From positions 124,001 through 188,000 of the forward strand of contig NZ_PVEO01000007.1 in the NCBI RefSeq assembly GCF_002973595.1: 64,000 bases of DNA, read 5' to 3'. This stretch comes from Jejuia pallidilutea. GTDB lineage: Bacteria > Bacteroidota > Bacteroidia > Flavobacteriales > Flavobacteriaceae. Numbering within the stretch: position 1 is the stretch's first letter; each line of letters opens with the position of its first letter. Positions 1 through 64,000 of the stretch are shown here, piece after piece. A model generated the notes under the pieces. That model did not search any database and had not been told where the DNA came from. It saw only the letters and a program-made list of their open reading frames with translations. Made by a program: the position numbers and the translations under genes.

Positions 1-959
1 TTGGCGATAGAACTCGTGCTTTTTTAAAGGTGCAAGATGGTTGCGATTACAAATGTACCTATTGTACTATTCCGCTAGCCCGAGGTATTTCTAGAAGCGA
101 TACTATGGCTAATGTTTTAAAAAATGCCCAACAAATTTCGAAACAAAATATAAAAGAAATTGTTCTAACAGGGGTAAATATAGGCGACTACGGTAAGGGC
201 GAATTTGGTAACAAAAAGCACGAACACACGTTTTTAGATTTAGTTAAATCGTTAGATAAAGTTAAGGGCATAGAGCGATTAAGAATTTCTTCAATAGAGC
301 CTAACTTGCTAAAGAACGAAACCATAGAGCTTGTTTCTAAATCTCGAGCATTTGTACCACATTTTCATGTGCCATTACAATCTGGAAGCAATACTATTCT
401 TAAAAAAATGAAACGGCGCTACATGCGCGAGTTGTATGTTGATAGGGTTTCTAAGATAAAAGAAGTAATGCCACATGCATGCATTGGTGTAGATGTTATT
501 GTTGGCTTTCCCGGTGAAACCGATGCTCATTTTCTAGAGACTTATAACTTTTTGAATTCATTGGATATTTCGTATTTACACGTATTTACATATTCGGAAA
601 GAGACAATACAGAAGCAGCCAAAATGGATGGTATTGTTGCTAAAAACGTAAGAAGTAAGCGCAGTAAAATGTTACGTGGATTATCGGTTAAAAAGCGTCG
701 TGCGTTTTACGAGAGCCAAATTGGAGCAAAAAGAACTGTATTGTTTGAAGGTGAAAATAAAGAGGGCTACATACATGGGTTTACCGATAATTACGTAAAG
801 GTAAAAGCACCTTGGAACCCAGACTTGGTAAATACCTTGCACAAAGTAGAGTTAACAAAAATTGATGATGATGGTTTAGTAAGGTTTGATTTTTTATCAC
901 ATACAGCTGAGAAAATTCGCGAATCTCAGAACTCATTTAAGTTGACGAGAGTTACATAA
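1..959 (+). CDS. mtaB: tRNA N6-threonylcarbamoyladenosine methylthiotransferase MtaB, 5' end cut off
   Basis: This is the C-terminal part of a radical SAM methylthiotransferase of the MiaB/MtaB group, which converts t6A37 to ms2t6A37 in tRNAs reading ANN codons. The reading frame is open from base 3, so the gene starts before the window; the GTG at base 30 is internal. The CX3CX2C cluster motif (CDYKCTYC) that binds the radical-SAM 4Fe-4S cluster is near the start of the visible part, followed by the TIM-barrel segment (VPLQSGS, GVDVIVGFPGE). The last 70 or so residues look like a TRAM-type RNA-binding domain. The N-terminal UPF0004 domain that carries the second cluster lies outside the window. 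MtaB rather than MiaB is chosen from overall resemblance, so the subtype is less sure than the family. Confidence 0.85.
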   Translation, partial: GDRTRAFLKVQDGCDYKCTYCTIPLARGISRSDTMANVLKNAQQISKQNIKEIVLTGVNIGDYGKGEFGNKKHEHTFLDLVKSLDKVKGIERLRISSIEPNLLKNETIELVSKSRAFVPHFHVPLQSGSNTILKKMKRRYMRELYVDRVSKIKEVMPHACIGVDVIVGFPGETDAHFLETYNFLNSLDISYLHVFTYSERDNTEAAKMDGIVAKNVRSKRSKMLRGLSVKKRRAFYESQIGAKRTVLFEGENKEGYIHGFTDNYVKVKAPWNPDLVNTLHKVELTKIDDDGLVRFDFLSHTAEKIRESQNSFKLTRVT

Positions 960-979
960 ACATCTTTTGTGTTATAAAA

Positions 980-1020
980 AAAATCCGAAGCTAAATTTTA
1001 GTTCGGATTCCTTTATGTTT
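980..1020. terminator. Bidirectional intrinsic terminator between mtaB and the GNAT-like gene
   Basis: An 8-bp stem (AATCCGAA / TTCGGATT) is extended inside by CTAAA/TTTAG. A-rich sequence lies on the left and T-rich sequence on the right, so it can end transcription from both convergent genes. Confidence 0.75.
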
Positions 1021-1022
1021 TT

Positions 1023-1050
1023 AATAACCAGCAACTAATAACCAGTAACC
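1023..1050. repeat. Four degenerate 7-bp tandem units
   Basis: The stretch reads as four heptamers: AATAACC, AGCAACT, AATAACC, AGTAACC. It sits between the terminator and the 3' end of the minus-strand gene. Similar heptamer arrays occur at 20176 and 24282. Function is unknown. Confidence 0.5.
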
Positions 1051-1052
1051 GA

Positions 1053-1349
1053 TTATATCCTTACGCCAACAGGCAACATACGTTTGTACTTTCTATTACT
1101 TCTCACAAATTTCGCAATAGCAGGACACGTAGGCATTACGCTTAAGTTGCGTTCTTGAATAAGTTCGAAAACTGAAGCAATAAAATCTTTTTTAAAATCT
1201 TCGTTATTAATACCTTCTGGAATGATTAACTTGGTTAAGAATATTTTTCGTTCTTGGAGCGAGTATTCAATTTTTGCCAATTGGCCATCAATTTTTAGTT
1301 CAAATTGACGTAAAAAATCGTTGTCAATTAATTCAGCAGCTTCAACCAT
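1053..1349 (-). CDS. Small GNAT-like acetyltransferase domain protein
   Basis: This is a 98-residue protein resembling the short YjdJ/PF14542 type of GNAT-fold proteins. It has a central beta-rich part (LKIDGQLAKIEYSLQERKIFL), then a helix and the segment NLSVMPTCPAIAKFVRSN, which is typical of the acetyl-CoA-binding end of this small family. The substrate of the family is not established. It is convergent with mtaB and divergent from the alpha/beta hydrolase. The start at 1349 is the only good ATG. Confidence in the family is fair; no enzymatic role can be read from the sequence. Confidence 0.7.
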   Translation of the reverse strand: MVEAAELIDNDFLRQFELKIDGQLAKIEYSLQERKIFLTKLIIPEGINNEDFKKDFIASVFELIQERNLSVMPTCPAIAKFVRSNRKYKRMLPVGVRI

Positions 1350-1407
1350 AGTATAATTATTATTTAATTTAAGGAGTAATGTTAAAAATAGTGCAGACTA
1401 TTTTAGA

Positions 1408-1415
1408 TAACTTTG
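1408..1415 (+). promoter_or_regulatory. Bacteroidota -7 box before the alpha/beta hydrolase gene
   Basis: TAACTTTG matches TAnnTTTG, 52 bp before the ATG at 1468. No clear TTG -33 box was seen, so this is a tentative call. Confidence 0.4.
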
Positions 1416-1467
1416 CAAAAGTACGAAAAAAAATGATAGAATTAATCAATTTGACTGTTAAAACCTT

Positions 1468-2130
1468 ATGAGTCAAGAGATAATACATGTGTATTTAATG
1501 CCAGGAATGGCTGCCAGTCCTTTAATTTTTGAGAACATAAAATTGCCAAAACCTCAATTTAAAATACACTATTTAGAATGGATGTTACCAAAAGAAAACG
1601 AATTGTTAAGCGATTATGCGTTTAGGATGTCTAAAAAAATAGAGCACAGTAATCCTGTGTTATTAGGCGTATCTTTTGGTGGTATATTGGTTCAGGAAAT
1701 GTGTAAGTATTTGGATGTAAGTAAGTTAATAATTGTTTCTAGTGTAAAGTCTAAACAAGAATTACCGTTAAAAATGCAACTAGCAAAATCTACCGGAGCA
1801 TACAAATTAGTACCAACACAATTGGCAAGTAAAATTGAAGTATTTGAGAAGTACGCTTTTGGTAAAACTATGGCTAAACGTTTAGAGCTTTATAAAAAAT
1901 ACTTATCTGTTAACGATAGTAAATATTTAAGTTGGGCAATAAAAGAAGTGTTGTGCTGGGAACAGCAAAACCCGCCTAAGGGTATTGTGCATATACATGG
2001 CGATAAAGACCCTGTATTTCCTATTAAATATATTACCGACTGTACTATAATAAAAGGCGGTACACACATTGCCATCATTAATAAGTATAAATGGTTCAAC
2101 GAAAATTTACCTAAGATAATCTTAGATTAA
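1468..2130 (+). CDS. Alpha/beta hydrolase
   Basis: This is a 220-residue cytosolic alpha/beta-hydrolase-fold protein. The nucleophile elbow is GVSFGG with Ser69. The acid is probably the Asp in HGDKDPVF, and the catalytic His is in GGTHIAI near residue 200, so the Ser-Asp-His triad is complete. There is no signal peptide and the lid is short. The substrate cannot be inferred. It is followed after 36 bp by the lytic transglycosylase and then the cardiolipin synthase on the same strand, so all three may be co-transcribed. An esterase or lipase acting on small acyl substrates is the likeliest general role. Confidence 0.75.
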   Translation: MSQEIIHVYLMPGMAASPLIFENIKLPKPQFKIHYLEWMLPKENELLSDYAFRMSKKIEHSNPVLLGVSFGGILVQEMCKYLDVSKLIIVSSVKSKQELPLKMQLAKSTGAYKLVPTQLASKIEVFEKYAFGKTMAKRLELYKKYLSVNDSKYLSWAIKEVLCWEQQNPPKGIVHIHGDKDPVFPIKYITDCTIIKGGTHIAIINKYKWFNENLPKIILD

Positions 2131-2166
2131 TACACTATATTTTTCTATTTTTAGAAAAACTTTTTA

Positions 2167-3090
2167 ATGATGAAGACGATACAACGATTTTTGGCGCTTG
2201 TGGGATTATTAAGTTTATGCTTGCTATTTATTTATGCCCTCCAAGACGCCCCTACAGACGAAAATTTCGAAAAACAACTTATTAACGATTACAATGTTTA
2301 TGCGTTGCAGGTTCCAGAAAATTTATCTTTTGCTGGAGAGCGCGTACCACTAGAAAACCCAGATATATTAGAGCGTATGGATAGGGAACTTTTGGTAAAT
2401 ACCTATTGGCAATCTAACGGTTTGTTAATGTTTAAACGCGCTCAAAAATATTTTCCAATTATAGAACCTATTTTAAAGAAAAATGGTGTACCAGACGACT
2501 TTAAATATTTAGCCGTTATAGAAAGTGGTTTAACCAATGCTGTGTCTCCTGCAGGGGCAAGAGGTGTTTGGCAGATTATGAAGGCTACAGGACGCGAAAA
2601 TGGTTTGGAAGTTAATGATAATGTAGATGAACGGTATCATTTAGAAAAAGCTACAGAGGTAGCATGTAATTATTTGTTAAAAGCCAAAGAACAATTAGGG
2701 TCTTGGACGTTGGCCGCTGCTGCCTATAATGCGGGAAATGCAGGTGTTTCAAGACGTTTAAGAGAGCAAAACGTTACAGATTATTACGATTTATTACTTG
2801 GTGAAGAAACAGGGCGCTACTTGTTTAGAATTGTAGCGCTTAAAGAAATACTATCAAACCCTGATAAATATGGCTTTAATTTTAGAGAAAAAGATTTGTA
2901 CTCTAACGTACCAACATTTAAGGTAGAAGTAGATACCGCAGTAACAGATTTTACAAAATTTGCTGAACAATTTGGTATTAATTACAAAATATTAAAACTT
3001 CACAACCCTTGGCTACGAGAGCCGCACTTAAATAATAAATCTAGAAAGCAATACTATATAGAAATTCCTAAAGAAGGATATTACAATTAA
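2167..3090 (+). CDS. Lytic transglycosylase (SLT/MltD type)
   Basis: This is a 307-residue envelope enzyme predicted to cleave the glycan strands of peptidoglycan with formation of 1,6-anhydro-muramic acid. Residues 8-25 form a signal peptide or anchor (FLALVGLLSLCLLFIYA). The SLT domain covers about 95-220; the catalytic Glu is Glu119 in AVIESGLTN, followed by the family signature SPAGARGVWQIM and the AAYNAG motif. The C-terminal 70 residues look like a degenerate LysM-like module (FAEQFGINYKILKLHNPWL). Another ATG lies one codon downstream at 2170. It stops 5 bp before the cardiolipin synthase start, which suggests a shared transcript. Confidence 0.85.
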   Translation: MMKTIQRFLALVGLLSLCLLFIYALQDAPTDENFEKQLINDYNVYALQVPENLSFAGERVPLENPDILERMDRELLVNTYWQSNGLLMFKRAQKYFPIIEPILKKNGVPDDFKYLAVIESGLTNAVSPAGARGVWQIMKATGRENGLEVNDNVDERYHLEKATEVACNYLLKAKEQLGSWTLAAAAYNAGNAGVSRRLREQNVTDYYDLLLGEETGRYLFRIVALKEILSNPDKYGFNFREKDLYSNVPTFKVEVDTAVTDFTKFAEQFGINYKILKLHNPWLREPHLNNKSRKQYYIEIPKEGYYN

Positions 3091-3095
3091 ACTCC

Positions 3096-4550
3096 ATGTT
3101 AGAGTATCTTAAAGATAACTACTGGATTATTTTACTAATTTTAAATTATGTTATAGCCATATCTGCGGTTATAACGGTAGTGCTTAAAAACATAAACCCA
3201 ACCAAAACATTGTCTTACATCATTGTTTTGGTTTTTTTTCCTTTTTTTGGTTTGTTAGTGTATTACTTGTTTGGTCAAGAATATAGGAAAAACAAAATTT
3301 TTAGCCGTAAACATGTTTTAAATCAATCTATCATTAAATCTATTAACCAAGAGTTAGAATTTAATAAGAACCAAATACGAAAGATTGATGATTTTTTAGA
3401 TCATAAATTAAAACTTGTTAAGTTGCTGTATAGTAACAAAAACTCCCCGCTTACACTATGCAACGAAGTTGATATTTTAAAAAATGGTAAAACAAAGTTT
3501 GAAGCGCTTTTAAGAGATTTAAATAATGCTAAAAACCATATTCATTTAGAATATTACATTATTAAAGACGATAAAATAGGTTCTAAGGTTTTAGATGCCC
3601 TCTGTAAAAAAGCAACACAAGGGCTTAAGGTAAGGTTAGCATACGATGATGTTGGGAGCGATTTATCGTCTAAAATGAAACAAAAGTTAAACAGTAGTGG
3701 TGTAGAACATTATCCCTTTATGCCCGTTTTATTTTCTAGTTTAACGGGTAAAATGAACTATAGAAACCACAGAAAAATAGCTGTTATAGATGGCGAAATA
3801 GCCTATGTAGGAGGAATTAATATTTCAGACACCTATGTTAACTATGATGATAACCATGTGTACTGGAGAGATACTCATTTACGGCTTGTTGGTGAGGCGG
3901 TAAAATCATTACAAATCGATTTTTTTACCACTTGGGAATTCGTTTCAAACCAAAAGATTAATATAGATGAACGTTATTTTCCAGAGGTTACCTGCAAAAA
4001 CGAAGTTGCAGTTCAAATAGCGGCAAGTGGCCCAGATACAGATGCCCCTAACATAATGGAAGCCATGTTTATGGCCATAACCACGGCCGAAAATTATGTT
4101 TATATCACCACACCATATTTAGTGCCAAACGACCAAATGATTACAGCGCTTCAAGTAGCGGCAAAGAGTGGGGTAGATGTAAGAATATTAATTCCCAAAC
4201 AATCAGATTCCTGGGTAGTAAAACATGCTACTAATTCGTATTTAGAACGTTTAATGGATGCCAACATTAAAGTATATCGTTATACAAAAGGTTTTGTACA
4301 TGCCAAAACCATGGTTGTAGATGATATTTTTTCAACAGTAGGTACTTCAAATATGGACTATAGAAGCTTTAACATCAATTTTGAAGTAAATGCTTTTATC
4401 TATGATACTAAAACTAGTAAGATTTTAAAAAACTATTTTTTAGAAGATTTAGAATGTGCTGAAATAGTAGAACCAGAACGTTGGACAAATCGTCCCAAAA
4501 TAGAAAAACTTAAGGAGTCTTATTGTAGGTTGTGGTCGCCTTTAATATAA
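3096..4550 (+). CDS. cls: Cardiolipin synthase
   Basis: This is a 484-residue phospholipase D-superfamily enzyme of the inner membrane that joins two phosphatidylglycerols (or a related pair) to make cardiolipin. There are two N-terminal membrane segments (about 11-30 and 40-60). The first HKD motif is H225-R-K227 with D232 (NHRKIAVIDG). The second is near residue 400 (HAKTMVVDD) and is followed by GTSNMDYRSF. Length and order fit the bacterial ClsA-type family. It follows the transglycosylase closely and converges with the TPR gene, leaving only one base between the two stop codons. Confidence 0.9.
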   Translation: MLEYLKDNYWIILLILNYVIAISAVITVVLKNINPTKTLSYIIVLVFFPFFGLLVYYLFGQEYRKNKIFSRKHVLNQSIIKSINQELEFNKNQIRKIDDFLDHKLKLVKLLYSNKNSPLTLCNEVDILKNGKTKFEALLRDLNNAKNHIHLEYYIIKDDKIGSKVLDALCKKATQGLKVRLAYDDVGSDLSSKMKQKLNSSGVEHYPFMPVLFSSLTGKMNYRNHRKIAVIDGEIAYVGGINISDTYVNYDDNHVYWRDTHLRLVGEAVKSLQIDFFTTWEFVSNQKINIDERYFPEVTCKNEVAVQIAASGPDTDAPNIMEAMFMAITTAENYVYITTPYLVPNDQMITALQVAAKSGVDVRILIPKQSDSWVVKHATNSYLERLMDANIKVYRYTKGFVHAKTMVVDDIFSTVGTSNMDYRSFNINFEVNAFIYDTKTSKILKNYFLEDLECAEIVEPERWTNRPKIEKLKESYCRLWSPLI

Positions 4551-4551
4551 A

Positions 4552-5130
4552 TTATCTTCCTCTGCGCTTTTGAGACCTTAAAGAACCACCAGCACCAAAA
4601 TGTTGGTTTGGGCCAACAGCTTGCTTCATATTTTGCTTCATCATTTTAATTTGCTCGGTAAGCATACCGTGTTTATCTAGCTTTTGGGCTTCGGTCAATA
4701 ACTGTTGCGCTTCGCGTTTTCTACGTTTAGAAAAGGCTATTCCTGCTAGGTTTAACTTTGCCATAGCCAAATCGTGTTTCATAGACAGCCCTAGCGATAT
4801 GGCTTTTTTAAAATGCTTTTCAGATTCATTCATGTTATCTTGCATAGTCATAATACCATGTAAGTAACTGTAGTATCCTTGTTGTTTTTTAACGAGTGCC
4901 GCTTCAGGGTTTTTAATTTTATCTAACCATTTTTTAGCACCATCAAAATCCTGTTTACGAAGTCTTAAAAAAGCTAAAAGAATAAATTCGTTTTTAAAAT
5001 AAAGGAATACAAAAACACCAGCAAGTAAAATTAGTGAAATACCATTGCCAATATTTCCTTCTGTAAATTGGTATACTGCATATGCTATTATTCCTGCAGC
5101 TAAAATCAGCTTTATAATTTTATTAAACAT
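4552..5130 (-). CDS. Membrane-anchored TPR-like protein
   Basis: This is a 192-residue protein with two hydrophobic segments near the N-terminus (about 5-20 and 28-48), followed by a helical region with TPR-like repeats (about 50-165; NESEKHFKKAISLGL, AMAKLNLAGIAFSKRRKREAQQ). It ends in a basic tail (SLRSQKRRGR). The two-TM start resembles the DUF2892 type. TPR units usually mediate protein contacts; no partner can be named. Its stop codon almost abuts that of cls. The function is unknown. Confidence 0.65.
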   Translation of the reverse strand: MFNKIIKLILAAGIIAYAVYQFTEGNIGNGISLILLAGVFVFLYFKNEFILLAFLRLRKQDFDGAKKWLDKIKNPEAALVKKQQGYYSYLHGIMTMQDNMNESEKHFKKAISLGLSMKHDLAMAKLNLAGIAFSKRRKREAQQLLTEAQKLDKHGMLTEQIKMMKQNMKQAVGPNQHFGAGGSLRSQKRRGR

Positions 5131-5541
5131 CTAAATATTAGTTTTTAAGTTTTCCGAAGTAGGCTTCGGGGTTAACAACTGTACCTCTACTTTTTTTGAG
5201 GTAACAATTGTTGTTTTGTAATTATTGGGTGGCAAAAATAAAAAAAATCAATTTTTAGACCATAAAGCAGAACGTAATAAATACATTATGTTTTGCCAAA
5301 AAATAACACGTTTTACTGTTTTTCCGTTCCAAAATGCAAAGAAACTAAATTTTTCTCTTAACTTGTTTATATCTTTTGCCTTTAAATAAAAATTACATGT
5401 TTTTACCTAGTCTTGGTGCTTTTTTAGGGTTTGCATTATAAAATAAATGAAAAATTGACTCAAAAAAAAGTGCTTAAAGCCCTGAAATTTAAAGAATGTG
5501 TAAAGTTTAAATAGCTTCGTTAAAAAAAAGTTTAAAATAGG
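5131..5541. other. AT-rich intergenic region without a recognisable gene
   Basis: No convincing open frame or RNA gene was found. Small palindromes are present: CCGAAG-TAGG-CTTCGG at 5154-5169, an ACCTC/GAGGT hairpin around 5182-5204 and AACAATTGTT near 5204. They lie just upstream of the minus-strand TPR gene and could belong to its 5' leader. Confidence 0.4.
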
Positions 5542-5571
5542 TTTGAGAAATAAAAAAGCTTTGTATATTTG
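5542..5571 (+). promoter_or_regulatory. Promoter of rpmH
   Basis: A TTTG -33 box at 5542-5545 and a TATATTTG -7 box at 5564-5571 are separated by 18 bp, the standard Bacteroidota arrangement. The predicted leader of about 65 nt contains a GTTTTG/CAAAAC hairpin (5578-5598). Confidence 0.75.
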
Positions 5572-5643
5572 CGCTCAGTTTTGGCGGAGGGTCAAAACCC
5601 AATTTTAGAAAAAGTACAATTCAGATTTTAAAGATATAAGACG

Positions 5644-5805
5644 ATGAGTAAAAGAACGTTTCAGCCTTCTAAAAGAAAAAGAAGAAACAAGCACGGTTTT
5701 AGAGAAAGAATGGCTTCTGCTAATGGCAGAAAAGTGCTTGCAAGAAGAAGAGCAAAAGGAAGAAAAAGATTGTCTGTATCATCTGAAACTAGACATAAGA
5801 AATAA
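5644..5805 (+). CDS. rpmH: 50S ribosomal protein L34
   Basis: This is a 53-residue, very basic protein beginning [19 protein letters not shown] and continuing [19 protein letters not shown], the unmistakable signature of bL34. It is a component of the large ribosomal subunit that binds 23S rRNA. The length fits flavobacterial L34 proteins, which carry a C-terminal extension ([10 protein letters not shown]). It has its own strong promoter and terminator, so it is a single-gene unit here rather than the rpmH-rnpA pair seen in many bacteria. Confidence 0.97.
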
Positions 5806-5831
5806 TGATTAACAATTGTTGATATTTTAAA

Positions 5832-5860
5832 GGTGTTACTTAAGTGTAACGCCTTTTTTT
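5832..5860 (+). terminator. rpmH terminator
   Basis: The stem GGTGTTAC / GTAACGCC (one G-U pair) has a short TTAAGT loop and is followed by seven T. Confidence 0.8.
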
Positions 5861-5918
5861 ATGTTTCGTAATTACTAATTTTACACACAAAATAAATTAA
5901 ACTAGAATACTAAAAAAA

Positions 5919-8771
5919 ATGCCGAAAAATCCTAAATTAAAATCTATCTTAATTATTGGTTCAGGTCCCATAATAATTGGGCAAGCATGTGAATTTGATT
6001 ATTCAGGATCACAAGCACTTAGGTCTTTAAGAGAAGATGGAATTGAGACTATTTTAATTAATTCGAATCCTGCAACTATCATGACAGATCCTTCTATGGC
6101 AGATCATGTGTATTTGTTACCGCTTAACACAAAATCTATCGTGAAGATTTTAAAAGAGCATCCACAAATAGATGCCGTTTTACCTACAATGGGAGGACAA
6201 ACGGCATTGAATTTAGCTATTGAAGCTGACGAAAAAGGGATTTGGAAAGATTTTGGAGTAGAACTTATAGGTGTAGATATAGACGCTATAAATATTACCG
6301 AAGATAGAGAGCAATTTAGAGAGTTAATGGGTAAAATTGGAGTGCCTATGGCGCCTCAAGCTACAGCCACATCGTTTTTAAAGGGTAAAGAAATAGCACA
6401 AGAATTTGGATTTCCGTTATGTATTCGCTCTTCTTTTACATTAGGTGGCGCGGGTGCAGCTATTGTTTACGACGAAAAAGATTTTGATAAACTGTTACGC
6501 CATGGGTTAGAGGTTTCTCCTATTCATGAAGTTATGATAGATAAGGCGCTTTTAGGTTGGAAAGAGTTTGAGCTAGAGTTACTTAGAGATGCCAATGATA
6601 ATGTAGTAATTATCTGTTCTATTGAAAATATGGATCCAATGGGTATTCATACAGGAGACTCAATAACGGTTGCGCCAGCAATGACATTAAGCGATAGAAC
6701 CTACCAAAAAATGCGCGATATGGCTATACATATGATGCGAAGTATTGGAGATTTTGCTGGAGGATGCAACGTGCAATTTGCAGTGAGTCCAGATGAGAAG
6801 GAAGACATTATTGCCATTGAAATTAATCCACGAGTATCACGTTCGTCTGCTTTAGCTAGTAAAGCAACAGGATATCCTATTGCAAAAATAGCGGCTAAAT
6901 TAGCTTTAGGCTATCATTTAGATGAATTAAATAACCAAATTACTAAATCTACATCGGCGTTATTTGAGCCAACGCTAGATTATGTAATTGTAAAAATACC
7001 ACGTTGGAATTTCGATAAATTTGAAGGATCTGATAGAACTTTAGGACTACAAATGAAAGCAGTTGGAGAGGTAATGGGTATTGGCCGTTCTTTCCAAGAA
7101 GCATTGCATAAAGCAACACAATCTCTTGAAATTAAGCGTAATGGTTTAGGTGCAGATGGTAAGGAAAACAAAAATTATGATCAGATTATTGAAAAATTAA
7201 GATTTGCCTCTTGGGATCGTGTATTTATTATTTATGATGCTATAAAAATGGGTATTCCTTTAAGTAGAATCCACGAAATCACTAAAATTGATATGTGGTT
7301 CTTAAAGCAATACGAAGAGTTGTACTTCTTGGAAAAAGAGATTTCAACTTTTAAAATTGATACTATTGATAAAGAATTATTGCTAGAAGCAAAACAAAAA
7401 GGCTACGGCGATAGGCAAATAGCCCACATGTTAGGATGCTTAGAAAGCGAGGTTTACAGCAAGCGTGAAGAATTGGGTATTAACCGTGTTTATAAACTGG
7501 TAGATACCTGTGCTGCAGAGTTTGAAGCTAAAACACCGTATTACTATTCTACGTTTGAAAGCGATATGGAAACTGCCGATGGCAAACGTTATGCCGATAA
7601 CGAAAGCATAGTTACAGATAAAAAGAAAGTTATAGTTTTAGGTTCAGGTCCAAATAGAATTGGTCAAGGTATCGAGTTCGATTATTGTTGTGTTCACGGT
7701 GTTTATGCCGCTAAAGAGTGCGGGTACGAAACTATTATGATTAACTGTAACCCTGAAACAGTGTCAACAGATTTTGATACTGCAGATAAATTATATTTCG
7801 AACCCGTTTTTTGGGAACATATTTACGACATTATAAAGCATGAAAAACCCGAGGGCGTTATAGTACAGTTAGGAGGACAAACAGCCTTAAAGCTTGCCGA
7901 AAAACTGTCTCGCTACGGTGTTAAAATTATAGGAACTAGCTTTGAATCCTTAGATTTAGCCGAAGACAGAGGTAGCTTTTCAAAGCTGTTAAAAGAAAAT
8001 AATATTCCTTATCCACAATTTGACACCGCCGAAACAGCTGATGAGGCATTAGCCGTGGCTAAAGAATTAGATTTTCCAATTTTGGTAAGGCCATCTTATG
8101 TACTAGGAGGCCAAGGGATGAAAATTGTAATTAATGAAAAGGAGCTGGAAGAACACGTTGTAAGTTTATTACACAGTATTCCAAATAATAAACTATTGCT
8201 AGACCACTATTTAGAAGGCGCCATAGAAGCTGAAGCAGATGCTATTTGCGATGGGGAAGAGGTGTATATTATAGGTATTATGGAACATATAGAGCCATGT
8301 GGAATTCACTCGGGCGATAGTAACTCTACCTTACCTCCGTTTAACCTAGGTGAGTTTGTTTTACAACAAATTAAAGACCACACCAAAAAGATTGCCTTAG
8401 CTCTAAATACTGTTGGGTTAATAAATATTCAATTTGCTGTAAAAGATGATGTGGTTTATATTATAGAAGCAAACCCAAGAGCATCTAGAACAGTACCATT
8501 TATAGCAAAAGCCTACGGCGAACCTTATGTAAACTATGCTACTAAGTTAATGTTAGGGGAAAAGAAAGTTAAAGATTTTAACTTTAACCCACAACTAGAA
8601 GGTTATGCAATTAAACAACCAGTGTTTTCGTTTAATAAATTTCCAAATGTAGATAAAACATTAGGGCCAGAAATGAAAAGTACGGGCGAAAGTATATTAT
8701 TTATAGACAGTTTAAAGGATGATGCCTTTTACGATTTATATTCAAGACGTAAAATGTATCTGAGTAAATAA
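5919..8771 (+). CDS. carB: Carbamoyl-phosphate synthase large subunit without the allosteric domain
   Basis: This protein makes carbamoyl phosphate for arginine and pyrimidine synthesis from glutamine-derived ammonia, bicarbonate and two ATP, together with CarA. Both homologous ATP-grasp halves are present. The first (about 1-400) starts with LIIGSGPIIIGQACEFDYSG. The second (about 565-940) starts with VLGSGPNRIGQGIEFDYCC. The oligomerisation region lies between them. The protein ends at residue 950, just after the GPEMKSTGE segment, whereas the E. coli enzyme (about 1073 residues) continues into an MGS-like domain that binds UMP, IMP and ornithine. There is no frameshift and a terminator follows, so the shorter form is natural. 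I recall CarB of this length as usual in flavobacteria. No carA is in the window. Confidence 0.95.
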   Translation: MPKNPKLKSILIIGSGPIIIGQACEFDYSGSQALRSLREDGIETILINSNPATIMTDPSMADHVYLLPLNTKSIVKILKEHPQIDAVLPTMGGQTALNLAIEADEKGIWKDFGVELIGVDIDAINITEDREQFRELMGKIGVPMAPQATATSFLKGKEIAQEFGFPLCIRSSFTLGGAGAAIVYDEKDFDKLLRHGLEVSPIHEVMIDKALLGWKEFELELLRDANDNVVIICSIENMDPMGIHTGDSITVAPAMTLSDRTYQKMRDMAIHMMRSIGDFAGGCNVQFAVSPDEKEDIIAIEINPRVSRSSALASKATGYPIAKIAAKLALGYHLDELNNQITKSTSALFEPTLDYVIVKIPRWNFDKFEGSDRTLGLQMKAVGEVMGIGRSFQEALHKATQSLEIKRNGLGADGKENKNYDQIIEKLRFASWDRVFIIYDAIKMGIPLSRIHEITKIDMWFLKQYEELYFLEKEISTFKIDTIDKELLLEAKQKGYGDRQIAHMLGCLESEVYSKREELGINRVYKLVDTCAAEFEAKTPYYYSTFESDMETADGKRYADNESIVTDKKKVIVLGSGPNRIGQGIEFDYCCVHGVYAAKECGYETIMINCNPETVSTDFDTADKLYFEPVFWEHIYDIIKHEKPEGVIVQLGGQTALKLAEKLSRYGVKIIGTSFESLDLAEDRGSFSKLLKENNIPYPQFDTAETADEALAVAKELDFPILVRPSYVLGGQGMKIVINEKELEEHVVSLLHSIPNNKLLLDHYLEGAIEAEADAICDGEEVYIIGIMEHIEPCGIHSGDSNSTLPPFNLGEFVLQQIKDHTKKIALALNTVGLINIQFAVKDDVVYIIEANPRASRTVPFIAKAYGEPYVNYATKLMLGEKKVKDFNFNPQLEGYAIKQPVFSFNKFPNVDKTLGPEMKSTGESILFIDSLKDDAFYDLYSRRKMYLSK

Positions 8772-8786
8772 AATATGTGTAATTTA

Positions 8787-8813
8787 AAATGCCCCAAATT
8801 TGGGGCATTTTTT
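8787..8813. terminator. Bidirectional terminator between carB and the thioesterase gene
   Basis: There is a perfect 24-bp palindrome centred on CCCCAAATTTGGGG, with T-rich sequence on the right and A-rich sequence on the left. It serves both convergent genes. Confidence 0.85.
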
Positions 8814-9348
8814 ATAATTCTAATTTTGCATTTTGTTGTTTTATAACTTCTAAATGCTCCTCAATCTTAAATTCTGAAGCATTAAATCTTGTAGACCTGT
8901 GTCTTGCTTGTTCTTGCCTAACAATGCTTCTAGCAAAACGCCTCACGGCCTGTTCAGAATCTAGAATAATTCCAGGAACGCTTACATTATTGCCGTTTTC
9001 ATCTTTGGCTACCATAGTGAAGTAAGAAGAGTTGCAGTGCTTAATTTTTCCAGTTTGTATGTTTTCAGATTCTACACGCAAACCAACAACCATAGAGGTT
9101 CTTCCTGTGTAATTAATAGAAGCCTTTAAGGTTACTAACTCGCCAACTTCTATAGGGTTTAAAAAATCTACACGGTTAACAGAAGCGGTTACGCAGTAAT
9201 GTTGCGAATGTTTTGAGGCACAGGCAAATGCTATTTGGTCCATTAAGTTTAGAATATGGCCACCATGTATTTTTCCGCTAAAATTGGAGTGTGATGGCAG
9301 CATTAATTGTGTTATTGTTACTTGAGAATCTTTAGGATGTTTAAACAT
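8812..9348 (-). CDS. Acyl-CoA thioesterase, hotdog fold
   Basis: This is a 178-residue cytosolic enzyme of the YciA/BACH type that hydrolyses acyl-CoA to free acid and CoA. The core hotdog domain covers about 8-125. It includes the family pattern SGKIHGGHILNLMDQIAF, where the Asp after LM is the usual catalytic residue, and the later segment VTASVNRVDFLNPIEVGE. A charged helical tail of about 50 residues follows. The stop codon overlaps the right flank of the carB terminator palindrome. The chain length preferred is not readable from the sequence. It is followed upstream by the DUF3307/SatD pair on the same strand. Confidence 0.85.
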   Translation of the reverse strand: MFKHPKDSQVTITQLMLPSHSNFSGKIHGGHILNLMDQIAFACASKHSQHYCVTASVNRVDFLNPIEVGELVTLKASINYTGRTSMVVGLRVESENIQTGKIKHCNSSYFTMVAKDENGNNVSVPGIILDSEQAVRRFARSIVRQEQARHRSTRFNASEFKIEEHLEVIKQQNAKLEL

Positions 9349-9351
9349 GTT

Positions 9352-10053
9352 TTATGTTAATAGAGTGTATGTTATACCTGTTAATATTGCAATTCCAAAA
9401 CTAATTAAAGTACCTATTAAAATGTATTCTGTAAGCTGCCTGCTTTTCGATTCCTTTAAATCGCCAAATCTAAAAACCGACTTCGCCGTAATTAAAAAAC
9501 CAACAGCTTCCCAGTGGTCTACAATAATAAAAATAAACACTAAAATACGTTCTAAAATACCAATATATTTTCCAGCATCCTTAAGCGACTGGCTGTTTTT
9601 AGTAAGTTCTGAAATATTCCACTTTAAAAAAATGGTTTTCATTATAATAGAAACGGGGATTGTTAAAAACAACAAGCAGGTTATTAGTACAAGTTGGTTT
9701 TCGGTAACCTTAAAATTAATAGCATTAACTGTATTTAATACAAAAAAATAGCATCCAAAAATTACAAGAATATGAAGCAGCTGATCAACAAAAAATAATC
9801 GTCGTTTTGTTTTCTTCTTTTGAAGTAAAAGTTTAGCGCCATCAATAATAAAATGAGAAAATCCAATAATTAAAATAATAGGCCAAAGCGACAAATCCCA
9901 TAAAAGCAAAGCTGTAATGGCAATATGAATTAAAACATGAAAATAAAGTTTGGGGGATTTTAGTTTTTTCTTCTCTTTTTCTTTTACCCATTTTTGGGGT
10001 TGAAGAAAAAAATCACCAATAAGATGTGCCAGTAATAATTTAACTAAAATCAT
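9352..10053 (-). CDS. DUF3307 membrane protein
   Basis: This is a 233-residue integral membrane protein with about six hydrophobic segments. The family signature is at the N-terminus (LLLAHLIGDFFLQPQKWV) and again at SHFIIDGAKLLL. The His and Asp residues in HLIGDF and HFIIDG are conserved in DUF3307 proteins, whose biochemical role is not known. It overlaps the stop of the SatD-like gene by 4 bp, a typical translationally coupled pair. Such pairs of DUF3307 with a SatD-like regulator are common in Bacteroidota, which suggests the two act together. Confidence 0.8.
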   Translation of the reverse strand: MILVKLLLAHLIGDFFLQPQKWVKEKEKKKLKSPKLYFHVLIHIAITALLLWDLSLWPIILIIGFSHFIIDGAKLLLQKKKTKRRLFFVDQLLHILVIFGCYFFVLNTVNAINFKVTENQLVLITCLLFLTIPVSIIMKTIFLKWNISELTKNSQSLKDAGKYIGILERILVFIFIIVDHWEAVGFLITAKSVFRFGDLKESKSRQLTEYILIGTLISFGIAILTGITYTLLT

Positions 10054-10667
10054 AATAAAGTAGTTATTTTTTGTTGGAACATACTATTTAATTCCCAAAT
10101 AAGGTCTAGTTCAGCGCGTTTTTGGCGTTTGCTAATAGCATCTTGTTTGGTGCCTATTATGTCTGCTAGTTCTTGTTGTAGTGCATCGGGCTGTTCTATG
10201 CTTAATTTAACAATTTCTGCAGAACTAACTGTCCAACTATCCATAAACGTTAAGGCTAATTTTAGATAAAGGTTTAGTTCTTTATTTAATGTTTCGTTAG
10301 CTGTTTTTATACTTAAGTTAACCTTATTTTTTTTTAGAGATTCTAAGGTTTCTCCAGAAAAAATAAAGGCTTCACCGTTAGACTCACTTACTTTATTGCC
10401 TTCATAGGTTTTTTTGCCAATACCTATGGCTAGCCTAACATCTAAGCCGTTTACCATTTTAATACACGCTTTTAAGTAAATAGCATTAATAAAACTTTTA
10501 GAAATATCAGGTATTTCTATCTGAAAACTATCTCCACGGTAAATTTCCCATTTCGATGTGTCGGCATTAAGTGTTGATAATGCAGATTTTAAAGTATGCA
10601 TCCAAAGTTCTGGGTTTTTTAAACTTCTAGATTTTATAATATCTCCCGTTACTATGCTAGTTATCAT
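10050..10667 (-). CDS. SatD-family regulator-like protein
   Basis: This is a 205-residue protein whose N-terminal part (MITSIVTGDIIKSRSL, then WEIYRGDSFQIEI and VRLAIGIG) matches the SatD family, whose fold recalls nucleotide-cyclase-like domains. The last 45 residues (about 158-190; LQQELADIIGTKQDAISKR) look like a helix-turn-helix. Together this suggests a DNA-binding sensor. It precedes and overlaps the DUF3307 gene. A pair of 28-bp direct repeats lies just upstream of its start and is a good candidate for an operator that it binds itself. The ligand is unknown. Confidence 0.75.
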   Translation of the reverse strand: MITSIVTGDIIKSRSLKNPELWMHTLKSALSTLNADTSKWEIYRGDSFQIEIPDISKSFINAIYLKACIKMVNGLDVRLAIGIGKKTYEGNKVSESNGEAFIFSGETLESLKKNKVNLSIKTANETLNKELNLYLKLALTFMDSWTVSSAEIVKLSIEQPDALQQELADIIGTKQDAISKRQKRAELDLIWELNSMFQQKITTLL

Positions 10668-10686
10668 TACTATTCTTTTTTAAAGG

Positions 10687-10742
10687 TATAAATTAAAATA
10701 TTCCTTAATTAAGGCATAAATTAAAATATTCCTTATTTAGGG
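10687..10742. repeat. Two tandem 28-bp repeats upstream of the SatD-like gene
   Basis: The unit ATAAATTAAAATATTCCTTA recurs with an exact 28-bp period (copies start at 10687 and 10715). Copy 1 ends in the palindrome CCTTAATTAAGG and copy 2 in CCTTATTTAGGG. The position, 20-75 bp upstream of the SatD-like start, fits an operator. Confidence 0.65.
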
Positions 10743-10828
10743 AATGTTTAAATGTATTACGTTTTTATATGATAAACAAATATATTCTCTTTTTTGTAAG
10801 AAGATATTTAGTGCGGGTTATGGTAAAA

Positions 10829-12148
10829 CTACTCGTCTTCCTCAGCACGTTTTATTATAGCTTCAGGCAAAGACTTTTTAGCTTTAGCACCCATTTTTTT
10901 GAGTTTTTCAACACTGGTAATAAGGTTTCCTCTACCATGAACTAGTTTATTCATGGCAGCTGAGTAATCGCTTTTGGCCGAATCTATTTTTTTACCTACA
11001 CCTGTTAAATCGCTTACCAATCCTTCAAACTTATCATAAAGAGCTCCAGCTTGTCGTGCAATTTCTATGGCATTGCGTTGTTGTTTTTCGTTATTCCACA
11101 TGGTATCAATAGTGCGCAATGTAGCAAGTAGGGTAGATGGTGTTACAATTACAATATTTTTTTCAAAGGCTTTGTTGTATATAGAATTGTCTTCATTAAC
11201 TACAATAGCAAAAGCGGGTTCAATAGGTATAAACATTAATACAAAATCGGGCGATTCTATATCATATAAATCTTGATAATTCTTTGAGGAAAGTTGATCT
11301 ACATGTTTTCTTATGGAATTAACGTGGGCTTTCAAAAATTGCGGTTTATCATCGTCATCTGCGTTTACCAAGCGCTCGTAATCGGTTAACGACACTTTGC
11401 TGTCGATAATCATCTTTTTTCCGTCTGGTAAGTGTAAAACCACATCGGGCATTACACGAGAGTTATCGTTGCGCGTAAAACTTTGTTGCACAAAATATTC
11501 GCGGTCTTTCTCTAACCCCGATTTTTCTAATACGCGTTCTAGTACCAATTCGCCCCAATTTCCTTGCATTTTACTATCACCCTTTAAGGCTCTAGTTAAA
11601 TTAGTAGCTTCTTTTGTCATTTGCTGATTAAGGTCTTTTAAACCTAATAGCTGCTCTTTTAAGGCAGAATGCATACTTATACTTTCTTTTTGAGATGCTT
11701 CTACTTTTTTCTCAAAGCCTTGAATTTTTTCTTGAAGCGGACTTAAAATATTTTTGATGTTTTCCTTGTTCTGCTCTGTGAATTTGGTAGACTTTTCTTC
11801 TAGAATTTTATTGGCGAGAAGTTCAAAGTCCTTGCGCAATTGTTCTTGGCGTTCTTCAAGTTCCTTATCGCGTTTTAGGTTTTGTTCTTGTAGATTTTCA
11901 AATTCTGAATTTTTTCTGGCCAACTCGGTACTTAAAAATTCTTTTTCACGACGAATTTCTTCACGTTCAGCTTCAATTTTACTAAGGTTTTGCTTTAACT
12001 CATCAATAGTTAATTGCATTTGATTTTGACGTTCCTCCAGAGTACTTTGCTCGCTTTTATTCTTCAATTTTGAAAAATAATTGCCTAAGAAGAAACCAAT
12101 TACCGCAAAAATAATAGCTGCAAGAATTATAATTAAATTGTCGTTCAT
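10829..12148 (-). CDS. rmuC: DNA recombination protein RmuC
   Basis: This is a 439-residue protein with an N-terminal membrane anchor (about 4-24), a long coiled coil (about 30-190; rich in E, K and Q) and the RmuC nuclease-like domain (about 195-405). The last contains ALKGDSKMQGNWGELVLERVLE and VVLHLPDGKKMIIDSKVSL, both typical of the family. RmuC limits inversions between short inverted repeats in E. coli. I start it at 12148 (MNDNLIIILAAI) because a canonical promoter lies at 12170-12200. The open frame runs 26 codons further upstream, but that part would sit in the promoter. Confidence 0.9.
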   Translation of the reverse strand: MNDNLIIILAAIIFAVIGFFLGNYFSKLKNKSEQSTLEERQNQMQLTIDELKQNLSKIEAEREEIRREKEFLSTELARKNSEFENLQEQNLKRDKELEERQEQLRKDFELLANKILEEKSTKFTEQNKENIKNILSPLQEKIQGFEKKVEASQKESISMHSALKEQLLGLKDLNQQMTKEATNLTRALKGDSKMQGNWGELVLERVLEKSGLEKDREYFVQQSFTRNDNSRVMPDVVLHLPDGKKMIIDSKVSLTDYERLVNADDDDKPQFLKAHVNSIRKHVDQLSSKNYQDLYDIESPDFVLMFIPIEPAFAIVVNEDNSIYNKAFEKNIVIVTPSTLLATLRTIDTMWNNEKQQRNAIEIARQAGALYDKFEGLVSDLTGVGKKIDSAKSDYSAAMNKLVHGRGNLITSVEKLKKMGAKAKKSLPEAIIKRAEEDE

Positions 12149-12169
12149 TTTATAGAAAAGAAGTTTAAT

Positions 12170-12200
12170 CAAATATAAATGATTTATTACCTCGCGCAAA
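12170..12200 (-). promoter_or_regulatory. Promoter of rmuC
   Basis: Read on the minus strand, TTTG (12200-12197) and TATATTTG (12177-12170) are 19 bp apart. The -33 box falls inside the 8-bp repeat array at 12195. Confidence 0.75.
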
Positions 12201-12218
12201 GTCGTAAAGACGCAAAGT
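12195..12218. repeat. Three tandem 8-bp units (CGCAAAGT type)
   Basis: CGCAAAGT, CGTAAAGA and CGCAAAGT are in direct tandem and overlap the -33 box of the rmuC promoter. Confidence 0.55.
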
Positions 12219-12308
12219 ATCAACATTTGCTAAAAAGTATTATTTCATGGAGGTACACAGCGTACCGAAGAGATTCACATAGTAGTGAGCTGTTGACTAT
12301 TGTTCTAA

Positions 12309-12346
12309 GTAACTCTGTGCAATCTCTGAGAGGCTCTGTGTGATAA
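12309..12346. repeat. Degenerate CTCTGTG repeats
   Basis: Three near-copies of CTCTGTG/CTCTGAG at 10-11 bp spacing lie just after the ABC ATPase stop (minus strand). They resemble decayed short tandem repeats; function is unknown. Confidence 0.4.
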
Positions 12347-13141
12347 CTATTTCTTCACCCTAAAACTTCCTGTTTGCTCATCAAAAGCAATTAAATCTTT
12401 TGGAAATAAGTTTTCGAAAGTACCCTTTGTTATAAGGTTACAGGGCGCATCTGATACCACATCTGTATCGGTCATCACAATTAAATTATCGCACAATTGA
12501 ATGGCCAGATTTATTTCATGTGAAGAAAATAGGATGGTTTTATTCGTTTCTTTCACCAATTTTTGCAATAGTTTTAAAATATAGGCCTTATGGTACATAT
12601 CTAGATGTGTAGTGGGTTCGTCTAAAATAATTAAATCTGTATCCTGAGCCAAGGCGCGGGCAATCATTACGTTTTGTAATTGGCCATCACTTAATTCAAA
12701 ACATTTTTTGTCTTTTAAATGATTAATATTCACTTGGGAAATTGCACGATTTGTAATCTCGATATCTTCTTTTGAAAGATTTCCAATCCAATTGGTATAA
12801 GGCTGCCTGCCCAGAGCAACAAGTTCAAAAACCGATAAATTTTTGGATGTTATGGGTTCAGTGAGTACTAAACTCATCACTTTTGCCAAGTCTAAAGCGG
12901 AGTATTTTTTAAGTGCTGTATCATTAATAAAAATCTCACCCTTAAGCGGATTTTGAACTTTAGTTAGGGTTCTTAAAAGTGTAGACTTACCTATGCCATT
13001 AGCGCCAATTAACCCTATAAGTTTGCCTTTGTTTAATTCTATATTAATGTTTGAAGCAACAAGCGTTTTTTCAGTTTTAGAATTGTATCCTATAGAAAGG
13101 TTTTCGGTTTTTAAAATGATATGTTTTTTATCTTCTGTCAT
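12347..13141 (-). CDS. ABC transporter ATP-binding protein, probable vitamin B12 uptake (BtuD-like)
   Basis: This is a 264-residue cytoplasmic ATPase of the FepC/BtuD group that powers uptake through a FecCD-type permease. Visible motifs are Walker A GANGIGKST (46-54), the Q-loop region, the signature LSDGQ (near 148), Walker B LIILDEPTTHLD and the switch His in FSSHEI. It is encoded on the same strand as the permease and binding protein, 164 bp downstream of the permease. Iron-siderophore transporters share this architecture. The cobalamin assignment rests on the riboswitch-controlled receptor gene at 15941. Confidence 0.85.
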   Translation of the reverse strand: MTEDKKHIILKTENLSIGYNSKTEKTLVASNINIELNKGKLIGLIGANGIGKSTLLRTLTKVQNPLKGEIFINDTALKKYSALDLAKVMSLVLTEPITSKNLSVFELVALGRQPYTNWIGNLSKEDIEITNRAISQVNINHLKDKKCFELSDGQLQNVMIARALAQDTDLIILDEPTTHLDMYHKAYILKLLQKLVKETNKTILFSSHEINLAIQLCDNLIVMTDTDVVSDAPCNLITKGTFENLFPKDLIAFDEQTGSFRVKK

Positions 13142-13305
13142 TAAATTTTATTTACGCACTCATCTCATTTTCGGTTAAACATAAAAAGTTAAGGTGAGTT
13201 CTATAAAAACTGAAATTCCATTTACTAAATTTAAAACCATCAACTAAATTTGTAAGGTGTAGATTCTGTGATTTTGTTTTGGTTATTTTGAAATTTACGC
13301 TCATA

Positions 13306-14337
13306 TTAAAATACCATTTTTCTTTTTCTAACCAATAACCAAATTACTACGGGAGCACCAACTAACGATGTTATGGCGTTAATTGGTAGCGTATAATCAC
13401 TATTTGGTAATTGCGAAATGCTGTCGCAAATTAACATAACAATAGCACCAAATAAAAAAACTGCGGGTAATAATACTTTATGGTTAGATGTATTGAACAC
13501 TTGCCTTGTAATGTGTGGAATTGCTAAACCTATAAATGCAATTGGCCCTGTAAAAGCAGTTATGGCGCCTGCCAATAAACTCGTTGCAATAATAATTACA
13601 AAGCGACTTTTTTTAATGTTTAGGCCTAAACTCTTTGCGTAGTTTTCACCTAAAAGTAAAGTGTTTAAAGATTTTATTGAGCATGTAGCTAGTAAAATAC
13701 CAACTAAATAAATAATTAACAATATGGTAAGGTCTTTCCAGTTTAAATTGCCTAAACTTCCAAAGCCCCAGAAAATATATTGTTGTAATTGTTCAGCAGA
13801 TCCAAAATAAGACAATACACTTACTATGGCAGCTGTAATACTAGCAAACATTAATCCAATAATTAAAATAGCCATAGTATCCCTTACTTTTAACGACACA
13901 GCTAAAACCGCCAGCAGTACAAAAAAACTACCTAAACTGGCAGCAACTACTACGCCCCATTTTGAAATAAAAAGCGATGCTAAAACACCACTAAAAATAC
14001 CCGATCCTAAAATAACCAAAGCAACACCCAAACTGGCGCCCGAGCTAATGCCCAAAACAAAAGGGCCCGCTAGCGGGTTTCTAAATAAGGTTTGCATCAG
14101 TAATCCAGAGATGCCCAAACCAGACCCCACAATAATAGCGGTTAAGGCTTTTGGTAGGCGGTAATTTTGAATGATATGTTGCCAGGTATCGTGTTCGGTT
14201 GTGCTACCAATAAGGCTGTTTAGTATGTCTTTTAGAGGAATAGGTACAGATCCTAAACTAATGTTTACAAAAAAGCACACTAATAAAATACCAATAAGGA
14301 TGGTGAATGATATACGATATGTGTTTGTATTAGGCAA
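13306..14337 (-). CDS. FecCD-type ABC permease, probable vitamin B12 uptake (BtuC-like)
   Basis: This is a 343-residue inner-membrane permease with about nine or ten hydrophobic helices. It carries family landmarks such as GLGISGLLMQTLFRNPLAGP, ISSGASLG and the cytoplasmic loop GPIAFIGLAIPHI that contacts the ATPase. The start is a TTG at 14337, placed directly after the TAA stop of the binding-protein gene in the same reading frame; no ATG is available before the first helix. That arrangement implies translational coupling. Its specificity (B12 rather than siderophore) is inferred from the locus. Confidence 0.85.
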   Translation of the reverse strand: MPNTNTYRISFTILIGILLVCFFVNISLGSVPIPLKDILNSLIGSTTEHDTWQHIIQNYRLPKALTAIIVGSGLGISGLLMQTLFRNPLAGPFVLGISSGASLGVALVILGSGIFSGVLASLFISKWGVVVAASLGSFFVLLAVLAVSLKVRDTMAILIIGLMFASITAAIVSVLSYFGSAEQLQQYIFWGFGSLGNLNWKDLTILLIIYLVGILLATCSIKSLNTLLLGENYAKSLGLNIKKSRFVIIIATSLLAGAITAFTGPIAFIGLAIPHITRQVFNTSNHKVLLPAVFLFGAIVMLICDSISQLPNSDYTLPINAITSLVGAPVVIWLLVRKRKMVF

Positions 14338-15483
14338 TTATGGTAAAGGTTTAAAAAAGTAGGGTGTATAATTCTTTAGTAATTCGGGGTGACAAATTTT
14401 TATAATATCCTTTAGTGCCAAATCTGGTCTTGTCATGCCAAGTTCAAAGTACAGTACACCACCAGAGGCGCCTTTTGTGTTGCTTATGGTATAAATATTT
14501 TTATGCTTAAAAGCATTAAACATTGTATGGTTTTCGTTTGCATTTTTAAGAGTTGCATAACTTGAGTAGTTTGATGGGTTTAACCAAATATCAGCATTTT
14601 TAGCCTTTATAAAAACCGATTCAAAATTTAATTTTAAACTCCCAGAACCCTCAGTTTCACTCCAAAGATAATTAACGTTGGCATCTTTTAAAAGTTGCGC
14701 TTCTGTACTGGTGCCATTTGGTAAGTACCAAATGTCGTTATGCATTGCTCCACTTAAAACTGTTGGTTTTTGGGTTGTGTTTCGAGCCAGTTTTTTGGCT
14801 TCAGTATAATTTTTTTCAATATGGCTAAAAATAGAATCTGCTTTATCTGCCTTATTGTACAAATGGCCAAAAAGTTTTATCCATTCTGCTTTTGCCAAGG
14901 GCGAGCTTTCTACCCAATCACCATTAAATACAACGGGTATTCCAGACTTTTTTATGGTTTCTAGAGAGCGGTTGCCACCATCAATTCCAAAACCAACCAC
15001 TACATCTGGATTTAATTCAAGCAAAACTTCGGTGTTCAATACTTCATTCTTGCCTAAATCCCTAATGCTTCCATTGTTAATTTGTGCTCTAACAGATTTA
15101 GATGAAATGTAATTGGTACCAGGAAAGCCCACCAAGGTTGTTTCAACATTTAAAAGTTCTAAAGCTGGAATATGTGTTGTGGATGTTACCACAATTTTTT
15201 TAATGGGAGTAACAATAATGCCATCGTAAGCATCTTTTAAAAAAGTAGTTTTTGCTGCGTGTTTTTTATCAATTAGTACGTATTTATAGCTTTGCTTTGC
15301 TTCAGGCCAAGGTGTTTTTATTTCTAGAATTTTATAATTATTTAGAGTAAAAATTTCAAAACCTTTAGCGTGCTTCAAATCAATTTTTTTAGCATTAACA
15401 GGTATAATGTTTTTTGGGTCTTTTTTTTCCTTACAAGAAAACAGACACATTAAAAATGCAAAAAAAAGAAATGTATACTTCAT
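14338..15483 (-). CDS. ABC transporter substrate-binding lipoprotein, probable vitamin B12 (BtuF-like)
   Basis: This is a 381-residue periplasmic-side lipoprotein. It starts MKYTFLFFAFLMCLFSCKE with the lipobox Cys at 17. The rest is a class III (TroA/BtuF, PF01497) binding protein: VLVGFPG-like first lobe, LLELNPDVVVGFG, a long backbone helix and a second lobe (LNFESVFIKAKNADIWLN). The open frame extends 23 codons further, but those lack a signal peptide, so 15483 is chosen. Its stop abuts the TTG start of the permease. It diverges from the riboswitch and receptor gene, so the two transcripts may be regulated separately. Confidence 0.85.
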   Translation of the reverse strand: MKYTFLFFAFLMCLFSCKEKKDPKNIIPVNAKKIDLKHAKGFEIFTLNNYKILEIKTPWPEAKQSYKYVLIDKKHAAKTTFLKDAYDGIIVTPIKKIVVTSTTHIPALELLNVETTLVGFPGTNYISSKSVRAQINNGSIRDLGKNEVLNTEVLLELNPDVVVGFGIDGGNRSLETIKKSGIPVVFNGDWVESSPLAKAEWIKLFGHLYNKADKADSIFSHIEKNYTEAKKLARNTTQKPTVLSGAMHNDIWYLPNGTSTEAQLLKDANVNYLWSETEGSGSLKLNFESVFIKAKNADIWLNPSNYSSYATLKNANENHTMFNAFKHKNIYTISNTKGASGGVLYFELGMTRPDLALKDIIKICHPELLKNYTPYFFKPLP

Positions 15484-15492
15484 AAAAACAAC

Positions 15493-15506
15493 CTGATATT
15501 TATCAG
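15493..15506. promoter_or_regulatory. 14-bp perfect palindrome upstream of the binding-protein gene
   Basis: CTGATATTTATCAG lies 10 bp before the binding-protein start and about 45 bp before the small ORF at 15551. It could be a dimeric regulator site or a leader hairpin. Confidence 0.4.
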
Positions 15507-15550
15507 TTTTAAATTGACTTATGATGTTTATTTTTGAAAAAAATAAAACC

Positions 15551-15658
15551 ATGCGAGACGGTTCAAATTTAACAATATATATAGTAGCTGGAGTTATAAT
15601 AGCTCATTTTCTTGTTGGGTTTATTTATCTTATTTACAAACTAAATAAGAAAAAGTAG
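15551..15658 (+). CDS. Candidate 35-residue single-pass membrane protein
   Basis: This short ORF encodes a 35-residue peptide with one hydrophobic helix (IYIVAGVIIAHFLVGFIYLI) and a lysine-rich end (KLNKKK), the pattern of a small N-out/C-in membrane protein. It lies between the binding-protein gene and the cobalamin riboswitch, on the same strand as the riboswitch and receptor. No homologue is recognised. It may be a real small protein of the B12 locus or a chance frame. Its clean TM-plus-basic-tail composition supports a real gene, while the absence of an obvious promoter weakens the case. Confidence 0.5.
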   Translation: MRDGSNLTIYIVAGVIIAHFLVGFIYLIYKLNKKK

Positions 15659-15688
15659 TTTTTAAAGGCTTATAGTCTTTTAAAAAAT

Positions 15689-15696
15689 TACATTTG
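15689..15696 (+). promoter_or_regulatory. -7 box for the riboswitch/btuB transcript
   Basis: TACATTTG matches TAnnTTTG and would start RNA at about 15702, just before the riboswitch 5' stem. A clear -33 TTG is absent. Confidence 0.5.
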
Positions 15697-15706
15697 CAAC
15701 GAAATT

Positions 15707-15930
15707 TGGTTTCCGCTGCGGCGGAATTAAAAGGGAATCTGGTGAGAAACCAGAACTGTTCCCGCAACTGTAAGCTATAAAGCTTCATGTTAACTTCAAT
15801 GTCACTGTCATTTAGATGGGAAGACCAACATGAAGACGCAAGTCAGGAGACCTGCCATTTTCAAAACAAATAAGTTAAACTTTCGGGATAAAAGTTTGCG
15901 TATGCTAATCCATGCGGTTCTCGAGTAATT
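15707..15930 (+). promoter_or_regulatory. Cobalamin (B12) riboswitch
   Basis: The segment contains the conserved core GGGAATCTGGTGAGAAACC (from 15733), the piece ACTGTTCCCGCAACTGTAA, and the B12 box AGTCAGGAGACCTGCC at 15841-15856. The region after the B12 box to the ATG at 15941 is the likely expression platform. It should reduce expression of the downstream receptor when adenosylcobalamin or a relative is plentiful. Confidence 0.95.
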
Positions 15931-15940
15931 ATTCATTTAA

Positions 15941-17812
15941 ATGAAAAAAACACATGTTTTTGGTGTCCTATATTTAGGATTATCAATGGTTGGTTTTGCA
16001 CAAGAAAAACAAGCAGATTCAACAAAAGTACAGCAACTTGATGAAGTTGTAATTTCAGATTCACGATTCGAATTAAAACGTGAAAATTCTGGTAAAACAG
16101 TGATTAAAATTTCACAACAGGAAATTGAGCGAAACCAAGGTAGAACGCTTACAGATGTAATTAATACCAAAAGTGGTATTGAAGTTAATGGCAGCAGAAG
16201 TGTTGCAGGACAAAACATATCTAGTTTTGTGCGCGGTGGTAACAACAGGCAAGTTTTAGTACTTGTAGATGGTGTACAAATTAACGATCCGTCCCTAGTA
16301 AATAACGAGTTTGACTTACGATTAATGGATTTAAACACTATAGCATCTATAGAAATTGTAAAAGGAGCTGCAAGTACGCTTTATGGAAATGCAGCTGCTA
16401 CGGCTGTTATAAACATTACAACAAAAAAAGCCTCCAGAGATGAAATTTCAGGGAGTTTTTTAACTGTGGTGGGTACAAATCAAACCCAAGACGATTTAAA
16501 CTATAATGGTGCAAGTTTTACTAATAATGTTTCAATAAATGGTACTTTAAACAAGTTTACATATTTAGCTAGTTTTGGGAATAGATTTGTAGATGGTTTA
16601 TCTGCTGCAAAAGCAGAAAATGCCGAAAACGACCCTTTGTCTAGATATAATACCAATTTGAAGTTAGGATATGAGTTTTCAAATAATTTTGAGATCACTG
16701 CCTATGCTAGTTTAGATAAATTTAAAACAGATATTGATGGATTTCCACCACCAACATTCGCTTTTGCTGATACTGATGATGCATACATTTCACAGCAAAA
16801 ACGTGTAGGTATTTCTCCAAAATATATTTATAGGAACGGAAGTTTGCAAGTAAACGCTGCTTATACTAAAATTAATAGGGAAACTATTTCTGCATTTGGT
16901 GCTACAAACGAAGCCGATAGTTATGTGGTTGATGCTTTTAATAAATATAATTTTAATGATGAATTTTATACCATTGTTGGTTTAAATTACGGTGATTATA
17001 ACAGTGTATTTGCCCAGGATGAAAGTTTTACAAATACCGATCCTTACTTGAATGTGGTTTATGTTTCAGATTTTGGTTTAAACCTTAATGCGGGCGGTAG
17101 GTTAAATAACCATAGCGAATACGGGTCTCATTTTGTATACAGTTTAAACCCGTCTTATACTATTTCTGTTGGTGAAGGTTACACCAAAGTTTTTGGCTCT
17201 TACGCCACATCTTTTATTGCACCAAATTTATCTCAATTGTTTGGTTTTTTTGGAGCCAATCCAGATTTAGAGCCAGAGGAAAACGTAACTGTTGAGGGAG
17301 GACTTGAGTATAATACAAAAAACGGATTTAGAATAAATGGCGTGTATTTTAATAGAAATGAGGAAAACACCATTATTTATACTACAGCTTATGAAAACGC
17401 AACAACTGATGCTACTGTGCATGGTTTTGAAATTGAAGCACAAATTGATGTGATAAAAAACCTATCAATAGCTGCTAATTATACATTTACCGAAGTTAAA
17501 GATGGCGAACGCTTAAGAATACCCAAGCACAAGGCCAATGCTAGTTTGGGTTACAATATTTGTAAAAACACTTTTGCATCATTAAATTATCAATTTGTAG
17601 GGAGTAGAACAGATACTAATTTTTCAACATTTACAAATGAAGATTTAAAAGCTTTTTCTTTAGTCGATTTGTATTTTAGCCATAAACTCATTAAAAACAA
17701 ACTGAAGCTTTTTGTTGATGTTACCAATGTGTTTAATGAAGATTATTTTGAAATTTTGGGTTACACTACTAGAGGTAGAAATGTGAGTTTAGGGTTGAAT
17801 TTAAATTTATAA
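15941..17812 (+). CDS. btuB: TonB-dependent vitamin B12 outer-membrane receptor
   Basis: This is a 623-residue outer-membrane receptor. Residues 1-20 are a signal peptide ending in GFAQE. A possible TonB box lies around 30-37 (QLDEVVISD). The plug domain (about 45-150) contains VRGGNNRQVLVLVDGVQIND and GAASTLYGNAAATAVINI. A 22-strand barrel follows to the final SLGLNLNL. The cobalamin riboswitch directly upstream fixes the substrate as B12 or a corrinoid with good confidence. It would hand the ligand to the binding protein, permease and ATPase encoded divergently at 12347-15483. A terminator follows. Confidence 0.92.
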   Translation: MKKTHVFGVLYLGLSMVGFAQEKQADSTKVQQLDEVVISDSRFELKRENSGKTVIKISQQEIERNQGRTLTDVINTKSGIEVNGSRSVAGQNISSFVRGGNNRQVLVLVDGVQINDPSLVNNEFDLRLMDLNTIASIEIVKGAASTLYGNAAATAVINITTKKASRDEISGSFLTVVGTNQTQDDLNYNGASFTNNVSINGTLNKFTYLASFGNRFVDGLSAAKAENAENDPLSRYNTNLKLGYEFSNNFEITAYASLDKFKTDIDGFPPPTFAFADTDDAYISQQKRVGISPKYIYRNGSLQVNAAYTKINRETISAFGATNEADSYVVDAFNKYNFNDEFYTIVGLNYGDYNSVFAQDESFTNTDPYLNVVYVSDFGLNLNAGGRLNNHSEYGSHFVYSLNPSYTISVGEGYTKVFGSYATSFIAPNLSQLFGFFGANPDLEPEENVTVEGGLEYNTKNGFRINGVYFNRNEENTIIYTTAYENATTDATVHGFEIEAQIDVIKNLSIAANYTFTEVKDGERLRIPKHKANASLGYNICKNTFASLNYQFVGSRTDTNFSTFTNEDLKAFSLVDLYFSHKLIKNKLKLFVDVTNVFNEDYFEILGYTTRGRNVSLGLNLNL

Positions 17813-17895
17813 ATTAATTACTGTTTGTTCTAGCACAATCGGGAACTATTGCGGTATTTGGACTGCGCTCGATACGACAACTTACATATTTTATC

Positions 17896-17937
17896 AAACC
17901 TGTCTACGTTTTTAAAACCTAGACAGGTTTTTTATTT
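17896..17937 (+). terminator. btuB terminator
   Basis: The stem AAACCTGTCTA / TAGACAGGTTT is followed by a T tract that overlaps the end of the convergent PP-loop gene. Confidence 0.75.
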
Positions 17938-18666
17938 GGGAAGTAAATCGCAATACCAAACGCCATATCTATCAGGGGCACAAACAGAATCATCAGTTTT
18001 TGGAGTATCGTACTCCCGATATACTTTTTCTCCAATAGTAAAATCAATCGGGTTTTTAAAAATGGGGCCATCAAAACAAAAGGTATGAAATTCACCATGT
18101 TCCCCGCAAGGATCTACATTTTTAGGTAAATTGTTTATAAAGTCCTTATCGATAATAGTTCCCACAAAATGGTCGTTAAAATATTTTGAATTGGCGCAAA
18201 CAATTATGGTTTTAAAACCTAAATCGAGAAACTCATTCAATAATTCCTTTGTGTTTCTTTTCCACAATGGATAAACCGAAGTTACATTTACTTCTGCTAA
18301 CTGTTTGTCTCTGTAATCTCGTAAATCTTCCAAAAAAATATCGCCAAATGCTGAATGTGTGAAACCGTCATTTTTTAATCTTGAAACCGTTTCATTCATT
18401 TTTTGCTCATATACTTCCATACTTGGCATTTCCGGAAGCTCAATTAAACTTGCAGGAATATCGATTGCATTGGTTTGTGCAAGCAATAATTCCTTCCTTA
18501 AACCATGCATGGACACACGATTGTAATGCGAATTTACAGTTGTAATTAATTCATCTACAGAAAAGTGCTCATCTTTTAATAGATGATACAATGCTAAAGC
18601 AGAATCTTTCCCAGAGCTCCAGTTAAAATAGGTTTTGTTTTTTTTCAAAGTTGTTTTAATCTGCAA
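17932..18666 (-). CDS. Dph6-type ATP pyrophosphatase (PP-loop domain)
   Basis: This is a 244-residue protein of the diphthine-ammonia ligase superfamily (PF01902). The PP-loop WSSGKDSAL is at 16-24. Later family pieces are HGLRKELLLAQ, AFGDIFLEDLRDYRD and FDLGF-like TIIVCANSKYF, and the C-terminal FHTFCFDGPIF is the most diagnostic block. Bacteria have no diphthamide, so the bacterial substrate is an open question; an ATP-dependent amidation or adenylation is likely. Its position next to btuB suggests, without proving, a link to corrinoid use. The start overlaps the end of the S41 peptidase gene by 11 bp. Confidence 0.8.
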   Translation of the reverse strand: MQIKTTLKKNKTYFNWSSGKDSALALYHLLKDEHFSVDELITTVNSHYNRVSMHGLRKELLLAQTNAIDIPASLIELPEMPSMEVYEQKMNETVSRLKNDGFTHSAFGDIFLEDLRDYRDKQLAEVNVTSVYPLWKRNTKELLNEFLDLGFKTIIVCANSKYFNDHFVGTIIDKDFINNLPKNVDPCGEHGEFHTFCFDGPIFKNPIDFTIGEKVYREYDTPKTDDSVCAPDRYGVWYCDLLPK

Positions 18667-20095
18667 TCATACCGCCTTTTTCAAATGGAAGGAAATCGAA
18701 ACTATCCATAGTTTTGTTGGTGATTAATTGCGGCTGTTCTTTAACAATATTTCTTTTAGTTGTGGAGTTTTCTATATCCGCCAATGCAAGAGCCAGCATA
18801 GGTTCGTTTTCATCGCCTAAAACACCAAGATTTAGAGGTCTTTCTTCGTATTCAAAACCAATTGATGGCGGTAATCCTGTTCCAGGTACTGCCTCTAAAT
18901 TCTTATTAATACCATTAGCTATTAAAGGTTGTATAGCATATGTATGTGCAGGATTGGCACCTTGTCTGCCAAAGTCTGCAGAATCATAAAATACTCTTGA
19001 GGCTTGTGTTTTTCCTGTGGTATTAATGCCTATTTGCACAACCTCTATGTAAGGTTTAAGGCCATTAATAAGACCTTCACTTGCAGAAGCAGACCTATCA
19101 GTTGTCAACACATATATTTTACTTAAGTTTAAGCTATTAATTGCACTACCATTAATATTGCTTGTAAATAGATAATCGAAATTTAGTTCTTGTAAATTTT
19201 CATTGTACACCAACTTTTCAAATACTTGTCCGGTAAATTGGCCTGTAATCATACTAGCAAGAAACGTAGTTGTGGTAACAGAACCTCCCGGATTATATCT
19301 TAAATCAAGAACTAAATGTTGAACATTACTTGATTTAAAATTGGCAAACACATTATTTAAACTGTTTTCTGAACCTGCTGTGAATCCGTTGTACATTACA
19401 TAGCCTACATTTTCTCCTCCTACTTGAAATGTCTCGCTGATGTGAATAGGGTTTTCAGTAAATTGAAACTTTTCTAACACTATGTTTGTACCGTTGGGCT
19501 CAATACTATCGTCTGAAGTTTCAGTTGTACCCTTATCATTATAAGTTCCTAGATTAATGGTGTAAACATCTTGATTTAAAAGGCTTCCTGCATTAGTTCT
19601 AGTTATTGTTGTGCCATCAACTTGGGTAAATAAATTGCCTCTCTTTACACCTTTAATGTCTGCTTCACTACCATTAAGCACTAATCTAACAACTCCAACA
19701 AGCTCAGTATCACTATTAGGTGCTGCATATAGTGCGAATTCCATACCATTAGTTTTAAAAATACCTTGCAACCGTTGTTCTAGTGTAATGTAATCGTCAA
19801 CTATTATGCTAAACCTATCAACAGTTTCTCTTTGGTATATTAAACTTTCAAATAATGCCTCTGGCGAAGAAAAGCCATTCAAATATTCTGAATATTCAGC
19901 ATTACTTCCAAATCTGTCGTCTGCTAAATTAGGTATTTCGCTTTTGTAGAGATAAACCAGATTCATAGCTTTCCATACAAAATCATTGATACTGCTGGAT
20001 TGTACCAGATTATCGTCTCTATCTTCAAAACAGCTTGTTAAAACTAGGGCAGCAAGAAGTACTACTAGGGCTTTTATTCTTTTCATTTTCCGCAA
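18656..20095 (-). CDS. S41-family peptidase lipoprotein
   Basis: This is a 479-residue cell-envelope serine protease. It starts with a lipoprotein signal (lipobox LTSC, Cys22 when counted from 20095); a second ATG at 20086 would also work. A PDZ-like region lies at about 110-200 (VRLVLNGSEADIKGVKRGN). The tail-protease core spans about 225-420: DLRYNPGGSV, then TDRSASASEGLING with the catalytic Ser, and the Lys of GKTQASR about 30 residues on. Such enzymes degrade or trim envelope proteins. It is probably co-transcribed with the overlapping PP-loop gene. Confidence 0.85.
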   Translation of the reverse strand: MRKMKRIKALVVLLAALVLTSCFEDRDDNLVQSSSINDFVWKAMNLVYLYKSEIPNLADDRFGSNAEYSEYLNGFSSPEALFESLIYQRETVDRFSIIVDDYITLEQRLQGIFKTNGMEFALYAAPNSDTELVGVVRLVLNGSEADIKGVKRGNLFTQVDGTTITRTNAGSLLNQDVYTINLGTYNDKGTTETSDDSIEPNGTNIVLEKFQFTENPIHISETFQVGGENVGYVMYNGFTAGSENSLNNVFANFKSSNVQHLVLDLRYNPGGSVTTTTFLASMITGQFTGQVFEKLVYNENLQELNFDYLFTSNINGSAINSLNLSKIYVLTTDRSASASEGLINGLKPYIEVVQIGINTTGKTQASRVFYDSADFGRQGANPAHTYAIQPLIANGINKNLEAVPGTGLPPSIGFEYEERPLNLGVLGDENEPMLALALADIENSTTKRNIVKEQPQLITNKTMDSFDFLPFEKGGMIAD

Positions 20096-20175
20096 TTTTA
20101 TATAAGTAGTCTATTAAACCCTAAATTTACTTACATTATTGTATAATAAAAAATTAATCGATGAATTGTGGGTTG

Positions 20176-20210
20176 GAAGCATTAAGCATGAAGCATGAAG
20201 CACGAAGAGA
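20176..20210. repeat. Heptamer tandem array (GAAGCAT type)
   Basis: The units are GAAGCAT, TAAGCAT, GAAGCAT and GAAGCAC, then a partial GAAGAGA. They lie 40 bp before the structured element at 20252. Confidence 0.65.
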
Positions 20211-20251
20211 CATTTGCTGGCAGTTTAAGAGTTAATTTGGCAGATTGGACC

Positions 20252-20340
20252 GCGTTAGGGATAGAAGTGGCATCCTTTTTTGAGGTACGATAAAAAGATA
20301 TAACGGATAGCCCGACCCCGCCAATAGCGGGGTAACGCCC
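20252..20340 (+). repeat. Structured intergenic element, copy 1
   Basis: This 89-nt segment begins GCGTTAGGGAT and ends AGCCCGACC...GGTAACGCCC. GCGTTA at the start pairs with TAACGC at the end. Inside is a 7-bp hairpin, ACCCCGC/GCGGGGT (20315-20333). A second copy with compensating base changes is at 42866. It lies 108 bp upstream of the ECF sigma gene in the same orientation. It could be an RNA element or a REP-like repeat. Confidence 0.65.
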
Positions 20341-20448
20341 TAATTTTAAAATTTTTGATTTTTTGATGTAACAAAATAAATAGTGGGTCGTCGTAATTAC
20401 AAATAGCACAAACTATGTTATTTTAACCAAACATTAACCAAAACCAAA

Positions 20449-20958
20449 ATGACTCAAAACGAGTTTTTAAATATTGTAATGCCTTTTAAGGATAAAGTGT
20501 TTCGTTTAGCAAAACGATTGCTTGTATCTACCGAAGAAGCTGAAGATGCCACGCAAGAAGTGTTACTGAAGCTTTGGCGGAACAAAGGTAAAATTGGTGA
20601 ATATAAAAATGTTGAGGCTTTTTCTATGACGATGACTAAGAATTTTTGTTTCGATAAGCTAAAATCGAAACAGGCACAAAACTTAAAAATTGTACATAGT
20701 AATTATGAAGAGAAAAATACACCGCTACAAAAACAGGTTGAGTTAAACGATAGCGTAAGTTGGGTTGAGCGCATAATACAAGAGTTGCCAGAACAACAAC
20801 GCATGATAATTCAACTAAGAGATATAGAAGAATATGATTTCGATGAGATTTCTAAGATGCTGAGCATGAATAATACGGCAGTAAGAGTAGCCTTATCGAG
20901 AGCAAGAAAAACAATAAGAGAACGATTAACTAATACACATAATTATGGTATTAAATAA
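20449..20958 (+). CDS. ECF-type RNA polymerase sigma factor
   Basis: This is a 169-residue sigma-70-family protein with only regions 2 and 4, as in extracytoplasmic-function sigma factors. Region 2 covers about 8-75 (FRLAKRLLVSTEEAEDATQE, LKLWRN). Region 4 covers about 105-160 (LPEQQRMIIQLRDIEEYDFD and the HTH EISKMLSMNNTAVRVALSRA). It would direct RNA polymerase to a small regulon. The next gene overlaps it by 14 bp and encodes a one-TM protein, the usual position for an anti-sigma factor. Two DUF4252 proteins follow in the same operon. Confidence 0.9.
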   Translation: MTQNEFLNIVMPFKDKVFRLAKRLLVSTEEAEDATQEVLLKLWRNKGKIGEYKNVEAFSMTMTKNFCFDKLKSKQAQNLKIVHSNYEEKNTPLQKQVELNDSVSWVERIIQELPEQQRMIIQLRDIEEYDFDEISKMLSMNNTAVRVALSRARKTIRERLTNTHNYGIK

Positions 20959-21442
20959 TATAGAAAAATTACTTGAAAAGTACGAAAACGGAGAGACAAG
21001 CCTAAAGGAAGAGCAAGTGTTAAAACACTATTTTACTAAGGACAACGTTGCACCTCACCTTGAACACTACAAACCTATGTTTACGTATTTTTTGGGAAAC
21101 CAACAGGAACAGTTTACTAAAGACCTACCATTAAAAACTAAAAGAACGTTTAATTACAAGTGGTTATCGGTTGCAGCAGTTGCAGTTATCATGTTGGGAG
21201 TTTACTTTACGCCAATTACAGATACTAATACATGTAAAGAGAATGTAGTGGGTACGTTTTGTGAACCAGAAGAAGCTTTTAACGAAGTATCAAAACAATT
21301 AGCCATGATTTCAAATCATTTTAATAAAGGTACATCTACCGTAAATTACCTAAACGAGGTAAATAAAGGTACGGCAACCCTAAATTATTTGAATGAGATT
21401 GAAAATTCAACAGGCATAATTTTTAAAACAAATGAATATTAA
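20945..21442 (+). CDS. Single-pass membrane protein, putative anti-sigma factor
   Basis: This is a 165-residue protein. A short cytoplasmic N-terminal part (about 1-75; KLLEKYENGETSLKEEQVL) is followed by one membrane helix (about 78-95; WLSVAAVAVIMLGVYF) and an external part. The C-terminal end holds a 13-residue tandem repeat (NKGTSTVNYLNEV then NKGTATLNYLNEI). It overlaps the sigma gene, so an anti-sigma role is inferred from position and topology. No classical zinc anti-sigma motif is visible. The start overlaps the sigma gene stop, pointing to translational coupling. Confidence 0.65.
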   Translation: MVLNNIEKLLEKYENGETSLKEEQVLKHYFTKDNVAPHLEHYKPMFTYFLGNQQEQFTKDLPLKTKRTFNYKWLSVAAVAVIMLGVYFTPITDTNTCKENVVGTFCEPEEAFNEVSKQLAMISNHFNKGTSTVNYLNEVNKGTATLNYLNEIENSTGIIFKTNEY

Positions 21443-21473
21443 AAAAAGAATAAACACCTTAAAAACAAGTAAG

Positions 21474-22037
21474 ATGAAGCATAAATTAATAGTAGTTATA
21501 ATGGCAATTATGTTGTTGCCTTTAACAGGAATGGCACAAAAAAGCGTATTTGATAAATACAGCGACGACCCTAACGTAACCTATGTAAACATTAAACCTA
21601 AAATGTTTCAGATGATTTCTAAAATAGGTATTGATGTTGACGATCCTGAAGCTAAAGCCTATATGGATATGGTAAAAAGCATTACCAGTTTTAGAACCTT
21701 AGTTACAGATAATTTAGCTATTTCGGCAGATATTGCTAAATGGGTAAAATCGCGCTCTAGTAAATTAGAGGAGCTTATGGAAGTAAAAGATGATGGTACC
21801 GAAGTAAAATTTTATGTAATGGAAGGTAAAGATGCAGACCACGTAAAAGAGTTACTAATTTTTGTAACGGGTATAGATAAGAAAATGGATGAGAAAGTAG
21901 AGATTAATGGTAAGGAACGTAAGATTGAAACTGTTGTAGTGTCTATGACAGGCGATATAGACTTAAACGAAATCTCTAAATTAACACAAAGAATGAATAT
22001 TCCTGGTGGAGATCATTTGGAGAAAAAGAAATCATAA
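21474..22037 (+). CDS. DUF4252 domain-containing secreted protein
   Basis: This is a 187-residue exported protein. The start at 21474 (MKHKLIVVIMAIMLLPLTGMAQK) is chosen because it gives a clean signal peptide; the open frame begins 42 bp earlier and overlaps the previous gene. The mature part matches DUF4252 (VFDKYSDDPNVTYVNIKPKMFQ and the C-terminal MTGDIDLNEIS). The function is unknown. In Bacteroidota such genes are found beside ECF sigma factors, which suggests an envelope-stress or surface role. A second DUF4252 gene follows after 37 bp. Confidence 0.8.
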   Translation: MKHKLIVVIMAIMLLPLTGMAQKSVFDKYSDDPNVTYVNIKPKMFQMISKIGIDVDDPEAKAYMDMVKSITSFRTLVTDNLAISADIAKWVKSRSSKLEELMEVKDDGTEVKFYVMEGKDADHVKELLIFVTGIDKKMDEKVEINGKERKIETVVVSMTGDIDLNEISKLTQRMNIPGGDHLEKKKS

Positions 22038-22074
22038 GTATTATTAAAATTCATCAATCAATTCATCATCAATC

Positions 22075-22617
22075 ATGAAGCGAACAGTTAAAATTTTAGG
22101 TATCACTGCTTTTTTAAGTTTAATTTTGGTAAGTTGTAATAGCGAACCAAGTTTGCAGCGGTATTTTGTAGATCATCAGGAAATGCCCAATTTTATATCG
22201 CAAGATATACCCGTATCTATGGTGAAACTAGATAAAACAAATTTTACTGAAGCGCAGCATGAGGCTTTTAATTCTGTAAGAAGACTAAATTTTTTAGGAT
22301 TTAATATAAATGAAACTAATACAGCTATTTATACTGTTGAATTAGAGAAGGTAAAAACTATTTTAAAACAAGGTAAGTACCAAGATTTAATGGAGTTTAG
22401 TGATAAAGGCAGAAAAATTTTGGTAAAGTATATTGGAGATGATGACGAAGCCGATGAAGTAGTGGTGTTTGGGAGTGCCAACGATATGGGGTTTGCAGTA
22501 GTTAGAATTTTGGGAGACGATATGAGTCCTGAAAAAATGGTGGCCTTGGCCCAAGCGCTTAATAATGCCAATTTAGACGAATCTCAAATGCAAGATATGT
22601 TGAATTTTTTTAAATAG
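22075..22617 (+). CDS. DUF4252 lipoprotein
   Basis: This is a 180-residue lipoprotein with signal MKRTVKILGITAFLSLILVS and lipobox Cys21 (LVSC). The mature part matches DUF4252 (YFVDHQEMPNFISQDIPVSM; FGSANDMGFAVVRILGDDM). It is the last gene of the ECF sigma cluster and a paralogue of the preceding gene. A strong terminator follows 28 bp later. The biochemical role is unknown; both DUF4252 proteins would act in the envelope. Confidence 0.8.
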   Translation: MKRTVKILGITAFLSLILVSCNSEPSLQRYFVDHQEMPNFISQDIPVSMVKLDKTNFTEAQHEAFNSVRRLNFLGFNINETNTAIYTVELEKVKTILKQGKYQDLMEFSDKGRKILVKYIGDDDEADEVVVFGSANDMGFAVVRILGDDMSPEKMVALAQALNNANLDESQMQDMLNFFK

Positions 22618-22644
22618 TGAACACTAAAATAGGATTACAAATAA

Positions 22645-22676
22645 AAACTCCGATACATTCTGTGTCGGAGTTTTTT
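22645..22676. terminator. Terminator after the ECF sigma cluster
   Basis: The stem AAACTCCGATACA / TGTGTCGGAGTTT has a 3-nt loop, with T6 after it and A-rich sequence before it. Confidence 0.85.
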
Positions 22677-22715
22677 GTTATGTTTATGTTTAAGCTTTAG
22701 CGGTTATCTTAATGT

Positions 22716-22889
22716 TTAATCTTGTTTATGTTTGTAATTTGTATAAAGTAGATTTAATACTACAGCAAAAAACATAAGAGTTAACACGGTTAGTACAATA
22801 AAGTTATCTAATATATCCAATATACCGAATATAAAAATACCTGCTGTTATAAAACCAGTTAGTGCTAAAGATTGTTTGCTGCTTAACAT
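22716..22889 (-). CDS. Small two-helix membrane protein
   Basis: This is a 57-residue ORF with two hydrophobic helices (about 9-27 and 31-48), an acidic turn (DILDN) and a basic end (NYKHKQD). It starts 9 bp after the purB stop on the same strand, so it is probably co-transcribed. Small membrane proteins with this layout are common downstream of flavobacterial genes, but I recognise no family. The frame is clean and the hydrophobic pattern is regular, which supports a real gene. Confidence 0.6.
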   Translation of the reverse strand: MLSSKQSLALTGFITAGIFIFGILDILDNFIVLTVLTLMFFAVVLNLLYTNYKHKQD

Positions 22890-22898
22890 GTTTATAAA

Positions 22899-24242
22899 TT
22901 AAATACCAGTATAGTTAGCTGGTGTAATTTGTTTTAATTCGTCTTTAATTTTGTTTGAAACCTCTAAAGTATCAATAAAATTCGAAATAGAATTCTGATT
23001 TATTTTTTCGTTAGTTCTCGTTAGCCCCTTTAACGCTTCATATGGATTGGGATAACCTTCTCTTCTTAATATTGTTTGAATGGCTTCAGCCACAACAGCC
23101 CAATTGTTTTCTAAATCTTCGGCAAATTTGGGGGTATTTAATAATAATTTGTTCAACCCTTTTAAAGTAGATTTAAAACCTATTAAAGTATGCCCAAATG
23201 GTACACCAACATTTCTTAAAACAGTACTATCGGTTAAATCGCGTTGCAATCTAGAGATGGGTAATTTTGCTGAAAGATGCTCGAAAATAGCATTGGCAAT
23301 ACCTAAATTTCCTTCAGAATTTTCAAAATCTATTGGGTTTACCTTATGTGGCATTGCAGAACTACCAACTTCACCTTTTTTAATCTTTTGTTTAAAATAA
23401 TCCATCGAAACATAAGTCCAAACATCTCTATCCAAATCAATAAGAATTGTATTAATGCGTTTTAGGGCATCAAACAACGCCGCCATATGGTCGTAATGCT
23501 CTATTTGCGTTGTTGGGAACGAATGTTGTAGCCCCAATTTGTCTTGTACAAATGTGTCGCCAAAAGCTTTCCAGTCTATATTTGGGTAAGCTACATGGTG
23601 TGCATTAAAATTCCCTGTGGCACCACCAAACTTAGCGGCACTTGGTATATCGTTTAATAAGTTGAATTGCTCTTCTAATCGCACAACAAATACATTAATT
23701 TCTTTTCCTAAACGTGTAGGAGATGCAGGTTGCCCGTGTGTTCTTGCCAACATAGAAACATCGGCCCAGTCTTTTACAAGCGCTTTCAGTTTATTTAAAA
23801 CATTAAAATATTCAGGAACGTAAACATCGTTCATGGCTTCCTTAATGCTTAAAGGAATTGCTGTATTGTTGATGTCTTGCGATGTTAATCCAAAATGGAT
23901 AAATTCTTTAAATTCTGATAATCCTAAAGCGTCAAACTTTTCTTTTATAAAGTATTCTACAGCTTTCACATCATGATTGGTAACACTTTCAATATCTTTT
24001 ATGGCCTTGGCATCATTAGAAGAAAACGACTTGTATATATCTTTTAAATCATCAAAAACAGAGTGGTCTACATGTTCTAGTTGTGGTAACGGAATTTCAC
24101 AAAGTGCAATAAAATATTCTATTTCAACTAAAACACGATATTTTATTAAGGCTTCTTCTGAAAAATAGGCGCCTAATGCGTCAATTTTATTTCTGTAGCG
24201 ACCATCAATTGGTGAAATGGCGTTGAGTGGAGATAATGACAT
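22899..24242 (-). CDS. purB: Adenylosuccinate lyase
   Basis: This is a 447-residue cytosolic enzyme of the fumarase/aspartase superfamily. It splits SAICAR and adenylosuccinate, both with release of fumarate, in purine synthesis. The starting piece NAISPIDGRYRNKIDAL, the HFGLTSQDINN block, TRTHGQPASPT-like ARTHGQPASPTRLGKEI and the mobile loop GSSAMPHKVNPIDFENSEGN all match the E. coli-type (about 456-residue) PurB. I start at 24242 (MSLSPLNAI) rather than 24269 because a -7 box lies at 24267-24274. It is followed by a small membrane protein gene. Confidence 0.95.
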   Translation of the reverse strand: MSLSPLNAISPIDGRYRNKIDALGAYFSEEALIKYRVLVEIEYFIALCEIPLPQLEHVDHSVFDDLKDIYKSFSSNDAKAIKDIESVTNHDVKAVEYFIKEKFDALGLSEFKEFIHFGLTSQDINNTAIPLSIKEAMNDVYVPEYFNVLNKLKALVKDWADVSMLARTHGQPASPTRLGKEINVFVVRLEEQFNLLNDIPSAAKFGGATGNFNAHHVAYPNIDWKAFGDTFVQDKLGLQHSFPTTQIEHYDHMAALFDALKRINTILIDLDRDVWTYVSMDYFKQKIKKGEVGSSAMPHKVNPIDFENSEGNLGIANAIFEHLSAKLPISRLQRDLTDSTVLRNVGVPFGHTLIGFKSTLKGLNKLLLNTPKFAEDLENNWAVVAEAIQTILRREGYPNPYEALKGLTRTNEKINQNSISNFIDTLEVSNKIKDELKQITPANYTGI

Positions 24243-24266
24243 TTTTGTTTGATTTTTTAAAAGAGC

Positions 24267-24274
24267 CAAAGATA
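24267..24274 (-). promoter_or_regulatory. -7 box of the purB promoter
   Basis: TATCTTTG on the minus strand matches TAnnTTTG, 25 bp before the chosen ATG. No good TTG -33 box was found. Confidence 0.55.
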
Positions 24275-24281
24275 CGTTTTT

Positions 24282-24316
24282 GATTTGCGATTTGCGATAT
24301 TCGATTTACGAATTTT
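24282..24316. repeat. Heptamer tandem array (GATTTGC type)
   Basis: The units are GATTTGC, GATTTGC, GATATTC and GATTTAC, then GAATTTT. The array fills the -33 region of the purB promoter. Confidence 0.6.
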
Positions 24317-24334
24317 TAGAATTTAAAGGTTTTT

Positions 24335-24901
24335 CTAAGCCTTTTTAATCTTTTTTAAAATATGTCTAGCCCTTGCTTTAAAAGCAGCGCTCTGTAAATG
24401 GAAATCGCGTTCTAAAATTAAAGCTAGTTCTGGGTGTATCCAATCGTACTCTTTTCCAAATAAGTATAAGGTGTTCATCGCATAAGCTTTAGGAGCTACT
24501 TTTTCATCGTTTATCATATAATCGAAACACGTTTCAATAATACGTTCCTTATAAATAGGTTTGAGTTCTTGTTTTACGTTATTCCTATCTTTTGAAGTGT
24601 ACGCGATAGTTAAAAGTTCGCAAATTTTAGCAACAGGTCTTACTGCGGAATCTAAATGGACCGAATTCATTTTTTCGGTAAATTCATCTAAATACGGAAG
24701 TATTAATGTTATGTTTTTACTGCACATAAATTCCAAAACCCAAGCAGCTCTAGGCGAAATTTTATCATTAACCATAAAGAGAATAGCCATCAATTTAGAA
24801 ATCAATTCAGGATTGTCTATTACTAAATTGGCATAATACAAGCGTTTTTCGCGCGAGTGGTTTACAAAATTTAATTCTTTATAAAGTTCTGCTGTAGTCA
24901 A
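24335..24901 (-). CDS. HEAT-like helical protein of unknown function
   Basis: This is a 188-residue all-helical, soluble protein. The repeated helix pairs (SPRAAWVLEFMCSK, LDSAVRPVAKICELL, APKAYAMNTLYLFGKEYDW, QSAAFKARARHILKKI) recall HEAT/armadillo repeats, which bind proteins or nucleic acids. It lies upstream of purB on the same strand, and homologues seem to travel with purB in flavobacteria. I remember some database entries that carry the purB name over to it. No catalytic motif is visible. Confidence 0.65.
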   Translation of the reverse strand: MTTAELYKELNFVNHSREKRLYYANLVIDNPELISKLMAILFMVNDKISPRAAWVLEFMCSKNITLILPYLDEFTEKMNSVHLDSAVRPVAKICELLTIAYTSKDRNNVKQELKPIYKERIIETCFDYMINDEKVAPKAYAMNTLYLFGKEYDWIHPELALILERDFHLQSAAFKARARHILKKIKKA

Positions 24902-24939
24902 AAAGGTTTTCTTATTTTTAAATTCTTAAAATTACTTGT

Positions 24940-25413
24940 ATGAAAATAGTAAAAAAAATAGGTTTAGCCCTTCTTGTTGTATTTGTAATTGCACAATTTT
25001 TTGGACCTGAAAAAAACTTAGGCGATATAGCTTCGGTTGCTGCCTTTGAAGCTGAGACTAATCCGCCAGAAGATGTAAAAGCTATTTTAGAAACAACATG
25101 CTACGACTGCCATAGCGATGTTACACGTTACCCATGGTACGATAAAATTACGCCAGTAAATTATTGGTTGGCAAGCCATATAAAAGATGGAAAAAAACAT
25201 TTTAATGTATCTAAATGGGAAGGCAATTCTATAAAACGTAAAGACCATAAGTTTGAAGAATTAATAGAAGAAGTTGAAGAAGGCGAAATGCCATTAAATT
25301 CTTATACTTGGACGCATGGTGATGCCAAATTAACCCAAGCGCAAATTGATGCTGTTGTAAATTGGGCAAAAAATGTACGTCTTAAATACGGTTTACAGCC
25401 TAAACCTGAATAG
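24940..25413 (+). CDS. Haem-binding domain protein (single CxxCH)
   Basis: This is a 157-residue exported protein with an N-terminal signal anchor (about 5-20; IGLALLVVFVIAQFF). One c-type haem site, CYDCHSD (about residue 50), is followed by RYPWYDKITPVNYWLASHI, the typical block of the small PF14376 haem-binding family. A conserved Met in GEMPLNSYTW may be the other axial ligand. It is likely a membrane-tethered periplasmic cytochrome; its electron partner is unknown. It diverges from the HEAT-like gene. Confidence 0.8.
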   Translation: MKIVKKIGLALLVVFVIAQFFGPEKNLGDIASVAAFEAETNPPEDVKAILETTCYDCHSDVTRYPWYDKITPVNYWLASHIKDGKKHFNVSKWEGNSIKRKDHKFEELIEEVEEGEMPLNSYTWTHGDAKLTQAQIDAVVNWAKNVRLKYGLQPKPE

Positions 25414-25512
25414 AATAAGCCTCAACCTATACTTCCCAAAGGGAAAGCGAACGTAAAAATGCTGTGATGCGTTAAATTCGTGAAATGCTTTAAAAAATGA
25501 TTGTACCGTTAC

Positions 25513-26760
25513 ATGCATGAATTCGTGGCAAACAAAAAACTTTTAGTTATAGGTTATGTGTGGCCAGAACCAAAAAGTTCTGCTGCTGGAAGTCGAATGT
25601 TGCAGCTAATTGATGTTTTTCTTTCTGAAAATTACGATGTTACTTTCGCTAGCCCTTGTGCAAAAACTGATAATGCTTTCCATTTAAACACAATTGGTGT
25701 TTCTCAACAAACTATTGCACTTAATAATTCGAGTTTTGATGCTTTTATAAAAACCTTAAATCCAAGTGTTGTGATATTTGATCGTTTTATGATGGAAGAG
25801 CAATTTGGGTGGCGCGTTGCAGAACAATGCCCAAAAGCGGTACGAATTTTAGACACTGAAGATTTACATTTTTTACGTAAAGGCAGACAACAGGCTTTTA
25901 AGGTTGGTAAATCTTTTAACAAAACCCATTTGTTTAGTGATATAGCAAAACGTGAAATTGCGAGTATTTATAGATGCGATTTAAGTTTGATAATTTCTAA
26001 AGCAGAAATGGAAATTTTAGCGAATACTTTTAAAGTAGATAAATCGTTATTATTGTATTTACCTTTTATGATTGATGACATATTGGAAATAGATTTTGCT
26101 AAGTTCCCAAAGTTTAAAGAGCGTAACCATTTTGTAACTATTGGTAATTTTCTACATGAGCCAAATTATAATGCAGTTTTATATTTAAAGGAAACCATTT
26201 GGCCTTTAATAAGAAAACAATTACCCAAAGCAGAATTGCATGTGTATGGAGCCTACGTTTCGGAAAAAGTAAACCAACTGCATAATGTAAAACAAGGTTT
26301 TTTAATAAAAGGGTTTGCTGATGATGTTAACGAAGTTATGCAAAAGGCAAAAGTATGTTTGGCACCTATTAGATTTGGCGCTGGACTAAAAGGTAAATTA
26401 GTCGATGCTATGCAAAATGGTACACCTGTAGTTACCACTTCAATTGGGGCTGAAGGAATGGAAGAATTAATTAAAACCTGTGGATGTATTGCTGATACGC
26501 CAGAGGATTTTACAGGAAAAGCAGTTAATATCTATAAGAATAAGTTGCTCTGGGACGAAAAGTCAGCAGGCACATTTCCTGTTTTAAATCAATTTTTTAA
26601 TAAAAATAAATACCGTAAGGTTTTGGTTGAAGCAATTCAGAACACGCTAAATCACCTCAACGAAAAAAGGCAAAACAATTTTGTTGGACAAATGCTGATG
26701 CATCATTCGCTTCAAAGTACAAAGTATTTGAGTAAGTGGATTGAAGAGAAAAATAGTTGA
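25513..26760 (+). CDS. Glycosyltransferase family 4-like protein
   Basis: This is a 415-residue cytosolic or membrane-associated GT-B-fold glycosyltransferase. The N-terminal Rossmann half starts LLVIGYVWPEPKSSAAGSRM. The C-terminal half carries FVTIGNFLHEPNYNAVLYLK, ADDVNEVMQKAKVCLAPIRF and the nucleotide-sugar block FGAGLKGKLVDAMQNGTPVVT. Such enzymes build surface polysaccharide or glycolipid. ATG 25513 is chosen; a TTG four codons upstream (25501) is possible. No other polysaccharide genes are nearby, so the acceptor is unknown. Confidence 0.85.
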   Translation: MHEFVANKKLLVIGYVWPEPKSSAAGSRMLQLIDVFLSENYDVTFASPCAKTDNAFHLNTIGVSQQTIALNNSSFDAFIKTLNPSVVIFDRFMMEEQFGWRVAEQCPKAVRILDTEDLHFLRKGRQQAFKVGKSFNKTHLFSDIAKREIASIYRCDLSLIISKAEMEILANTFKVDKSLLLYLPFMIDDILEIDFAKFPKFKERNHFVTIGNFLHEPNYNAVLYLKETIWPLIRKQLPKAELHVYGAYVSEKVNQLHNVKQGFLIKGFADDVNEVMQKAKVCLAPIRFGAGLKGKLVDAMQNGTPVVTTSIGAEGMEELIKTCGCIADTPEDFTGKAVNIYKNKLLWDEKSAGTFPVLNQFFNKNKYRKVLVEAIQNTLNHLNEKRQNNFVGQMLMHHSLQSTKYLSKWIEEKNS

Positions 26761-27129
26761 TTTACAATAAGTTTATTTATTTTTTAAAATTGGGTTATTA
26801 AAAATGTAAAGCATGCTTGTTGTTTTAGAAAACCAGTGAGTGATGTTTTTATGCTTTCTGGGGCATTTGCGACTCCATTTCAAAAGAGATAGTAATTACA
26901 TAAACAAAATGCTATATACAGGTAATGTAAAAGTAACTAATAGCGCTACCTTTTAAGGAAAGAGAACTAAGCAATTAGGTGTTATGTTAAATGAAGCTGT
27001 AATTATAGTTAAATAACTTCTAAAGTTAGTCATCTAACAAATAGGATAAATAGCTAATTTAATAAGTTGTTAGCGTATTTATCCTTAACTTTATTAACTG
27101 ATTACTTAACCTGTTATGTAGTGAATGCT
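26761..27129. other. AT-rich intergenic region before the T9SS adhesin gene
   Basis: No convincing promoter, RNA gene or repeat was recognised here. The open frame of the next gene reaches back to 27067, but that part encodes no signal peptide. Confidence 0.3.
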
Positions 27130-30100
27130 TTGAATAAGTTTTTAGTCATATTTCTTGTTTTTGGTGCCTTGGGAGGTTGGTCCCAAAATATACCTCCAAA
27201 CTTGGTTGCCACAGGCGATCAAAGTTATTGCCCAGGCACTCAAATAAATATCGTTACAAGTTTTACTATCATAGACCCCGATGATACGCAAATTGATGCA
27301 TTTTTTATTCAAATATCTACAGGATATACTTCGGGAGAAGATGTGTTATTGCTAACGGGCACGCATCCAAATATCACATCTAATTGGAATGTAACTCAAG
27401 GTAAGTTAAGCTTAAGAGGGGTTGGCGGCACACCAATGAATTATGTAGATTTGATAGCTGCTGTAAACGATGTGGTTTTTCAAGGTACTTTGAATACAAA
27501 TTCAGGTGAAAAATTATTTTCTTTCACTATAGGAAGTGCCAACTATTTACCTTCAACGGGGCATTATTATGAGTATGTTCCAGATTTAGGAATTACTTGG
27601 ACAAACGCAAGAGCAGCTGCCGATGCCAGAACATATTTTGGATTAAAGGGGTATTTGGCAACAATTACCTCGGTTGAAGAAGCACAGCTTTCTGGCGAGC
27701 AAGCAGCAGGAGCAGGTTGGATAGGAGGTAGCGACGAACAAACCGAGGGTGTTTGGAGATGGATGACTGGGCCAGAGGCTGGCACTGTTTTTTGGAATGG
27801 TTTGGCAAATGGTACAACACCTAATTTTGCTAATTGGAATACAGGTGAACCCAATCAGTTTGGTAATGAAGATTATGCACATATAACCGCTCCTGGCATT
27901 GGTATAAATGGATCATGGAACGATTTATCAAATACAGGAGATTCCAGTGGACCATATCAACCTAAAGGTTATATTGTAGAATATGGCGGCACACCTGGCG
28001 ACCCTGTAGTAGACATTTCTGCAAGCACAAGAATATATATATCAGAAATCACCAGTATAATTACTCCCGCTGCTATTTGTGGTTCAGGAAGTGTATTACT
28101 TCAGGCCACAGCCTCTAGTGGCGATGTGGCTTGGTTTGATAGCCCCACAGCTACAACACCTGTTTTTGTAGGAGATATGTTTAATACACCTGTGCTAAAT
28201 ACAACCACAACGTATTACGCTATGGCTTCGGTAAACGGTTGTTATACTGGCGAACGTTTACAAGTAACCGCCACGGTTAATACTATTCCTATTATAGAAA
28301 GTATTGCAGAAAGTACAATTTGTAGCAATAGTGCAGCTACCATAAGCGCTACAGCATCTATTGGTTCTATAAATTGGTATAATGTTCCCATTGGTGGCGT
28401 TCCTTTAGCAACAGGTTCATCTTTTACTACGCCTGTGTTAAATAATACAACTACTTATTTTGTAGAGGCCACAAATAACGGATGCGTAACTTCAGTAAGA
28501 ACACCCGTAACCGTAACAGTTATAAATACACCACCTCCAACTGGAAATGCGGTGCAAGAGTTTTGTGATGTAGATGAGCCTACATTGGCTGATATTGTGG
28601 TTGCCGGAACAAACATTACTTGGTACGATAGTAGTTTGGGAGGCAATGCTCTTGATATTTCTACACCATTGGTGAATAATACCACTTATTATGCTACGCA
28701 AACCATATCAGAATGTGAAAGTACTAACAGGCTATCAGTAGCAGTTTTAGTTTACGACACAGTCGCAATATTATTACCTAATGAAATAGCTCCGCTAGAA
28801 ACTTGCGATTCCATGGCAGATGGCGATAATACTAATGGAGTTTCAGAATTTGATTTAACATTGATGCAAACCACTTTATTAAACGGAAGTAATGCTGCTG
28901 ATTTTAATCTTATTTACTATAACGATCCTACAAGAACAAACTCTATAGCAACACCTGAGAGTTATCAAAACACAATACCTAACGCGCAAACTATTTATGT
29001 TAGACTAGAAAATATTTTAAATGTAAACTGTTATACCGATACAGAATTCACTATACGTGTAAATGCATTGCCTGAAGTTCAGTCATCTATAGTTTTTAAA
29101 AATTGCGATGAAGATGGAATTCCAGATGGATTTACAGAGTTTAACTTGAACGAATTAAATAACATTATTACTACTGAAAACTTAAGCGATGTTTCAATTA
29201 CTTACCATAGCACTCAAAACGACGCAGATTTGGGCATAAATTCATTACAGCCGCTACCGTATAATAATCGAGATGCTAGTGTAATTTACGGGCGAGTAAC
29301 AAATAATGTCACAGGATGTTTTAGTGTATCTACCATTACTTTAGAAGTATCTACTACGGCTTTGTCTCCTATGTTCGTTCAAGAAATAGAACTATGTGAT
29401 AATGATGCAGATCCAGATGGATTTTATGAATTTGACTTAACTACAGTTTCCAATAATTTTGTGAATCAGTTTCCCGCTGGTCAGAATTTAACAGTACATT
29501 ATTTTAAGAGTTTATCAGACGCACGTTTAGAAGAAAATGAAATTGTTAATACAACAAATTATATTAATGAAAACCCGTTTTCTGAAACACTTTACGTGCG
29601 GGTAGAAAGTGAAGATAATGGCGATTGTTTTGGTATAGGTCCAAATTTGGTACTAACGGTTCTCCCTCGACCAGAATTTGAGGTAGACCAATCTGAAACC
29701 TTTTGTTTAAATGGGGGTTCGGTTACTTTAAATACTTTTAACCCAAATGGGGCATATAGTTACGAATGGACCAATTCTAATAATATTACCATTAGTACTT
29801 CTGAGTTTGCAACTGTATCTGCTGAAGATATATATACTGTGGTAGCAACATCCAGTAAAGGGTGTAAATCTTTTCCTGTAAGTTTTGAAGTTAAGGCATC
29901 AGGGGTTTCTACTATTACTGAAGATGATATAACAATTGAGGATTTATCAGATAATAATACCATTACTATCGATGATTCTAATATTGGAATAGGTATTTAT
30001 GAATTTGCTTTAGATAACGAATTTGGCCCATTCCAAAGTACTCCAATATTCAGAAATGTATTTGCTGGAGCACACACGGTTTATGTAAGAGATATTAATG

Positions 30101-30408
30101 GCTGCGGTACAGTAGCTATTGATGTTTTTGTAATGGGCTTTCCCAAGTTTTTTACACCTAATGGCGATGGTATAAATGATACATGGAATGTTAAAGGTTT
30201 AAGTACAGATTATTCACAAAATTCAACCGTTTTTATCTATGATAGATATGGTAAGCTCATCAAACAATTTAAACCAAATTCTAAAGGGTGGAATGGTATT
30301 TTTAATGGACAATTACTAAGCGCTAACGATTATTGGTATGTTGTAAACCTTGTAGATGGCGAGGGGGATTTAAGAACTTTTAGAGGGCATTTTAGTTTAA
30401 TTCGGTAG
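27130..30408 (+). CDS. T9SS type B secreted C-type lectin/adhesin-like protein
   Basis: This is a large surface or secreted protein of about 1092 residues. The start is placed at the TTG at 27130, giving LNKFLVIFLVFGALGGWSQN as the signal peptide; a GTG at 27121 is an alternative. A cadherin-like repeat region is followed by a C-type lectin domain (about 140-290; YYEYVPDLGITWTNARAAAD, then GWIGGSDE and WNTGEPN, typical sugar/Ca-binding pieces). Several Ig-like/PKD-like repeats follow, with paired Cys and TYY motifs. The last 90 residues are a gliding-motility-type (type B) sorting domain (FFTPNGDGINDTW, YDRYGKLI, GWNG), which marks it for type IX secretion. Role inferred: binding of glycans. 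Confidence 0.85.
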   Translation: MNKFLVIFLVFGALGGWSQNIPPNLVATGDQSYCPGTQINIVTSFTIIDPDDTQIDAFFIQISTGYTSGEDVLLLTGTHPNITSNWNVTQGKLSLRGVGGTPMNYVDLIAAVNDVVFQGTLNTNSGEKLFSFTIGSANYLPSTGHYYEYVPDLGITWTNARAAADARTYFGLKGYLATITSVEEAQLSGEQAAGAGWIGGSDEQTEGVWRWMTGPEAGTVFWNGLANGTTPNFANWNTGEPNQFGNEDYAHITAPGIGINGSWNDLSNTGDSSGPYQPKGYIVEYGGTPGDPVVDISASTRIYISEITSIITPAAICGSGSVLLQATASSGDVAWFDSPTATTPVFVGDMFNTPVLNTTTTYYAMASVNGCYTGERLQVTATVNTIPIIESIAESTICSNSAATISATASIGSINWYNVPIGGVPLATGSSFTTPVLNNTTTYFVEATNNGCVTSVRTPVTVTVINTPPPTGNAVQEFCDVDEPTLADIVVAGTNITWYDSSLGGNALDISTPLVNNTTYYATQTISECESTNRLSVAVLVYDTVAILLPNEIAPLETCDSMADGDNTNGVSEFDLTLMQTTLLNGSNAADFNLIYYNDPTRTNSIATPESYQNTIPNAQTIYVRLENILNVNCYTDTEFTIRVNALPEVQSSIVFKNCDEDGIPDGFTEFNLNELNNIITTENLSDVSITYHSTQNDADLGINSLQPLPYNNRDASVIYGRVTNNVTGCFSVSTITLEVSTTALSPMFVQEIELCDNDADPDGFYEFDLTTVSNNFVNQFPAGQNLTVHYFKSLSDARLEENEIVNTTNYINENPFSETLYVRVESEDNGDCFGIGPNLVLTVLPRPEFEVDQSETFCLNGGSVTLNTFNPNGAYSYEWTNSNNITISTSEFATVSAEDIYTVVATSSKGCKSFPVSFEVKASGVSTITEDDITIEDLSDNNTITIDDSNIGIGIYEFALDNEFGPFQSTPIFRNVFAGAHTVYVRDINGCGTVAIDVFVMGFPKFFTPNGDGINDTWNVKGLSTDYSQNSTVFIYDRYGKLIKQFKPNSKGWNGIFNGQLLSANDYWYVVNLVDGEGDLRTFRGHFSLIR

Positions 30409-30410
30409 AC

Positions 30411-31088
30411 TTAAATTATTAATTTTTCAATTAGTTGTTTCATGCCAACAGTAGCGGTTTCAGCTATAACGGTTAAGTTTGCTTTACTTTCAATATTTGG
30501 CTTTGGGTCAATAAAATAAGTTGGAGTATTAGCAGGTGTATAATGCATAAGTCCAGCCGCAGGATATACTTGCATAGAAGTGCCAATAATTAACAAAATA
30601 TCTGCGGTTTCGCAAATTTCCATAGCTTTGGTTATCATAGGTACATCTTCACCAAACCAAACCACATGTGGTCGTAATTGATACCCTTTTTTACAAACAT
30701 CTCCTAAAACTAAGTCGGTTTTCCAATCTAAAATATCATTTGTGTCAAACGTACTTCGTACTTTTAATAATTCTCCGTGTAAATGTATCACATTAGTGCT
30801 TCCTGCACGTTCATGCAAATCGTCTATATTTTGGGTAACTACGGTAACTTTAAAGTGCTCTTCTAGTTTAGCTAAATCTTTATGGGCTTGGTTTGGCTCA
30901 ACCTCAAATAATTGCTTTCTACGTTGGTTGTAAAAATCTAAAACTAATTCTGGATTTTTAGCAAAACCCTCTGGTGTGGCAACTTCCATAACATCGTGTC
31001 CTTCCCATAGGCCATTGGCGTCCCTAAAGGTTTTAACTCCGCTTTCGGCACTCATGCCAGCGCCTGTAAGTACTACTATATGCTGCAT
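30411..31088 (-). CDS. cobB: Sirtuin-type NAD-dependent protein deacylase
   Basis: This is a 225-residue Sir2 enzyme that removes acyl groups from lysines with NAD. The NAD site is VLTGAGMSAESGVKTFRD, followed by TQNIDDLHERAG and the catalytic His in HLHGE. A YNQRR segment supplies the Tyr-x-x-Arg pair found in class III (SIRT5-like) sirtuins that prefer succinyl or malonyl groups. The zinc-ribbon region between HLHGE and RPHVVWFGE has only one Cys, so the usual four-Cys zinc site is missing. The start is set at 31088 (MQHIVVLTGAG), trimming five codons. It is convergent with the adhesin gene, two bases apart. Confidence 0.85.
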   Translation of the reverse strand: MQHIVVLTGAGMSAESGVKTFRDANGLWEGHDVMEVATPEGFAKNPELVLDFYNQRRKQLFEVEPNQAHKDLAKLEEHFKVTVVTQNIDDLHERAGSTNVIHLHGELLKVRSTFDTNDILDWKTDLVLGDVCKKGYQLRPHVVWFGEDVPMITKAMEICETADILLIIGTSMQVYPAAGLMHYTPANTPTYFIDPKPNIESKANLTVIAETATVGMKQLIEKLII

Positions 31089-31206
31089 TTTATTTTTTAA
31101 CAAAGTAATAAAATTATATTGTTTAATTAAAACTTAAGTAAATAGTATAAATGTATATGAACCAATAATTCATTCAAATAAGCAAAGCATGGCGTTTTGT
31201 GTGTTA

Positions 31207-31214
31207 TACATTTG
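31207..31214 (+). promoter_or_regulatory. -7 box of the CHRD gene
   Basis: TACATTTG matches TAnnTTTG, 23 bp before the ATG at 31238. It supports that start over the upstream GTG frame at 31199. Confidence 0.5.
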
Positions 31215-31237
31215 ATAAAATCTCAAATTTAAATAAC

Positions 31238-32056
31238 ATGAAAAAGACAATTTTAAGTATTCTATTATTACCTATTTTATTTTTATGCAGTTGCGATAAC
31301 GATGATGATGTAGTATTTATTGGAGCAACACAAACCATTCAGCTAAATTCGGTTGCAGATCCAAATATTTCGGGTACTGCAAAATTCATTGAAAACGAAG
31401 ATGGCTCAACTACAGTAGAGTTACAATTAACAGGAACCCCCTCTGGCGGTATGCACCCAGCACATATTCATTTTAATACAGCTGCTGAAGGTGGAGGTAT
31501 TGCTGTAACATTGGGTACTGTTAATGGTGATACAGGATTTAGTACAGCTACATTCTCTGAATTGGATAACGATACCAACGTTACCTTTGAAGATATGTTA
31601 GTTTTTGATGGTTACATTAACGTACATTTAAGCGATAGTGAACTTACTACAATTGTGGCGCAAGGTGATATTGGGCAAAATGTACTTACTGGAGCATCTA
31701 CAGTTTATAGTTTGAATGAATTAGACGTAACAGGCATTAGTGGAACTGCAACTTTTTACGAACGTGCTAATGGTGAAGCACTCGCAGTATTAGACATTGC
31801 AAACACCCCTGTTGATGGCATGCATCCAGCACACATACACATGGGTAGTGTGGCTACTGCACCTGGAGACATTCTATTTACATTTGATCCAGTAGATGGA
31901 AATACAGGTATGAGTATGACAAACGTATCTGAGTTAGACGACGAAACACCGTTTGGATATAGCGATGTGCTTACGGTTGATGGCTATATTAATGTGCACC
32001 TAAGTGCAGCAGACCTAGCCACTATTGTAGCGCAGGGCGATATAGGTATAAATTAA
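31238..32056 (+). CDS. Lipoprotein with two CHRD domains
   Basis: This is a 272-residue lipoprotein with signal MKKTILSILLLPILFLCSC and lipobox Cys at 17-19. Two CHRD units follow (about 30-145 and 155-270), both with the MHPAHIH block and the ending DGYINVHLS...TIVAQGDIG. The second unit is a clear internal duplicate of the first. CHRD domains occur in secreted bacterial proteins of unknown role; the His-rich loop could bind metal. It is a single gene with its own promoter and terminator. Confidence 0.8.
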   Translation: MKKTILSILLLPILFLCSCDNDDDVVFIGATQTIQLNSVADPNISGTAKFIENEDGSTTVELQLTGTPSGGMHPAHIHFNTAAEGGGIAVTLGTVNGDTGFSTATFSELDNDTNVTFEDMLVFDGYINVHLSDSELTTIVAQGDIGQNVLTGASTVYSLNELDVTGISGTATFYERANGEALAVLDIANTPVDGMHPAHIHMGSVATAPGDILFTFDPVDGNTGMSMTNVSELDDETPFGYSDVLTVDGYINVHLSAADLATIVAQGDIGIN

Positions 32057-32084
32057 TAAACACCTTTTTTTTGAAGAAAGATTT

Positions 32085-32120
32085 AATAAACCCAATAATT
32101 TTATTGGGTTTATTTATTTT
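32085..32120 (+). terminator. Terminator after the CHRD gene
   Basis: The stem TAAACCCAATAA / TTATTGGGTTTA has a 2-nt spacing and is followed by a T-rich tract that runs up to the trmH start. Confidence 0.7.
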
Positions 32121-32126
32121 TATAAA

Positions 32127-32786
32127 ATGATTGATAAACACCTTCTGGAACATTTAGAATGCTTCTTAACTAAAAGCCGACGAGACAAATTTGCAAAAGT
32201 TATAGCGCAACGTACCTCTCATTTTACCGTAGCTACTGAAGATGTATATCAATTACATAATACCAGTGCAGTTATTAGGAGTTGTGACGTTTTTGGCATA
32301 CAAGAAGTAAGTATTGTAGAAGAGCAAAACACAAAGCGTATAGATAGGGAAATAGCAATGGGCGCACAAAAATGGGTAGATTTAAATAGGTATCATTCAA
32401 TAAAATCCTGTATTGAAGATTTAAAACAGAAAGGCTATCAAATAGTAGCCACAACGCCCCATGGAAACAATTGCGATTTACAGGATTTTGATGTTAGTAA
32501 AAAATCTTGTTTTTTCTTTGGAAGAGAAACAGAAGGATTATCGGAAGAGGTTTTAAATGCAGCGGATTGTTATTTAAAAATCCCTATGGTAGGCTTTACG
32601 GAGAGTTTAAATATTTCGGTATCAGCGGCCATTATTTTACAGCATGTAACTAGTAAATTAAAACGAACAGCTATAGATTGGCAACTCTCGGAAGCAGAAC
32701 AATTAAAAAAGCGTTTGGAATGGTGCCAAAAAACCATTAAAAGTTACGATGAGATTGTGGAGCGATTTTACAACAATAAAGTTTAA
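32127..32786 (+). CDS. trmH: tRNA (guanosine-18-2'-O)-methyltransferase, TrmH/SpoU family
   Basis: This is a 219-residue SPOUT-fold enzyme that 2'-O-methylates G18 in the D-loop of tRNA using SAM. The knot motifs are visible: NTSAVIRSCDVFG (motif 1), FFFGRETEGLS (motif 2) and IPMVGFTESLNISVSAAIIL (motif 3, SAM-binding knot). The N-terminal (DKFAKVIAQRTSHFTV) and C-terminal helices (LKKRLEWCQKTIKSYDEIVE) match TrmH proper rather than rRNA RlmB. It lies only 6 bp after the preceding terminator, so its promoter may overlap that hairpin. Confidence 0.85.
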   Translation: MIDKHLLEHLECFLTKSRRDKFAKVIAQRTSHFTVATEDVYQLHNTSAVIRSCDVFGIQEVSIVEEQNTKRIDREIAMGAQKWVDLNRYHSIKSCIEDLKQKGYQIVATTPHGNNCDLQDFDVSKKSCFFFGRETEGLSEEVLNAADCYLKIPMVGFTESLNISVSAAIILQHVTSKLKRTAIDWQLSEAEQLKKRLEWCQKTIKSYDEIVERFYNNKV

Positions 32787-32803
32787 ACTTCTAGTGTAAT
32801 TTG

Positions 32804-33577
32804 CTAAATGCGGTCTTTACGCCTGTTGCTTAAAAGCTTGTACTCTTCGTAGCACTCGCTTATGGCATCTAGTATTTGTAAATCGTTTGCGGTTTGAATA
32901 AACCCTTTGGAGTAGTTGCATTGGCTTACAATTTCATCTAAGTCTACACGATCTACTTTTAATAGGGCAGTAAGCATTTCACGATCAAAACGCGATGCTA
33001 GGAGATTTCTAATTTCATCATCCTTTTTCATTTGTTTTAACTTACGCAATTCATTAGGCTTTTTACCAAACATTCGGTGTAAAAAGTCGGCAGGATTAAA
33101 AATAGAGCCAATAACTTTGGTTAGACCAGATGTTTTTCCAGCTTCATAGCCTTTAGATAAACCCGCAATTTGGTAGCGGTAATTGTCGTTAATTTGCGGT
33201 ACTTGTTTAATGTCTACTTCTAAATACCCCGTAAGTTTCAACTGGTTTACAACAACTTCTTCAAGCGCTAGCGCTAGTTCGGTCAATTCAATTTTAGAAC
33301 TACCAAATTTTAACCAGTCGTTTGTAACCCTAACTTTTATAGATTTAAAACCAATGTACGAGAAGTGTAGGGTATCGTTAACTTTAGCAGTAATAGCAAA
33401 CTCACCTTTGCTATTGGTGGTGGTACCTTTTACTTGGTTTAAGTTAACAATGTTAACGCTTTCCAAAGGTTTATCATCAGCAGCATTTACAACCGTACCA
33501 ATAGCCTTAGTAACATCTTGCCCCATAGCAAAAGATGCGGCAAAAAGAAAAAATACGATGCTAAAAAAGCGTTTCAT
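32804..33577 (-). CDS. Exported protein with carboxypeptidase-regulatory-like domain
   Basis: This is a 257-residue protein with a signal peptide (MKRFFSIVFFLFAASFAMGQ). A carboxypeptidase regulatory-like beta-sandwich (about 22-92; IGTVVNAADDKPLESVNIVN, STNSKGEF-like TNSKGEFAI, LHFSYIGFKS) resembles the N-terminal plug extension of SusC-type proteins. The remainder is helical and of unknown function. It is probably periplasmic or outer-membrane associated. It is a single minus-strand gene between trmH and the DEAD-box helicase. Confidence 0.75.
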   Translation of the reverse strand: MKRFFSIVFFLFAASFAMGQDVTKAIGTVVNAADDKPLESVNIVNLNQVKGTTTNSKGEFAITAKVNDTLHFSYIGFKSIKVRVTNDWLKFGSSKIELTELALALEEVVVNQLKLTGYLEVDIKQVPQINDNYRYQIAGLSKGYEAGKTSGLTKVIGSIFNPADFLHRMFGKKPNELRKLKQMKKDDEIRNLLASRFDREMLTALLKVDRVDLDEIVSQCNYSKGFIQTANDLQILDAISECYEEYKLLSNRRKDRI

Positions 33578-33725
33578 GACTACGTTTGTAATAATTATTA
33601 GTTGATAAAAATACTAAACAAAACCATAACATGTTGTGGTTCCTGTTTTAATTTGACTTAAAATTAACAAAAAGCATACCTAAATTAATAGATAAAATGC
33701 CTTTTGTTAAATAAGTTCCTTAAAA

Positions 33726-35492
33726 TTAGCGTCTAGAACGTCTTGGTCTAGAACTTGCAAAATCACCTGATTTAGAACGCTTAGATTTAGATTTTTGGTC
33801 GCTTCTACGGCCTCCTTTTTTACCAGAAGTAAAGCTAGATCCACTTTTTCTGTCATCGCGCCGTCTTCCTCCTTTTCGGCTATCTCTTCTACCACCACGG
33901 CTACGGTTTTCAGAAACTTCTACATTTACAAATCGTCCGTTATGTTTAAAATCGGTAAAAAATCCTAGTACTTTCTCTTGTAGTTCTTTTTCTGTATTAA
34001 AGAAAGAAAAGGTGTCTTTTGCTTCAACTTTAAAAACATCATCTTGTCCAAGTTCCAATACTTCCTTTAAGAAGTCTTTTAAGCTCATCCAATCAAATCC
34101 ATCCTTTTTTCCAACATTTATAAAGTAGCGTACAGAGTTTCCGGAATCTTTATGATCGTCGTTAGAAACAGATATATTTAAATCTAATGCCTTTTGATAG
34201 TAATTGTAAAATCTTGAGAATTCTACCGAAAAGAATTTCTTAATCAATTCATCCTTACTGGTATCTTCAAATAAGGCATTAATATCGCCTAAATAGGTGT
34301 CGATATCATGATTCACTTCGGTATGATGTACTTTTTTAGCTAAGGACATCAGTTGAACTTCGCAAATTTGCATACCATTAGGAATATCCTTTTTCTCAAA
34401 CTGCTTTTTAATAATGCGTTCAATACTTTTAATTTTACGCACTTCACTTTTAGAAACAATTACCATAGAAACTCCAGTTTTACCAGCACGACCTGTTCTA
34501 CCAGAACGATGTGTGTAGGTTTCTATTTCGTCGGGTAATTGATAGTTTATAACATGTGTTATATCATCTACATCAATACCACGTGCGGCAACATCGGTAG
34601 CTACAAGCATTTGTATCTGTTTGTTTCTAAACGATTTCATTACCAAATCACGCTGATTTTGACTTAAATCTCCGTGCAATGCGCCAGCACTATAACCGTC
34701 TTCAATTAAACGTTCTGCCACTTTTTGGGTGTCACGTTTTGTTCTACAGAAAATCACCGAAAAAATATCAGGGTTTGCATCAGCTAAACGTTTTAAGGCT
34801 TGGTACCGATCTCTTGCGTTAACCAGATAGTACTCGTGCGATACTTGGCTTGTACTTTCATTTTTATTACCAACCGTAATTTCTTCGGGTTTGTACATAA
34901 AGTTTTTAGCAATAGATGCTACCTCCTTAGGCATTGTAGCCGAAAATAACCATGTGCTTTTATCTTTGGGCGTGTGCGATAAAATATCTGTAATATCTTC
35001 TTTAAAGCCCATATTTAGCATCTCATCGGCTTCATCTAAAACAGCATACTCAATTTTAGAAATATCTACTAAGCGCCTACTAATCATATCCTTCATACGT
35101 CCAGGCGTTGCCACAATAATTTGTGCGCCACGTTTAATCTCACGAGCTTGATCGGTAATACTGGCGCCACCGTAAACGGCAACTACATTAAGGCCTTTAC
35201 AGTATTTACCATACAATTTCATCTCGTTGGTAATTTGCAAGCATAGTTCTCGTGTAGGCGATAAAATTAAACCTTGTGTGGTACGACTGTCTACATCAAT
35301 TTTTTGTAGCATTGGAAAACCAAAAGCAGCAGTTTTACCTGTACCTGTTTGTGCCAAAGCCACCAAATCGGTTTCAGAATTTAATAAAATAGGAATTGCT
35401 TTGTCTTGAACTTCGCTAGGTTTAGTAAACCCTAAATCTGTAATAGCTTGTAATAGGTCGTTGTTAAGACCTAAATCTTGGAATGTACTCAT
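33726..35492 (-). CDS. DEAD-box ATP-dependent RNA helicase
   Basis: This is a 588-residue RNA helicase with all superfamily 2 motifs: Q motif, AQTGTGKTAAFG (Walker A), PTRELCLQ, VLDEADEML (DEAD), SATMP, and HRSGRTGRAGKTG (motif VI). A DbpA/CsdA-type RNA-binding domain covers about 465-540 (VRYFINVGKKDGFDWMSL, FTDFKHNGRFVNVEV). The last 45 residues are a basic RG/S-rich tail, typical of RNA chaperone helicases. CsdA-like roles in ribosome assembly and cold growth are likely. A leader of about 200 nt precedes it, which fits post-transcriptional control. Confidence 0.92.
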   Translation of the reverse strand: MSTFQDLGLNNDLLQAITDLGFTKPSEVQDKAIPILLNSETDLVALAQTGTGKTAAFGFPMLQKIDVDSRTTQGLILSPTRELCLQITNEMKLYGKYCKGLNVVAVYGGASITDQAREIKRGAQIIVATPGRMKDMISRRLVDISKIEYAVLDEADEMLNMGFKEDITDILSHTPKDKSTWLFSATMPKEVASIAKNFMYKPEEITVGNKNESTSQVSHEYYLVNARDRYQALKRLADANPDIFSVIFCRTKRDTQKVAERLIEDGYSAGALHGDLSQNQRDLVMKSFRNKQIQMLVATDVAARGIDVDDITHVINYQLPDEIETYTHRSGRTGRAGKTGVSMVIVSKSEVRKIKSIERIIKKQFEKKDIPNGMQICEVQLMSLAKKVHHTEVNHDIDTYLGDINALFEDTSKDELIKKFFSVEFSRFYNYYQKALDLNISVSNDDHKDSGNSVRYFINVGKKDGFDWMSLKDFLKEVLELGQDDVFKVEAKDTFSFFNTEKELQEKVLGFFTDFKHNGRFVNVEVSENRSRGGRRDSRKGGRRRDDRKSGSSFTSGKKGGRRSDQKSKSKRSKSGDFASSRPRRSRR

Positions 35493-35706
35493 TCTTGTTT
35501 ATGTATGCGATTTTTTTATGCGGTGTTGCATAAGAAGCGAATCGACATACTTAACCTAAACTTCTAGCAACACATCCTCACCCTGAGGAATTTAATGAAA
35601 CTTAAATTTTAAATGCTTGTAAAGCGTACTAAAATTTATTGGTATAACTAACTCCGAATTTGTTTTAGAGCTCTACCTACTTTTTTTGTTTCAAGCGGCA
35701 AAGATA
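35493..35706 (-). promoter_or_regulatory. Promoter and long 5' leader of the DEAD-box helicase gene
   Basis: A TATCTTTG -7 box on the minus strand (35706-35699) would start an RNA about 200 nt before the ATG. The leader contains hairpins CCTCA-GGG-TGAGG (35577-35589) and TTATGC/GCATAA followed by an A tract (about 35513-35535). The region holds no other gene. Confidence 0.6.
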
Positions 35707-35834
35707 CACTAATATTTTGGATTGATGATTTAAAGTTTTTTTTGAAAATAAATCGATTTTTCATTGGCAAGTTTAGTTTCTCTATTTTGTGAAGTCTATA
35801 CTTTTTTTGTTAGTGCCTTTTTAAAATACCAGAA

Positions 35835-35865
35835 ATAAGAAAAGCTCCAGAAGAATCTGAAGCTT
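35835..35865 (-). terminator. Terminator of the gatC-gatA-gatB/aspS operon
   Basis: On the minus strand the stem AAAGCTTCAGA / TCTGGAGCTTT (one mismatch) is followed by TTCTTATT. It starts 22 bp after the fusion gene stop. Confidence 0.7.
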
Positions 35866-35886
35866 TAGCTATGCGTTTATAAGTAA

Positions 35887-38800
35887 TTAGTTTCGTATTA
35901 CCTTCACATTCATTTCCTCAACTTTCTTGTCGGATAGCGGCGAAGGCGAACCAAATAATAAATCTTCACTCGTTCCTGTTTTTGGGAATGCCATAACTTC
36001 GCGAATAGAAGCTTTTTTCTCTAAAATCATCATCAATCTGTCTACACCCCAAGCAATACCGCCATGTGGTGGCGCTCCATAATGAAATGCGTTGTACATG
36101 GTGCCAACGCTCTTCATCATGTCTTCTTTGTTATAACCCATATTCTTGTAGGTAGCTTCTAATATTTCAGGTTTGTGCGCACGCACAGAACCGCCGCCAA
36201 TTTCAAAACCATTCAATATTAAATCGTACTGTTGTGCAATAATGCTACCAATTTCTTCTTCTTTACCATTAATGTGTTTTTCTATATCTTTCACTGCTGG
36301 CATAGAAAAAGGGTTGTGCGTAAAGGTCCAGTTGCCTTCTTCTGTTTTTTCAAACATTGGGAAATCTACAACCCACGCAGGTCTTAATTCTTTAGGGTTA
36401 ATTAGTTTTAACATGCTTCCTAATTCTTGCCTAACAGCGTCTAGGGCCTTATTGGCTGTTTCGTAGTCGGCAGCAGAAAAGAATACAATGTCACCAATCT
36501 GTGCATTAGTTGTTTTAATTATGTTTTTCGCAATGTCTTCTCCTAAGAATTTTATTATTGGCGATTGTAAATCGTTTTCATTTACAATAATGTAGGCTAA
36601 ACCACCTAAACCATGCTCTTGGGCAATACCAGTTAATTTTTCTATTTGTCCTTTAGATAAGCGTTTTTTACCTTGTTCTTCGGCTGAAACACGAATGCAT
36701 TTTACTATTCCGCCTTCATCAATAGGTTTACTAAATACTTGGAAGGTGGTATCTTTTACTATATTGGTAATATCTTGAAGTTTTAGTCCAAAACGTAAAT
36801 CTGGCCTGTCGCAACCATAATAATCCATGGCCTCTTTATAGGTTAACACTTCAAACGGGTGTAAAATCCATTTTTTACCATAAATCCTAGTTACTATTTC
36901 ATTAAACATTTTTGTGTTTAAATCAATAATATCTTGCATGCTAGCATATGCCATTTCAATATCTAGCTGTGTAAATTCGGGCTGTCTGTCGCCTCGAGAA
37001 TCTTCGTCTCTAAAACAACGCGCTATTTGAAAATATTTTTCGTAACCACTTACCATTAATATTTGCTTAAACTGTTGTGGTGCTTGTGGTAGGGTGTAAA
37101 ACGATCCCGCCTTTTTACGTGTTGGCACAATAAACTCGCGTGCACCTTCATCGGTTCCGGCAGTTAAAATAGGCGTTTCTACTTCTAGAAATTCTTGCTC
37201 GTCTAAAAGATCGCGCATTAGTTTAATTACCTTATGGCGATTTATAATGGCACGACGAACATCATCATTTCTGTGGTCTAAATATTTGTATTTAAAACGT
37301 ACTGTTTCGTTTGATTTATGAGCGCGTTTAATTTCAAAAGGAAGTGTTTTAGACAGGTTTAGAATGTCTAATTCCGAAGTTTCTAACTCAATTGTTCCTG
37401 TTCTTAAAGCAGGGTTGTAATCGTCTGCTTTACGCTGAACAATTTCACCTGTAACAGTAATTACCGACTCTGGTTTAAGCTTTACGAGTTCGTCTAAATT
37501 AGGAAACGATTCTCTACTTAATCGCACCTGAAAAATCTCGTGACTAGAATCGCGTAAATCGATGAAGATTAATTCACCGTGATCTCTCACACTCGATACC
37601 CATCCTGCTAAGGTTACTTTTTGTGAAATTGAAGCTTCGCTTAATTCCGAAGCTTTATGGCTGCGGTATTGTTCTTTTATTACAATTGGAATTTGCGGAA
37701 GCGTTTCTTCTTCTGCAGCCTGTTTTTCAGCACTAGATTTTGCACTTTGTTTACTCGCGGTTTCAGCATGTGTTGTAGCTAAACTATCAGCGGCAAGTTG
37801 TGCTAAAATACTTTCTCTAATAACCTTTCCAGGAGCTCCTTTGCCTATAATACCAATTACTTTTCCAACTAGAATACCTGCCTTTCCTTGGTTTCCAGAC
37901 TTAATATCGTTTGCAATAGCCTCGTTTTCTGAAATTACTTTAGCAATAGCTTCATCTATTTGCGATTGCGAAATGGTGTTGTCTTCAAAATACTTGTTGT
38001 AGTCAAAAGTTCTATCCTTCAAATAGGCTGTAATAGCATTTTGTACCAAAACCGAAGTGATTTTTTCGGCTTTAAACATCTGGAAAATTTCAATAAGATG
38101 CTCTATTCTATGAATATTTCCATACTCTTCTGCACCTATATTGTTTACCAAAGTTTTTGCTACAAACGATGGGTCTTTTATAACATCATTTATAGCCACA
38201 AAGGTTTTAGATCGAACGGCATCTGCAGTGAAAAACTTAGCGTCTTGTGGTAACACGCCGCCTTTAATTAAAATAGATTCTACGGCAAACGGAAGGGAGC
38301 TAATATCAACACTAATGTTATCTACAACATCCTTTATATTTACAAAAGGTAAGTCTGGTTCAGAAATAAAACGGTAGTCTGCTTCAAACTCCTTTTTACG
38401 CATTGTTTTTGTTTGCTTTAAATCGGCATCAAACAATACGGTGGTTTGGTCTGGTCTAAATTCTTTATGTTCTAAAAAGTAGTTAAGTTGCTTTTCAACT
38501 TCTTCTTTTAAGGCCTCAACCATAAATTTAAAGGAGTTGAGGTTTTTTATTTCGGTACGCGGATTTAACTTATAACTCCTTCTTTTACGTAGAGACACCG
38601 ATACATCCGATTTAAATTCACCTTTCTCTAAGTTTGCTTCTGAAATACCAAGGTTTTGCACAATACGCTGAATGTATTGTGCATAAATGGAAGCATCTTC
38701 TATATGGCGAATACATGGCTCTGTAACAATTTCGATAAGAGGTACGCCAGCTTTGTTAAAATCTACAAGAGATACTTTTTTCTCGTGCATTAATTTTGCA

Positions 38801-39222
38801 GCGTCTTCTTCTATATGAACCTGTGTTAAATTAACTGTAAACTGAGAGCCGTCATTTCTAAAGCACGATACTTGTCCGTCAGGAATAATAGGGTGATGAA
38901 ACTGCGTAATTTGTATGTTTTTCGGGTTGTCTGGGTATTCGTAATGTTTTCTGTCCCAAGAAATTATTTCGTTTTCAAAGGTAGATTTTACCGCTTTTCC
39001 AAAGTAAATAGCTTTTTTAATGGCTTCTTTATTTATGGCGGGTAAAACACCCATTTGCCCTGTACATACCGAACAAATATTTTGGTTTGGGGTTTCTATT
39101 TCTCGATTTGGGCAAGAACAGAATAATTTTGTTTTGGTATTTAAACGCACGTGGGTTTCTAACCCTATAACCAGTTCTAGTTCGTGCTTTTTAAGTTGCT
39201 CGTTTAATTGCTCCAGTTCCAT
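35887..39222 (-). CDS. GatB-AspS fusion: Asp/Glu-tRNA amidotransferase subunit B joined to aspartyl-tRNA synthetase
   Basis: This is one uninterrupted 1111-residue frame. Residues 1-478 are GatB: the VIGLETHVRL start (Glu22), zinc Cys 35, 37, 50 and 53 (CSC and CSVC), the VPLIEIVTEP block, the EIKNLNSFKF block and the C-terminal tail domain (about 330-478). Residues 479-516 are a Ser/Ala/Glu/Lys-rich linker. Residues 517-1111 are a full bacterial-type AspRS: OB anticodon domain (about 535-622), motif 2 CFRDEDSRGDRQPEF (736-750), GAD insertion (about 818-935) and motif 3 GIAWGVDRLM (1055-1064). The synthetase should make Asp-tRNA and pass it to GatCAB for amidation to Asn-tRNA. His548 sits in RDHGE, where non-discriminating AspRS often have His. 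The ATG overlaps the gatA stop by one base. Confidence 0.95.
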   Translation of the reverse strand: MELEQLNEQLKKHELELVIGLETHVRLNTKTKLFCSCPNREIETPNQNICSVCTGQMGVLPAINKEAIKKAIYFGKAVKSTFENEIISWDRKHYEYPDNPKNIQITQFHHPIIPDGQVSCFRNDGSQFTVNLTQVHIEEDAAKLMHEKKVSLVDFNKAGVPLIEIVTEPCIRHIEDASIYAQYIQRIVQNLGISEANLEKGEFKSDVSVSLRKRRSYKLNPRTEIKNLNSFKFMVEALKEEVEKQLNYFLEHKEFRPDQTTVLFDADLKQTKTMRKKEFEADYRFISEPDLPFVNIKDVVDNISVDISSLPFAVESILIKGGVLPQDAKFFTADAVRSKTFVAINDVIKDPSFVAKTLVNNIGAEEYGNIHRIEHLIEIFQMFKAEKITSVLVQNAITAYLKDRTFDYNKYFEDNTISQSQIDEAIAKVISENEAIANDIKSGNQGKAGILVGKVIGIIGKGAPGKVIRESILAQLAADSLATTHAETASKQSAKSSAEKQAAEEETLPQIPIVIKEQYRSHKASELSEASISQKVTLAGWVSSVRDHGELIFIDLRDSSHEIFQVRLSRESFPNLDELVKLKPESVITVTGEIVQRKADDYNPALRTGTIELETSELDILNLSKTLPFEIKRAHKSNETVRFKYKYLDHRNDDVRRAIINRHKVIKLMRDLLDEQEFLEVETPILTAGTDEGAREFIVPTRKKAGSFYTLPQAPQQFKQILMVSGYEKYFQIARCFRDEDSRGDRQPEFTQLDIEMAYASMQDIIDLNTKMFNEIVTRIYGKKWILHPFEVLTYKEAMDYYGCDRPDLRFGLKLQDITNIVKDTTFQVFSKPIDEGGIVKCIRVSAEEQGKKRLSKGQIEKLTGIAQEHGLGGLAYIIVNENDLQSPIIKFLGEDIAKNIIKTTNAQIGDIVFFSAADYETANKALDAVRQELGSMLKLINPKELRPAWVVDFPMFEKTEEGNWTFTHNPFSMPAVKDIEKHINGKEEEIGSIIAQQYDLILNGFEIGGGSVRAHKPEILEATYKNMGYNKEDMMKSVGTMYNAFHYGAPPHGGIAWGVDRLMMILEKKASIREVMAFPKTGTSEDLLFGSPSPLSDKKVEEMNVKVIRN

Positions 39223-40622
39223 TATATCGTGTCTTTTAAGAAGTTAGCAAACTTCAAAACGAGTTCGTCATTATTTTTTGCAGCTGTAATTTGTAGCCCT
39301 GTAGCTGTACCTTGGGGTATGGTTATGGTTGGTAATTGTCCTAAACTGAAACCAACTGTATATGCATCAGATAAATACATGGCCAAAGGGTCTTTTAAAC
39401 TGTCGCCAATTTTAGGCGGCGTATTTGGAGTTACAGGAGATATTACCACATCAACCTCATTAAAATCGTGCTCGAAATTTGCAGCAATTTCATCTCTAAG
39501 ATTTAAACCTTTTAAGTATATTTCATCTGAAAACCCTTGAGATAATACTTGGTTTCCACCAACAATTCTGCGCTTAGTTTCTTCTGAAAAGTTTTCAGAA
39601 CGTGTTACAGCATAAGTTTCTTTTAAGTTTTCGGCTTCTATACGGTTGCCGTAGTTGGTGCCATCTAAACGAGAAAGGTTTGATGCTGTTTCGGCCATAG
39701 CCAACGTGTAATATGTAGAAACTAAAGTATTCGAATCAAAGAAATCCAACGCTTTAACTTCAATACCTTTCGCTTTTATTTTTTCAATAGTGTTTAAAAA
39801 ATCGGCTTTTATTTCTGCATCAATGGCATCGTTTTCAATAAAATTTTTAAAGTATCCTACGGTTGTTATACCATCAGAATTTAAAATACTATCTTCTGAA
39901 ATAGCTTCTGAAGTATACGTCGTTTGGTCTTTTATGTCTTTACCGCTTATTACGTTTAACACAATGCGAACGTCTTCTATAGATTTTGCTATGGGCCCCA
40001 CACAATCTGTAGAAGATGCGTAAGCCATTAAACCGTAGCGCGAAACACGACCGTAAGTAGGTTTTAAGCCATAAACGCCGTTATATCCTGCTGGTTGACG
40101 AATAGAACCTCCTGTATCGCCACCAATAGAGAAAACCGTGTAATCTTTAGCAACATTTACTGCAGAACCACCACTAGAACCACCACCTACAAGTTCAGGG
40201 TTTTTGGCATTTTTTACAGCACCAAAAATGGTGTTTTCGCTAGATGAGCCATGACCAAAACTATCGCAGTTTTCTTTAACTAAAGGGATAGCGCCAGCAT
40301 CTAATAATTTTTGAATTGCTGTTGCAGTATAAGCAGATTTATAGTGTTTTAACAAGTTAGAACTCGCCGTTGTATACGTGCCTTGTACCATGTACACATC
40401 CTTAATACCAAAAGGAATACCTTCTAGCAAACCAATAGGTTTTCCATTAGCAATTTTAGCATCAACTTTGGCGGCTAAAGCTAAAGCTGTATCGTTTAAT
40501 AACGCGTTAACCGTGTTATGCGTGTTCTGTTTTAAGGCTTCCAGTTTTTCTTGTACCAGTTGTGTACACGTCATATCCTTGTTCATCAATTGCTGGTGAA
40601 TTTTTCGTATTTGAGAATCCAT
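39222..40622 (-). CDS. gatA: Asp/Glu-tRNA amidotransferase subunit A
   Basis: This is a 466-residue amidase-signature enzyme that frees ammonia from glutamine or asparagine and channels it to GatB. The Ser-cisSer-Lys triad is visible: Lys74 (GIPFGIKDV), Ser149 (GGGSSGGSA) and Ser173 (DTGGSIRQPA), with the same spacing as S. aureus GatA (79, 154 and 178). The usual NMDEFAMGSS block is altered to NCDSFGHGSS. The stop codon shares its last base with the gatB-aspS start, and only two bases separate its start from the gatC stop. The three genes therefore form a tight operon. Confidence 0.93.
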   Translation of the reverse strand: MDSQIRKIHQQLMNKDMTCTQLVQEKLEALKQNTHNTVNALLNDTALALAAKVDAKIANGKPIGLLEGIPFGIKDVYMVQGTYTTASSNLLKHYKSAYTATAIQKLLDAGAIPLVKENCDSFGHGSSSENTIFGAVKNAKNPELVGGGSSGGSAVNVAKDYTVFSIGGDTGGSIRQPAGYNGVYGLKPTYGRVSRYGLMAYASSTDCVGPIAKSIEDVRIVLNVISGKDIKDQTTYTSEAISEDSILNSDGITTVGYFKNFIENDAIDAEIKADFLNTIEKIKAKGIEVKALDFFDSNTLVSTYYTLAMAETASNLSRLDGTNYGNRIEAENLKETYAVTRSENFSEETKRRIVGGNQVLSQGFSDEIYLKGLNLRDEIAANFEHDFNEVDVVISPVTPNTPPKIGDSLKDPLAMYLSDAYTVGFSLGQLPTITIPQGTATGLQITAAKNNDELVLKFANFLKDTI

Positions 40623-40624
40623 AT

Positions 40625-40894
40625 CTATTCTTCAATTACTTTAGAAACTACTAAATAGCCGTTTTTTTCCTTCGGAAAGTTTTCAATGATGATTTGCTTT
40701 TCTGTAGCAGGACTATAAACCACCACATCGTCTCTTAAATCATCTAGGGACACGCAATTATTATGATTGCCATTAAAAGAATTATTATTTGATGCATTGG
40801 CATTTTTTATTACCTCAAATAACTTGTTCACAGTCTCTGATGGCTGTGCTCCTTTAATGCTCGACAATACGTCGACTGTCATAATTTTACTCAT
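40625..40894 (-). CDS. gatC: Atypical GatC-like subunit
   Basis: This is an 89-residue protein whose C-terminal half follows the GatC pattern (LDDLRDDVV, then an E-rich helix, ENFPKEKNGY and VVSKVIEE; compare LREDxV, NAPxxxxGyF and VPKVIE). The N-terminal half lacks the usual GatC helix pair (VxxLAxLARLxLxxEE). It instead has SSIKGAQPSETVNKLFEVIK, a phrase that recalls the GAQPTDTV stretch of ribosomal protein S16, followed by an Asn-rich linker (about 35-46). GatC normally tightens the GatA-GatB contact by wrapping around both. Position directly before gatA and the C-terminal match support gatC; the N-terminal origin is unclear. Confidence 0.75.
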   Translation of the reverse strand: MSKIMTVDVLSSIKGAQPSETVNKLFEVIKNANASNNNSFNGNHNNCVSLDDLRDDVVVYSPATEKQIIIENFPKEKNGYLVVSKVIEE

Positions 40895-41079
40895 GTCTTA
40901 TTCTTAAAAATTATAGCAGGTAAAATTACAAAAGTTTTTATGTAGAATAGGGGTTTAATAAGGTAAAGTTGCATTGCTATTTTTATTGCTTTGAAATATT
41001 TAAAATAAGCATGATTTTATTATCAATTTTACATAAAAACAATAGTAAAATGATAATATTGAAAGCCTTTTAAAAAACA

Positions 41080-41114
41080 AAAAAGTTACAGAAATGTTGT
41101 TTCTGTAACTTTTT
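41080..41114. terminator. Terminator downstream of the porin gene
   Basis: There is a near-perfect hairpin, AAAAAGTTACAGAAA with TTTCTGTAACTTTT. Read on the minus strand it follows the porin gene and has a T tract; it could also insulate the gatC promoter. Confidence 0.75.
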
Positions 41115-41140
41115 GAGTATATCTTAAGGTTTAATTGCTA

Positions 41141-42412
41141 TTATTTCATAGCGATTTGATATTGTAAAACGGCCATTCCTTTGTAATCTTTTTGTTGTAA
41201 GGTAGCCGCATCAAAAATGGGCCTGTGCTGGTAGCCTATACTTATTTTATTGCTTTGCGAACCGTTTAGTAAAAAGTTAACTGTAAAATCGTAAACCGTC
41301 ATAGTGTCCTCTAAAGCATCCCAGTTGGAACGTTGTATTGCAAAATTTGGTTGTATAATCATAGGTTGGTTTAGCACTTTGGTTTGCTTAAATGCATACC
41401 CAAATTGTGTGTACCAAGTGGTGCCGGTACCAATCATTGGAAACGCAACACCTGTGCCGTTAAAATCTATACCGCCACCATCTGTAGGGTTGTTTGCCCC
41501 AACGTTTCTAATGTAGTCTTTACCAAAATCGTAATCATAATACCCTAAATAGGCGGTTATGGCATCGCCATTTATAAGCGGTAAGTTTAAAAACGAATCT
41601 GCGGCAAAGTGTGTCATATCATAAAAATTGGTGCTTGCCAGTTGCGCATCGCCATCGCTCATAGCTTTTTCTTGGTGTTGAAAACCAGCGCCAATATTAA
41701 AGACTTTTTTTGTTTGCAGGTAAGTTCCTGCTTGGTATGCAGATTTATTAGACTCATGTTCAAAGAATTGATATTTTACATAAGTAGAAGTTTTTATTCT
41801 TGGCCTGTTGTTGGCAAAATTCACCTCTCCTGTTGGCACATTTCTAACTATTAAAGGTCTATTAAATGCTAGCCTATAATCTATTTTACCAACTTGTCCT
41901 TTAAACCAAATTCCCATAAGTCGGCCAATATCATCATTTTTTTCAACTGTATTTAAAGTAAATAGAGGCGAGTCTAAGCCCATTAAGGTTTTATTAGAAC
42001 GAATATTCCATCTATTTAGTCCTTGCCAGCCAGATTTACCTAAACCAGCCTCAAAAGCTTTGTTAAAGGTGTATTCTACATACAGATCTAATACTTCTAA
42101 CGGAAAGGTTTTGGTTTTAAAACTATAATTGTTTCCCCCTAGGATTGAGTAGAAATAAATTTTTGGTGTTACTTGCGCTGTAATAGGGATACGCAATCGT
42201 CTTATTGTAATATCGGTAGCATTTGATACAGGCTCGTTGTTGATTAGGGATCCTTCGTTTAAATCAGAGTACCTAAGCCAAATTTGAGCTCTAACATTCC
42301 AGTTAATTGTTGGTTTAAACGCCTCTTCTTTATCTTGAGCTGTTAAAAGGGTTGGTACAATTAAGAAAGCAATACACACTAGTTTTGCTATCTTATTCTT
42401 TACGTTTTTCAT
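41141..42412 (-). CDS. Outer-membrane porin (OprO/OprP-like)
   Basis: This is a 423-residue outer-membrane beta-barrel with a signal peptide ending near LLTAQDKE. The N-terminal block (INWNVRAQIWLRYSD, TDITIRRLRIPITAQVTPKI) and alternating hydrophobic strands to the final VLQYQIAMK fit the phosphate-selective porin O/P superfamily. Aromatic residues flank many strands. The substrate is not determined; pho-type genes are absent nearby. It has its own promoter and terminator. Confidence 0.75.
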   Translation of the reverse strand: MKNVKNKIAKLVCIAFLIVPTLLTAQDKEEAFKPTINWNVRAQIWLRYSDLNEGSLINNEPVSNATDITIRRLRIPITAQVTPKIYFYSILGGNNYSFKTKTFPLEVLDLYVEYTFNKAFEAGLGKSGWQGLNRWNIRSNKTLMGLDSPLFTLNTVEKNDDIGRLMGIWFKGQVGKIDYRLAFNRPLIVRNVPTGEVNFANNRPRIKTSTYVKYQFFEHESNKSAYQAGTYLQTKKVFNIGAGFQHQEKAMSDGDAQLASTNFYDMTHFAADSFLNLPLINGDAITAYLGYYDYDFGKDYIRNVGANNPTDGGGIDFNGTGVAFPMIGTGTTWYTQFGYAFKQTKVLNQPMIIQPNFAIQRSNWDALEDTMTVYDFTVNFLLNGSQSNKISIGYQHRPIFDAATLQQKDYKGMAVLQYQIAMK

Positions 42413-42440
42413 TTTTTAAATTAGTTCTAAAAATTTTAGA

Positions 42441-42448
42441 CAAAAGTA
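42441..42448 (-). promoter_or_regulatory. -7 box of the porin promoter
   Basis: TACTTTTG on the minus strand matches TAnnTTTG. A TTG at 42467-42465 lies 16 bp upstream, slightly closer than usual. Confidence 0.5.
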
Positions 42449-42728
42449 TCATCAATTACTCCCTCAAAAAGTGACATGCATCATGTTTTGTATACTTTTT
42501 TCACTATAACGTTTGCGTTTTTGGAGTCAATATGTAACCAAGTTTAAATTTAATATAGCGCCTTAGACGCAATTATTGTTTTTAGCGTTTTTGCAGAGGG
42601 CTTAAAAATTGTTAAAATCAATTTTAAGGCACTTTTTAGACGATTTAAGACACTTTTAGGTAATTAACAATTGTTGATAATTATATTAAGTACTCGGTAA
42701 AATAGTTTTTAAAAGCTCAAGAATTTCG

Positions 42729-42776
42729 TATATTTGTTTGTATTCAGAAGGATGCTTAAAGGCGTCTTTTTTTTTT
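42729..42776 (+). promoter_or_regulatory. Promoter with an immediately following terminator-like hairpin, upstream of gyrB
   Basis: TATATTTG at 42729-42736 is followed about 15 bp later by GATGC-TTAAAG-GCGTC and ten T (42751-42776). An RNA starting here would meet the hairpin within about 35 nt. The remainder of 42413-43005 holds no gene apart from the structured element. Confidence 0.5.
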
Positions 42777-42865
42777 GTCAAAATTTCTTGTTTTACAAGA
42801 ATTAGTGTAAGCTAAAGCAAATAAAACGTATGCATGGTTTAAGCCTTGTTTTTTGGCAGACAGTT

Positions 42866-42956
42866 GCGTTAGGGATTGCAGTAGAAAGCCCACAGCGAGG
42901 CACGAGCGAGGACTTGTAACGGAAAGCCCGACCACGCCATAGGTGTGGTAACGCCC
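42866..42956 (+). repeat. Structured intergenic element, copy 2
   Basis: This 91-nt segment shares GCGTTAGGGAT at the start and TAACGG(A/T)(A)AGCCCGACC...GGTAACGCCC at the end with copy 1. The hairpin ACCACGCC/GGTGTGGT (42931-42949) keeps pairing although its sequence differs from copy 1 (C-G replaced by A-T at one pair). It ends 49 bp before gyrB in the same orientation. A TTTGGCAGA motif precedes both copies. Confidence 0.65.
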
Positions 42957-42990
42957 AAATAAATTTTGAGGTGTTTAGAATTTGAATTAA

Positions 42991-44955
<1,965 letters not shown>

Positions 44956-44983
44956 ATAGAAACTTAAATAAATACGTAATTAT

Positions 44984-45019
44984 ATAACCCTGATTTGAAA
45001 AAGTCAGGGTTATTTTTTT
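44984..45019 (+). terminator. gyrB terminator
   Basis: The stem ATAACCCTGA / TCAGGGTTAT is followed by T7. Confidence 0.85.
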
Positions 45020-45060
45020 GATAAAATAATCGATAAAAAGCAATTTTTTACGATAAAATG

Positions 45061-45090
45061 TTGTTTTGTATGTTTTTTTTCATACATTTG
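45061..45090 (+). promoter_or_regulatory. Promoter of the DUF6588 gene
   Basis: TTG (45061-45063) and TACATTTG (45083-45090) are exactly 19 bp apart, 23 bp before the chosen ATG. Confidence 0.75.
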
Positions 45091-45113
45091 TTTTACCCAA
45101 ATTTTACAGACAT

Positions 45114-46130
45114 ATGAAAAAGCTACTTATATTACTGTTGTTTGCACTAGCAACAACAGTTTCAAAAGCTCAAAACGATATCGATGCACTATTAGCTGCT
45201 GGTGTAGAAGATGCCCAACGTTTTGCTAATGATTATTTAGCACCTGGAACAAATGGTTTAATGCACAGTATGAATGCTAACTGGTTTAATTCTGGTAAAG
45301 CAAAACCACTTGGAGGCTTTGAGATTTCTGTTGTAGTTAATGCTTCTCAAATTCAAAACGAAAATAAAATATTTAACCTTAATACTTCAGACTATAATAA
45401 TATTTCATTTAGCCAAGGTTCTGCTTCACAATCTGTAGCTAGTGTTTTAGGCGAAAATGAACCCCCAATATTTGTTCAAATACAATATGAAGACCCAATT
45501 TTTGGTAACCAAAGTCAAACGTTAGAATTGCCAAATGGTATTGGAGATGGAACTGCTAACTTACTCCCTACAGCTTATATTCAAGGTGCCTTAGGTTTAA
45601 GCAAAGGCATAGAGTTAAAAGCTCGTTTTTTACCAAAATATGATACCGATGAGGTGTCTGTAGGTATGTACGGTGCAGGTTTACAAGTAGAGTTTACCAA
45701 TTGGCTGCCAGCAGATAAACTTTGGCCTATAGCTATTTCAGGCTTAGTGGCCTATACACATCTAGATGGTGAATACGATTTAACCGACTCGTCTGGAATA
45801 CTAGGCGAAAACCAGCGTATAGAGAACGTTACCAACACTTGGTTATTTCAGCTAATAGCTTCAACAAAACTTCCTGTAATTAATTTTTACGGCGGTTTGG
45901 GCTATTTAAAAGGGACTTCAGAATCTGATTTGTTGGGAACATACAGAATATCTAATGGTATTGTAACTTCAGAGCCAATTGTAGATCCGTTTTCGGTTTC
46001 AAGCGATGTCGCCACAGTAAGGGGAACTTTAGGAACAAAATTAAAATTAGGCTTTTTTAGGCTTAATGCTGAATATCATATATCTGAATTTAATACCTAT
46101 GCAATAGGTATAAACTTTGGTTTTAGATAA
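45114..46130 (+). CDS. DUF6588-type outer-membrane protein of unknown function
   Basis: This is a 338-residue exported protein. The signal peptide MKKLLILLLFALATTVSKAQ supports a start at 45114 instead of 45066, and the promoter at 45061-45090 confirms it. The mature part has the opening DIDALLAAGVEDAQRFANDYLAP and many alternating beta strands ending in INFGFR, suggesting an outer-membrane barrel. The DUF6588 label is by resemblance. No functional residues are recognised. Confidence 0.7.
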   Translation: MKKLLILLLFALATTVSKAQNDIDALLAAGVEDAQRFANDYLAPGTNGLMHSMNANWFNSGKAKPLGGFEISVVVNASQIQNENKIFNLNTSDYNNISFSQGSASQSVASVLGENEPPIFVQIQYEDPIFGNQSQTLELPNGIGDGTANLLPTAYIQGALGLSKGIELKARFLPKYDTDEVSVGMYGAGLQVEFTNWLPADKLWPIAISGLVAYTHLDGEYDLTDSSGILGENQRIENVTNTWLFQLIASTKLPVINFYGGLGYLKGTSESDLLGTYRISNGIVTSEPIVDPFSVSSDVATVRGTLGTKLKLGFFRLNAEYHISEFNTYAIGINFGFR

Positions 46131-46195
46131 ATAGAATTTATCATAGTTTATTAATTATTTAGTTTTTTTAGTTAGTTTTTCAATTGAATTTAGTT

Positions 46196-46230
46196 AAAAA
46201 GTGTAGCATTTAGTGTTACACTTTTTCTTT
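46196..46230 (+). terminator. Terminator after the DUF6588 gene
   Basis: The stem AAAAAGTGTA / TACACTTTTT has an 11-nt loop and a T-rich tail. Confidence 0.75.
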
Positions 46231-46239
46231 TACAATCAA

Positions 46240-46270
46240 TTGGTAATAGCATATTATTTAAGTAATTTTG
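46240..46270 (+). promoter_or_regulatory. Promoter of mdh
   Basis: TTG (46240-46242) and TAATTTTG (46263-46270) are 20 bp apart, giving a leader of about 75 nt before mdh. Confidence 0.6.
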
Positions 46271-46352
46271 CATCACAAAAAATATAAAAATAAGCTATAA
46301 AAGTTTTTTGTAGTGTTGGAAATTATTTGATAAACAACCTAAATATAAAATT

Positions 46353-47279
46353 ATGAAAGTTACCGTAGTTGGAGCAGGAGCAGTAGGTGCAAGTTGTGCC
46401 GAATATATCGCAATAAAAGATTTTGCAGCAGAAGTAGTATTGTTAGACATTAAAGAAGGGTACGCTGAAGGTAAAGCCATGGATTTAATGCAAACCGCAT
46501 CTTTAAACGGTTTTGATACTAAAATTACTGGTGTAACTAACGATTATTCTAAAACTGCAGGTAGTGATATTTGTGTAATTACATCTGGTATTCCTAGAAA
46601 GCCAGGAATGACAAGAGAAGAGCTAATTGGTATTAATGCAGGAATTGTTAAATCGGTATCTTCTAGTTTAATTGAGCATTCTCCAAACACTATTATTATT
46701 GTGGTGAGTAACCCTATGGATACCATGACATATTTAGTGCATAAAACCACAGACTTACCAAAAAATAAAATTATTGGTATGGGTGGAGCTCTAGATTCAG
46801 CGCGTTTTAAATACAGGTTGGCAGAAGCTATGGATGCACCTATTAGCGATATTGACGGTATGGTAATTGGTGGACATAGCGATACTGGTATGGTGCCATT
46901 AACGAGTCATGCTACAAGAAACAGTATTAAAGTTTCGGAGTTTTTAAGCGAAGAGCGTTTAGAACAGGTAGCTGCCGATACTAAGGTTGGAGGCGCTACA
47001 TTAACAAAATTACTTGGCACCTCTGCGTGGTATGCACCTGGAGCTGCTGTAAGTGGTTTAGTTCAAGCTATTGCTTGCGACCAAAAGAAAATGTTTCCGT
47101 GTTCTACTTTATTAGAAGGTGAATACGGGTTAAGCGATATTTGTATTGGTGTGCCAGTTATTTTAGGGCGAAATGGTATAGAAAAAATTGTTGACGTGCC
47201 TTTAAGCGATGCTGAAAAAGCCCATATGAAAGCGAGTGCAGAAGGCGTTTCTAAAACTAATGGACTGTTAGAATTATAA
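46353..47279 (+). CDS. mdh: Malate dehydrogenase
   Basis: This is a 308-residue NAD-dependent enzyme of the LDH-like malate dehydrogenase group, converting malate to oxaloacetate in the TCA cycle. The NAD-binding site is VVGAGAVGASCA (usually GAGNVGA) at 5-16, with Asp at the end of strand 2 (LLDIKEG). Substrate-site pieces are GIPRKPGMTREEL (mobile loop with Arg), SNPMDTMTYL, LDSARFKYRLAE and the catalytic His in GGHSDTGMVPL. Its length fits the Bacteroidota/Chloroflexus-type tetrameric enzyme. Confidence 0.95.
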   Translation: MKVTVVGAGAVGASCAEYIAIKDFAAEVVLLDIKEGYAEGKAMDLMQTASLNGFDTKITGVTNDYSKTAGSDICVITSGIPRKPGMTREELIGINAGIVKSVSSSLIEHSPNTIIIVVSNPMDTMTYLVHKTTDLPKNKIIGMGGALDSARFKYRLAEAMDAPISDIDGMVIGGHSDTGMVPLTSHATRNSIKVSEFLSEERLEQVAADTKVGGATLTKLLGTSAWYAPGAAVSGLVQAIACDQKKMFPCSTLLEGEYGLSDICIGVPVILGRNGIEKIVDVPLSDAEKAHMKASAEGVSKTNGLLEL

Positions 47280-47307
47280 AACAAAAACAGTTTAAAATAC
47301 ATATTAT

Positions 47308-47342
47308 ATAAAGACTGTAGAGATACAGTCTTTATTTTTTTA
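47308..47342 (+). terminator. mdh terminator
   Basis: The stem AAAGACTGTA / TACAGTCTTT has a GAGA tetraloop and a T-rich tail. Confidence 0.85.
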
Positions 47343-47348
47343 TATTTG
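47341..47348 (+). promoter_or_regulatory. -7-like box directly before the gene at 47353
   Basis: TATATTTG ends 4 bp before the ATG at 47353. If it is used, the mRNA would be nearly leaderless. It overlaps the tail of the mdh terminator. Confidence 0.35.
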
Positions 47349-47352
47349 CCGC

Positions 47353-47967
47353 ATGAATTTAAAGAAGTACATAGGCGTAATAATTATTATTCTTACTGTA
47401 ATTGGTATTGTAAATCAACGTCAGGTTGATGTGCATAACCAAGAAATTGTACTTCAATTTACCGACGCAAATCATCTAAACTCAGATGACAAAGTTGCGA
47501 TAGTAATACTTGAACGGGAACTAAAAAAACTTGGAGTTGAAGATTTTAAGGTTATTGAAAACAACAGTGGCAAATTAAAAATAACCTATTACAGTGATGC
47601 TGATGTTTCTGCCGTTAAGCGTATTTTACTCAAGAATATAAGGTCTGAATTAGATGATTTAGAAGATCACGAAAAACCGTTTAGCCTACCGTTTGAAAAA
47701 AACGATATTGCTTATAACCTAGAGGTTTATGAAATCCAGAATGGAAATGAAACTGACACAGGGCTTAATGGTGTTGAAGTTTTAGAGTTAAAACCTAAAT
47801 CTGATAGGTTTTTTAAACCCAAAACCTTACCCTCAACATTAGGCGAATATTCAGAAAAAGAGAATGCCATATTTAAAGTGGCGTTCAATCTTCATAAAAA
47901 CACGCTTCATGCATTAAACAATGCTTTAAAGCAAATACCCGAAGTTAGGGCAGGACCTAGATGCTAA
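47353..47967 (+). CDS. Membrane-anchored hypothetical protein between mdh and secDF
   Basis: This is a 204-residue protein with one N-terminal hydrophobic segment (about 5-20; YIGVIIIILTVIGIV) and a soluble external part with mixed alpha/beta character (VAIVILERELKKLGVEDFKV, KITYYSDADVSAVKRILL). No known domain is recognised. It is transcribed in the same direction as secDF, but the two are 177 bp apart. The function is unknown. Confidence 0.6.
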   Translation: MNLKKYIGVIIIILTVIGIVNQRQVDVHNQEIVLQFTDANHLNSDDKVAIVILERELKKLGVEDFKVIENNSGKLKITYYSDADVSAVKRILLKNIRSELDDLEDHEKPFSLPFEKNDIAYNLEVYEIQNGNETDTGLNGVEVLELKPKSDRFFKPKTLPSTLGEYSEKENAIFKVAFNLHKNTLHALNNALKQIPEVRAGPRC

Positions 47968-48144
47968 AAGGGAAAAAAATTAATATTCCCAAAAATCTCT
48001 ACAGGCAATTTACTTAAATATAAGCCTAAAACAGTAAACTTTAGTAAAGTATACTAAATCACATTAAATCATATAAAATTGTCAAAAAAATATAGGAATA
48101 CGTTTTTATGCATTCCTATACATTAGACTCACAAAAATTTAAAA

Positions 48145-51138
48145 ATGCAAAACAAAGGAATAGTAAAATTATTTGCCATTTTGTTTGGTTTGGTAAGTAT
48201 TTACCAGTTATCATTCACATTTAAGGCAAATCAAATAGAAAAAGAGGCAGAAGAGCTAGCCATAAACAAGATACCAGAAACAGATGACGATTATCGTGCA
48301 AAACGAAGTATAGAAGAAGTAAACTATTTAGATGCCAAGGCAAACGATACAGTTTATGATATTTTGGTTGCAGAATACACCTATAGCGAAGTAAAACAAA
48401 AAGCCATGAATCTTGGTTTAGACCTTAAAGGTGGTTTAAACGTAATACTTCAGGTATCTGTAAAAGACATTTTAAAAGGATTGGCAAACAATACAAAAGA
48501 TCCAGTTTTTAATACAGCCTTAGAAAATGCTACAGAACTTCAAAAGGATAGTCAGAATACCTACTTGGAAGATTTCTTTATCGCTTTTGATGCTATTAAA
48601 GGCGATAAAAAATTAGCATCCCCAGATATTTTTTACACTAAGGCTCTAGATGGAGAGATAGATGGAAGTATGACGGATGATGAGGTAAAGGACATTATTG
48701 AAACAAAAATAGATGAGTCCATCGTTTCTGCCTTTGAAGTGTTACGTAAACGTATCGACCAATTTGGTGTAACACAACCAAACATTCAGCGTTTAGGGAA
48801 TTCTGGTCGTATATTGGTAGAATTACCAGGAGTAAAGGATATTGAGCGTGCTACGGGGTTGTTACAAAGTACAGCGCAATTAGAGTTTTGGGATGTATAT
48901 AAAGGAGAGCAATTAGCTCAGTTTATGGGGCAAGCAGACCAAGTTTTAAAAGATATCGTTAAAGTTGAAGATAAAGCTGGCGAAACCGAGCCTCAAGATG
49001 AAGAAGATGCAACAGAGGATAAAATTGATGAACTTTTAGGTGAAGCAGCTACAGATTCTACACAAGTAGATCCAGCATCAACAAGACCATTAATTAGCTT
49101 AATTAGAGGCTTTGGTTACCAAGGTGGACCAGTTGTGGCTTCTTTCGAAATTAAAGATAAAGAAACAGTACTTGAGTACTTAAACATGCCACAAGTAAGA
49201 GCATTGTTACCTGCCGATATGCGTTATGTGAAGTTTGCATTTAGTAAACCAGAGAAAAATAGCGAGTTGGTAGATTTATATGCCTTAAAAGGTAATAGAG
49301 ATGATACACCAGAGTTAAGTGGTGCGGTAGTAACAGATGCAAGACATACATTTGGGCAAACAGGTAAGCCTGAAGTATCTATGCAAATGAATAGCAAAGG
49401 TGCTAAAATCTGGGAAGAAATGACTGGGAGAGCCTTTAACCAAGGTAGCCAAATTGCTATAGTTTTAGATAACGTGGTGTATTCTGCACCAGGAGTAACA
49501 TCAGGACCAATTTCTGGTGGTAATTCATCAATTTCAGGTAATTTTACCTTAAACGAAGCTATAGATTTAGCTAACGTATTACGTGCGGGTAAATTACCAG
49601 CATCTGCCGATATTATTCAAAGTGAAGTTGTAGGGCCATCATTAGGGCAAGAAGCTATAGATAGTGGTACAATGTCCTTCTTAATTGCATTAGCAGTTGT
49701 ATTGTTATGGATGGTTTTCTACTACGGTAAAGTAGGTGGTTTTGCAGATATTGCTATGTTGCTAAACATCCTATTAATTTTTGGTATTTTATCAGGATTA
49801 GGAGCGGTATTAACACTGCCTGGTATTGCAGGTATTGTATTAACTATTGGTATGTCGGTTGATGCCAACGTACTTATTTTTGAGCGTGTTCGAGAAGAAC
49901 TTGCAAAAGGTAAAGGACAAAAAGAAGCCATTAAAGATGGATTTGGTAATGCATTATCATCAATTCTAGATGCAAATATTACAACCGGTTTAACTGCATT
50001 AATTCTATTTGTTTTTGGTACAGGGCCAATTAAAGGGTTTGCAACTACGTTATTAATTGGTATTGCAACCTCATTATTTACTGCAATTTTCATCACAAGA
50101 TTGTTGGTGGATTGGTACAGTAATAGAGGAGGAAAATTAGAATTCTCTACTGGATTAACTAAAGGACTTTTTAGAAACATCAATATTGAGTTTTTGAAAA
50201 AGCGTAAAGTAGCATACATCATTTCTGCAGCATTTATTTTAGTGAGTTTAGGATCTTTATTCACTAATAGCTTAGATCAAGGTGTAGATTTTGTTGGTGG
50301 TAGAACATACCAAGTACGCTTTGCACAAGACATGAACGCTTCTGAAATTACTGATGTATTATCAGATCCAGCTGTTTTTGGTAGTGCCAATGCTAAAACT
50401 TTTGGTGATGCCAACCAGTTAAAAATTACAACCAAATACAAGGTAAACGAAACAGGTGCAGAGGTTGATGAAGAAATAAGAGTATCGTTATTTAATGCCT
50501 TACAACCTTACTTTGAAGGAATGACTTATGAAGATTTTATTAGCGATGCAGAAGGTAAAACCGTAGGTTTAATGCGTTACGATAAAGTAAGCCCTACTAT
50601 AGCCGATGATATTAAAAAAGCATCGTTTTGGGCAATATTAGGCTCTTTAATTGTAGTATTCCTATACATTTTACTACGATTTAAAAAATGGCAATACTCG
50701 TTAGGTGCAGTAGCAGCAGTATTCCACGATGTATTAATTGTGTTGGGTATATTCTCGTTAACCTATAAGTTTATGCCGTTTAATATGGAAATAGACCAAG
50801 CATTTATAGCTGCAATCTTAACGGTAATAGGTTACTCTTTAAACGATACGGTGGTAGTTTTCGATAGAATTCGTGAGTTCTTCAACGAGCATACTGGCTG
50901 GGAATTTAACCGCGTAGTAAATGTATCATTAAGTAGTACACTAAGTAGAACCTTAAATACATCGTTAACCACACTGGTAGTATTATTATCTATCTTTATT
51001 TTTGGTGGCGATTCCATTAGAGGATTTATGTTTGCCTTAATAGTAGGTGTAATAGTAGGTACTTACTCATCGTTATTTATTGCAACGCCAATAATGTACG
51101 ATTCAGTAAAAAAATTAGAAGGAAAAAATAAAAACTAA
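48145..51138 (+). CDS. secDF: Fused protein translocase SecDF
   Basis: This is a 997-residue inner-membrane protein that uses the proton gradient to pull exported proteins after SecA. It is a SecD-SecF fusion, as is usual in Bacteroidota. The first TM (about 8-25) is followed by a large periplasmic SecD part, SecD helices at about 510-670 with the conserved VDANVLIFERVREELAKG, and the SecF half (about 690-997) with the matching SLNDTVVVFDRIREF. An acidic insert (about 275-310; EDKAGETEPQDEEDATEDK) lies in the periplasmic domain. Confidence 0.95.
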   Translation: MQNKGIVKLFAILFGLVSIYQLSFTFKANQIEKEAEELAINKIPETDDDYRAKRSIEEVNYLDAKANDTVYDILVAEYTYSEVKQKAMNLGLDLKGGLNVILQVSVKDILKGLANNTKDPVFNTALENATELQKDSQNTYLEDFFIAFDAIKGDKKLASPDIFYTKALDGEIDGSMTDDEVKDIIETKIDESIVSAFEVLRKRIDQFGVTQPNIQRLGNSGRILVELPGVKDIERATGLLQSTAQLEFWDVYKGEQLAQFMGQADQVLKDIVKVEDKAGETEPQDEEDATEDKIDELLGEAATDSTQVDPASTRPLISLIRGFGYQGGPVVASFEIKDKETVLEYLNMPQVRALLPADMRYVKFAFSKPEKNSELVDLYALKGNRDDTPELSGAVVTDARHTFGQTGKPEVSMQMNSKGAKIWEEMTGRAFNQGSQIAIVLDNVVYSAPGVTSGPISGGNSSISGNFTLNEAIDLANVLRAGKLPASADIIQSEVVGPSLGQEAIDSGTMSFLIALAVVLLWMVFYYGKVGGFADIAMLLNILLIFGILSGLGAVLTLPGIAGIVLTIGMSVDANVLIFERVREELAKGKGQKEAIKDGFGNALSSILDANITTGLTALILFVFGTGPIKGFATTLLIGIATSLFTAIFITRLLVDWYSNRGGKLEFSTGLTKGLFRNINIEFLKKRKVAYIISAAFILVSLGSLFTNSLDQGVDFVGGRTYQVRFAQDMNASEITDVLSDPAVFGSANAKTFGDANQLKITTKYKVNETGAEVDEEIRVSLFNALQPYFEGMTYEDFISDAEGKTVGLMRYDKVSPTIADDIKKASFWAILGSLIVVFLYILLRFKKWQYSLGAVAAVFHDVLIVLGIFSLTYKFMPFNMEIDQAFIAAILTVIGYSLNDTVVVFDRIREFFNEHTGWEFNRVVNVSLSSTLSRTLNTSLTTLVVLLSIFIFGGDSIRGFMFALIVGVIVGTYSSLFIATPIMYDSVKKLEGKNKN

Positions 51139-51160
51139 CTCGAATTTTTATTTTGTAAGA

Positions 51161-51192
51161 AGCCTGTTAGCGAAAGTTAACGGGCTTTTTTA
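51161..51192 (+). terminator. secDF terminator
   Basis: The stem AGCCTGTTA / TAACGGGCT (one G-U) is followed by T6. The 236 bp beyond it hold nothing recognisable. Confidence 0.8.
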
Positions 51193-51428
51193 CTATTTAA
51201 AACTGAGGAATGGTGTAGTTTTGTAGCCTACTGTAAGCGGAAGATTCTCTAAACCAATACAGCCTAAATGTTATTGCTAAACTAGCGCCAATTTATTTAA
51301 AACAAACAGATTACGTTGTTCTATATACTTTAAATTTACGGTATATTTACAAAAGTTTAAAAAAGTAGCTTATACCGTTTATACCTTCAGAGGCAACCTG
51401 ACCCCTCAATTTTAAGTATACAATAGGC

Positions 51429-51959
51429 CTATTGCAAACCTATAAAAGCAATTAATAACTTAAAATCTTCTAACTTTTTATTGCCAAACAAAAAACCAAG
51501 TTCAGCAATAGTAGTCGCAGAAAAATTTGGCATATCTAAATGGCGCCCTCTAAATTTTGGCATTAAATCGTTTAACTTAATTTCTATGGTTTCCCAATTA
51601 CCTGAGGTGTTAAAATAAGTAACGTAAGAGTATTGTTGGTTTAAGTGGTCTTTTATTCTAAATTGGTAGCGTTTTCCGTCACCTTTAACTCGCAATATTA
51701 TTTTGGTATGTTCAAGTGTCTTTATGGTTTCTCCACGATAGCGTACAGAAGAAAAGCCACCATTATTCTCTAATGAAATACTACCGAAAAACGTGCCATA
51801 GCCATCGTTGTTTAGTTTAAAATCCCCTGAAGATTTGCCACCCATAACACCATCGTCAACAATTACCCAATTTTCAATAATCGAAGCATTACTAAAATCA
51901 AAAATAGTTTGTGTTTGCATAGTTAAAGTCGTTACAAGTAATAAAGTGGTTAGTTTCAA
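51429..51959 (-). CDS. CIA30-like secreted protein
   Basis: This is a 176-residue protein with a signal peptide (about 1-17; MKLTTLLLVTTLTMQTQ). The body matches the CIA30/NDUFAF1 beta-sandwich family (WVIVDDGVMGGKSSGDFKL, FGSISLENNGGFSSVRYRG, YQFRIKD). The eukaryotic founding member helps assemble complex I, but bacterial members outside the mitochondrial line are of unknown role and may bind carbohydrate. It is divergent from pyrG. Confidence 0.8.
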   Translation of the reverse strand: MKLTTLLLVTTLTMQTQTIFDFSNASIIENWVIVDDGVMGGKSSGDFKLNNDGYGTFFGSISLENNGGFSSVRYRGETIKTLEHTKIILRVKGDGKRYQFRIKDHLNQQYSYVTYFNTSGNWETIEIKLNDLMPKFRGRHLDMPNFSATTIAELGFLFGNKKLEDFKLLIAFIGLQ

Positions 51960-52152
51960 TATTAAAAATAAATTTTAGCTTTGTTTAACTTTCCAGAATA
52001 TACGTCGTTATAATGGCTTACATTCAGTATTAAACGAACATAGAATATTATTATTACAAGGCTAATATACCGTACTATATTCTAAAAGAAAAACCGCTGT
52101 TAATAACATGGCTTTAAATAGTTAAAAAACAATTCCTGAATAACTATTTTAA

Positions 52153-53800
<1,648 letters not shown>

Positions 53801-53802
<2 letters not shown>

Positions 53803-53823
53803 ATGCCATTGTGGCATTTTATT
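53801..53823 (+). terminator. pyrG terminator
   Basis: The stem AAATGCCA / TGGCATTT has a 3-nt loop, starts within the pyrG stop codon and ends in a T-rich tail. Confidence 0.65.
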
Positions 53824-53890
53824 ATAAATTGGATAGCTTTTTGACTAGCAGAGGTTATCCTTTCCTTTTTAATAGGAGTAATTTTAAATT

Positions 53891-55786
53891 ATGGAAGAAA
53901 AAAAGTTAGACACTAACTCTATTATAGGTTTCGCTCTCATTTTTGGGATAATGATTTATATGTTTTGGCAAAACCAACCAACGCCAGAAGAAATAGAGGC
54001 TCAAGAAAAAGCGAAGCAAGAACAAATTGAAGCAGAACAAAAAGCTAAAGCAGATAAACAAACCTTAGTTACTACACCCGAAGATTTTACTGTTGGAAAA
54101 GGCGCAGACTCTCTTCAAATGGTACAACTAAAAAATAAATTAGGTGCATTTGCTTATGCCGCTGCCAATGCAGCAGATGAAGAAACTACTATAGAAACCG
54201 ATGTTTTTCAATTGAAATTTAAAAATAAAGGCGGTTTCTTGTCAGAAGTAAAATTAAAGCAATTTGTAGATTACGATTCCGTACCTATATACATTATAAA
54301 AGACCAAAATGCAGCTTTTAATATAAATTTTGGTACTACAGATAGTAGAATTTTAAATACTCAAGATTTATATTTTACACCAAGTGTATCTAAAAATGGA
54401 GACAACACCATTGTTTCCATGAAGCTAAAAGTATCTGAAAGTAAATTTTTAGAATATAGATACGAATTAAAGCCCGACGATTATATGATAGATTTTAGTA
54501 TAAAATCGCAGGGGCTAAACGATGTTATTAATAGTTCGCAAAGCATAAATTTAGATTGGAAACTTAAAGGTTACCGTCATGCTAAAAGTATTTCTTATGA
54601 AAATAGATATACCGATATACATTATGAGCATGATGGCGGAAATGCAGATTATACTGGTGCTAGGGACTCTGAAGAAGCGCTAAATGATGTGGTTTGGATA
54701 GGGTATAAACAACATTTTTTCTCATCAGTGTTATTAACCGATATTCCTTTTAAAACAGCAAAAATTACTGCTGAAAATTTAGTGGAAGACGAAGAAATAG
54801 ACACTGTTTATACTAAAATGTTTACGTCTAAAATACCTTTAGAATTAAAAGGTGGCGAGTTTAACGAATCTATGGATTGGTATATTGGTCCTAACGATTT
54901 TGAAATTTTAAATAACTACGATAGAAATCTAGACGAAATTGTGCCATTTGGTTGGGGTATTTTTGGTTTAATAAACCGATACATTTTTATGCCATTGTTT
55001 GCATTTTTAGGAGGCTTTTTACCTTATGGAATAGCTATTGTGGTGATGACTATTTTGGTAAAAATATTATTGTCGTTCGTACAATACAAACAATTCCTGT
55101 CTCAGGCTAAAATGAAAATTCTAAAGCCAGAGTTAGATGCCATTAGAGAAAAATATAAGGATAACAAAATGAAGGCGCAACAAGAAACCATGGCGCTACA
55201 AACTAAGGCAGGTGCAAGTCCGCTATCTGGTTGTTTACCAGCGTTAATACAATTACCCGTGTTTTATGCGCTATTCCAGTTTTTTCCCTCTGCTTTCGAT
55301 TTGAGGCAGAAAAGTTTCCTTTGGGCAGAAGACTTATCGTCTTACGATACCATTGCAGAATTACCTTTTCATATTCCGTTTTATGGTAGCCATGTAAGTT
55401 TATTTCCAATTTTAGCATCAATAGCTATTTTCTTTTATATGAAGTTAACAACAGGACAAAACATTCAGTCGCAGCCACAACAAGAAGGTATGCCAGATAT
55501 GGGGAAAATGATGAAGTACATGATGTATTTCTCTCCAATAATGATGTTGTTCTTCTTTAATAACTACGCTTCTGGTTTAAGTTTGTATTACTTTATTTCA
55601 AACTTAATTAGTATTGGTATTATTTTAGTAATCAAGAATTATATTCTTGATGAAGATAAAATTCATGCACAAATTCAGGAGAATAAAAAGAAGCCTAAGA
55701 AACAAAGTAAGTTTCAAACTAAAATGAAACAAATGATGGAACAGGCAGAACAACAAAAGCAAATGCAACAAAAAAGAAAGAAATAG
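53891..55786 (+). CDS. yidC: Membrane protein insertase YidC
   Basis: This is a 631-residue insertase that helps membrane proteins fold and enter the inner membrane, alone or with SecYEG/SecDF. The N-terminal anchor (about 11-26) is followed by a charged KAKQEQ-rich linker, a large periplasmic beta domain (about 75-345) and the conserved five-helix core (about 355-600). The core includes GWGIFGLINRYIFMPLF, the cytoplasmic coiled hairpin around SQAKMKILKPELDAIREKYK and GCLPALIQLPVFYALFQFF. A Lys/Gln-rich tail (about 600-631) can touch ribosomes. secDF lies 3 kb upstream, a fitting neighbour. Confidence 0.96.
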   Translation: MEEKKLDTNSIIGFALIFGIMIYMFWQNQPTPEEIEAQEKAKQEQIEAEQKAKADKQTLVTTPEDFTVGKGADSLQMVQLKNKLGAFAYAAANAADEETTIETDVFQLKFKNKGGFLSEVKLKQFVDYDSVPIYIIKDQNAAFNINFGTTDSRILNTQDLYFTPSVSKNGDNTIVSMKLKVSESKFLEYRYELKPDDYMIDFSIKSQGLNDVINSSQSINLDWKLKGYRHAKSISYENRYTDIHYEHDGGNADYTGARDSEEALNDVVWIGYKQHFFSSVLLTDIPFKTAKITAENLVEDEEIDTVYTKMFTSKIPLELKGGEFNESMDWYIGPNDFEILNNYDRNLDEIVPFGWGIFGLINRYIFMPLFAFLGGFLPYGIAIVVMTILVKILLSFVQYKQFLSQAKMKILKPELDAIREKYKDNKMKAQQETMALQTKAGASPLSGCLPALIQLPVFYALFQFFPSAFDLRQKSFLWAEDLSSYDTIAELPFHIPFYGSHVSLFPILASIAIFFYMKLTTGQNIQSQPQQEGMPDMGKMMKYMMYFSPIMMLFFFNNYASGLSLYYFISNLISIGIILVIKNYILDEDKIHAQIQENKKKPKKQSKFQTKMKQMMEQAEQQKQMQQKRKK

Positions 55787-55800
55787 TATAATCAATACCA

Positions 55801-55832
55801 AAAAAAAAGCTGCCTTTTGGCAGCTTTTTTTT
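55801..55832 (+). terminator. yidC terminator
   Basis: The stem AAAAAGCTGCC / GGCAGCTTTTT has a TTTT loop and a T tract. Confidence 0.9.
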
Positions 55833-55892
55833 ATACCAAAATTGTAGAAATTACGTTAGCATTTTTATCAAAATAACATTTTAGTTTTTAAA

Positions 55893-56588
55893 ATGAAAAA
55901 ACTGGTCTTTATATTTTTATTATTCGCTATTATTAATAACACAGCTGCTCAAACATTCAACCAATTTGATGATGAAGGGAAGCGTCATGGTGTATGGCTA
56001 AAGTTTTTTGAAGATTCAAATGTTAAACGGTATGAAGGTAGGTTTAACCACGGAAAAGAGGTTGGAGTATTCAAATTTTATAAGAATGTAAAGGGTAAAG
56101 CCGTTTTAAGTGCTACAAGGCAGTTTAATGATAGTACAGATATTGCCGAGGTTAAATTTTTTACCTCAAAAGGAAAAGTAGTAAGCGAAGGTAATATGCG
56201 AGGCAAAACATATGTTGGCACTTGGAAGTATTATCAAAAAAATTCAGATAAACTTTTAACATTAGAGTTTTATAATGACAAAGGACAACTTAGCGGAAAA
56301 CGATTTGTATATTATGATAACGAACAAGTAGCTGAAGAGACTAATTATAAAGAGGGATTACTCCATGGTGCGGCTATTAATTATACCTTAAAAGGTATTG
56401 TACTAAAAACTTTGTTTTATGTAGCTGGAGAGCTTCACGGCGATGCTAAATTTTACAATCCTAAAGGAGAGTTATTAGTAGAGGGGCATTACAAAAAAGG
56501 AAAAAAACATGGTGTATGGAATTATTACGACAACGGCGAGTTAAAAGACACCAAGAATTTTACTGTACAAGGAAAATATAAACCATAA
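55893..56588 (+). CDS. Exported MORN-repeat protein
   Basis: This is a 231-residue protein with a signal peptide ending at NTAAQ (about 18-19). Several MORN-like (YwqK-type) repeats of about 20-24 residues follow, seen as G-x-W-x-x-Y/F or G-x-x-x-Y patterns: RHGVWLKFFED, YVGTWKYYQK, LHGAAINY, KKHGVWNYYDNGE. Such repeats form elongated beta sheets, often at membranes. The function is unknown. It lies downstream of yidC with its own terminator-like 3' end. Confidence 0.75.
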   Translation: MKKLVFIFLLFAIINNTAAQTFNQFDDEGKRHGVWLKFFEDSNVKRYEGRFNHGKEVGVFKFYKNVKGKAVLSATRQFNDSTDIAEVKFFTSKGKVVSEGNMRGKTYVGTWKYYQKNSDKLLTLEFYNDKGQLSGKRFVYYDNEQVAEETNYKEGLLHGAAINYTLKGIVLKTLFYVAGELHGDAKFYNPKGELLVEGHYKKGKKHGVWNYYDNGELKDTKNFTVQGKYKP

Positions 56589-56589
56589 A

Positions 56590-56690
56590 AAAGTCCCTTG
56601 ATTTCTCAAGGGACCATTTTCATAGACAATTTTTACTAACTATAAACTTTAAAACTTGCCTAATCTAAACAAACCAAACTAAAATTAAAT
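56590..56690. repeat. Copy A of a duplicated 3' flanking sequence, with terminator hairpin
   Basis: The hairpin GTCCCTTGA-TTTC-TCAAGGGAC (56593-56614) is followed by ATAGACAATTTT, AAAACTTGCCTA and CTAAACAAACCAAACTA. The same order recurs at 57014-57110. It ends the MORN gene, and on the minus strand it would be the 3' flank of the pseudogene next to it. Confidence 0.75.
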
Positions 56691-56699
56691 ATCTTAAAG

Positions 56700-56846
56700 G
56701 TATAGGTGGTAAACAACCTTACTGTTGCATATATAACACCATTTAAGCTTAAACATCAACAGCAATTATGTTGCTTACTCTGTTGTTTGCATCGTATAAG
56801 GCTGTACCACCTGTAATATTTGCTGTTATATTCACCTTTACTTTTT
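56700..56846 (-). pseudogene. Remnant of a duplicated fasciclin (FAS1) gene
   Basis: On the minus strand a short frame reads ...NITGGTALYDANNRVSN, then IIAVDV, which corresponds to the last strand region of a FAS1 domain. A TAA stands where CAA would be expected. After a one-base loss comes AATGGTGTTATATATG (NGVIY, compare NGVVHVID), and then a TTG-TTT-ACC-ACC stretch that reads as LLPP if one extra T is removed. The 3' flank matches that of the intact fasciclin gene at 57111. It is a decayed tandem duplicate, cut off at its upstream end. Confidence 0.55.
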
Positions 56847-57013
56847 TTATAATATTTTTAAACTGTATTAATTTTATAATTTTCTAAAACTTACACCTTA
56901 TTTTGTTTAACGAATTTACAAATAATTTAAACAAAATAAAAGTTTTAGTACATATATTATCAATAAAATAATTAGCTTTTAATCAAGCTGTTACCTTTTT
57001 TTTAGGAAGTGAT

Positions 57014-57110
57014 AAAAAAATCCTCTTGATTTCTCAAGAGGACTTTTTTTATAGACAATTTTATAAACTAAATACCTAAAACTTGCCTATACTAAACAAA
57101 CCAAACTATA
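57014..57110. repeat. Copy B of the duplicated 3' flank, with the fasciclin terminator
   Basis: The hairpin TCCTCTTGA-TTTC... pairs with TCAAGAGGA (57021-57042). The changed stem pair (CTC/GAG against CCC/GGG in copy A) preserves the hairpin. It is followed by the same downstream blocks as copy A and then the fasciclin stop codon. Confidence 0.8.
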
Positions 57111-58502
57111 TTATTGCGCAGCTGGAAGCAACACTTTATCTATAACATGAACAACACCATTAGTTGCATGTACATTTAATAAACTTGGAACCAAACCTGC
57201 TGGAGGATTACTGCCAGCAGCATCTTGCACGGTTAATGCACTAACATTAATACCTACATTTTGGTTATTTAACATTTCAACATCTCCATCTACTAAATCA
57301 CTTGAAAAAACGTAAGCACTAGCTTTTACTACATGGTGCGTTAATATTCCTGCAACAGCAGTAGGATCAGTACTGTTTATAGCATCAGCATCTAAACCAG
57401 CTGCTAAAAATGCAGCATCTGTAGGTGCAAATACCGTAAACGGACCTGCTGTTCCAAACGTATCACCCAAACCTGCTCTCTGTAAGGCTGTAGCTAATAA
57501 TGTAAATTCTCCTGGATTTCCTCCAGCAAATTCAGCTACTATTTCGTTTATGGTTTGTGTTGGTGGTAATAAAACTCTATCTATTACGTGTACAACACCA
57601 TTAGAACCTTCAATGTCAGTTAAAACAACATTAGTTGTACCATTTAAAGCAACACCACTGCCCGCGTTTGTTAAATAAACATCTCCACCTATTGTCGTTA
57701 CAGGAGTAGCAGAACCTGCAGTTGTTGGTAAATCAGCAGCTCTTACTGTAGCATCTATAACGTGATAAGTTAAAACTGCATCTGCGCCATTAACATCGGT
57801 TACACCGGCAGCTTCAAAAGCAGCATTTGTTGGTGCAAATAAAGTTAAGCCGTTGCCACTAGGGCCATTTCCTAAAAGAACAGATAAGATATCGGCGTTT
57901 GCATTTTCTACGGCAGCTATAAGAGTTGTAAAGTCTTTATTAAAATATGCTGGTGCTACAATAGTACCTACTATTGGTGCTATTGAAGGTGGTACCATAA
58001 CACCATCAATTAAATGTACAACACCATTTGTAGCTAAAGCGTCTACAGCTACTATTTGTGCGCCTTCTACGTAAAGGCCATTACTGTCGGAAGTTATTGT
58101 GGCAGACTCGCCATTCACCATTGGTAGAGTACCAGGGCTCACTTGTCCGGACGTAATTGCAGCCGATGCATGCACGTGAAATTCTAATACGTTTCTAAGA
58201 ACGCTTTCAGGTATGTCATCAATATCATCTTGTCCTATGGCTGTTAATAATGCATCAAAAGCATCATTAGTTGGAGCAAAAACAGTAAAAGTACCATCTC
58301 CGCTAAGTGTGCTAACTAAATCTGGATATTTTGTTAATGCGTCTACTAAGCTAGTTAGTTGTGGAGTGTCTTGTGCTATTTCAACAATGCTGTCTGTTGG
58401 AACAAATGGAATAGGGTCGTTATCATCATCACTACATGATAATACAAACATAGTTGCTAAAAATAGAACTACTAATTTTTTTGTTGCTGTTAATGTTTTC
58501 AT
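57111..58502 (-). CDS. Lipoprotein with three fasciclin (FAS1) domains
   Basis: This is a 463-residue surface lipoprotein. The start at 58502 gives MKTLTATKKLVVLFLATMFV and lipobox LSC (Cys about 23); the open frame continues 36 codons upstream across the promoter. Three FAS1 domains of about 130 residues follow, each with the H1 box (TLFAPTNAAFEA or TVFAPTDAAF) and H2 box (NGVVHVIDRVLLPP). FAS1 proteins mediate adhesion in many organisms. A decayed duplicate lies just downstream. Confidence 0.88.
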   Translation of the reverse strand: MKTLTATKKLVVLFLATMFVLSCSDDDNDPIPFVPTDSIVEIAQDTPQLTSLVDALTKYPDLVSTLSGDGTFTVFAPTNDAFDALLTAIGQDDIDDIPESVLRNVLEFHVHASAAITSGQVSPGTLPMVNGESATITSDSNGLYVEGAQIVAVDALATNGVVHLIDGVMVPPSIAPIVGTIVAPAYFNKDFTTLIAAVENANADILSVLLGNGPSGNGLTLFAPTNAAFEAAGVTDVNGADAVLTYHVIDATVRAADLPTTAGSATPVTTIGGDVYLTNAGSGVALNGTTNVVLTDIEGSNGVVHVIDRVLLPPTQTINEIVAEFAGGNPGEFTLLATALQRAGLGDTFGTAGPFTVFAPTDAAFLAAGLDADAINSTDPTAVAGILTHHVVKASAYVFSSDLVDGDVEMLNNQNVGINVSALTVQDAAGSNPPAGLVPSLLNVHATNGVVHVIDKVLLPAAQ

Positions 58503-58535
58503 AGTATTTTTATTGATTAATATTATTTTGTTCAA

Positions 58536-58567
58536 CAAAAGTATAAATAAATTAAACATAAAAGCAA
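58536..58567 (-). promoter_or_regulatory. Promoter of the fasciclin gene
   Basis: On the minus strand TTG (58567-58565) and TACTTTTG (58543-58536) are 21 bp apart, 33 bp before the chosen ATG. Confidence 0.55.
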
Positions 58568-58663
58568 ATTTTGTTTCATAAATATTTGTAAAAATTAAAC
58601 AAAACATCATTTTTATGTATTTTACCGATGTTTTTAGTTGTAATTAATAGTAAACAAAATATG

Positions 58664-58671
58664 TATCTTTG
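58664..58671 (+). promoter_or_regulatory. -7 box of the mnmA promoter
   Basis: TATCTTTG matches TAnnTTTG, 27 bp before the ATG. The nearest TTG (58638-58640) is 23 bp upstream, somewhat far. Confidence 0.55.
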
Positions 58672-58698
58672 CACTCTTAATTTTGCGTATTTGAACTA

Positions 58699-59886
58699 AT
58701 GAAAAGAGTTGTTATTGGGCTTTCTGGAGGTGTAGATTCTAGCGTTGCCGCCTATTTATTAAAGGAGCAAGGATATGAAGTTATTGGCTTGTTTATGAAA
58801 AACTGGCACGACGATTCTGTAACTATATCAAACGAATGTCCTTGGTTAGACGATAGCAACGATGCCATGTTAGTTGCCGATAAGTTGGGTATTCCATTTC
58901 AAACAGTAGATTTAAGCGAACAATACAAAGCGCGTATTGTAGATTATATGTTTAACGAATACCAAAAAGGAAGAACGCCTAATCCGGATGTGCTTTGTAA
59001 TAGAGAAATAAAGTTTGATGTTTTTATGGACATTGCTTTAGGCTTAGGGGCAGATTACGTAGCTACTGGTCATTATTGTAGAAAAGGTACATTGCACAAA
59101 AACGGAGAAGAGATATATCAACTTTTAGCTGGTGTTGATGGTAATAAAGATCAATCGTATTTTTTATGTCAGTTATCTCAAGCGCAATTATCTAAGGCTT
59201 TATTTCCCATAGGTGAATTAACTAAACCAGAAGTTAGAGAGATTGCCACTAAGTTGGATTTGGTTACTGCAGAGAAAAAAGATTCCCAAGGTTTATGTTT
59301 TATAGGAAAAGTAAAACTGCCAGACTTTTTACAACAACAATTAAAGCCTAAAGAAGGGGTGATTGTTGAAGTTTCAGATGATGAACCTATCCATAAAGTT
59401 GAAAACCATAATTTTAATTCTAAAGAAGAAGAATTAAGTTTTTTAGCTAGAAAATTAAATTACACAATTAAAAATGGTAAAGTTGTTGGCAAACATCAAG
59501 GCGCACATTATTTTACCAAGGGGCAACGTAAAGGTTTAGCAGTAGGAGGAACTCCTGAACCATTATTTGTGATTGATACTAATGTTGAAGACAATATAAT
59601 ATATGCCGGACAAGGAAAAAGTCACCCCGGTCTTTTAAAGAAAGCACTCTTTATTACTAATGATGAATTACATTGGATACGGGAAGATTTAGCATTAAAG
59701 GTTAATGAAACCAAGGAAGTTGATGCCCGTATTCGCTACAGGCAACCGTTGCAAAAAGCAACATTGCATAAAGTAGCTACTGGTCTTTATATTGAATTTG
59801 AAACCTTACAATCTGCCATAACCGAAGGACAGTTTGCAGCTTGGTATATTAACGATGAGTTAATAGGTTCTGGAGTAATTTCGTAA
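58699..59886 (+). CDS. mnmA: tRNA 2-thiouridylase MnmA
   Basis: This is a 395-residue cytosolic enzyme that adds sulfur at U34 of tRNAs for Lys, Glu and Gln. The PP-loop [15 protein letters not shown] is at 8-22. The two catalytic Cys are in VLCNREIKF (about 104) and GLCFIGK (about 200). The central YVATGHYC and DQSYFLCQL blocks and the C-terminal barrel ([17 protein letters not shown]) are typical. An insert with [10 protein letters not shown] after the first helix is as seen in Bacteroidota MnmA. The subtilase follows 25 bp later. Confidence 0.95.
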
Positions 59887-59911
59887 CTTAGTATTTCCAA
59901 ATCGGTTTGCT

Positions 59912-61516
59912 ATGTACAAAGTTCTCATTTTAAACTTACTTTTACTGTTGCCATTAATGGTAAATGGTCAAGAAGACGCTTGGGTATTTTTCACGGATAA
60001 AGAAAATGTTGCTACAGCAATTGCAAACCCCAATACCATTTTAACTCAAAAAGCTATTGATAGAAAAAACCGGTATGGAGTAGCTATTGATGCTCGTGAT
60101 GTGCCAGTAAACGAATTGTACATTTCACAAGTAAAAAGCACTACGGGCATTACGATTTTAGCAAAATCTAAGTGGTTTAATGCAGTACATGTTAGAGGTT
60201 CACAAACCGCTATTGAAACTCTAGAAAACTTAAGTTTTGTAAGTCGTGTAGAGTTTGCGGATAGAAGTTTAAATGCAACCAAATCATTCCAGCAAAAACA
60301 GGAGTTTAAGTTAGAAGGTGAACTTACTAATTTTAACTACGGAAGTGCAGCGAACCAAATTGAAATGATTAATGGCGATGAGCTGCACTTGCTAGATTAT
60401 ACTGGTGCAGGAATGATTATTGCGGTGCTAGATTCTGGTTTTCCAAATGTAAACACCATGCTTGGGTTTGAAAGATTAAGGAGCGCAGGTAATATCCTAG
60501 GTACTTTCGATTTTGTAAACAGACACGCCGATGTTTATACTGCTAACAGTAATCACGGTACATTAGTGTTAAGTGATATGGCAGGTTATGTTGAAAATCA
60601 GTTTGTTGGAACCGCTCCAGATGCCTCATATTATTTGTTTATCACAGAAGATGCTTCTAGTGAAACTCCAGTTGAAGAAAGTTATTGGGTAGAAGCTGCC
60701 GAAAGAGCTGATAGTTTAGGGGTTGATGTGATTAATACATCCTTAGGGTATTCTGATTTTGACGGTACTAAATACGATTACTCGCAAGCCGATATGAATG
60801 GCGCAACTGCATTTATCACCAGAGGCGCTAATATAGCTTTTGAAAAAGGAATGCTTCTAATAACCTCGGCCGGTAACTCTGGAAATTGGGGGGTTACAGC
60901 ACCCGCAGATTCGCCAAACGTATTATCTATAGGCGCTGTAGATGCCTCGGGTAACTATGTGTCTTTTAGTTCGGTTGGTACGGCACATCAGCCTTCACAA
61001 AAACCGGATGTTGTGGCTCAGGGTGGATTAAGCTATGTTATTACTGAATCAAATACCATTGCACAAGCCAATGGAACCTCGTTTAGCGCTCCTATTTTAG
61101 CAGGCGCAATAACATGTTTGTGGCAAGCAATACCAGAAAAAACTAATGCCGAAATAATGCAACTGGTTCGCGAATCGGCTTCGCAATATACTACACCAGA
61201 TAACTTTAAAGGATACGGAATTCCAGATTTACAATCGGCGTTAAATGTAGCGCTTTCTGCTAATTCGTTTACTGCAGATAATGAAAACTTTCACTTGTTT
61301 CCTAACCCGGTTAACGCTAAGCTATACATTAAATGGCCTTCTAATACTGCAACTTGTGCCTTGCATCTATACAATACTCTGGGTAAATACATTACGTCCT
61401 ATTCCGTTTCACAAAATAAAAGTATGGTTGACGTCTCTTTTTTATCAAAAGGATTATATATTGCCAAGGTTGAAACCGAAACGATGGCAAAAGTCTTTAA
61501 AATTGTGAAACAATAA
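59912..61516 (+). CDS. S8 subtilisin-like peptidase with T9SS type A sorting domain
   Basis: This is a 534-residue secreted serine protease. The signal peptide (1-20; ends NGQED) is followed by an inhibitor-like propeptide (about 25-120). The catalytic triad is Asp174 (AVLDSGFP), His215 (NSNHGTLV) and a Ser near 390 (NGTSFSAPILAG). The last 75 residues are a type A sorting domain (FHLFPNPVNAKLYIKW, LYNTLGKYI, GLYIAKVETE), so it is secreted by type IX. It follows mnmA closely and shares its last base with the next gene. Confidence 0.9.
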   Translation: MYKVLILNLLLLLPLMVNGQEDAWVFFTDKENVATAIANPNTILTQKAIDRKNRYGVAIDARDVPVNELYISQVKSTTGITILAKSKWFNAVHVRGSQTAIETLENLSFVSRVEFADRSLNATKSFQQKQEFKLEGELTNFNYGSAANQIEMINGDELHLLDYTGAGMIIAVLDSGFPNVNTMLGFERLRSAGNILGTFDFVNRHADVYTANSNHGTLVLSDMAGYVENQFVGTAPDASYYLFITEDASSETPVEESYWVEAAERADSLGVDVINTSLGYSDFDGTKYDYSQADMNGATAFITRGANIAFEKGMLLITSAGNSGNWGVTAPADSPNVLSIGAVDASGNYVSFSSVGTAHQPSQKPDVVAQGGLSYVITESNTIAQANGTSFSAPILAGAITCLWQAIPEKTNAEIMQLVRESASQYTTPDNFKGYGIPDLQSALNVALSANSFTADNENFHLFPNPVNAKLYIKWPSNTATCALHLYNTLGKYITSYSVSQNKSMVDVSFLSKGLYIAKVETETMAKVFKIVKQ

Positions 61517-62457
61517 TGGGGAATAAAATTAAAAAATTATTCAAAATTGAATATCCTATTGTTCAAGCAGGAATGGTCTGGAACAGTGGTTGGCGCTTAG
61601 CTTCAGCAGCTAGTAATTCTGGGATTTTAGGTTTAATTGGTGCAGGATCTATGTATCCGGAAGTATTGCGAGAGCATATTCAAAAATGTAAAAAGGCAAC
61701 ATCAAAACCTTTTGGGGTTAATGTACCAATGCTATATCCAGATATTGAAAAAATTATGGATGTTATTGTTGAAGAAGGCGTAAAGATAGTATTTACGTCT
61801 GCCGGTAATCCGAAAACTTGGACGCGTTGGCTTCAAGATAAAGGTATTACGGTGGTACACGTTGTGAGTAGTGTGAAGTTTGCTATAAAAGCGCAAGAAG
61901 CTGGTGTAGATGCAATTGTTGCAGAAGGTTTTGAGGCTGGTGGGCACAATGGTAGAAACGAAACTACTACACTTACCTTAATTCCTATGGTAAAAGAAAA
62001 AATAAGAGTGCCACTTATAGCAGCAGGCGGAATTGCCACAGGTAGAGCTATGTTAGCATGTATGGTTTTAGGTGCCAACGGTGTGCAAATTGGCAGTAGA
62101 TTTGTAGCTAGCGAAGAAAGTTCGGCACACGAGGCCTTTAAAAAAGCGGTTGTAGAAGCAAAAGAAGGCGATACCGAGTTAACCTTAAAAGAACTTGCTC
62201 CAGTAAGATTATTAAAAAATAAGTTTTACAATAATATTCAAGATTTATATAAGCGATGTGCCTCAGTTGATGAACTTAAGGAGTTATTAGGAAGAGCACG
62301 TGCCAAAAAAGGTATGTTTGAAGGTGATTTGGATGAGGGTGAGTTGGAAATTGGACAAATAGCAGGGTTAATTCATTATATAAAACCCGTGCAAATTATT
62401 GTTGAAGAGATAATTGCTGAGTTTGAAGAAGCAAAATCTCGTGTTGGTGATATGTAA
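61516..62457 (+). CDS. Nitronate monooxygenase-like flavoprotein
   Basis: This is a 313-residue FMN-binding TIM-barrel protein of the NMO/2-nitropropane dioxygenase family, related also to FabK. The start FKIEYPIVQAGMVWNS, the FGVNVPML strand, the VAEGFEAGGHNGRNE block with the probable catalytic His, the AAGGIATGRAM phosphate site and ANGVQIGSRFVASEES are present. Nitronate is the family's test substrate; an enoyl reductase or other oxidation role is possible. Its ATG overlaps the TAA of the subtilase gene. Confidence 0.85.
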   Translation: MGNKIKKLFKIEYPIVQAGMVWNSGWRLASAASNSGILGLIGAGSMYPEVLREHIQKCKKATSKPFGVNVPMLYPDIEKIMDVIVEEGVKIVFTSAGNPKTWTRWLQDKGITVVHVVSSVKFAIKAQEAGVDAIVAEGFEAGGHNGRNETTTLTLIPMVKEKIRVPLIAAGGIATGRAMLACMVLGANGVQIGSRFVASEESSAHEAFKKAVVEAKEGDTELTLKELAPVRLLKNKFYNNIQDLYKRCASVDELKELLGRARAKKGMFEGDLDEGELEIGQIAGLIHYIKPVQIIVEEIIAEFEEAKSRVGDM

Positions 62458-62458
62458 T

Positions 62459-63391
62459 TTACTCTTTTAAGTGCGTCTCTAAATTCGTTTTATACAGTCT
62501 ACTTTGTCCATTTTCATAAGTATTAAATTCTTCGAGTAGTTCTGTAACAGATAGGGGTGTATCAAATTCCGTATTTGTATGATCACGTTTGCTAGTAAAA
62601 TATAATACATTGTTCTTAACAAAAGGGCAGTAGTCCATTTTATCAGAATTTATTGAACTTCCCATGTTTTGTGCGTTGCTCCATCCAGATTTGGCTTTAT
62701 AACTTATATATAAATCGCCACTGCCTAAACCATCGTTTCTATTATAGGCACCAAAAATTAAATAAGATTCGTCTGGTGCTATAAAAGCGTTGTATTCATA
62801 ACCCTCTGAATTTATGGTATCGGGCAATGGTTTTGGTTCGGTATAACTGCCCTTTTTTAGTTCACTAACGTATATGTCGTCTTTTCGTTTTAGCGATGGG
62901 TTATCTCTAGTAAAATAAAAATTGCCATTATCAGCAATAGAAGAGTAAAATTCACCATGTTCAGTATTTATGGGGCTTCCCATGTTAATGGGTTCGGTCC
63001 ATTTACCGTTTACGTTTTGTCTTGTCACGTACCAAATATCAAAATTTTTACTGTGTTCCGAAGTGTTTTTATTCGGTCTAGTTGATGCAAAATAAAGGGT
63101 AAGTCCGTCTTTTCCGAAGTAAGGTTCTAAATCAAAATACTGTCCAGAAAATGAAGCAATTTGTGGAGGACCCCATACATTTCCCTGTTTCTTTACTTCA
63201 ACAATAGCAGAAAGTGTACCTAAAACATTCTGAGCAGTGAAGAGCACTTCGTCTCCCTTCGGTGAAATGGCAATATCTCTAACATTTGGAAATTGTGTTA
63301 CAATTTCAGGTAAAACAGGTTTAATGTTTTCTTGCGAATAGGCAGTAATAAAACAAAAAACTAGAAGGAGTGTTGTGTATGTTACTCTCAT
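62459..63391 (-). CDS. Exported PD40/TolB-like beta-propeller protein
   Basis: This is a 310-residue protein with a signal peptide (about 1-20; TTLLLVFCFITAYS). Repeated beta-propeller blades of the PD40/WD40-like type follow: VLFTAQNVLG, LTLYFASTRPN, FYFTRDNPS, SYLIFGAYNRND, NVLYFTSKRDH. Such propellers bind ligands or proteins in the periplasm. The partner is unknown. It is convergent with the NMO gene, one base apart. Confidence 0.75.
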   Translation of the reverse strand: MRVTYTTLLLVFCFITAYSQENIKPVLPEIVTQFPNVRDIAISPKGDEVLFTAQNVLGTLSAIVEVKKQGNVWGPPQIASFSGQYFDLEPYFGKDGLTLYFASTRPNKNTSEHSKNFDIWYVTRQNVNGKWTEPINMGSPINTEHGEFYSSIADNGNFYFTRDNPSLKRKDDIYVSELKKGSYTEPKPLPDTINSEGYEYNAFIAPDESYLIFGAYNRNDGLGSGDLYISYKAKSGWSNAQNMGSSINSDKMDYCPFVKNNVLYFTSKRDHTNTEFDTPLSVTELLEEFNTYENGQSRLYKTNLETHLKE

Positions 63392-63460
63392 TTCGGCTTT
63401 TATTAAAGAGCAATATATAAAAAGACGTACATTGTTTTACCAAGAAAATGTTAATTAAAA

Positions 63461-63484
63461 AAGGGGAAATTTTACTTTCCCCTT
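63461..63484 (-). terminator. Hairpin with minus-strand T tract, no known upstream gene
   Basis: The stem AAGGGGAAA / TTTCCCCTT is followed on the minus strand by T6AATTAA. No minus-strand gene lies between it and the MATE gene. It sits in the 304-bp gap 63392-63695, where nothing else was recognised. Confidence 0.45.
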
Positions 63485-63695
63485 GATAATTTAGAAACAT
63501 ATACGTTTAATAATTCAATCCTTATAAAATGAAAACTATATGTTTCATAATGCTATCATGTCCTGTAAAGAGATGGTGTTGTATTTAAAAAATAAGAAAA
63601 AACTTATAATTAGGTGAATGTTTCTTAATTTAATATTAACATTTGTTGATAAATAAATGTGTGGTGATGCCAAATGGAAACTATACTTTTGCAGC

Positions 63696-64000
63696 ATGCA
63701 AATTCAAAATTATACAAAAGAGTTTAAATACAATTGGCAACTAGCCGCCCCAGTAATGTTGGGTATGTTAGGGCACACCTTTGTTAGTTTTGTAGATAAT
63801 ATTATGGTTGGGCAATTAGGTACTGCAGAACTGGCTGCAGTATCCTTAGGAAATAGCTTTATGTTTATTGCCATGTCTTTAGGTATTGGTTTTTCTACCG
63901 CTATAACCCCTTTAATTGCAGAGGCTGATGCTGAACAAAACTTTAAAACTGGTAAATCTTATTTTAAACATGGCTTGTTTTTATGTACGGTTTTAGGGGT
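63696..64000 (+). CDS. MATE-family efflux transporter, 3' end outside the window
   Basis: The first 101 residues of a multidrug/Na+ antiporter of the NorM/MdtK type are present. A typical start (YKEFKYNWQLAAPVMLG-like, with APVMLGMLGHTF) and the first two helices with VDNIMVGQLGTAELAAVSLG are visible; the conserved MVGQLG block identifies the family. A TACTTTTG box ends 4 bp before the ATG, so the real transcription start is unclear. The substrate is not readable from this piece. Confidence 0.9.
   Translation, partial: MQIQNYTKEFKYNWQLAAPVMLGMLGHTFVSFVDNIMVGQLGTAELAAVSLGNSFMFIAMSLGIGFSTAITPLIAEADAEQNFKTGKSYFKHGLFLCTVLG

Follow-up and report, generated by a model that had tools for sequence, protein, structure and literature searches.

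Gene order and domain make-up

We identified an operon in the order gatC-gatA-gatB/aspS, with the fusion gene last, on the minus strand of the window, i.e., the whole 64,000-nucleotide stretch of Jejuia pallidilutea DNA that was analysed. The operon and its surroundings comprise the following features:

35841..35866, minus strand: terminator-like stem 3' of the fusion (consensus match only)
35887..39222, minus strand: gatB/aspS fusion gene, a single open frame of 1111 aa plus stop, with domains of both enzymes over cut-off
35890..37674, minus strand: AspRS half, residues 517-1111 (NF001750 match; OB fold, GAD and class II core)
37579..37581, minus strand: codon of His548, at the Pseudomonas aeruginosa AspRS His31 site (alignment to 4wj3 chain M)
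37675..37788, minus strand: tether, residues 479-516 (low column conservation, variable length)
37789..39222, minus strand: GatB half, residues 1-478 (GatB_N and GatB_Yqey over cut-off)
39222..40622, minus strand: gatA, 466 aa, with an Amidase domain and a one-base overlap with the fusion start codon
40625..40894, minus strand: gatC-like gene, 89 aa, just upstream of gatA (N-terminal part divergent, weak GatC match)
41080..41114, minus strand: terminator-like stem of 15 pairs between gatC and the upstream 423-aa gene (consensus match only)

The single 1111-residue GatB-linker-AspRS frame described in a first-pass annotation was borne out, and the opposite (plus) strand across 35887-39222 is rich in stops. 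The GatB half contains the Pfam domains GatB_N (PF02934, residues 17-298, 307.3 bits, cut-off 23.4) and GatB_Yqey (PF02637, residues 370-475, 37.6 bits, cut-off 27) and matches the NCBIfam GatB model TIGR00133 over residues 14-456 (346.7 bits vs cut-off 314.8). It is alignable to solved GatB chains over residues 14-470 and keeps the four Cys of the Aquifex (3h0l) and 3al0 GatB chains. The other half matches the NCBIfam aspartate--tRNA ligase model NF001750 over residues 517-1109 (717.9 bits vs cut-off 443), with Pfam domains over cut-off for the OB-fold anticodon domain (536-600), tRNA-synt_2 (638-1082) and GAD (830-927). Judged by these matches, the fused synthetase is a complete, bacterial-type AspRS with class II core, OB fold and GAD insertion. 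Across 24 aligned fusions, AspRS motif 2 (FRDEDSRGDRQPEFTQLD) shows no variation and motif 3 (GGIAWGVDRLMMIL) almost none, and the earlier description of both as intact stands. A dedicated GatB/AspRS-fusion model was absent from the best 25 NCBIfam matches, and against NF009460 (bifunctional AspRS/GatC) the fusion scores 475.4 bits vs a cut-off of 1379. Structure prediction of the fusion from a shallow 24-row alignment gave a mean pLDDT of 49.5.

Mean column conservation is 0.26 at residues 476-500 vs 0.72-0.98 in the remaining 25-residue blocks, and the segment equivalent to residues 474-520 is 43 to 58 residues long in 79 fusions, an alignment that includes 78 of the 80 named loci.

The gatA product has an Amidase domain (PF01425, 382.9 bits) and its top matches among solved chains are GatA; it scores under the NCBIfam equivalog cut-off of TIGR00132 (436.7 bits vs 481.1). 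The gatC-like product is under the cut-off of 23 for PF02686 GatC (17.3 bits), its counterpart in one relative (L215) scores 23.0 bits, and phmmer of the protein against solved structures returned no GatC chain among 12 rows. The gatC-like gene has an identical position at 77 of the 80 named loci. These 77 loci have the full gatC-gatA-fusion trio and the other three are interrupted by contig ends. The tight operon with gatA and gatC just upstream is upheld. Terminator-like sites in the region are barely above chance (7 vs 5.6, sd 2.4, in shuffles), and promoter-like sites show no excess (23 vs 25.9 by chance). Rfam matches lie far away from the operon.

Occurrence and descent of the fusion

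A full-length fusion frame with no internal stop was recovered from 40 of 249 genomes of the family, with 78-91% identity to the fusion studied here in the 39 carriers besides its own genome. The 41st carrier (G170) matches residues 1-803 and its frame ends there at a contig end. Genome counts were taken from per-genome tables and tallies, with fusions at the top of the score-sorted match list. Because this many genomes have an intact frame, assembly error or chance is excluded. The first-pass annotation had also raised an error in sequencing that hides a stop at the joint, and this was rejected on these frames and the 77 complete operons. A wider Bacteroidota search yielded three fusion-positive genomes among 395, all from family f1, and presence of the fusion elsewhere in the phylum was thus rejected.

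The fused AspRS is 38-42% identical to the 27 stand-alone AspRS compared. Trees of both halves, proposed earlier as a check, placed the fused GatB (10 fused rows, 30 stand-alone) and the fused AspRS (10 fused rows, 39 stand-alone) each in one fully supported clade. On this identity and the single clade in both trees, we rejected a recent duplication of the family's ordinary AspRS as the origin of the fused one.

Asparagine synthetases and AsnRS in fusion genomes

The genome studied here encodes AsnRS, GlnRS and a separate AspRS besides the fusion, i.e., all three enzymes for which a search had been suggested; its GlnRS scores 719.3 bits vs the TIGR00440 cut-off of 425.8, and it has one bacterial GltX. 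Neither AsnA nor, by NF006949 scores, housekeeping-type AsnB was detected in any of the 41 fusion genomes, three of which are <90% complete. AsnB scoring across the family covered up to five candidates per genome, and all candidates were scored in the 41 fusion genomes. Proteins of the AsnB family that pass the general TIGR01536 cut-off occur in 16 of the 41, the present genome included (21 proteins in total). All 21 have 230-312 bits vs the cut-off of 499 for NF006949 (asparagine synthase B), and five proteins of non-fusion genomes have 951-960 bits. In an AsnB-family tree of 38 rows, the housekeeping clade contains no fusion-genome protein. On these scores and this tree, we rejected the view that the AsnB-like proteins in fusion genomes are ordinary AsnB. 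The two AsnB-like genes of the present genome sit, as judged by eye, among apparent polysaccharide-synthesis genes.

AsnB-family proteins over cut-off are absent in the other 25 fusion genomes, 23 of which are listed as at least 99% complete. Among the 208 non-fusion genomes, 197 encode either AsnA or a protein that passes the AsnB-family cut-off; the remaining 11, which are at most 96% complete, have neither, so absence of AsnB alone does not imply a fusion. AsnRS over cut-off was found in 38 of the 41 fusion genomes and is absent in G180, G228 and G237 (99% complete), with only cross-hits near 1e-28. Only two of the 208 non-fusion genomes miss the AsnRS cut-off, each with a strong partial score. 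Like the fusion, its conservation and the operon, this pattern of missing AsnA, AsnB and AsnRS is a direct observation.

Since AsnA and housekeeping-type AsnB are missing throughout, the fusion looks like the asparagine source in its carrier genomes, and because G180, G228 and G237 have no AsnRS over cut-off, it looks indispensable there. The 'partly redundant' system of the first-pass annotation did not hold up against this absence; overlap with AsnRS for charging of tRNA-Asn is limited to the 38 genomes that have both. A mere back-up that duplicates AsnRS, with asparagine obtained via uptake or AsnB-like proteins, would agree with the retention of AsnRS in these 38 genomes and with the 16 genomes whose AsnB-family proteins could make some asparagine. 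We consider it improbable, however, as all of these proteins are below the asparagine synthase B cut-off, the two in the present genome have apparent polysaccharide-synthesis surroundings, and three fusion genomes do without AsnRS over cut-off.

The fusion label switches ~6 times on the AspRS tree, where well-supported branches force three switches, and kinship reduces the data to three to six independent contrasts. The 61 non-fusion genomes in this tree were drawn from among the matches listed and are not a random sample. Housekeeping AsnB, with status assigned for 55 of 101 rows of the contrast analysis, differs in all three strict contrasts, and 'any AsnB' in about one of the three; with so few strict contrasts, significance is not reached.

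Proposed function and relation to known systems

His548 aligns with the His31 non-discrimination marker of P. aeruginosa AspRS. The residue is His in all 79 fusions, whereas 98 of the family's 101 stand-alone AspRS in the comparison have Lys. It is also His in 12 of 27 stand-alone AspRS from other Bacteroidota families and hence not specific to non-discriminating AspRS. The second P. aeruginosa marker is a Gly; Asp600 of the fusion aligns there, and at least 90% of 24 fusions share this Asp. The tRNA-Asn gene of the present genome has U1-A72, as has its tRNA-Gln gene, and its tRNA-Asp gene has G1-C72 (tRNA genes were identified at 30 of 36 loci). Bacterial GatCAB requires U1-A72 (PMC4206432). 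The fused AspRS is probably non-discriminating.

The missing second marker would also suit a decayed or repurposed fusion, with an AspRS specific for tRNA-Asp or one half inactive, in which case fusion genomes without AsnA and AsnB would be protein-feeding asparagine auxotrophs. This is very unlikely, given that 24 fusions show little or no variation in their catalytic motifs, both halves are 78-91% conserved across the family, and G180, G228 and G237, having no AsnRS over cut-off, would be unable to make Asn-tRNA. Production of Gln-tRNA(Gln) by the complex is hardly credible: GatCAB can act on Glu-tRNA(Gln) too (PMC4206432) and the tRNA-Gln gene has the U1-A72 pair, but the synthetase in the fusion is an AspRS and the present genome, the only one considered here, has GlnRS and a single bacterial GltX.

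We therefore favour, with a probability of roughly 80%, an operon that encodes a covalent asparagine transamidosome making asparagine on tRNA-Asn and replacing the housekeeping asparagine synthetase. The covalent transamidosome had been put forward in the first-pass annotation and is supported as an inference; the GatB-AspRS anatomy and the gatC-gatA operon described there are supported too. GatCAB would carry a second, probably non-discriminating AspRS on the C-terminus of GatB. Following established AspRS chemistry, this AspRS would charge tRNA-Asn with aspartate; following that of GatCAB, GatB would activate the side chain and GatA would deliver ammonia from glutamine, with Asn-tRNA(Asn) as the product. 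We infer these catalytic steps, as well as non-discrimination and any benefit of the tether. The main role would be tRNA-dependent asparagine biosynthesis, while tRNA-Asp would be charged by the separate AspRS and AsnRS, where retained, would draw on asparagine taken up or recycled. A more far-reaching proposal is tentative and, in our estimate, short of even odds: that a tethered transamidosome replaced asparagine synthetase in a large flavobacterial group and in some lineages also displaced AsnRS, one covalent complex making all protein asparagine without releasing Asp-tRNA(Asn).

If the transamidosome reading is true, the family would be a natural series for why asparagine is made on tRNA, comprising AsnB without fusion, fusion with AsnRS, and fusion without AsnRS. 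The covalent AspRS-GatB link would set stoichiometry, and cutting or altering the tether would make channelling testable. For annotation, missing asnA and asnB alone would be no ground for calling such flavobacteria asparagine auxotrophs.

No published study of a GatB-AspRS fusion was found in one open-access library, in agreement with the first-pass annotation, which knew of no experimental one. Database entries called bifunctional GatB/AspS protein are, going by the name only, probably the same family. NCBIfam NF009460 likewise covers a fusion of AspRS with part of GatCAB, but the partner is GatC there and GatB here. The P. aeruginosa asparagine transamidosome (PDB 4wj3) has homologous AspRS, GatA and GatB chains, yet its chains M, A and B are separate molecules, whereas AspRS and GatB form one chain here. 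Deinococcus radiodurans and Thermus thermophilus have AsnRS, GlnRS and an extra AspRS, and their GatCAB forms asparagine on tRNA-Asn (PMC4206432). The present genome likewise has AsnRS, GlnRS and an extra AspRS next to the ordinary one, but the extra AspRS of these two species is archaeal-type and separate; the one found here is of bacterial type, with a GAD domain, and shares a chain with GatB. Bdellovibrio bacteriovorus similarly combines a bacterial AspRS, GatCAB, AsnRS and GlnRS without AsnA or AsnB, and its non-discriminating AspRS together with GatCAB rescued an Escherichia coli Asn auxotroph (PMC4206432); it has a single unfused AspRS, in contrast to the fusion plus separate AspRS found here. 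The proposed route is best read as resembling those of Deinococcus, Thermus and Bdellovibrio, but in fused form.

Anatomy and spread of the gatC-gatA-gatB/aspS operon

The first-pass annotation had claimed a GatB fused to a complete aspartyl-tRNA synthetase (AspRS) with gatA and gatC adjoining upstream, and we recovered this arrangement in full. All parts are on the minus strand:

35887-39222, minus: gatB/aspS fusion, a single open frame of 1111 residues
residues 1-478, minus: GatB half, from domain matches
residues 479-516, minus: linker between the two enzyme halves
residues 517-1111, minus: complete, bacterial-type AspRS half with OB fold, GAD domain and class II core
39222-40622, minus: gatA, upstream of the fusion in the same direction, with a one-base overlap with the fusion ATG
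40625-40894, minus: gatC-like gene, upstream of gatA in the same direction

The protein presumably corresponds to the database name 'bifunctional amidotransferase subunit GatB/aspartate--tRNA ligase AspS'. The Jejuia pallidilutea genome, of 4.11 Mb and 100% listed completeness, contained no second GatB match. Alignments showed that the GatB half retains the four cysteines and conserved stretches of solved GatB chains, and that GatA shares its amidase stretches with the solved GatA chains; GatA scored 436.7 bits against the GatA equivalog model, below its cut-off of 481.1. The Pfam GatC model matched the gatC-like protein mainly C-terminally (17.3 bits here and 23.0 in one relative, L215; cut-off 23). 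The N-terminal part of this protein is conserved among fusion loci and differs from the usual GatC. Terminator-like stems lie 5' of gatC and 3' of the fusion, at a frequency barely above that of shuffled sequence in a scan of the region.

The fusion was found in 41 of the 249 compared genomes of the family, 40 at full length and one (G170) matched over residues 1-803; the 39 full-length fusions outside J. pallidilutea have identities of 78-91%. Across the phylum, 322 of 395 genomes had some GatB and three had the fusion, all in the same family. Among the best 80 of 584 confirmed stretches, named fusion loci include Flaviramulus, Wocania, Tamlana, Gaetbulibacter, Aestuariibaculum, Flavivirga, Seonamhaeicola, Mariniflexile, Algibacter, Polaribacter, Lutibacter, Confluentibacter, Flavobacterium, Flavicella, Wenyingzhuangia, Ochrovirga and Aquimarina agarivorans (72% identity). 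Complete gatC, gatA and fusion genes occur in 77 of these 80 loci, every one with the one-base gatA/fusion overlap, and the other three are interrupted by contig ends; gatC-gatA-fusion is thus a conserved unit. In an alignment of 79 fusions (that of the window and 78 named ones from the same best 80), mean conservation at the joint (residues 476-500) is 0.26, versus 0.72-0.98 in the other 25-residue blocks. The stretch aligned with residues 474-520 is 43 to 58 residues long, depending on the fusion, and regains conservation at its end portion, LPxIPIxIK. This variable joint looks like a flexible tether.

Further features of the window are:

10683-10739: 28-base unit in two tandem copies, 93% matching
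15690-15873, plus: cobalamin riboswitch (RF00174), 112.2 bits
15941-17812: TonB-dependent receptor gene, directly 3' of the riboswitch
20243-20321, plus: Flavo-1 RNA (RF01705), an sRNA gene per Rfam, 49.6 bits (gathering score 42)

Asparagine synthetase in genomes with and without the fusion

Fifteen of the 249 genomes of the family encode AsnA, and all 15 lie outside the 41 fusion genomes. An AsnB-family protein scoring above the TIGR01536 cut-off was found in 210 family genomes, namely 16/41 with the fusion versus 194/208 without it. Of the 25 fusion genomes lacking such a protein, 23 have a listed completeness of 99% or more. Either AsnA or an AsnB-family protein was found in 197 of the 208 fusion-less genomes, and the remaining 11 have listed completeness of at most 96%. 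The association of the fusion with lack of AsnA or any AsnB over cut-off gave p = 1.9e-15 (Fisher test, kinship ignored).

The fusion genomes encode 21 AsnB-family proteins over cut-off, and every one of them scored 230-312 bits against the asparagine synthase B model NF006949 (cut-off 499), compared with 951-960 bits for five proteins from fusion-less genomes, chosen by the look of their match. An accessory protein of one fusion-less genome scored 259 bits; accessory types thus occur there too. When 38 AsnB-family rows were placed in a tree, the 11 of housekeeping type grouped in one supported clade, to which none of the 17 fusion-genome proteins in the tree belonged. The J. pallidilutea genome encodes two AsnB-family proteins that fail NF006949:

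L268:8026-9936, contig C6: AsnB-family protein
L268:12134-13972, contig C6: AsnB-family protein

Inspected by eye, their neighbours look like glycosyltransferase genes and further polysaccharide genes. Another AsnB-family protein (L375:674-2572, genome G246) had a lasso-peptide cyclase as best model (409.1 bits, below the cut-off of 525). Given the missing AsnA, the NF006949 failures and the tree, none of the 41 fusion genomes has AsnA or housekeeping AsnB, three of them (G051, G140, G170) being incomplete (75-88%). Judged from presence and absence, replacement of asparagine synthetase by the fusion is well supported.

Kinship was assessed with a quick-method tree built from 101 stand-alone AspRS, 40 of them from fusion genomes and 61 from other genomes, on which the fusion label changes six times, three changes being forced by well-supported branches; the fusion was thus gained or lost several times. 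In the trees of both halves against stand-alone GatB and AspRS, as the first-pass annotation had proposed, the fused rows form a single clade each, which speaks for one fusion event. Strict independent contrasts using known housekeeping-AsnB status (55 rows) were in the expected direction in 3/3 cases, and those using any AsnB over cut-off in a median of 1/3 with none opposite, but three contrasts are too few for significance. The swap can be seen in two pairs of close relatives. Within one genus, G006 carries the fusion and G240 has housekeeping AsnB without the fusion; in the second pair, G134 carries the fusion and its sister G125 has housekeeping AsnB without it. Within 4-kb flanks of the best 80 of 584 loci, the 423-aa gene upstream in the window recurs in 14, gyrB is common to 18, and the downstream genes of the window recur in none. 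The shared flanks suit an old position with later losses; transfer is also possible.

Synthetases and tRNA specificity

The J. pallidilutea genome also encodes separate AspRS, LysRS, AsnRS, GltX and GlnRS. The suggested search for asnS, glnS and a separate aspS thus found all three, and the guess of direct routes was correct in that the genome encodes enzymes to form both Asn-tRNA and Gln-tRNA directly. Among 30 identified tRNA loci (36 found) are one gene each for tRNA-Asn(GTT) and tRNA-Gln(TTG), both with U1-A72, and tRNA-Asp(GTC), with G1-C72.

His at the H31 site, a marker of the non-discriminating AspRS of P. aeruginosa, is present in 79/79 fusions. The second such marker is Gly, and the fusion has Asp at this site. 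His at H31 is not confined to fusions: among 27 stand-alone AspRS from other families of Bacteroidota, 12 have it too. Taken together, the sequence favours, without proving, a non-discriminating fused AspRS. The 101 stand-alone AspRS of the family (L002, L271-L370) have Lys (98), Leu (1) or Arg (1) at H31 by pattern, and the remaining one (L287) reads RDKRF and was missed by the pattern. Most other Bacteroidota AspRS examined have Leu or His.

In the family, 244 of 249 genomes passed the AsnRS cut-off; among those with the fusion, 38 of 41 did. Three fusion genomes (G180, G228, G237; each 99% complete) had no AsnRS over cut-off; their matches were no better than about 1e-28, as for AspRS cross-hits. 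Also below cut-off were G037 (about 320 contigs, E 2.7e-54) and G202 (68% complete, E 3.5e-93), whose matches we take for partial AsnRS genes; AsnRS is then absent from 3/41 versus 0/208 genomes (p = 0.004, kinship ignored), in two changes on the AspRS tree. Assembly gaps are a less likely cause of the absence from the three fusion genomes. In these three, Asn-tRNA(Asn) should form only via mis-charging and amidation.

Comparison with known routes

A search of one open-access library returned no published account of a GatB-AspRS fusion. The available part of PMC4206432 names none ('fusion' occurs 0 times, and 'fused' once, of an artificial operon), and that of PMC7311316 (GapMind) does not mention it. 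According to the former, a survey of 547 genera places Bacteroidetes among clades with AsnRS, GlnRS and GatCAB and without Asn synthetase; Deinococcus and Thermus retain AsnRS and GlnRS and have in addition a second AspRS, of archaeal type, that is paired with GatCAB, and an E. coli asnA asnB strain is rescued by the non-discriminating AspRS of Bdellovibrio together with GatCAB (PMC4206432). As in these three routes, asparagine would be made on tRNA, but unlike them the system of the window is covalently fused.
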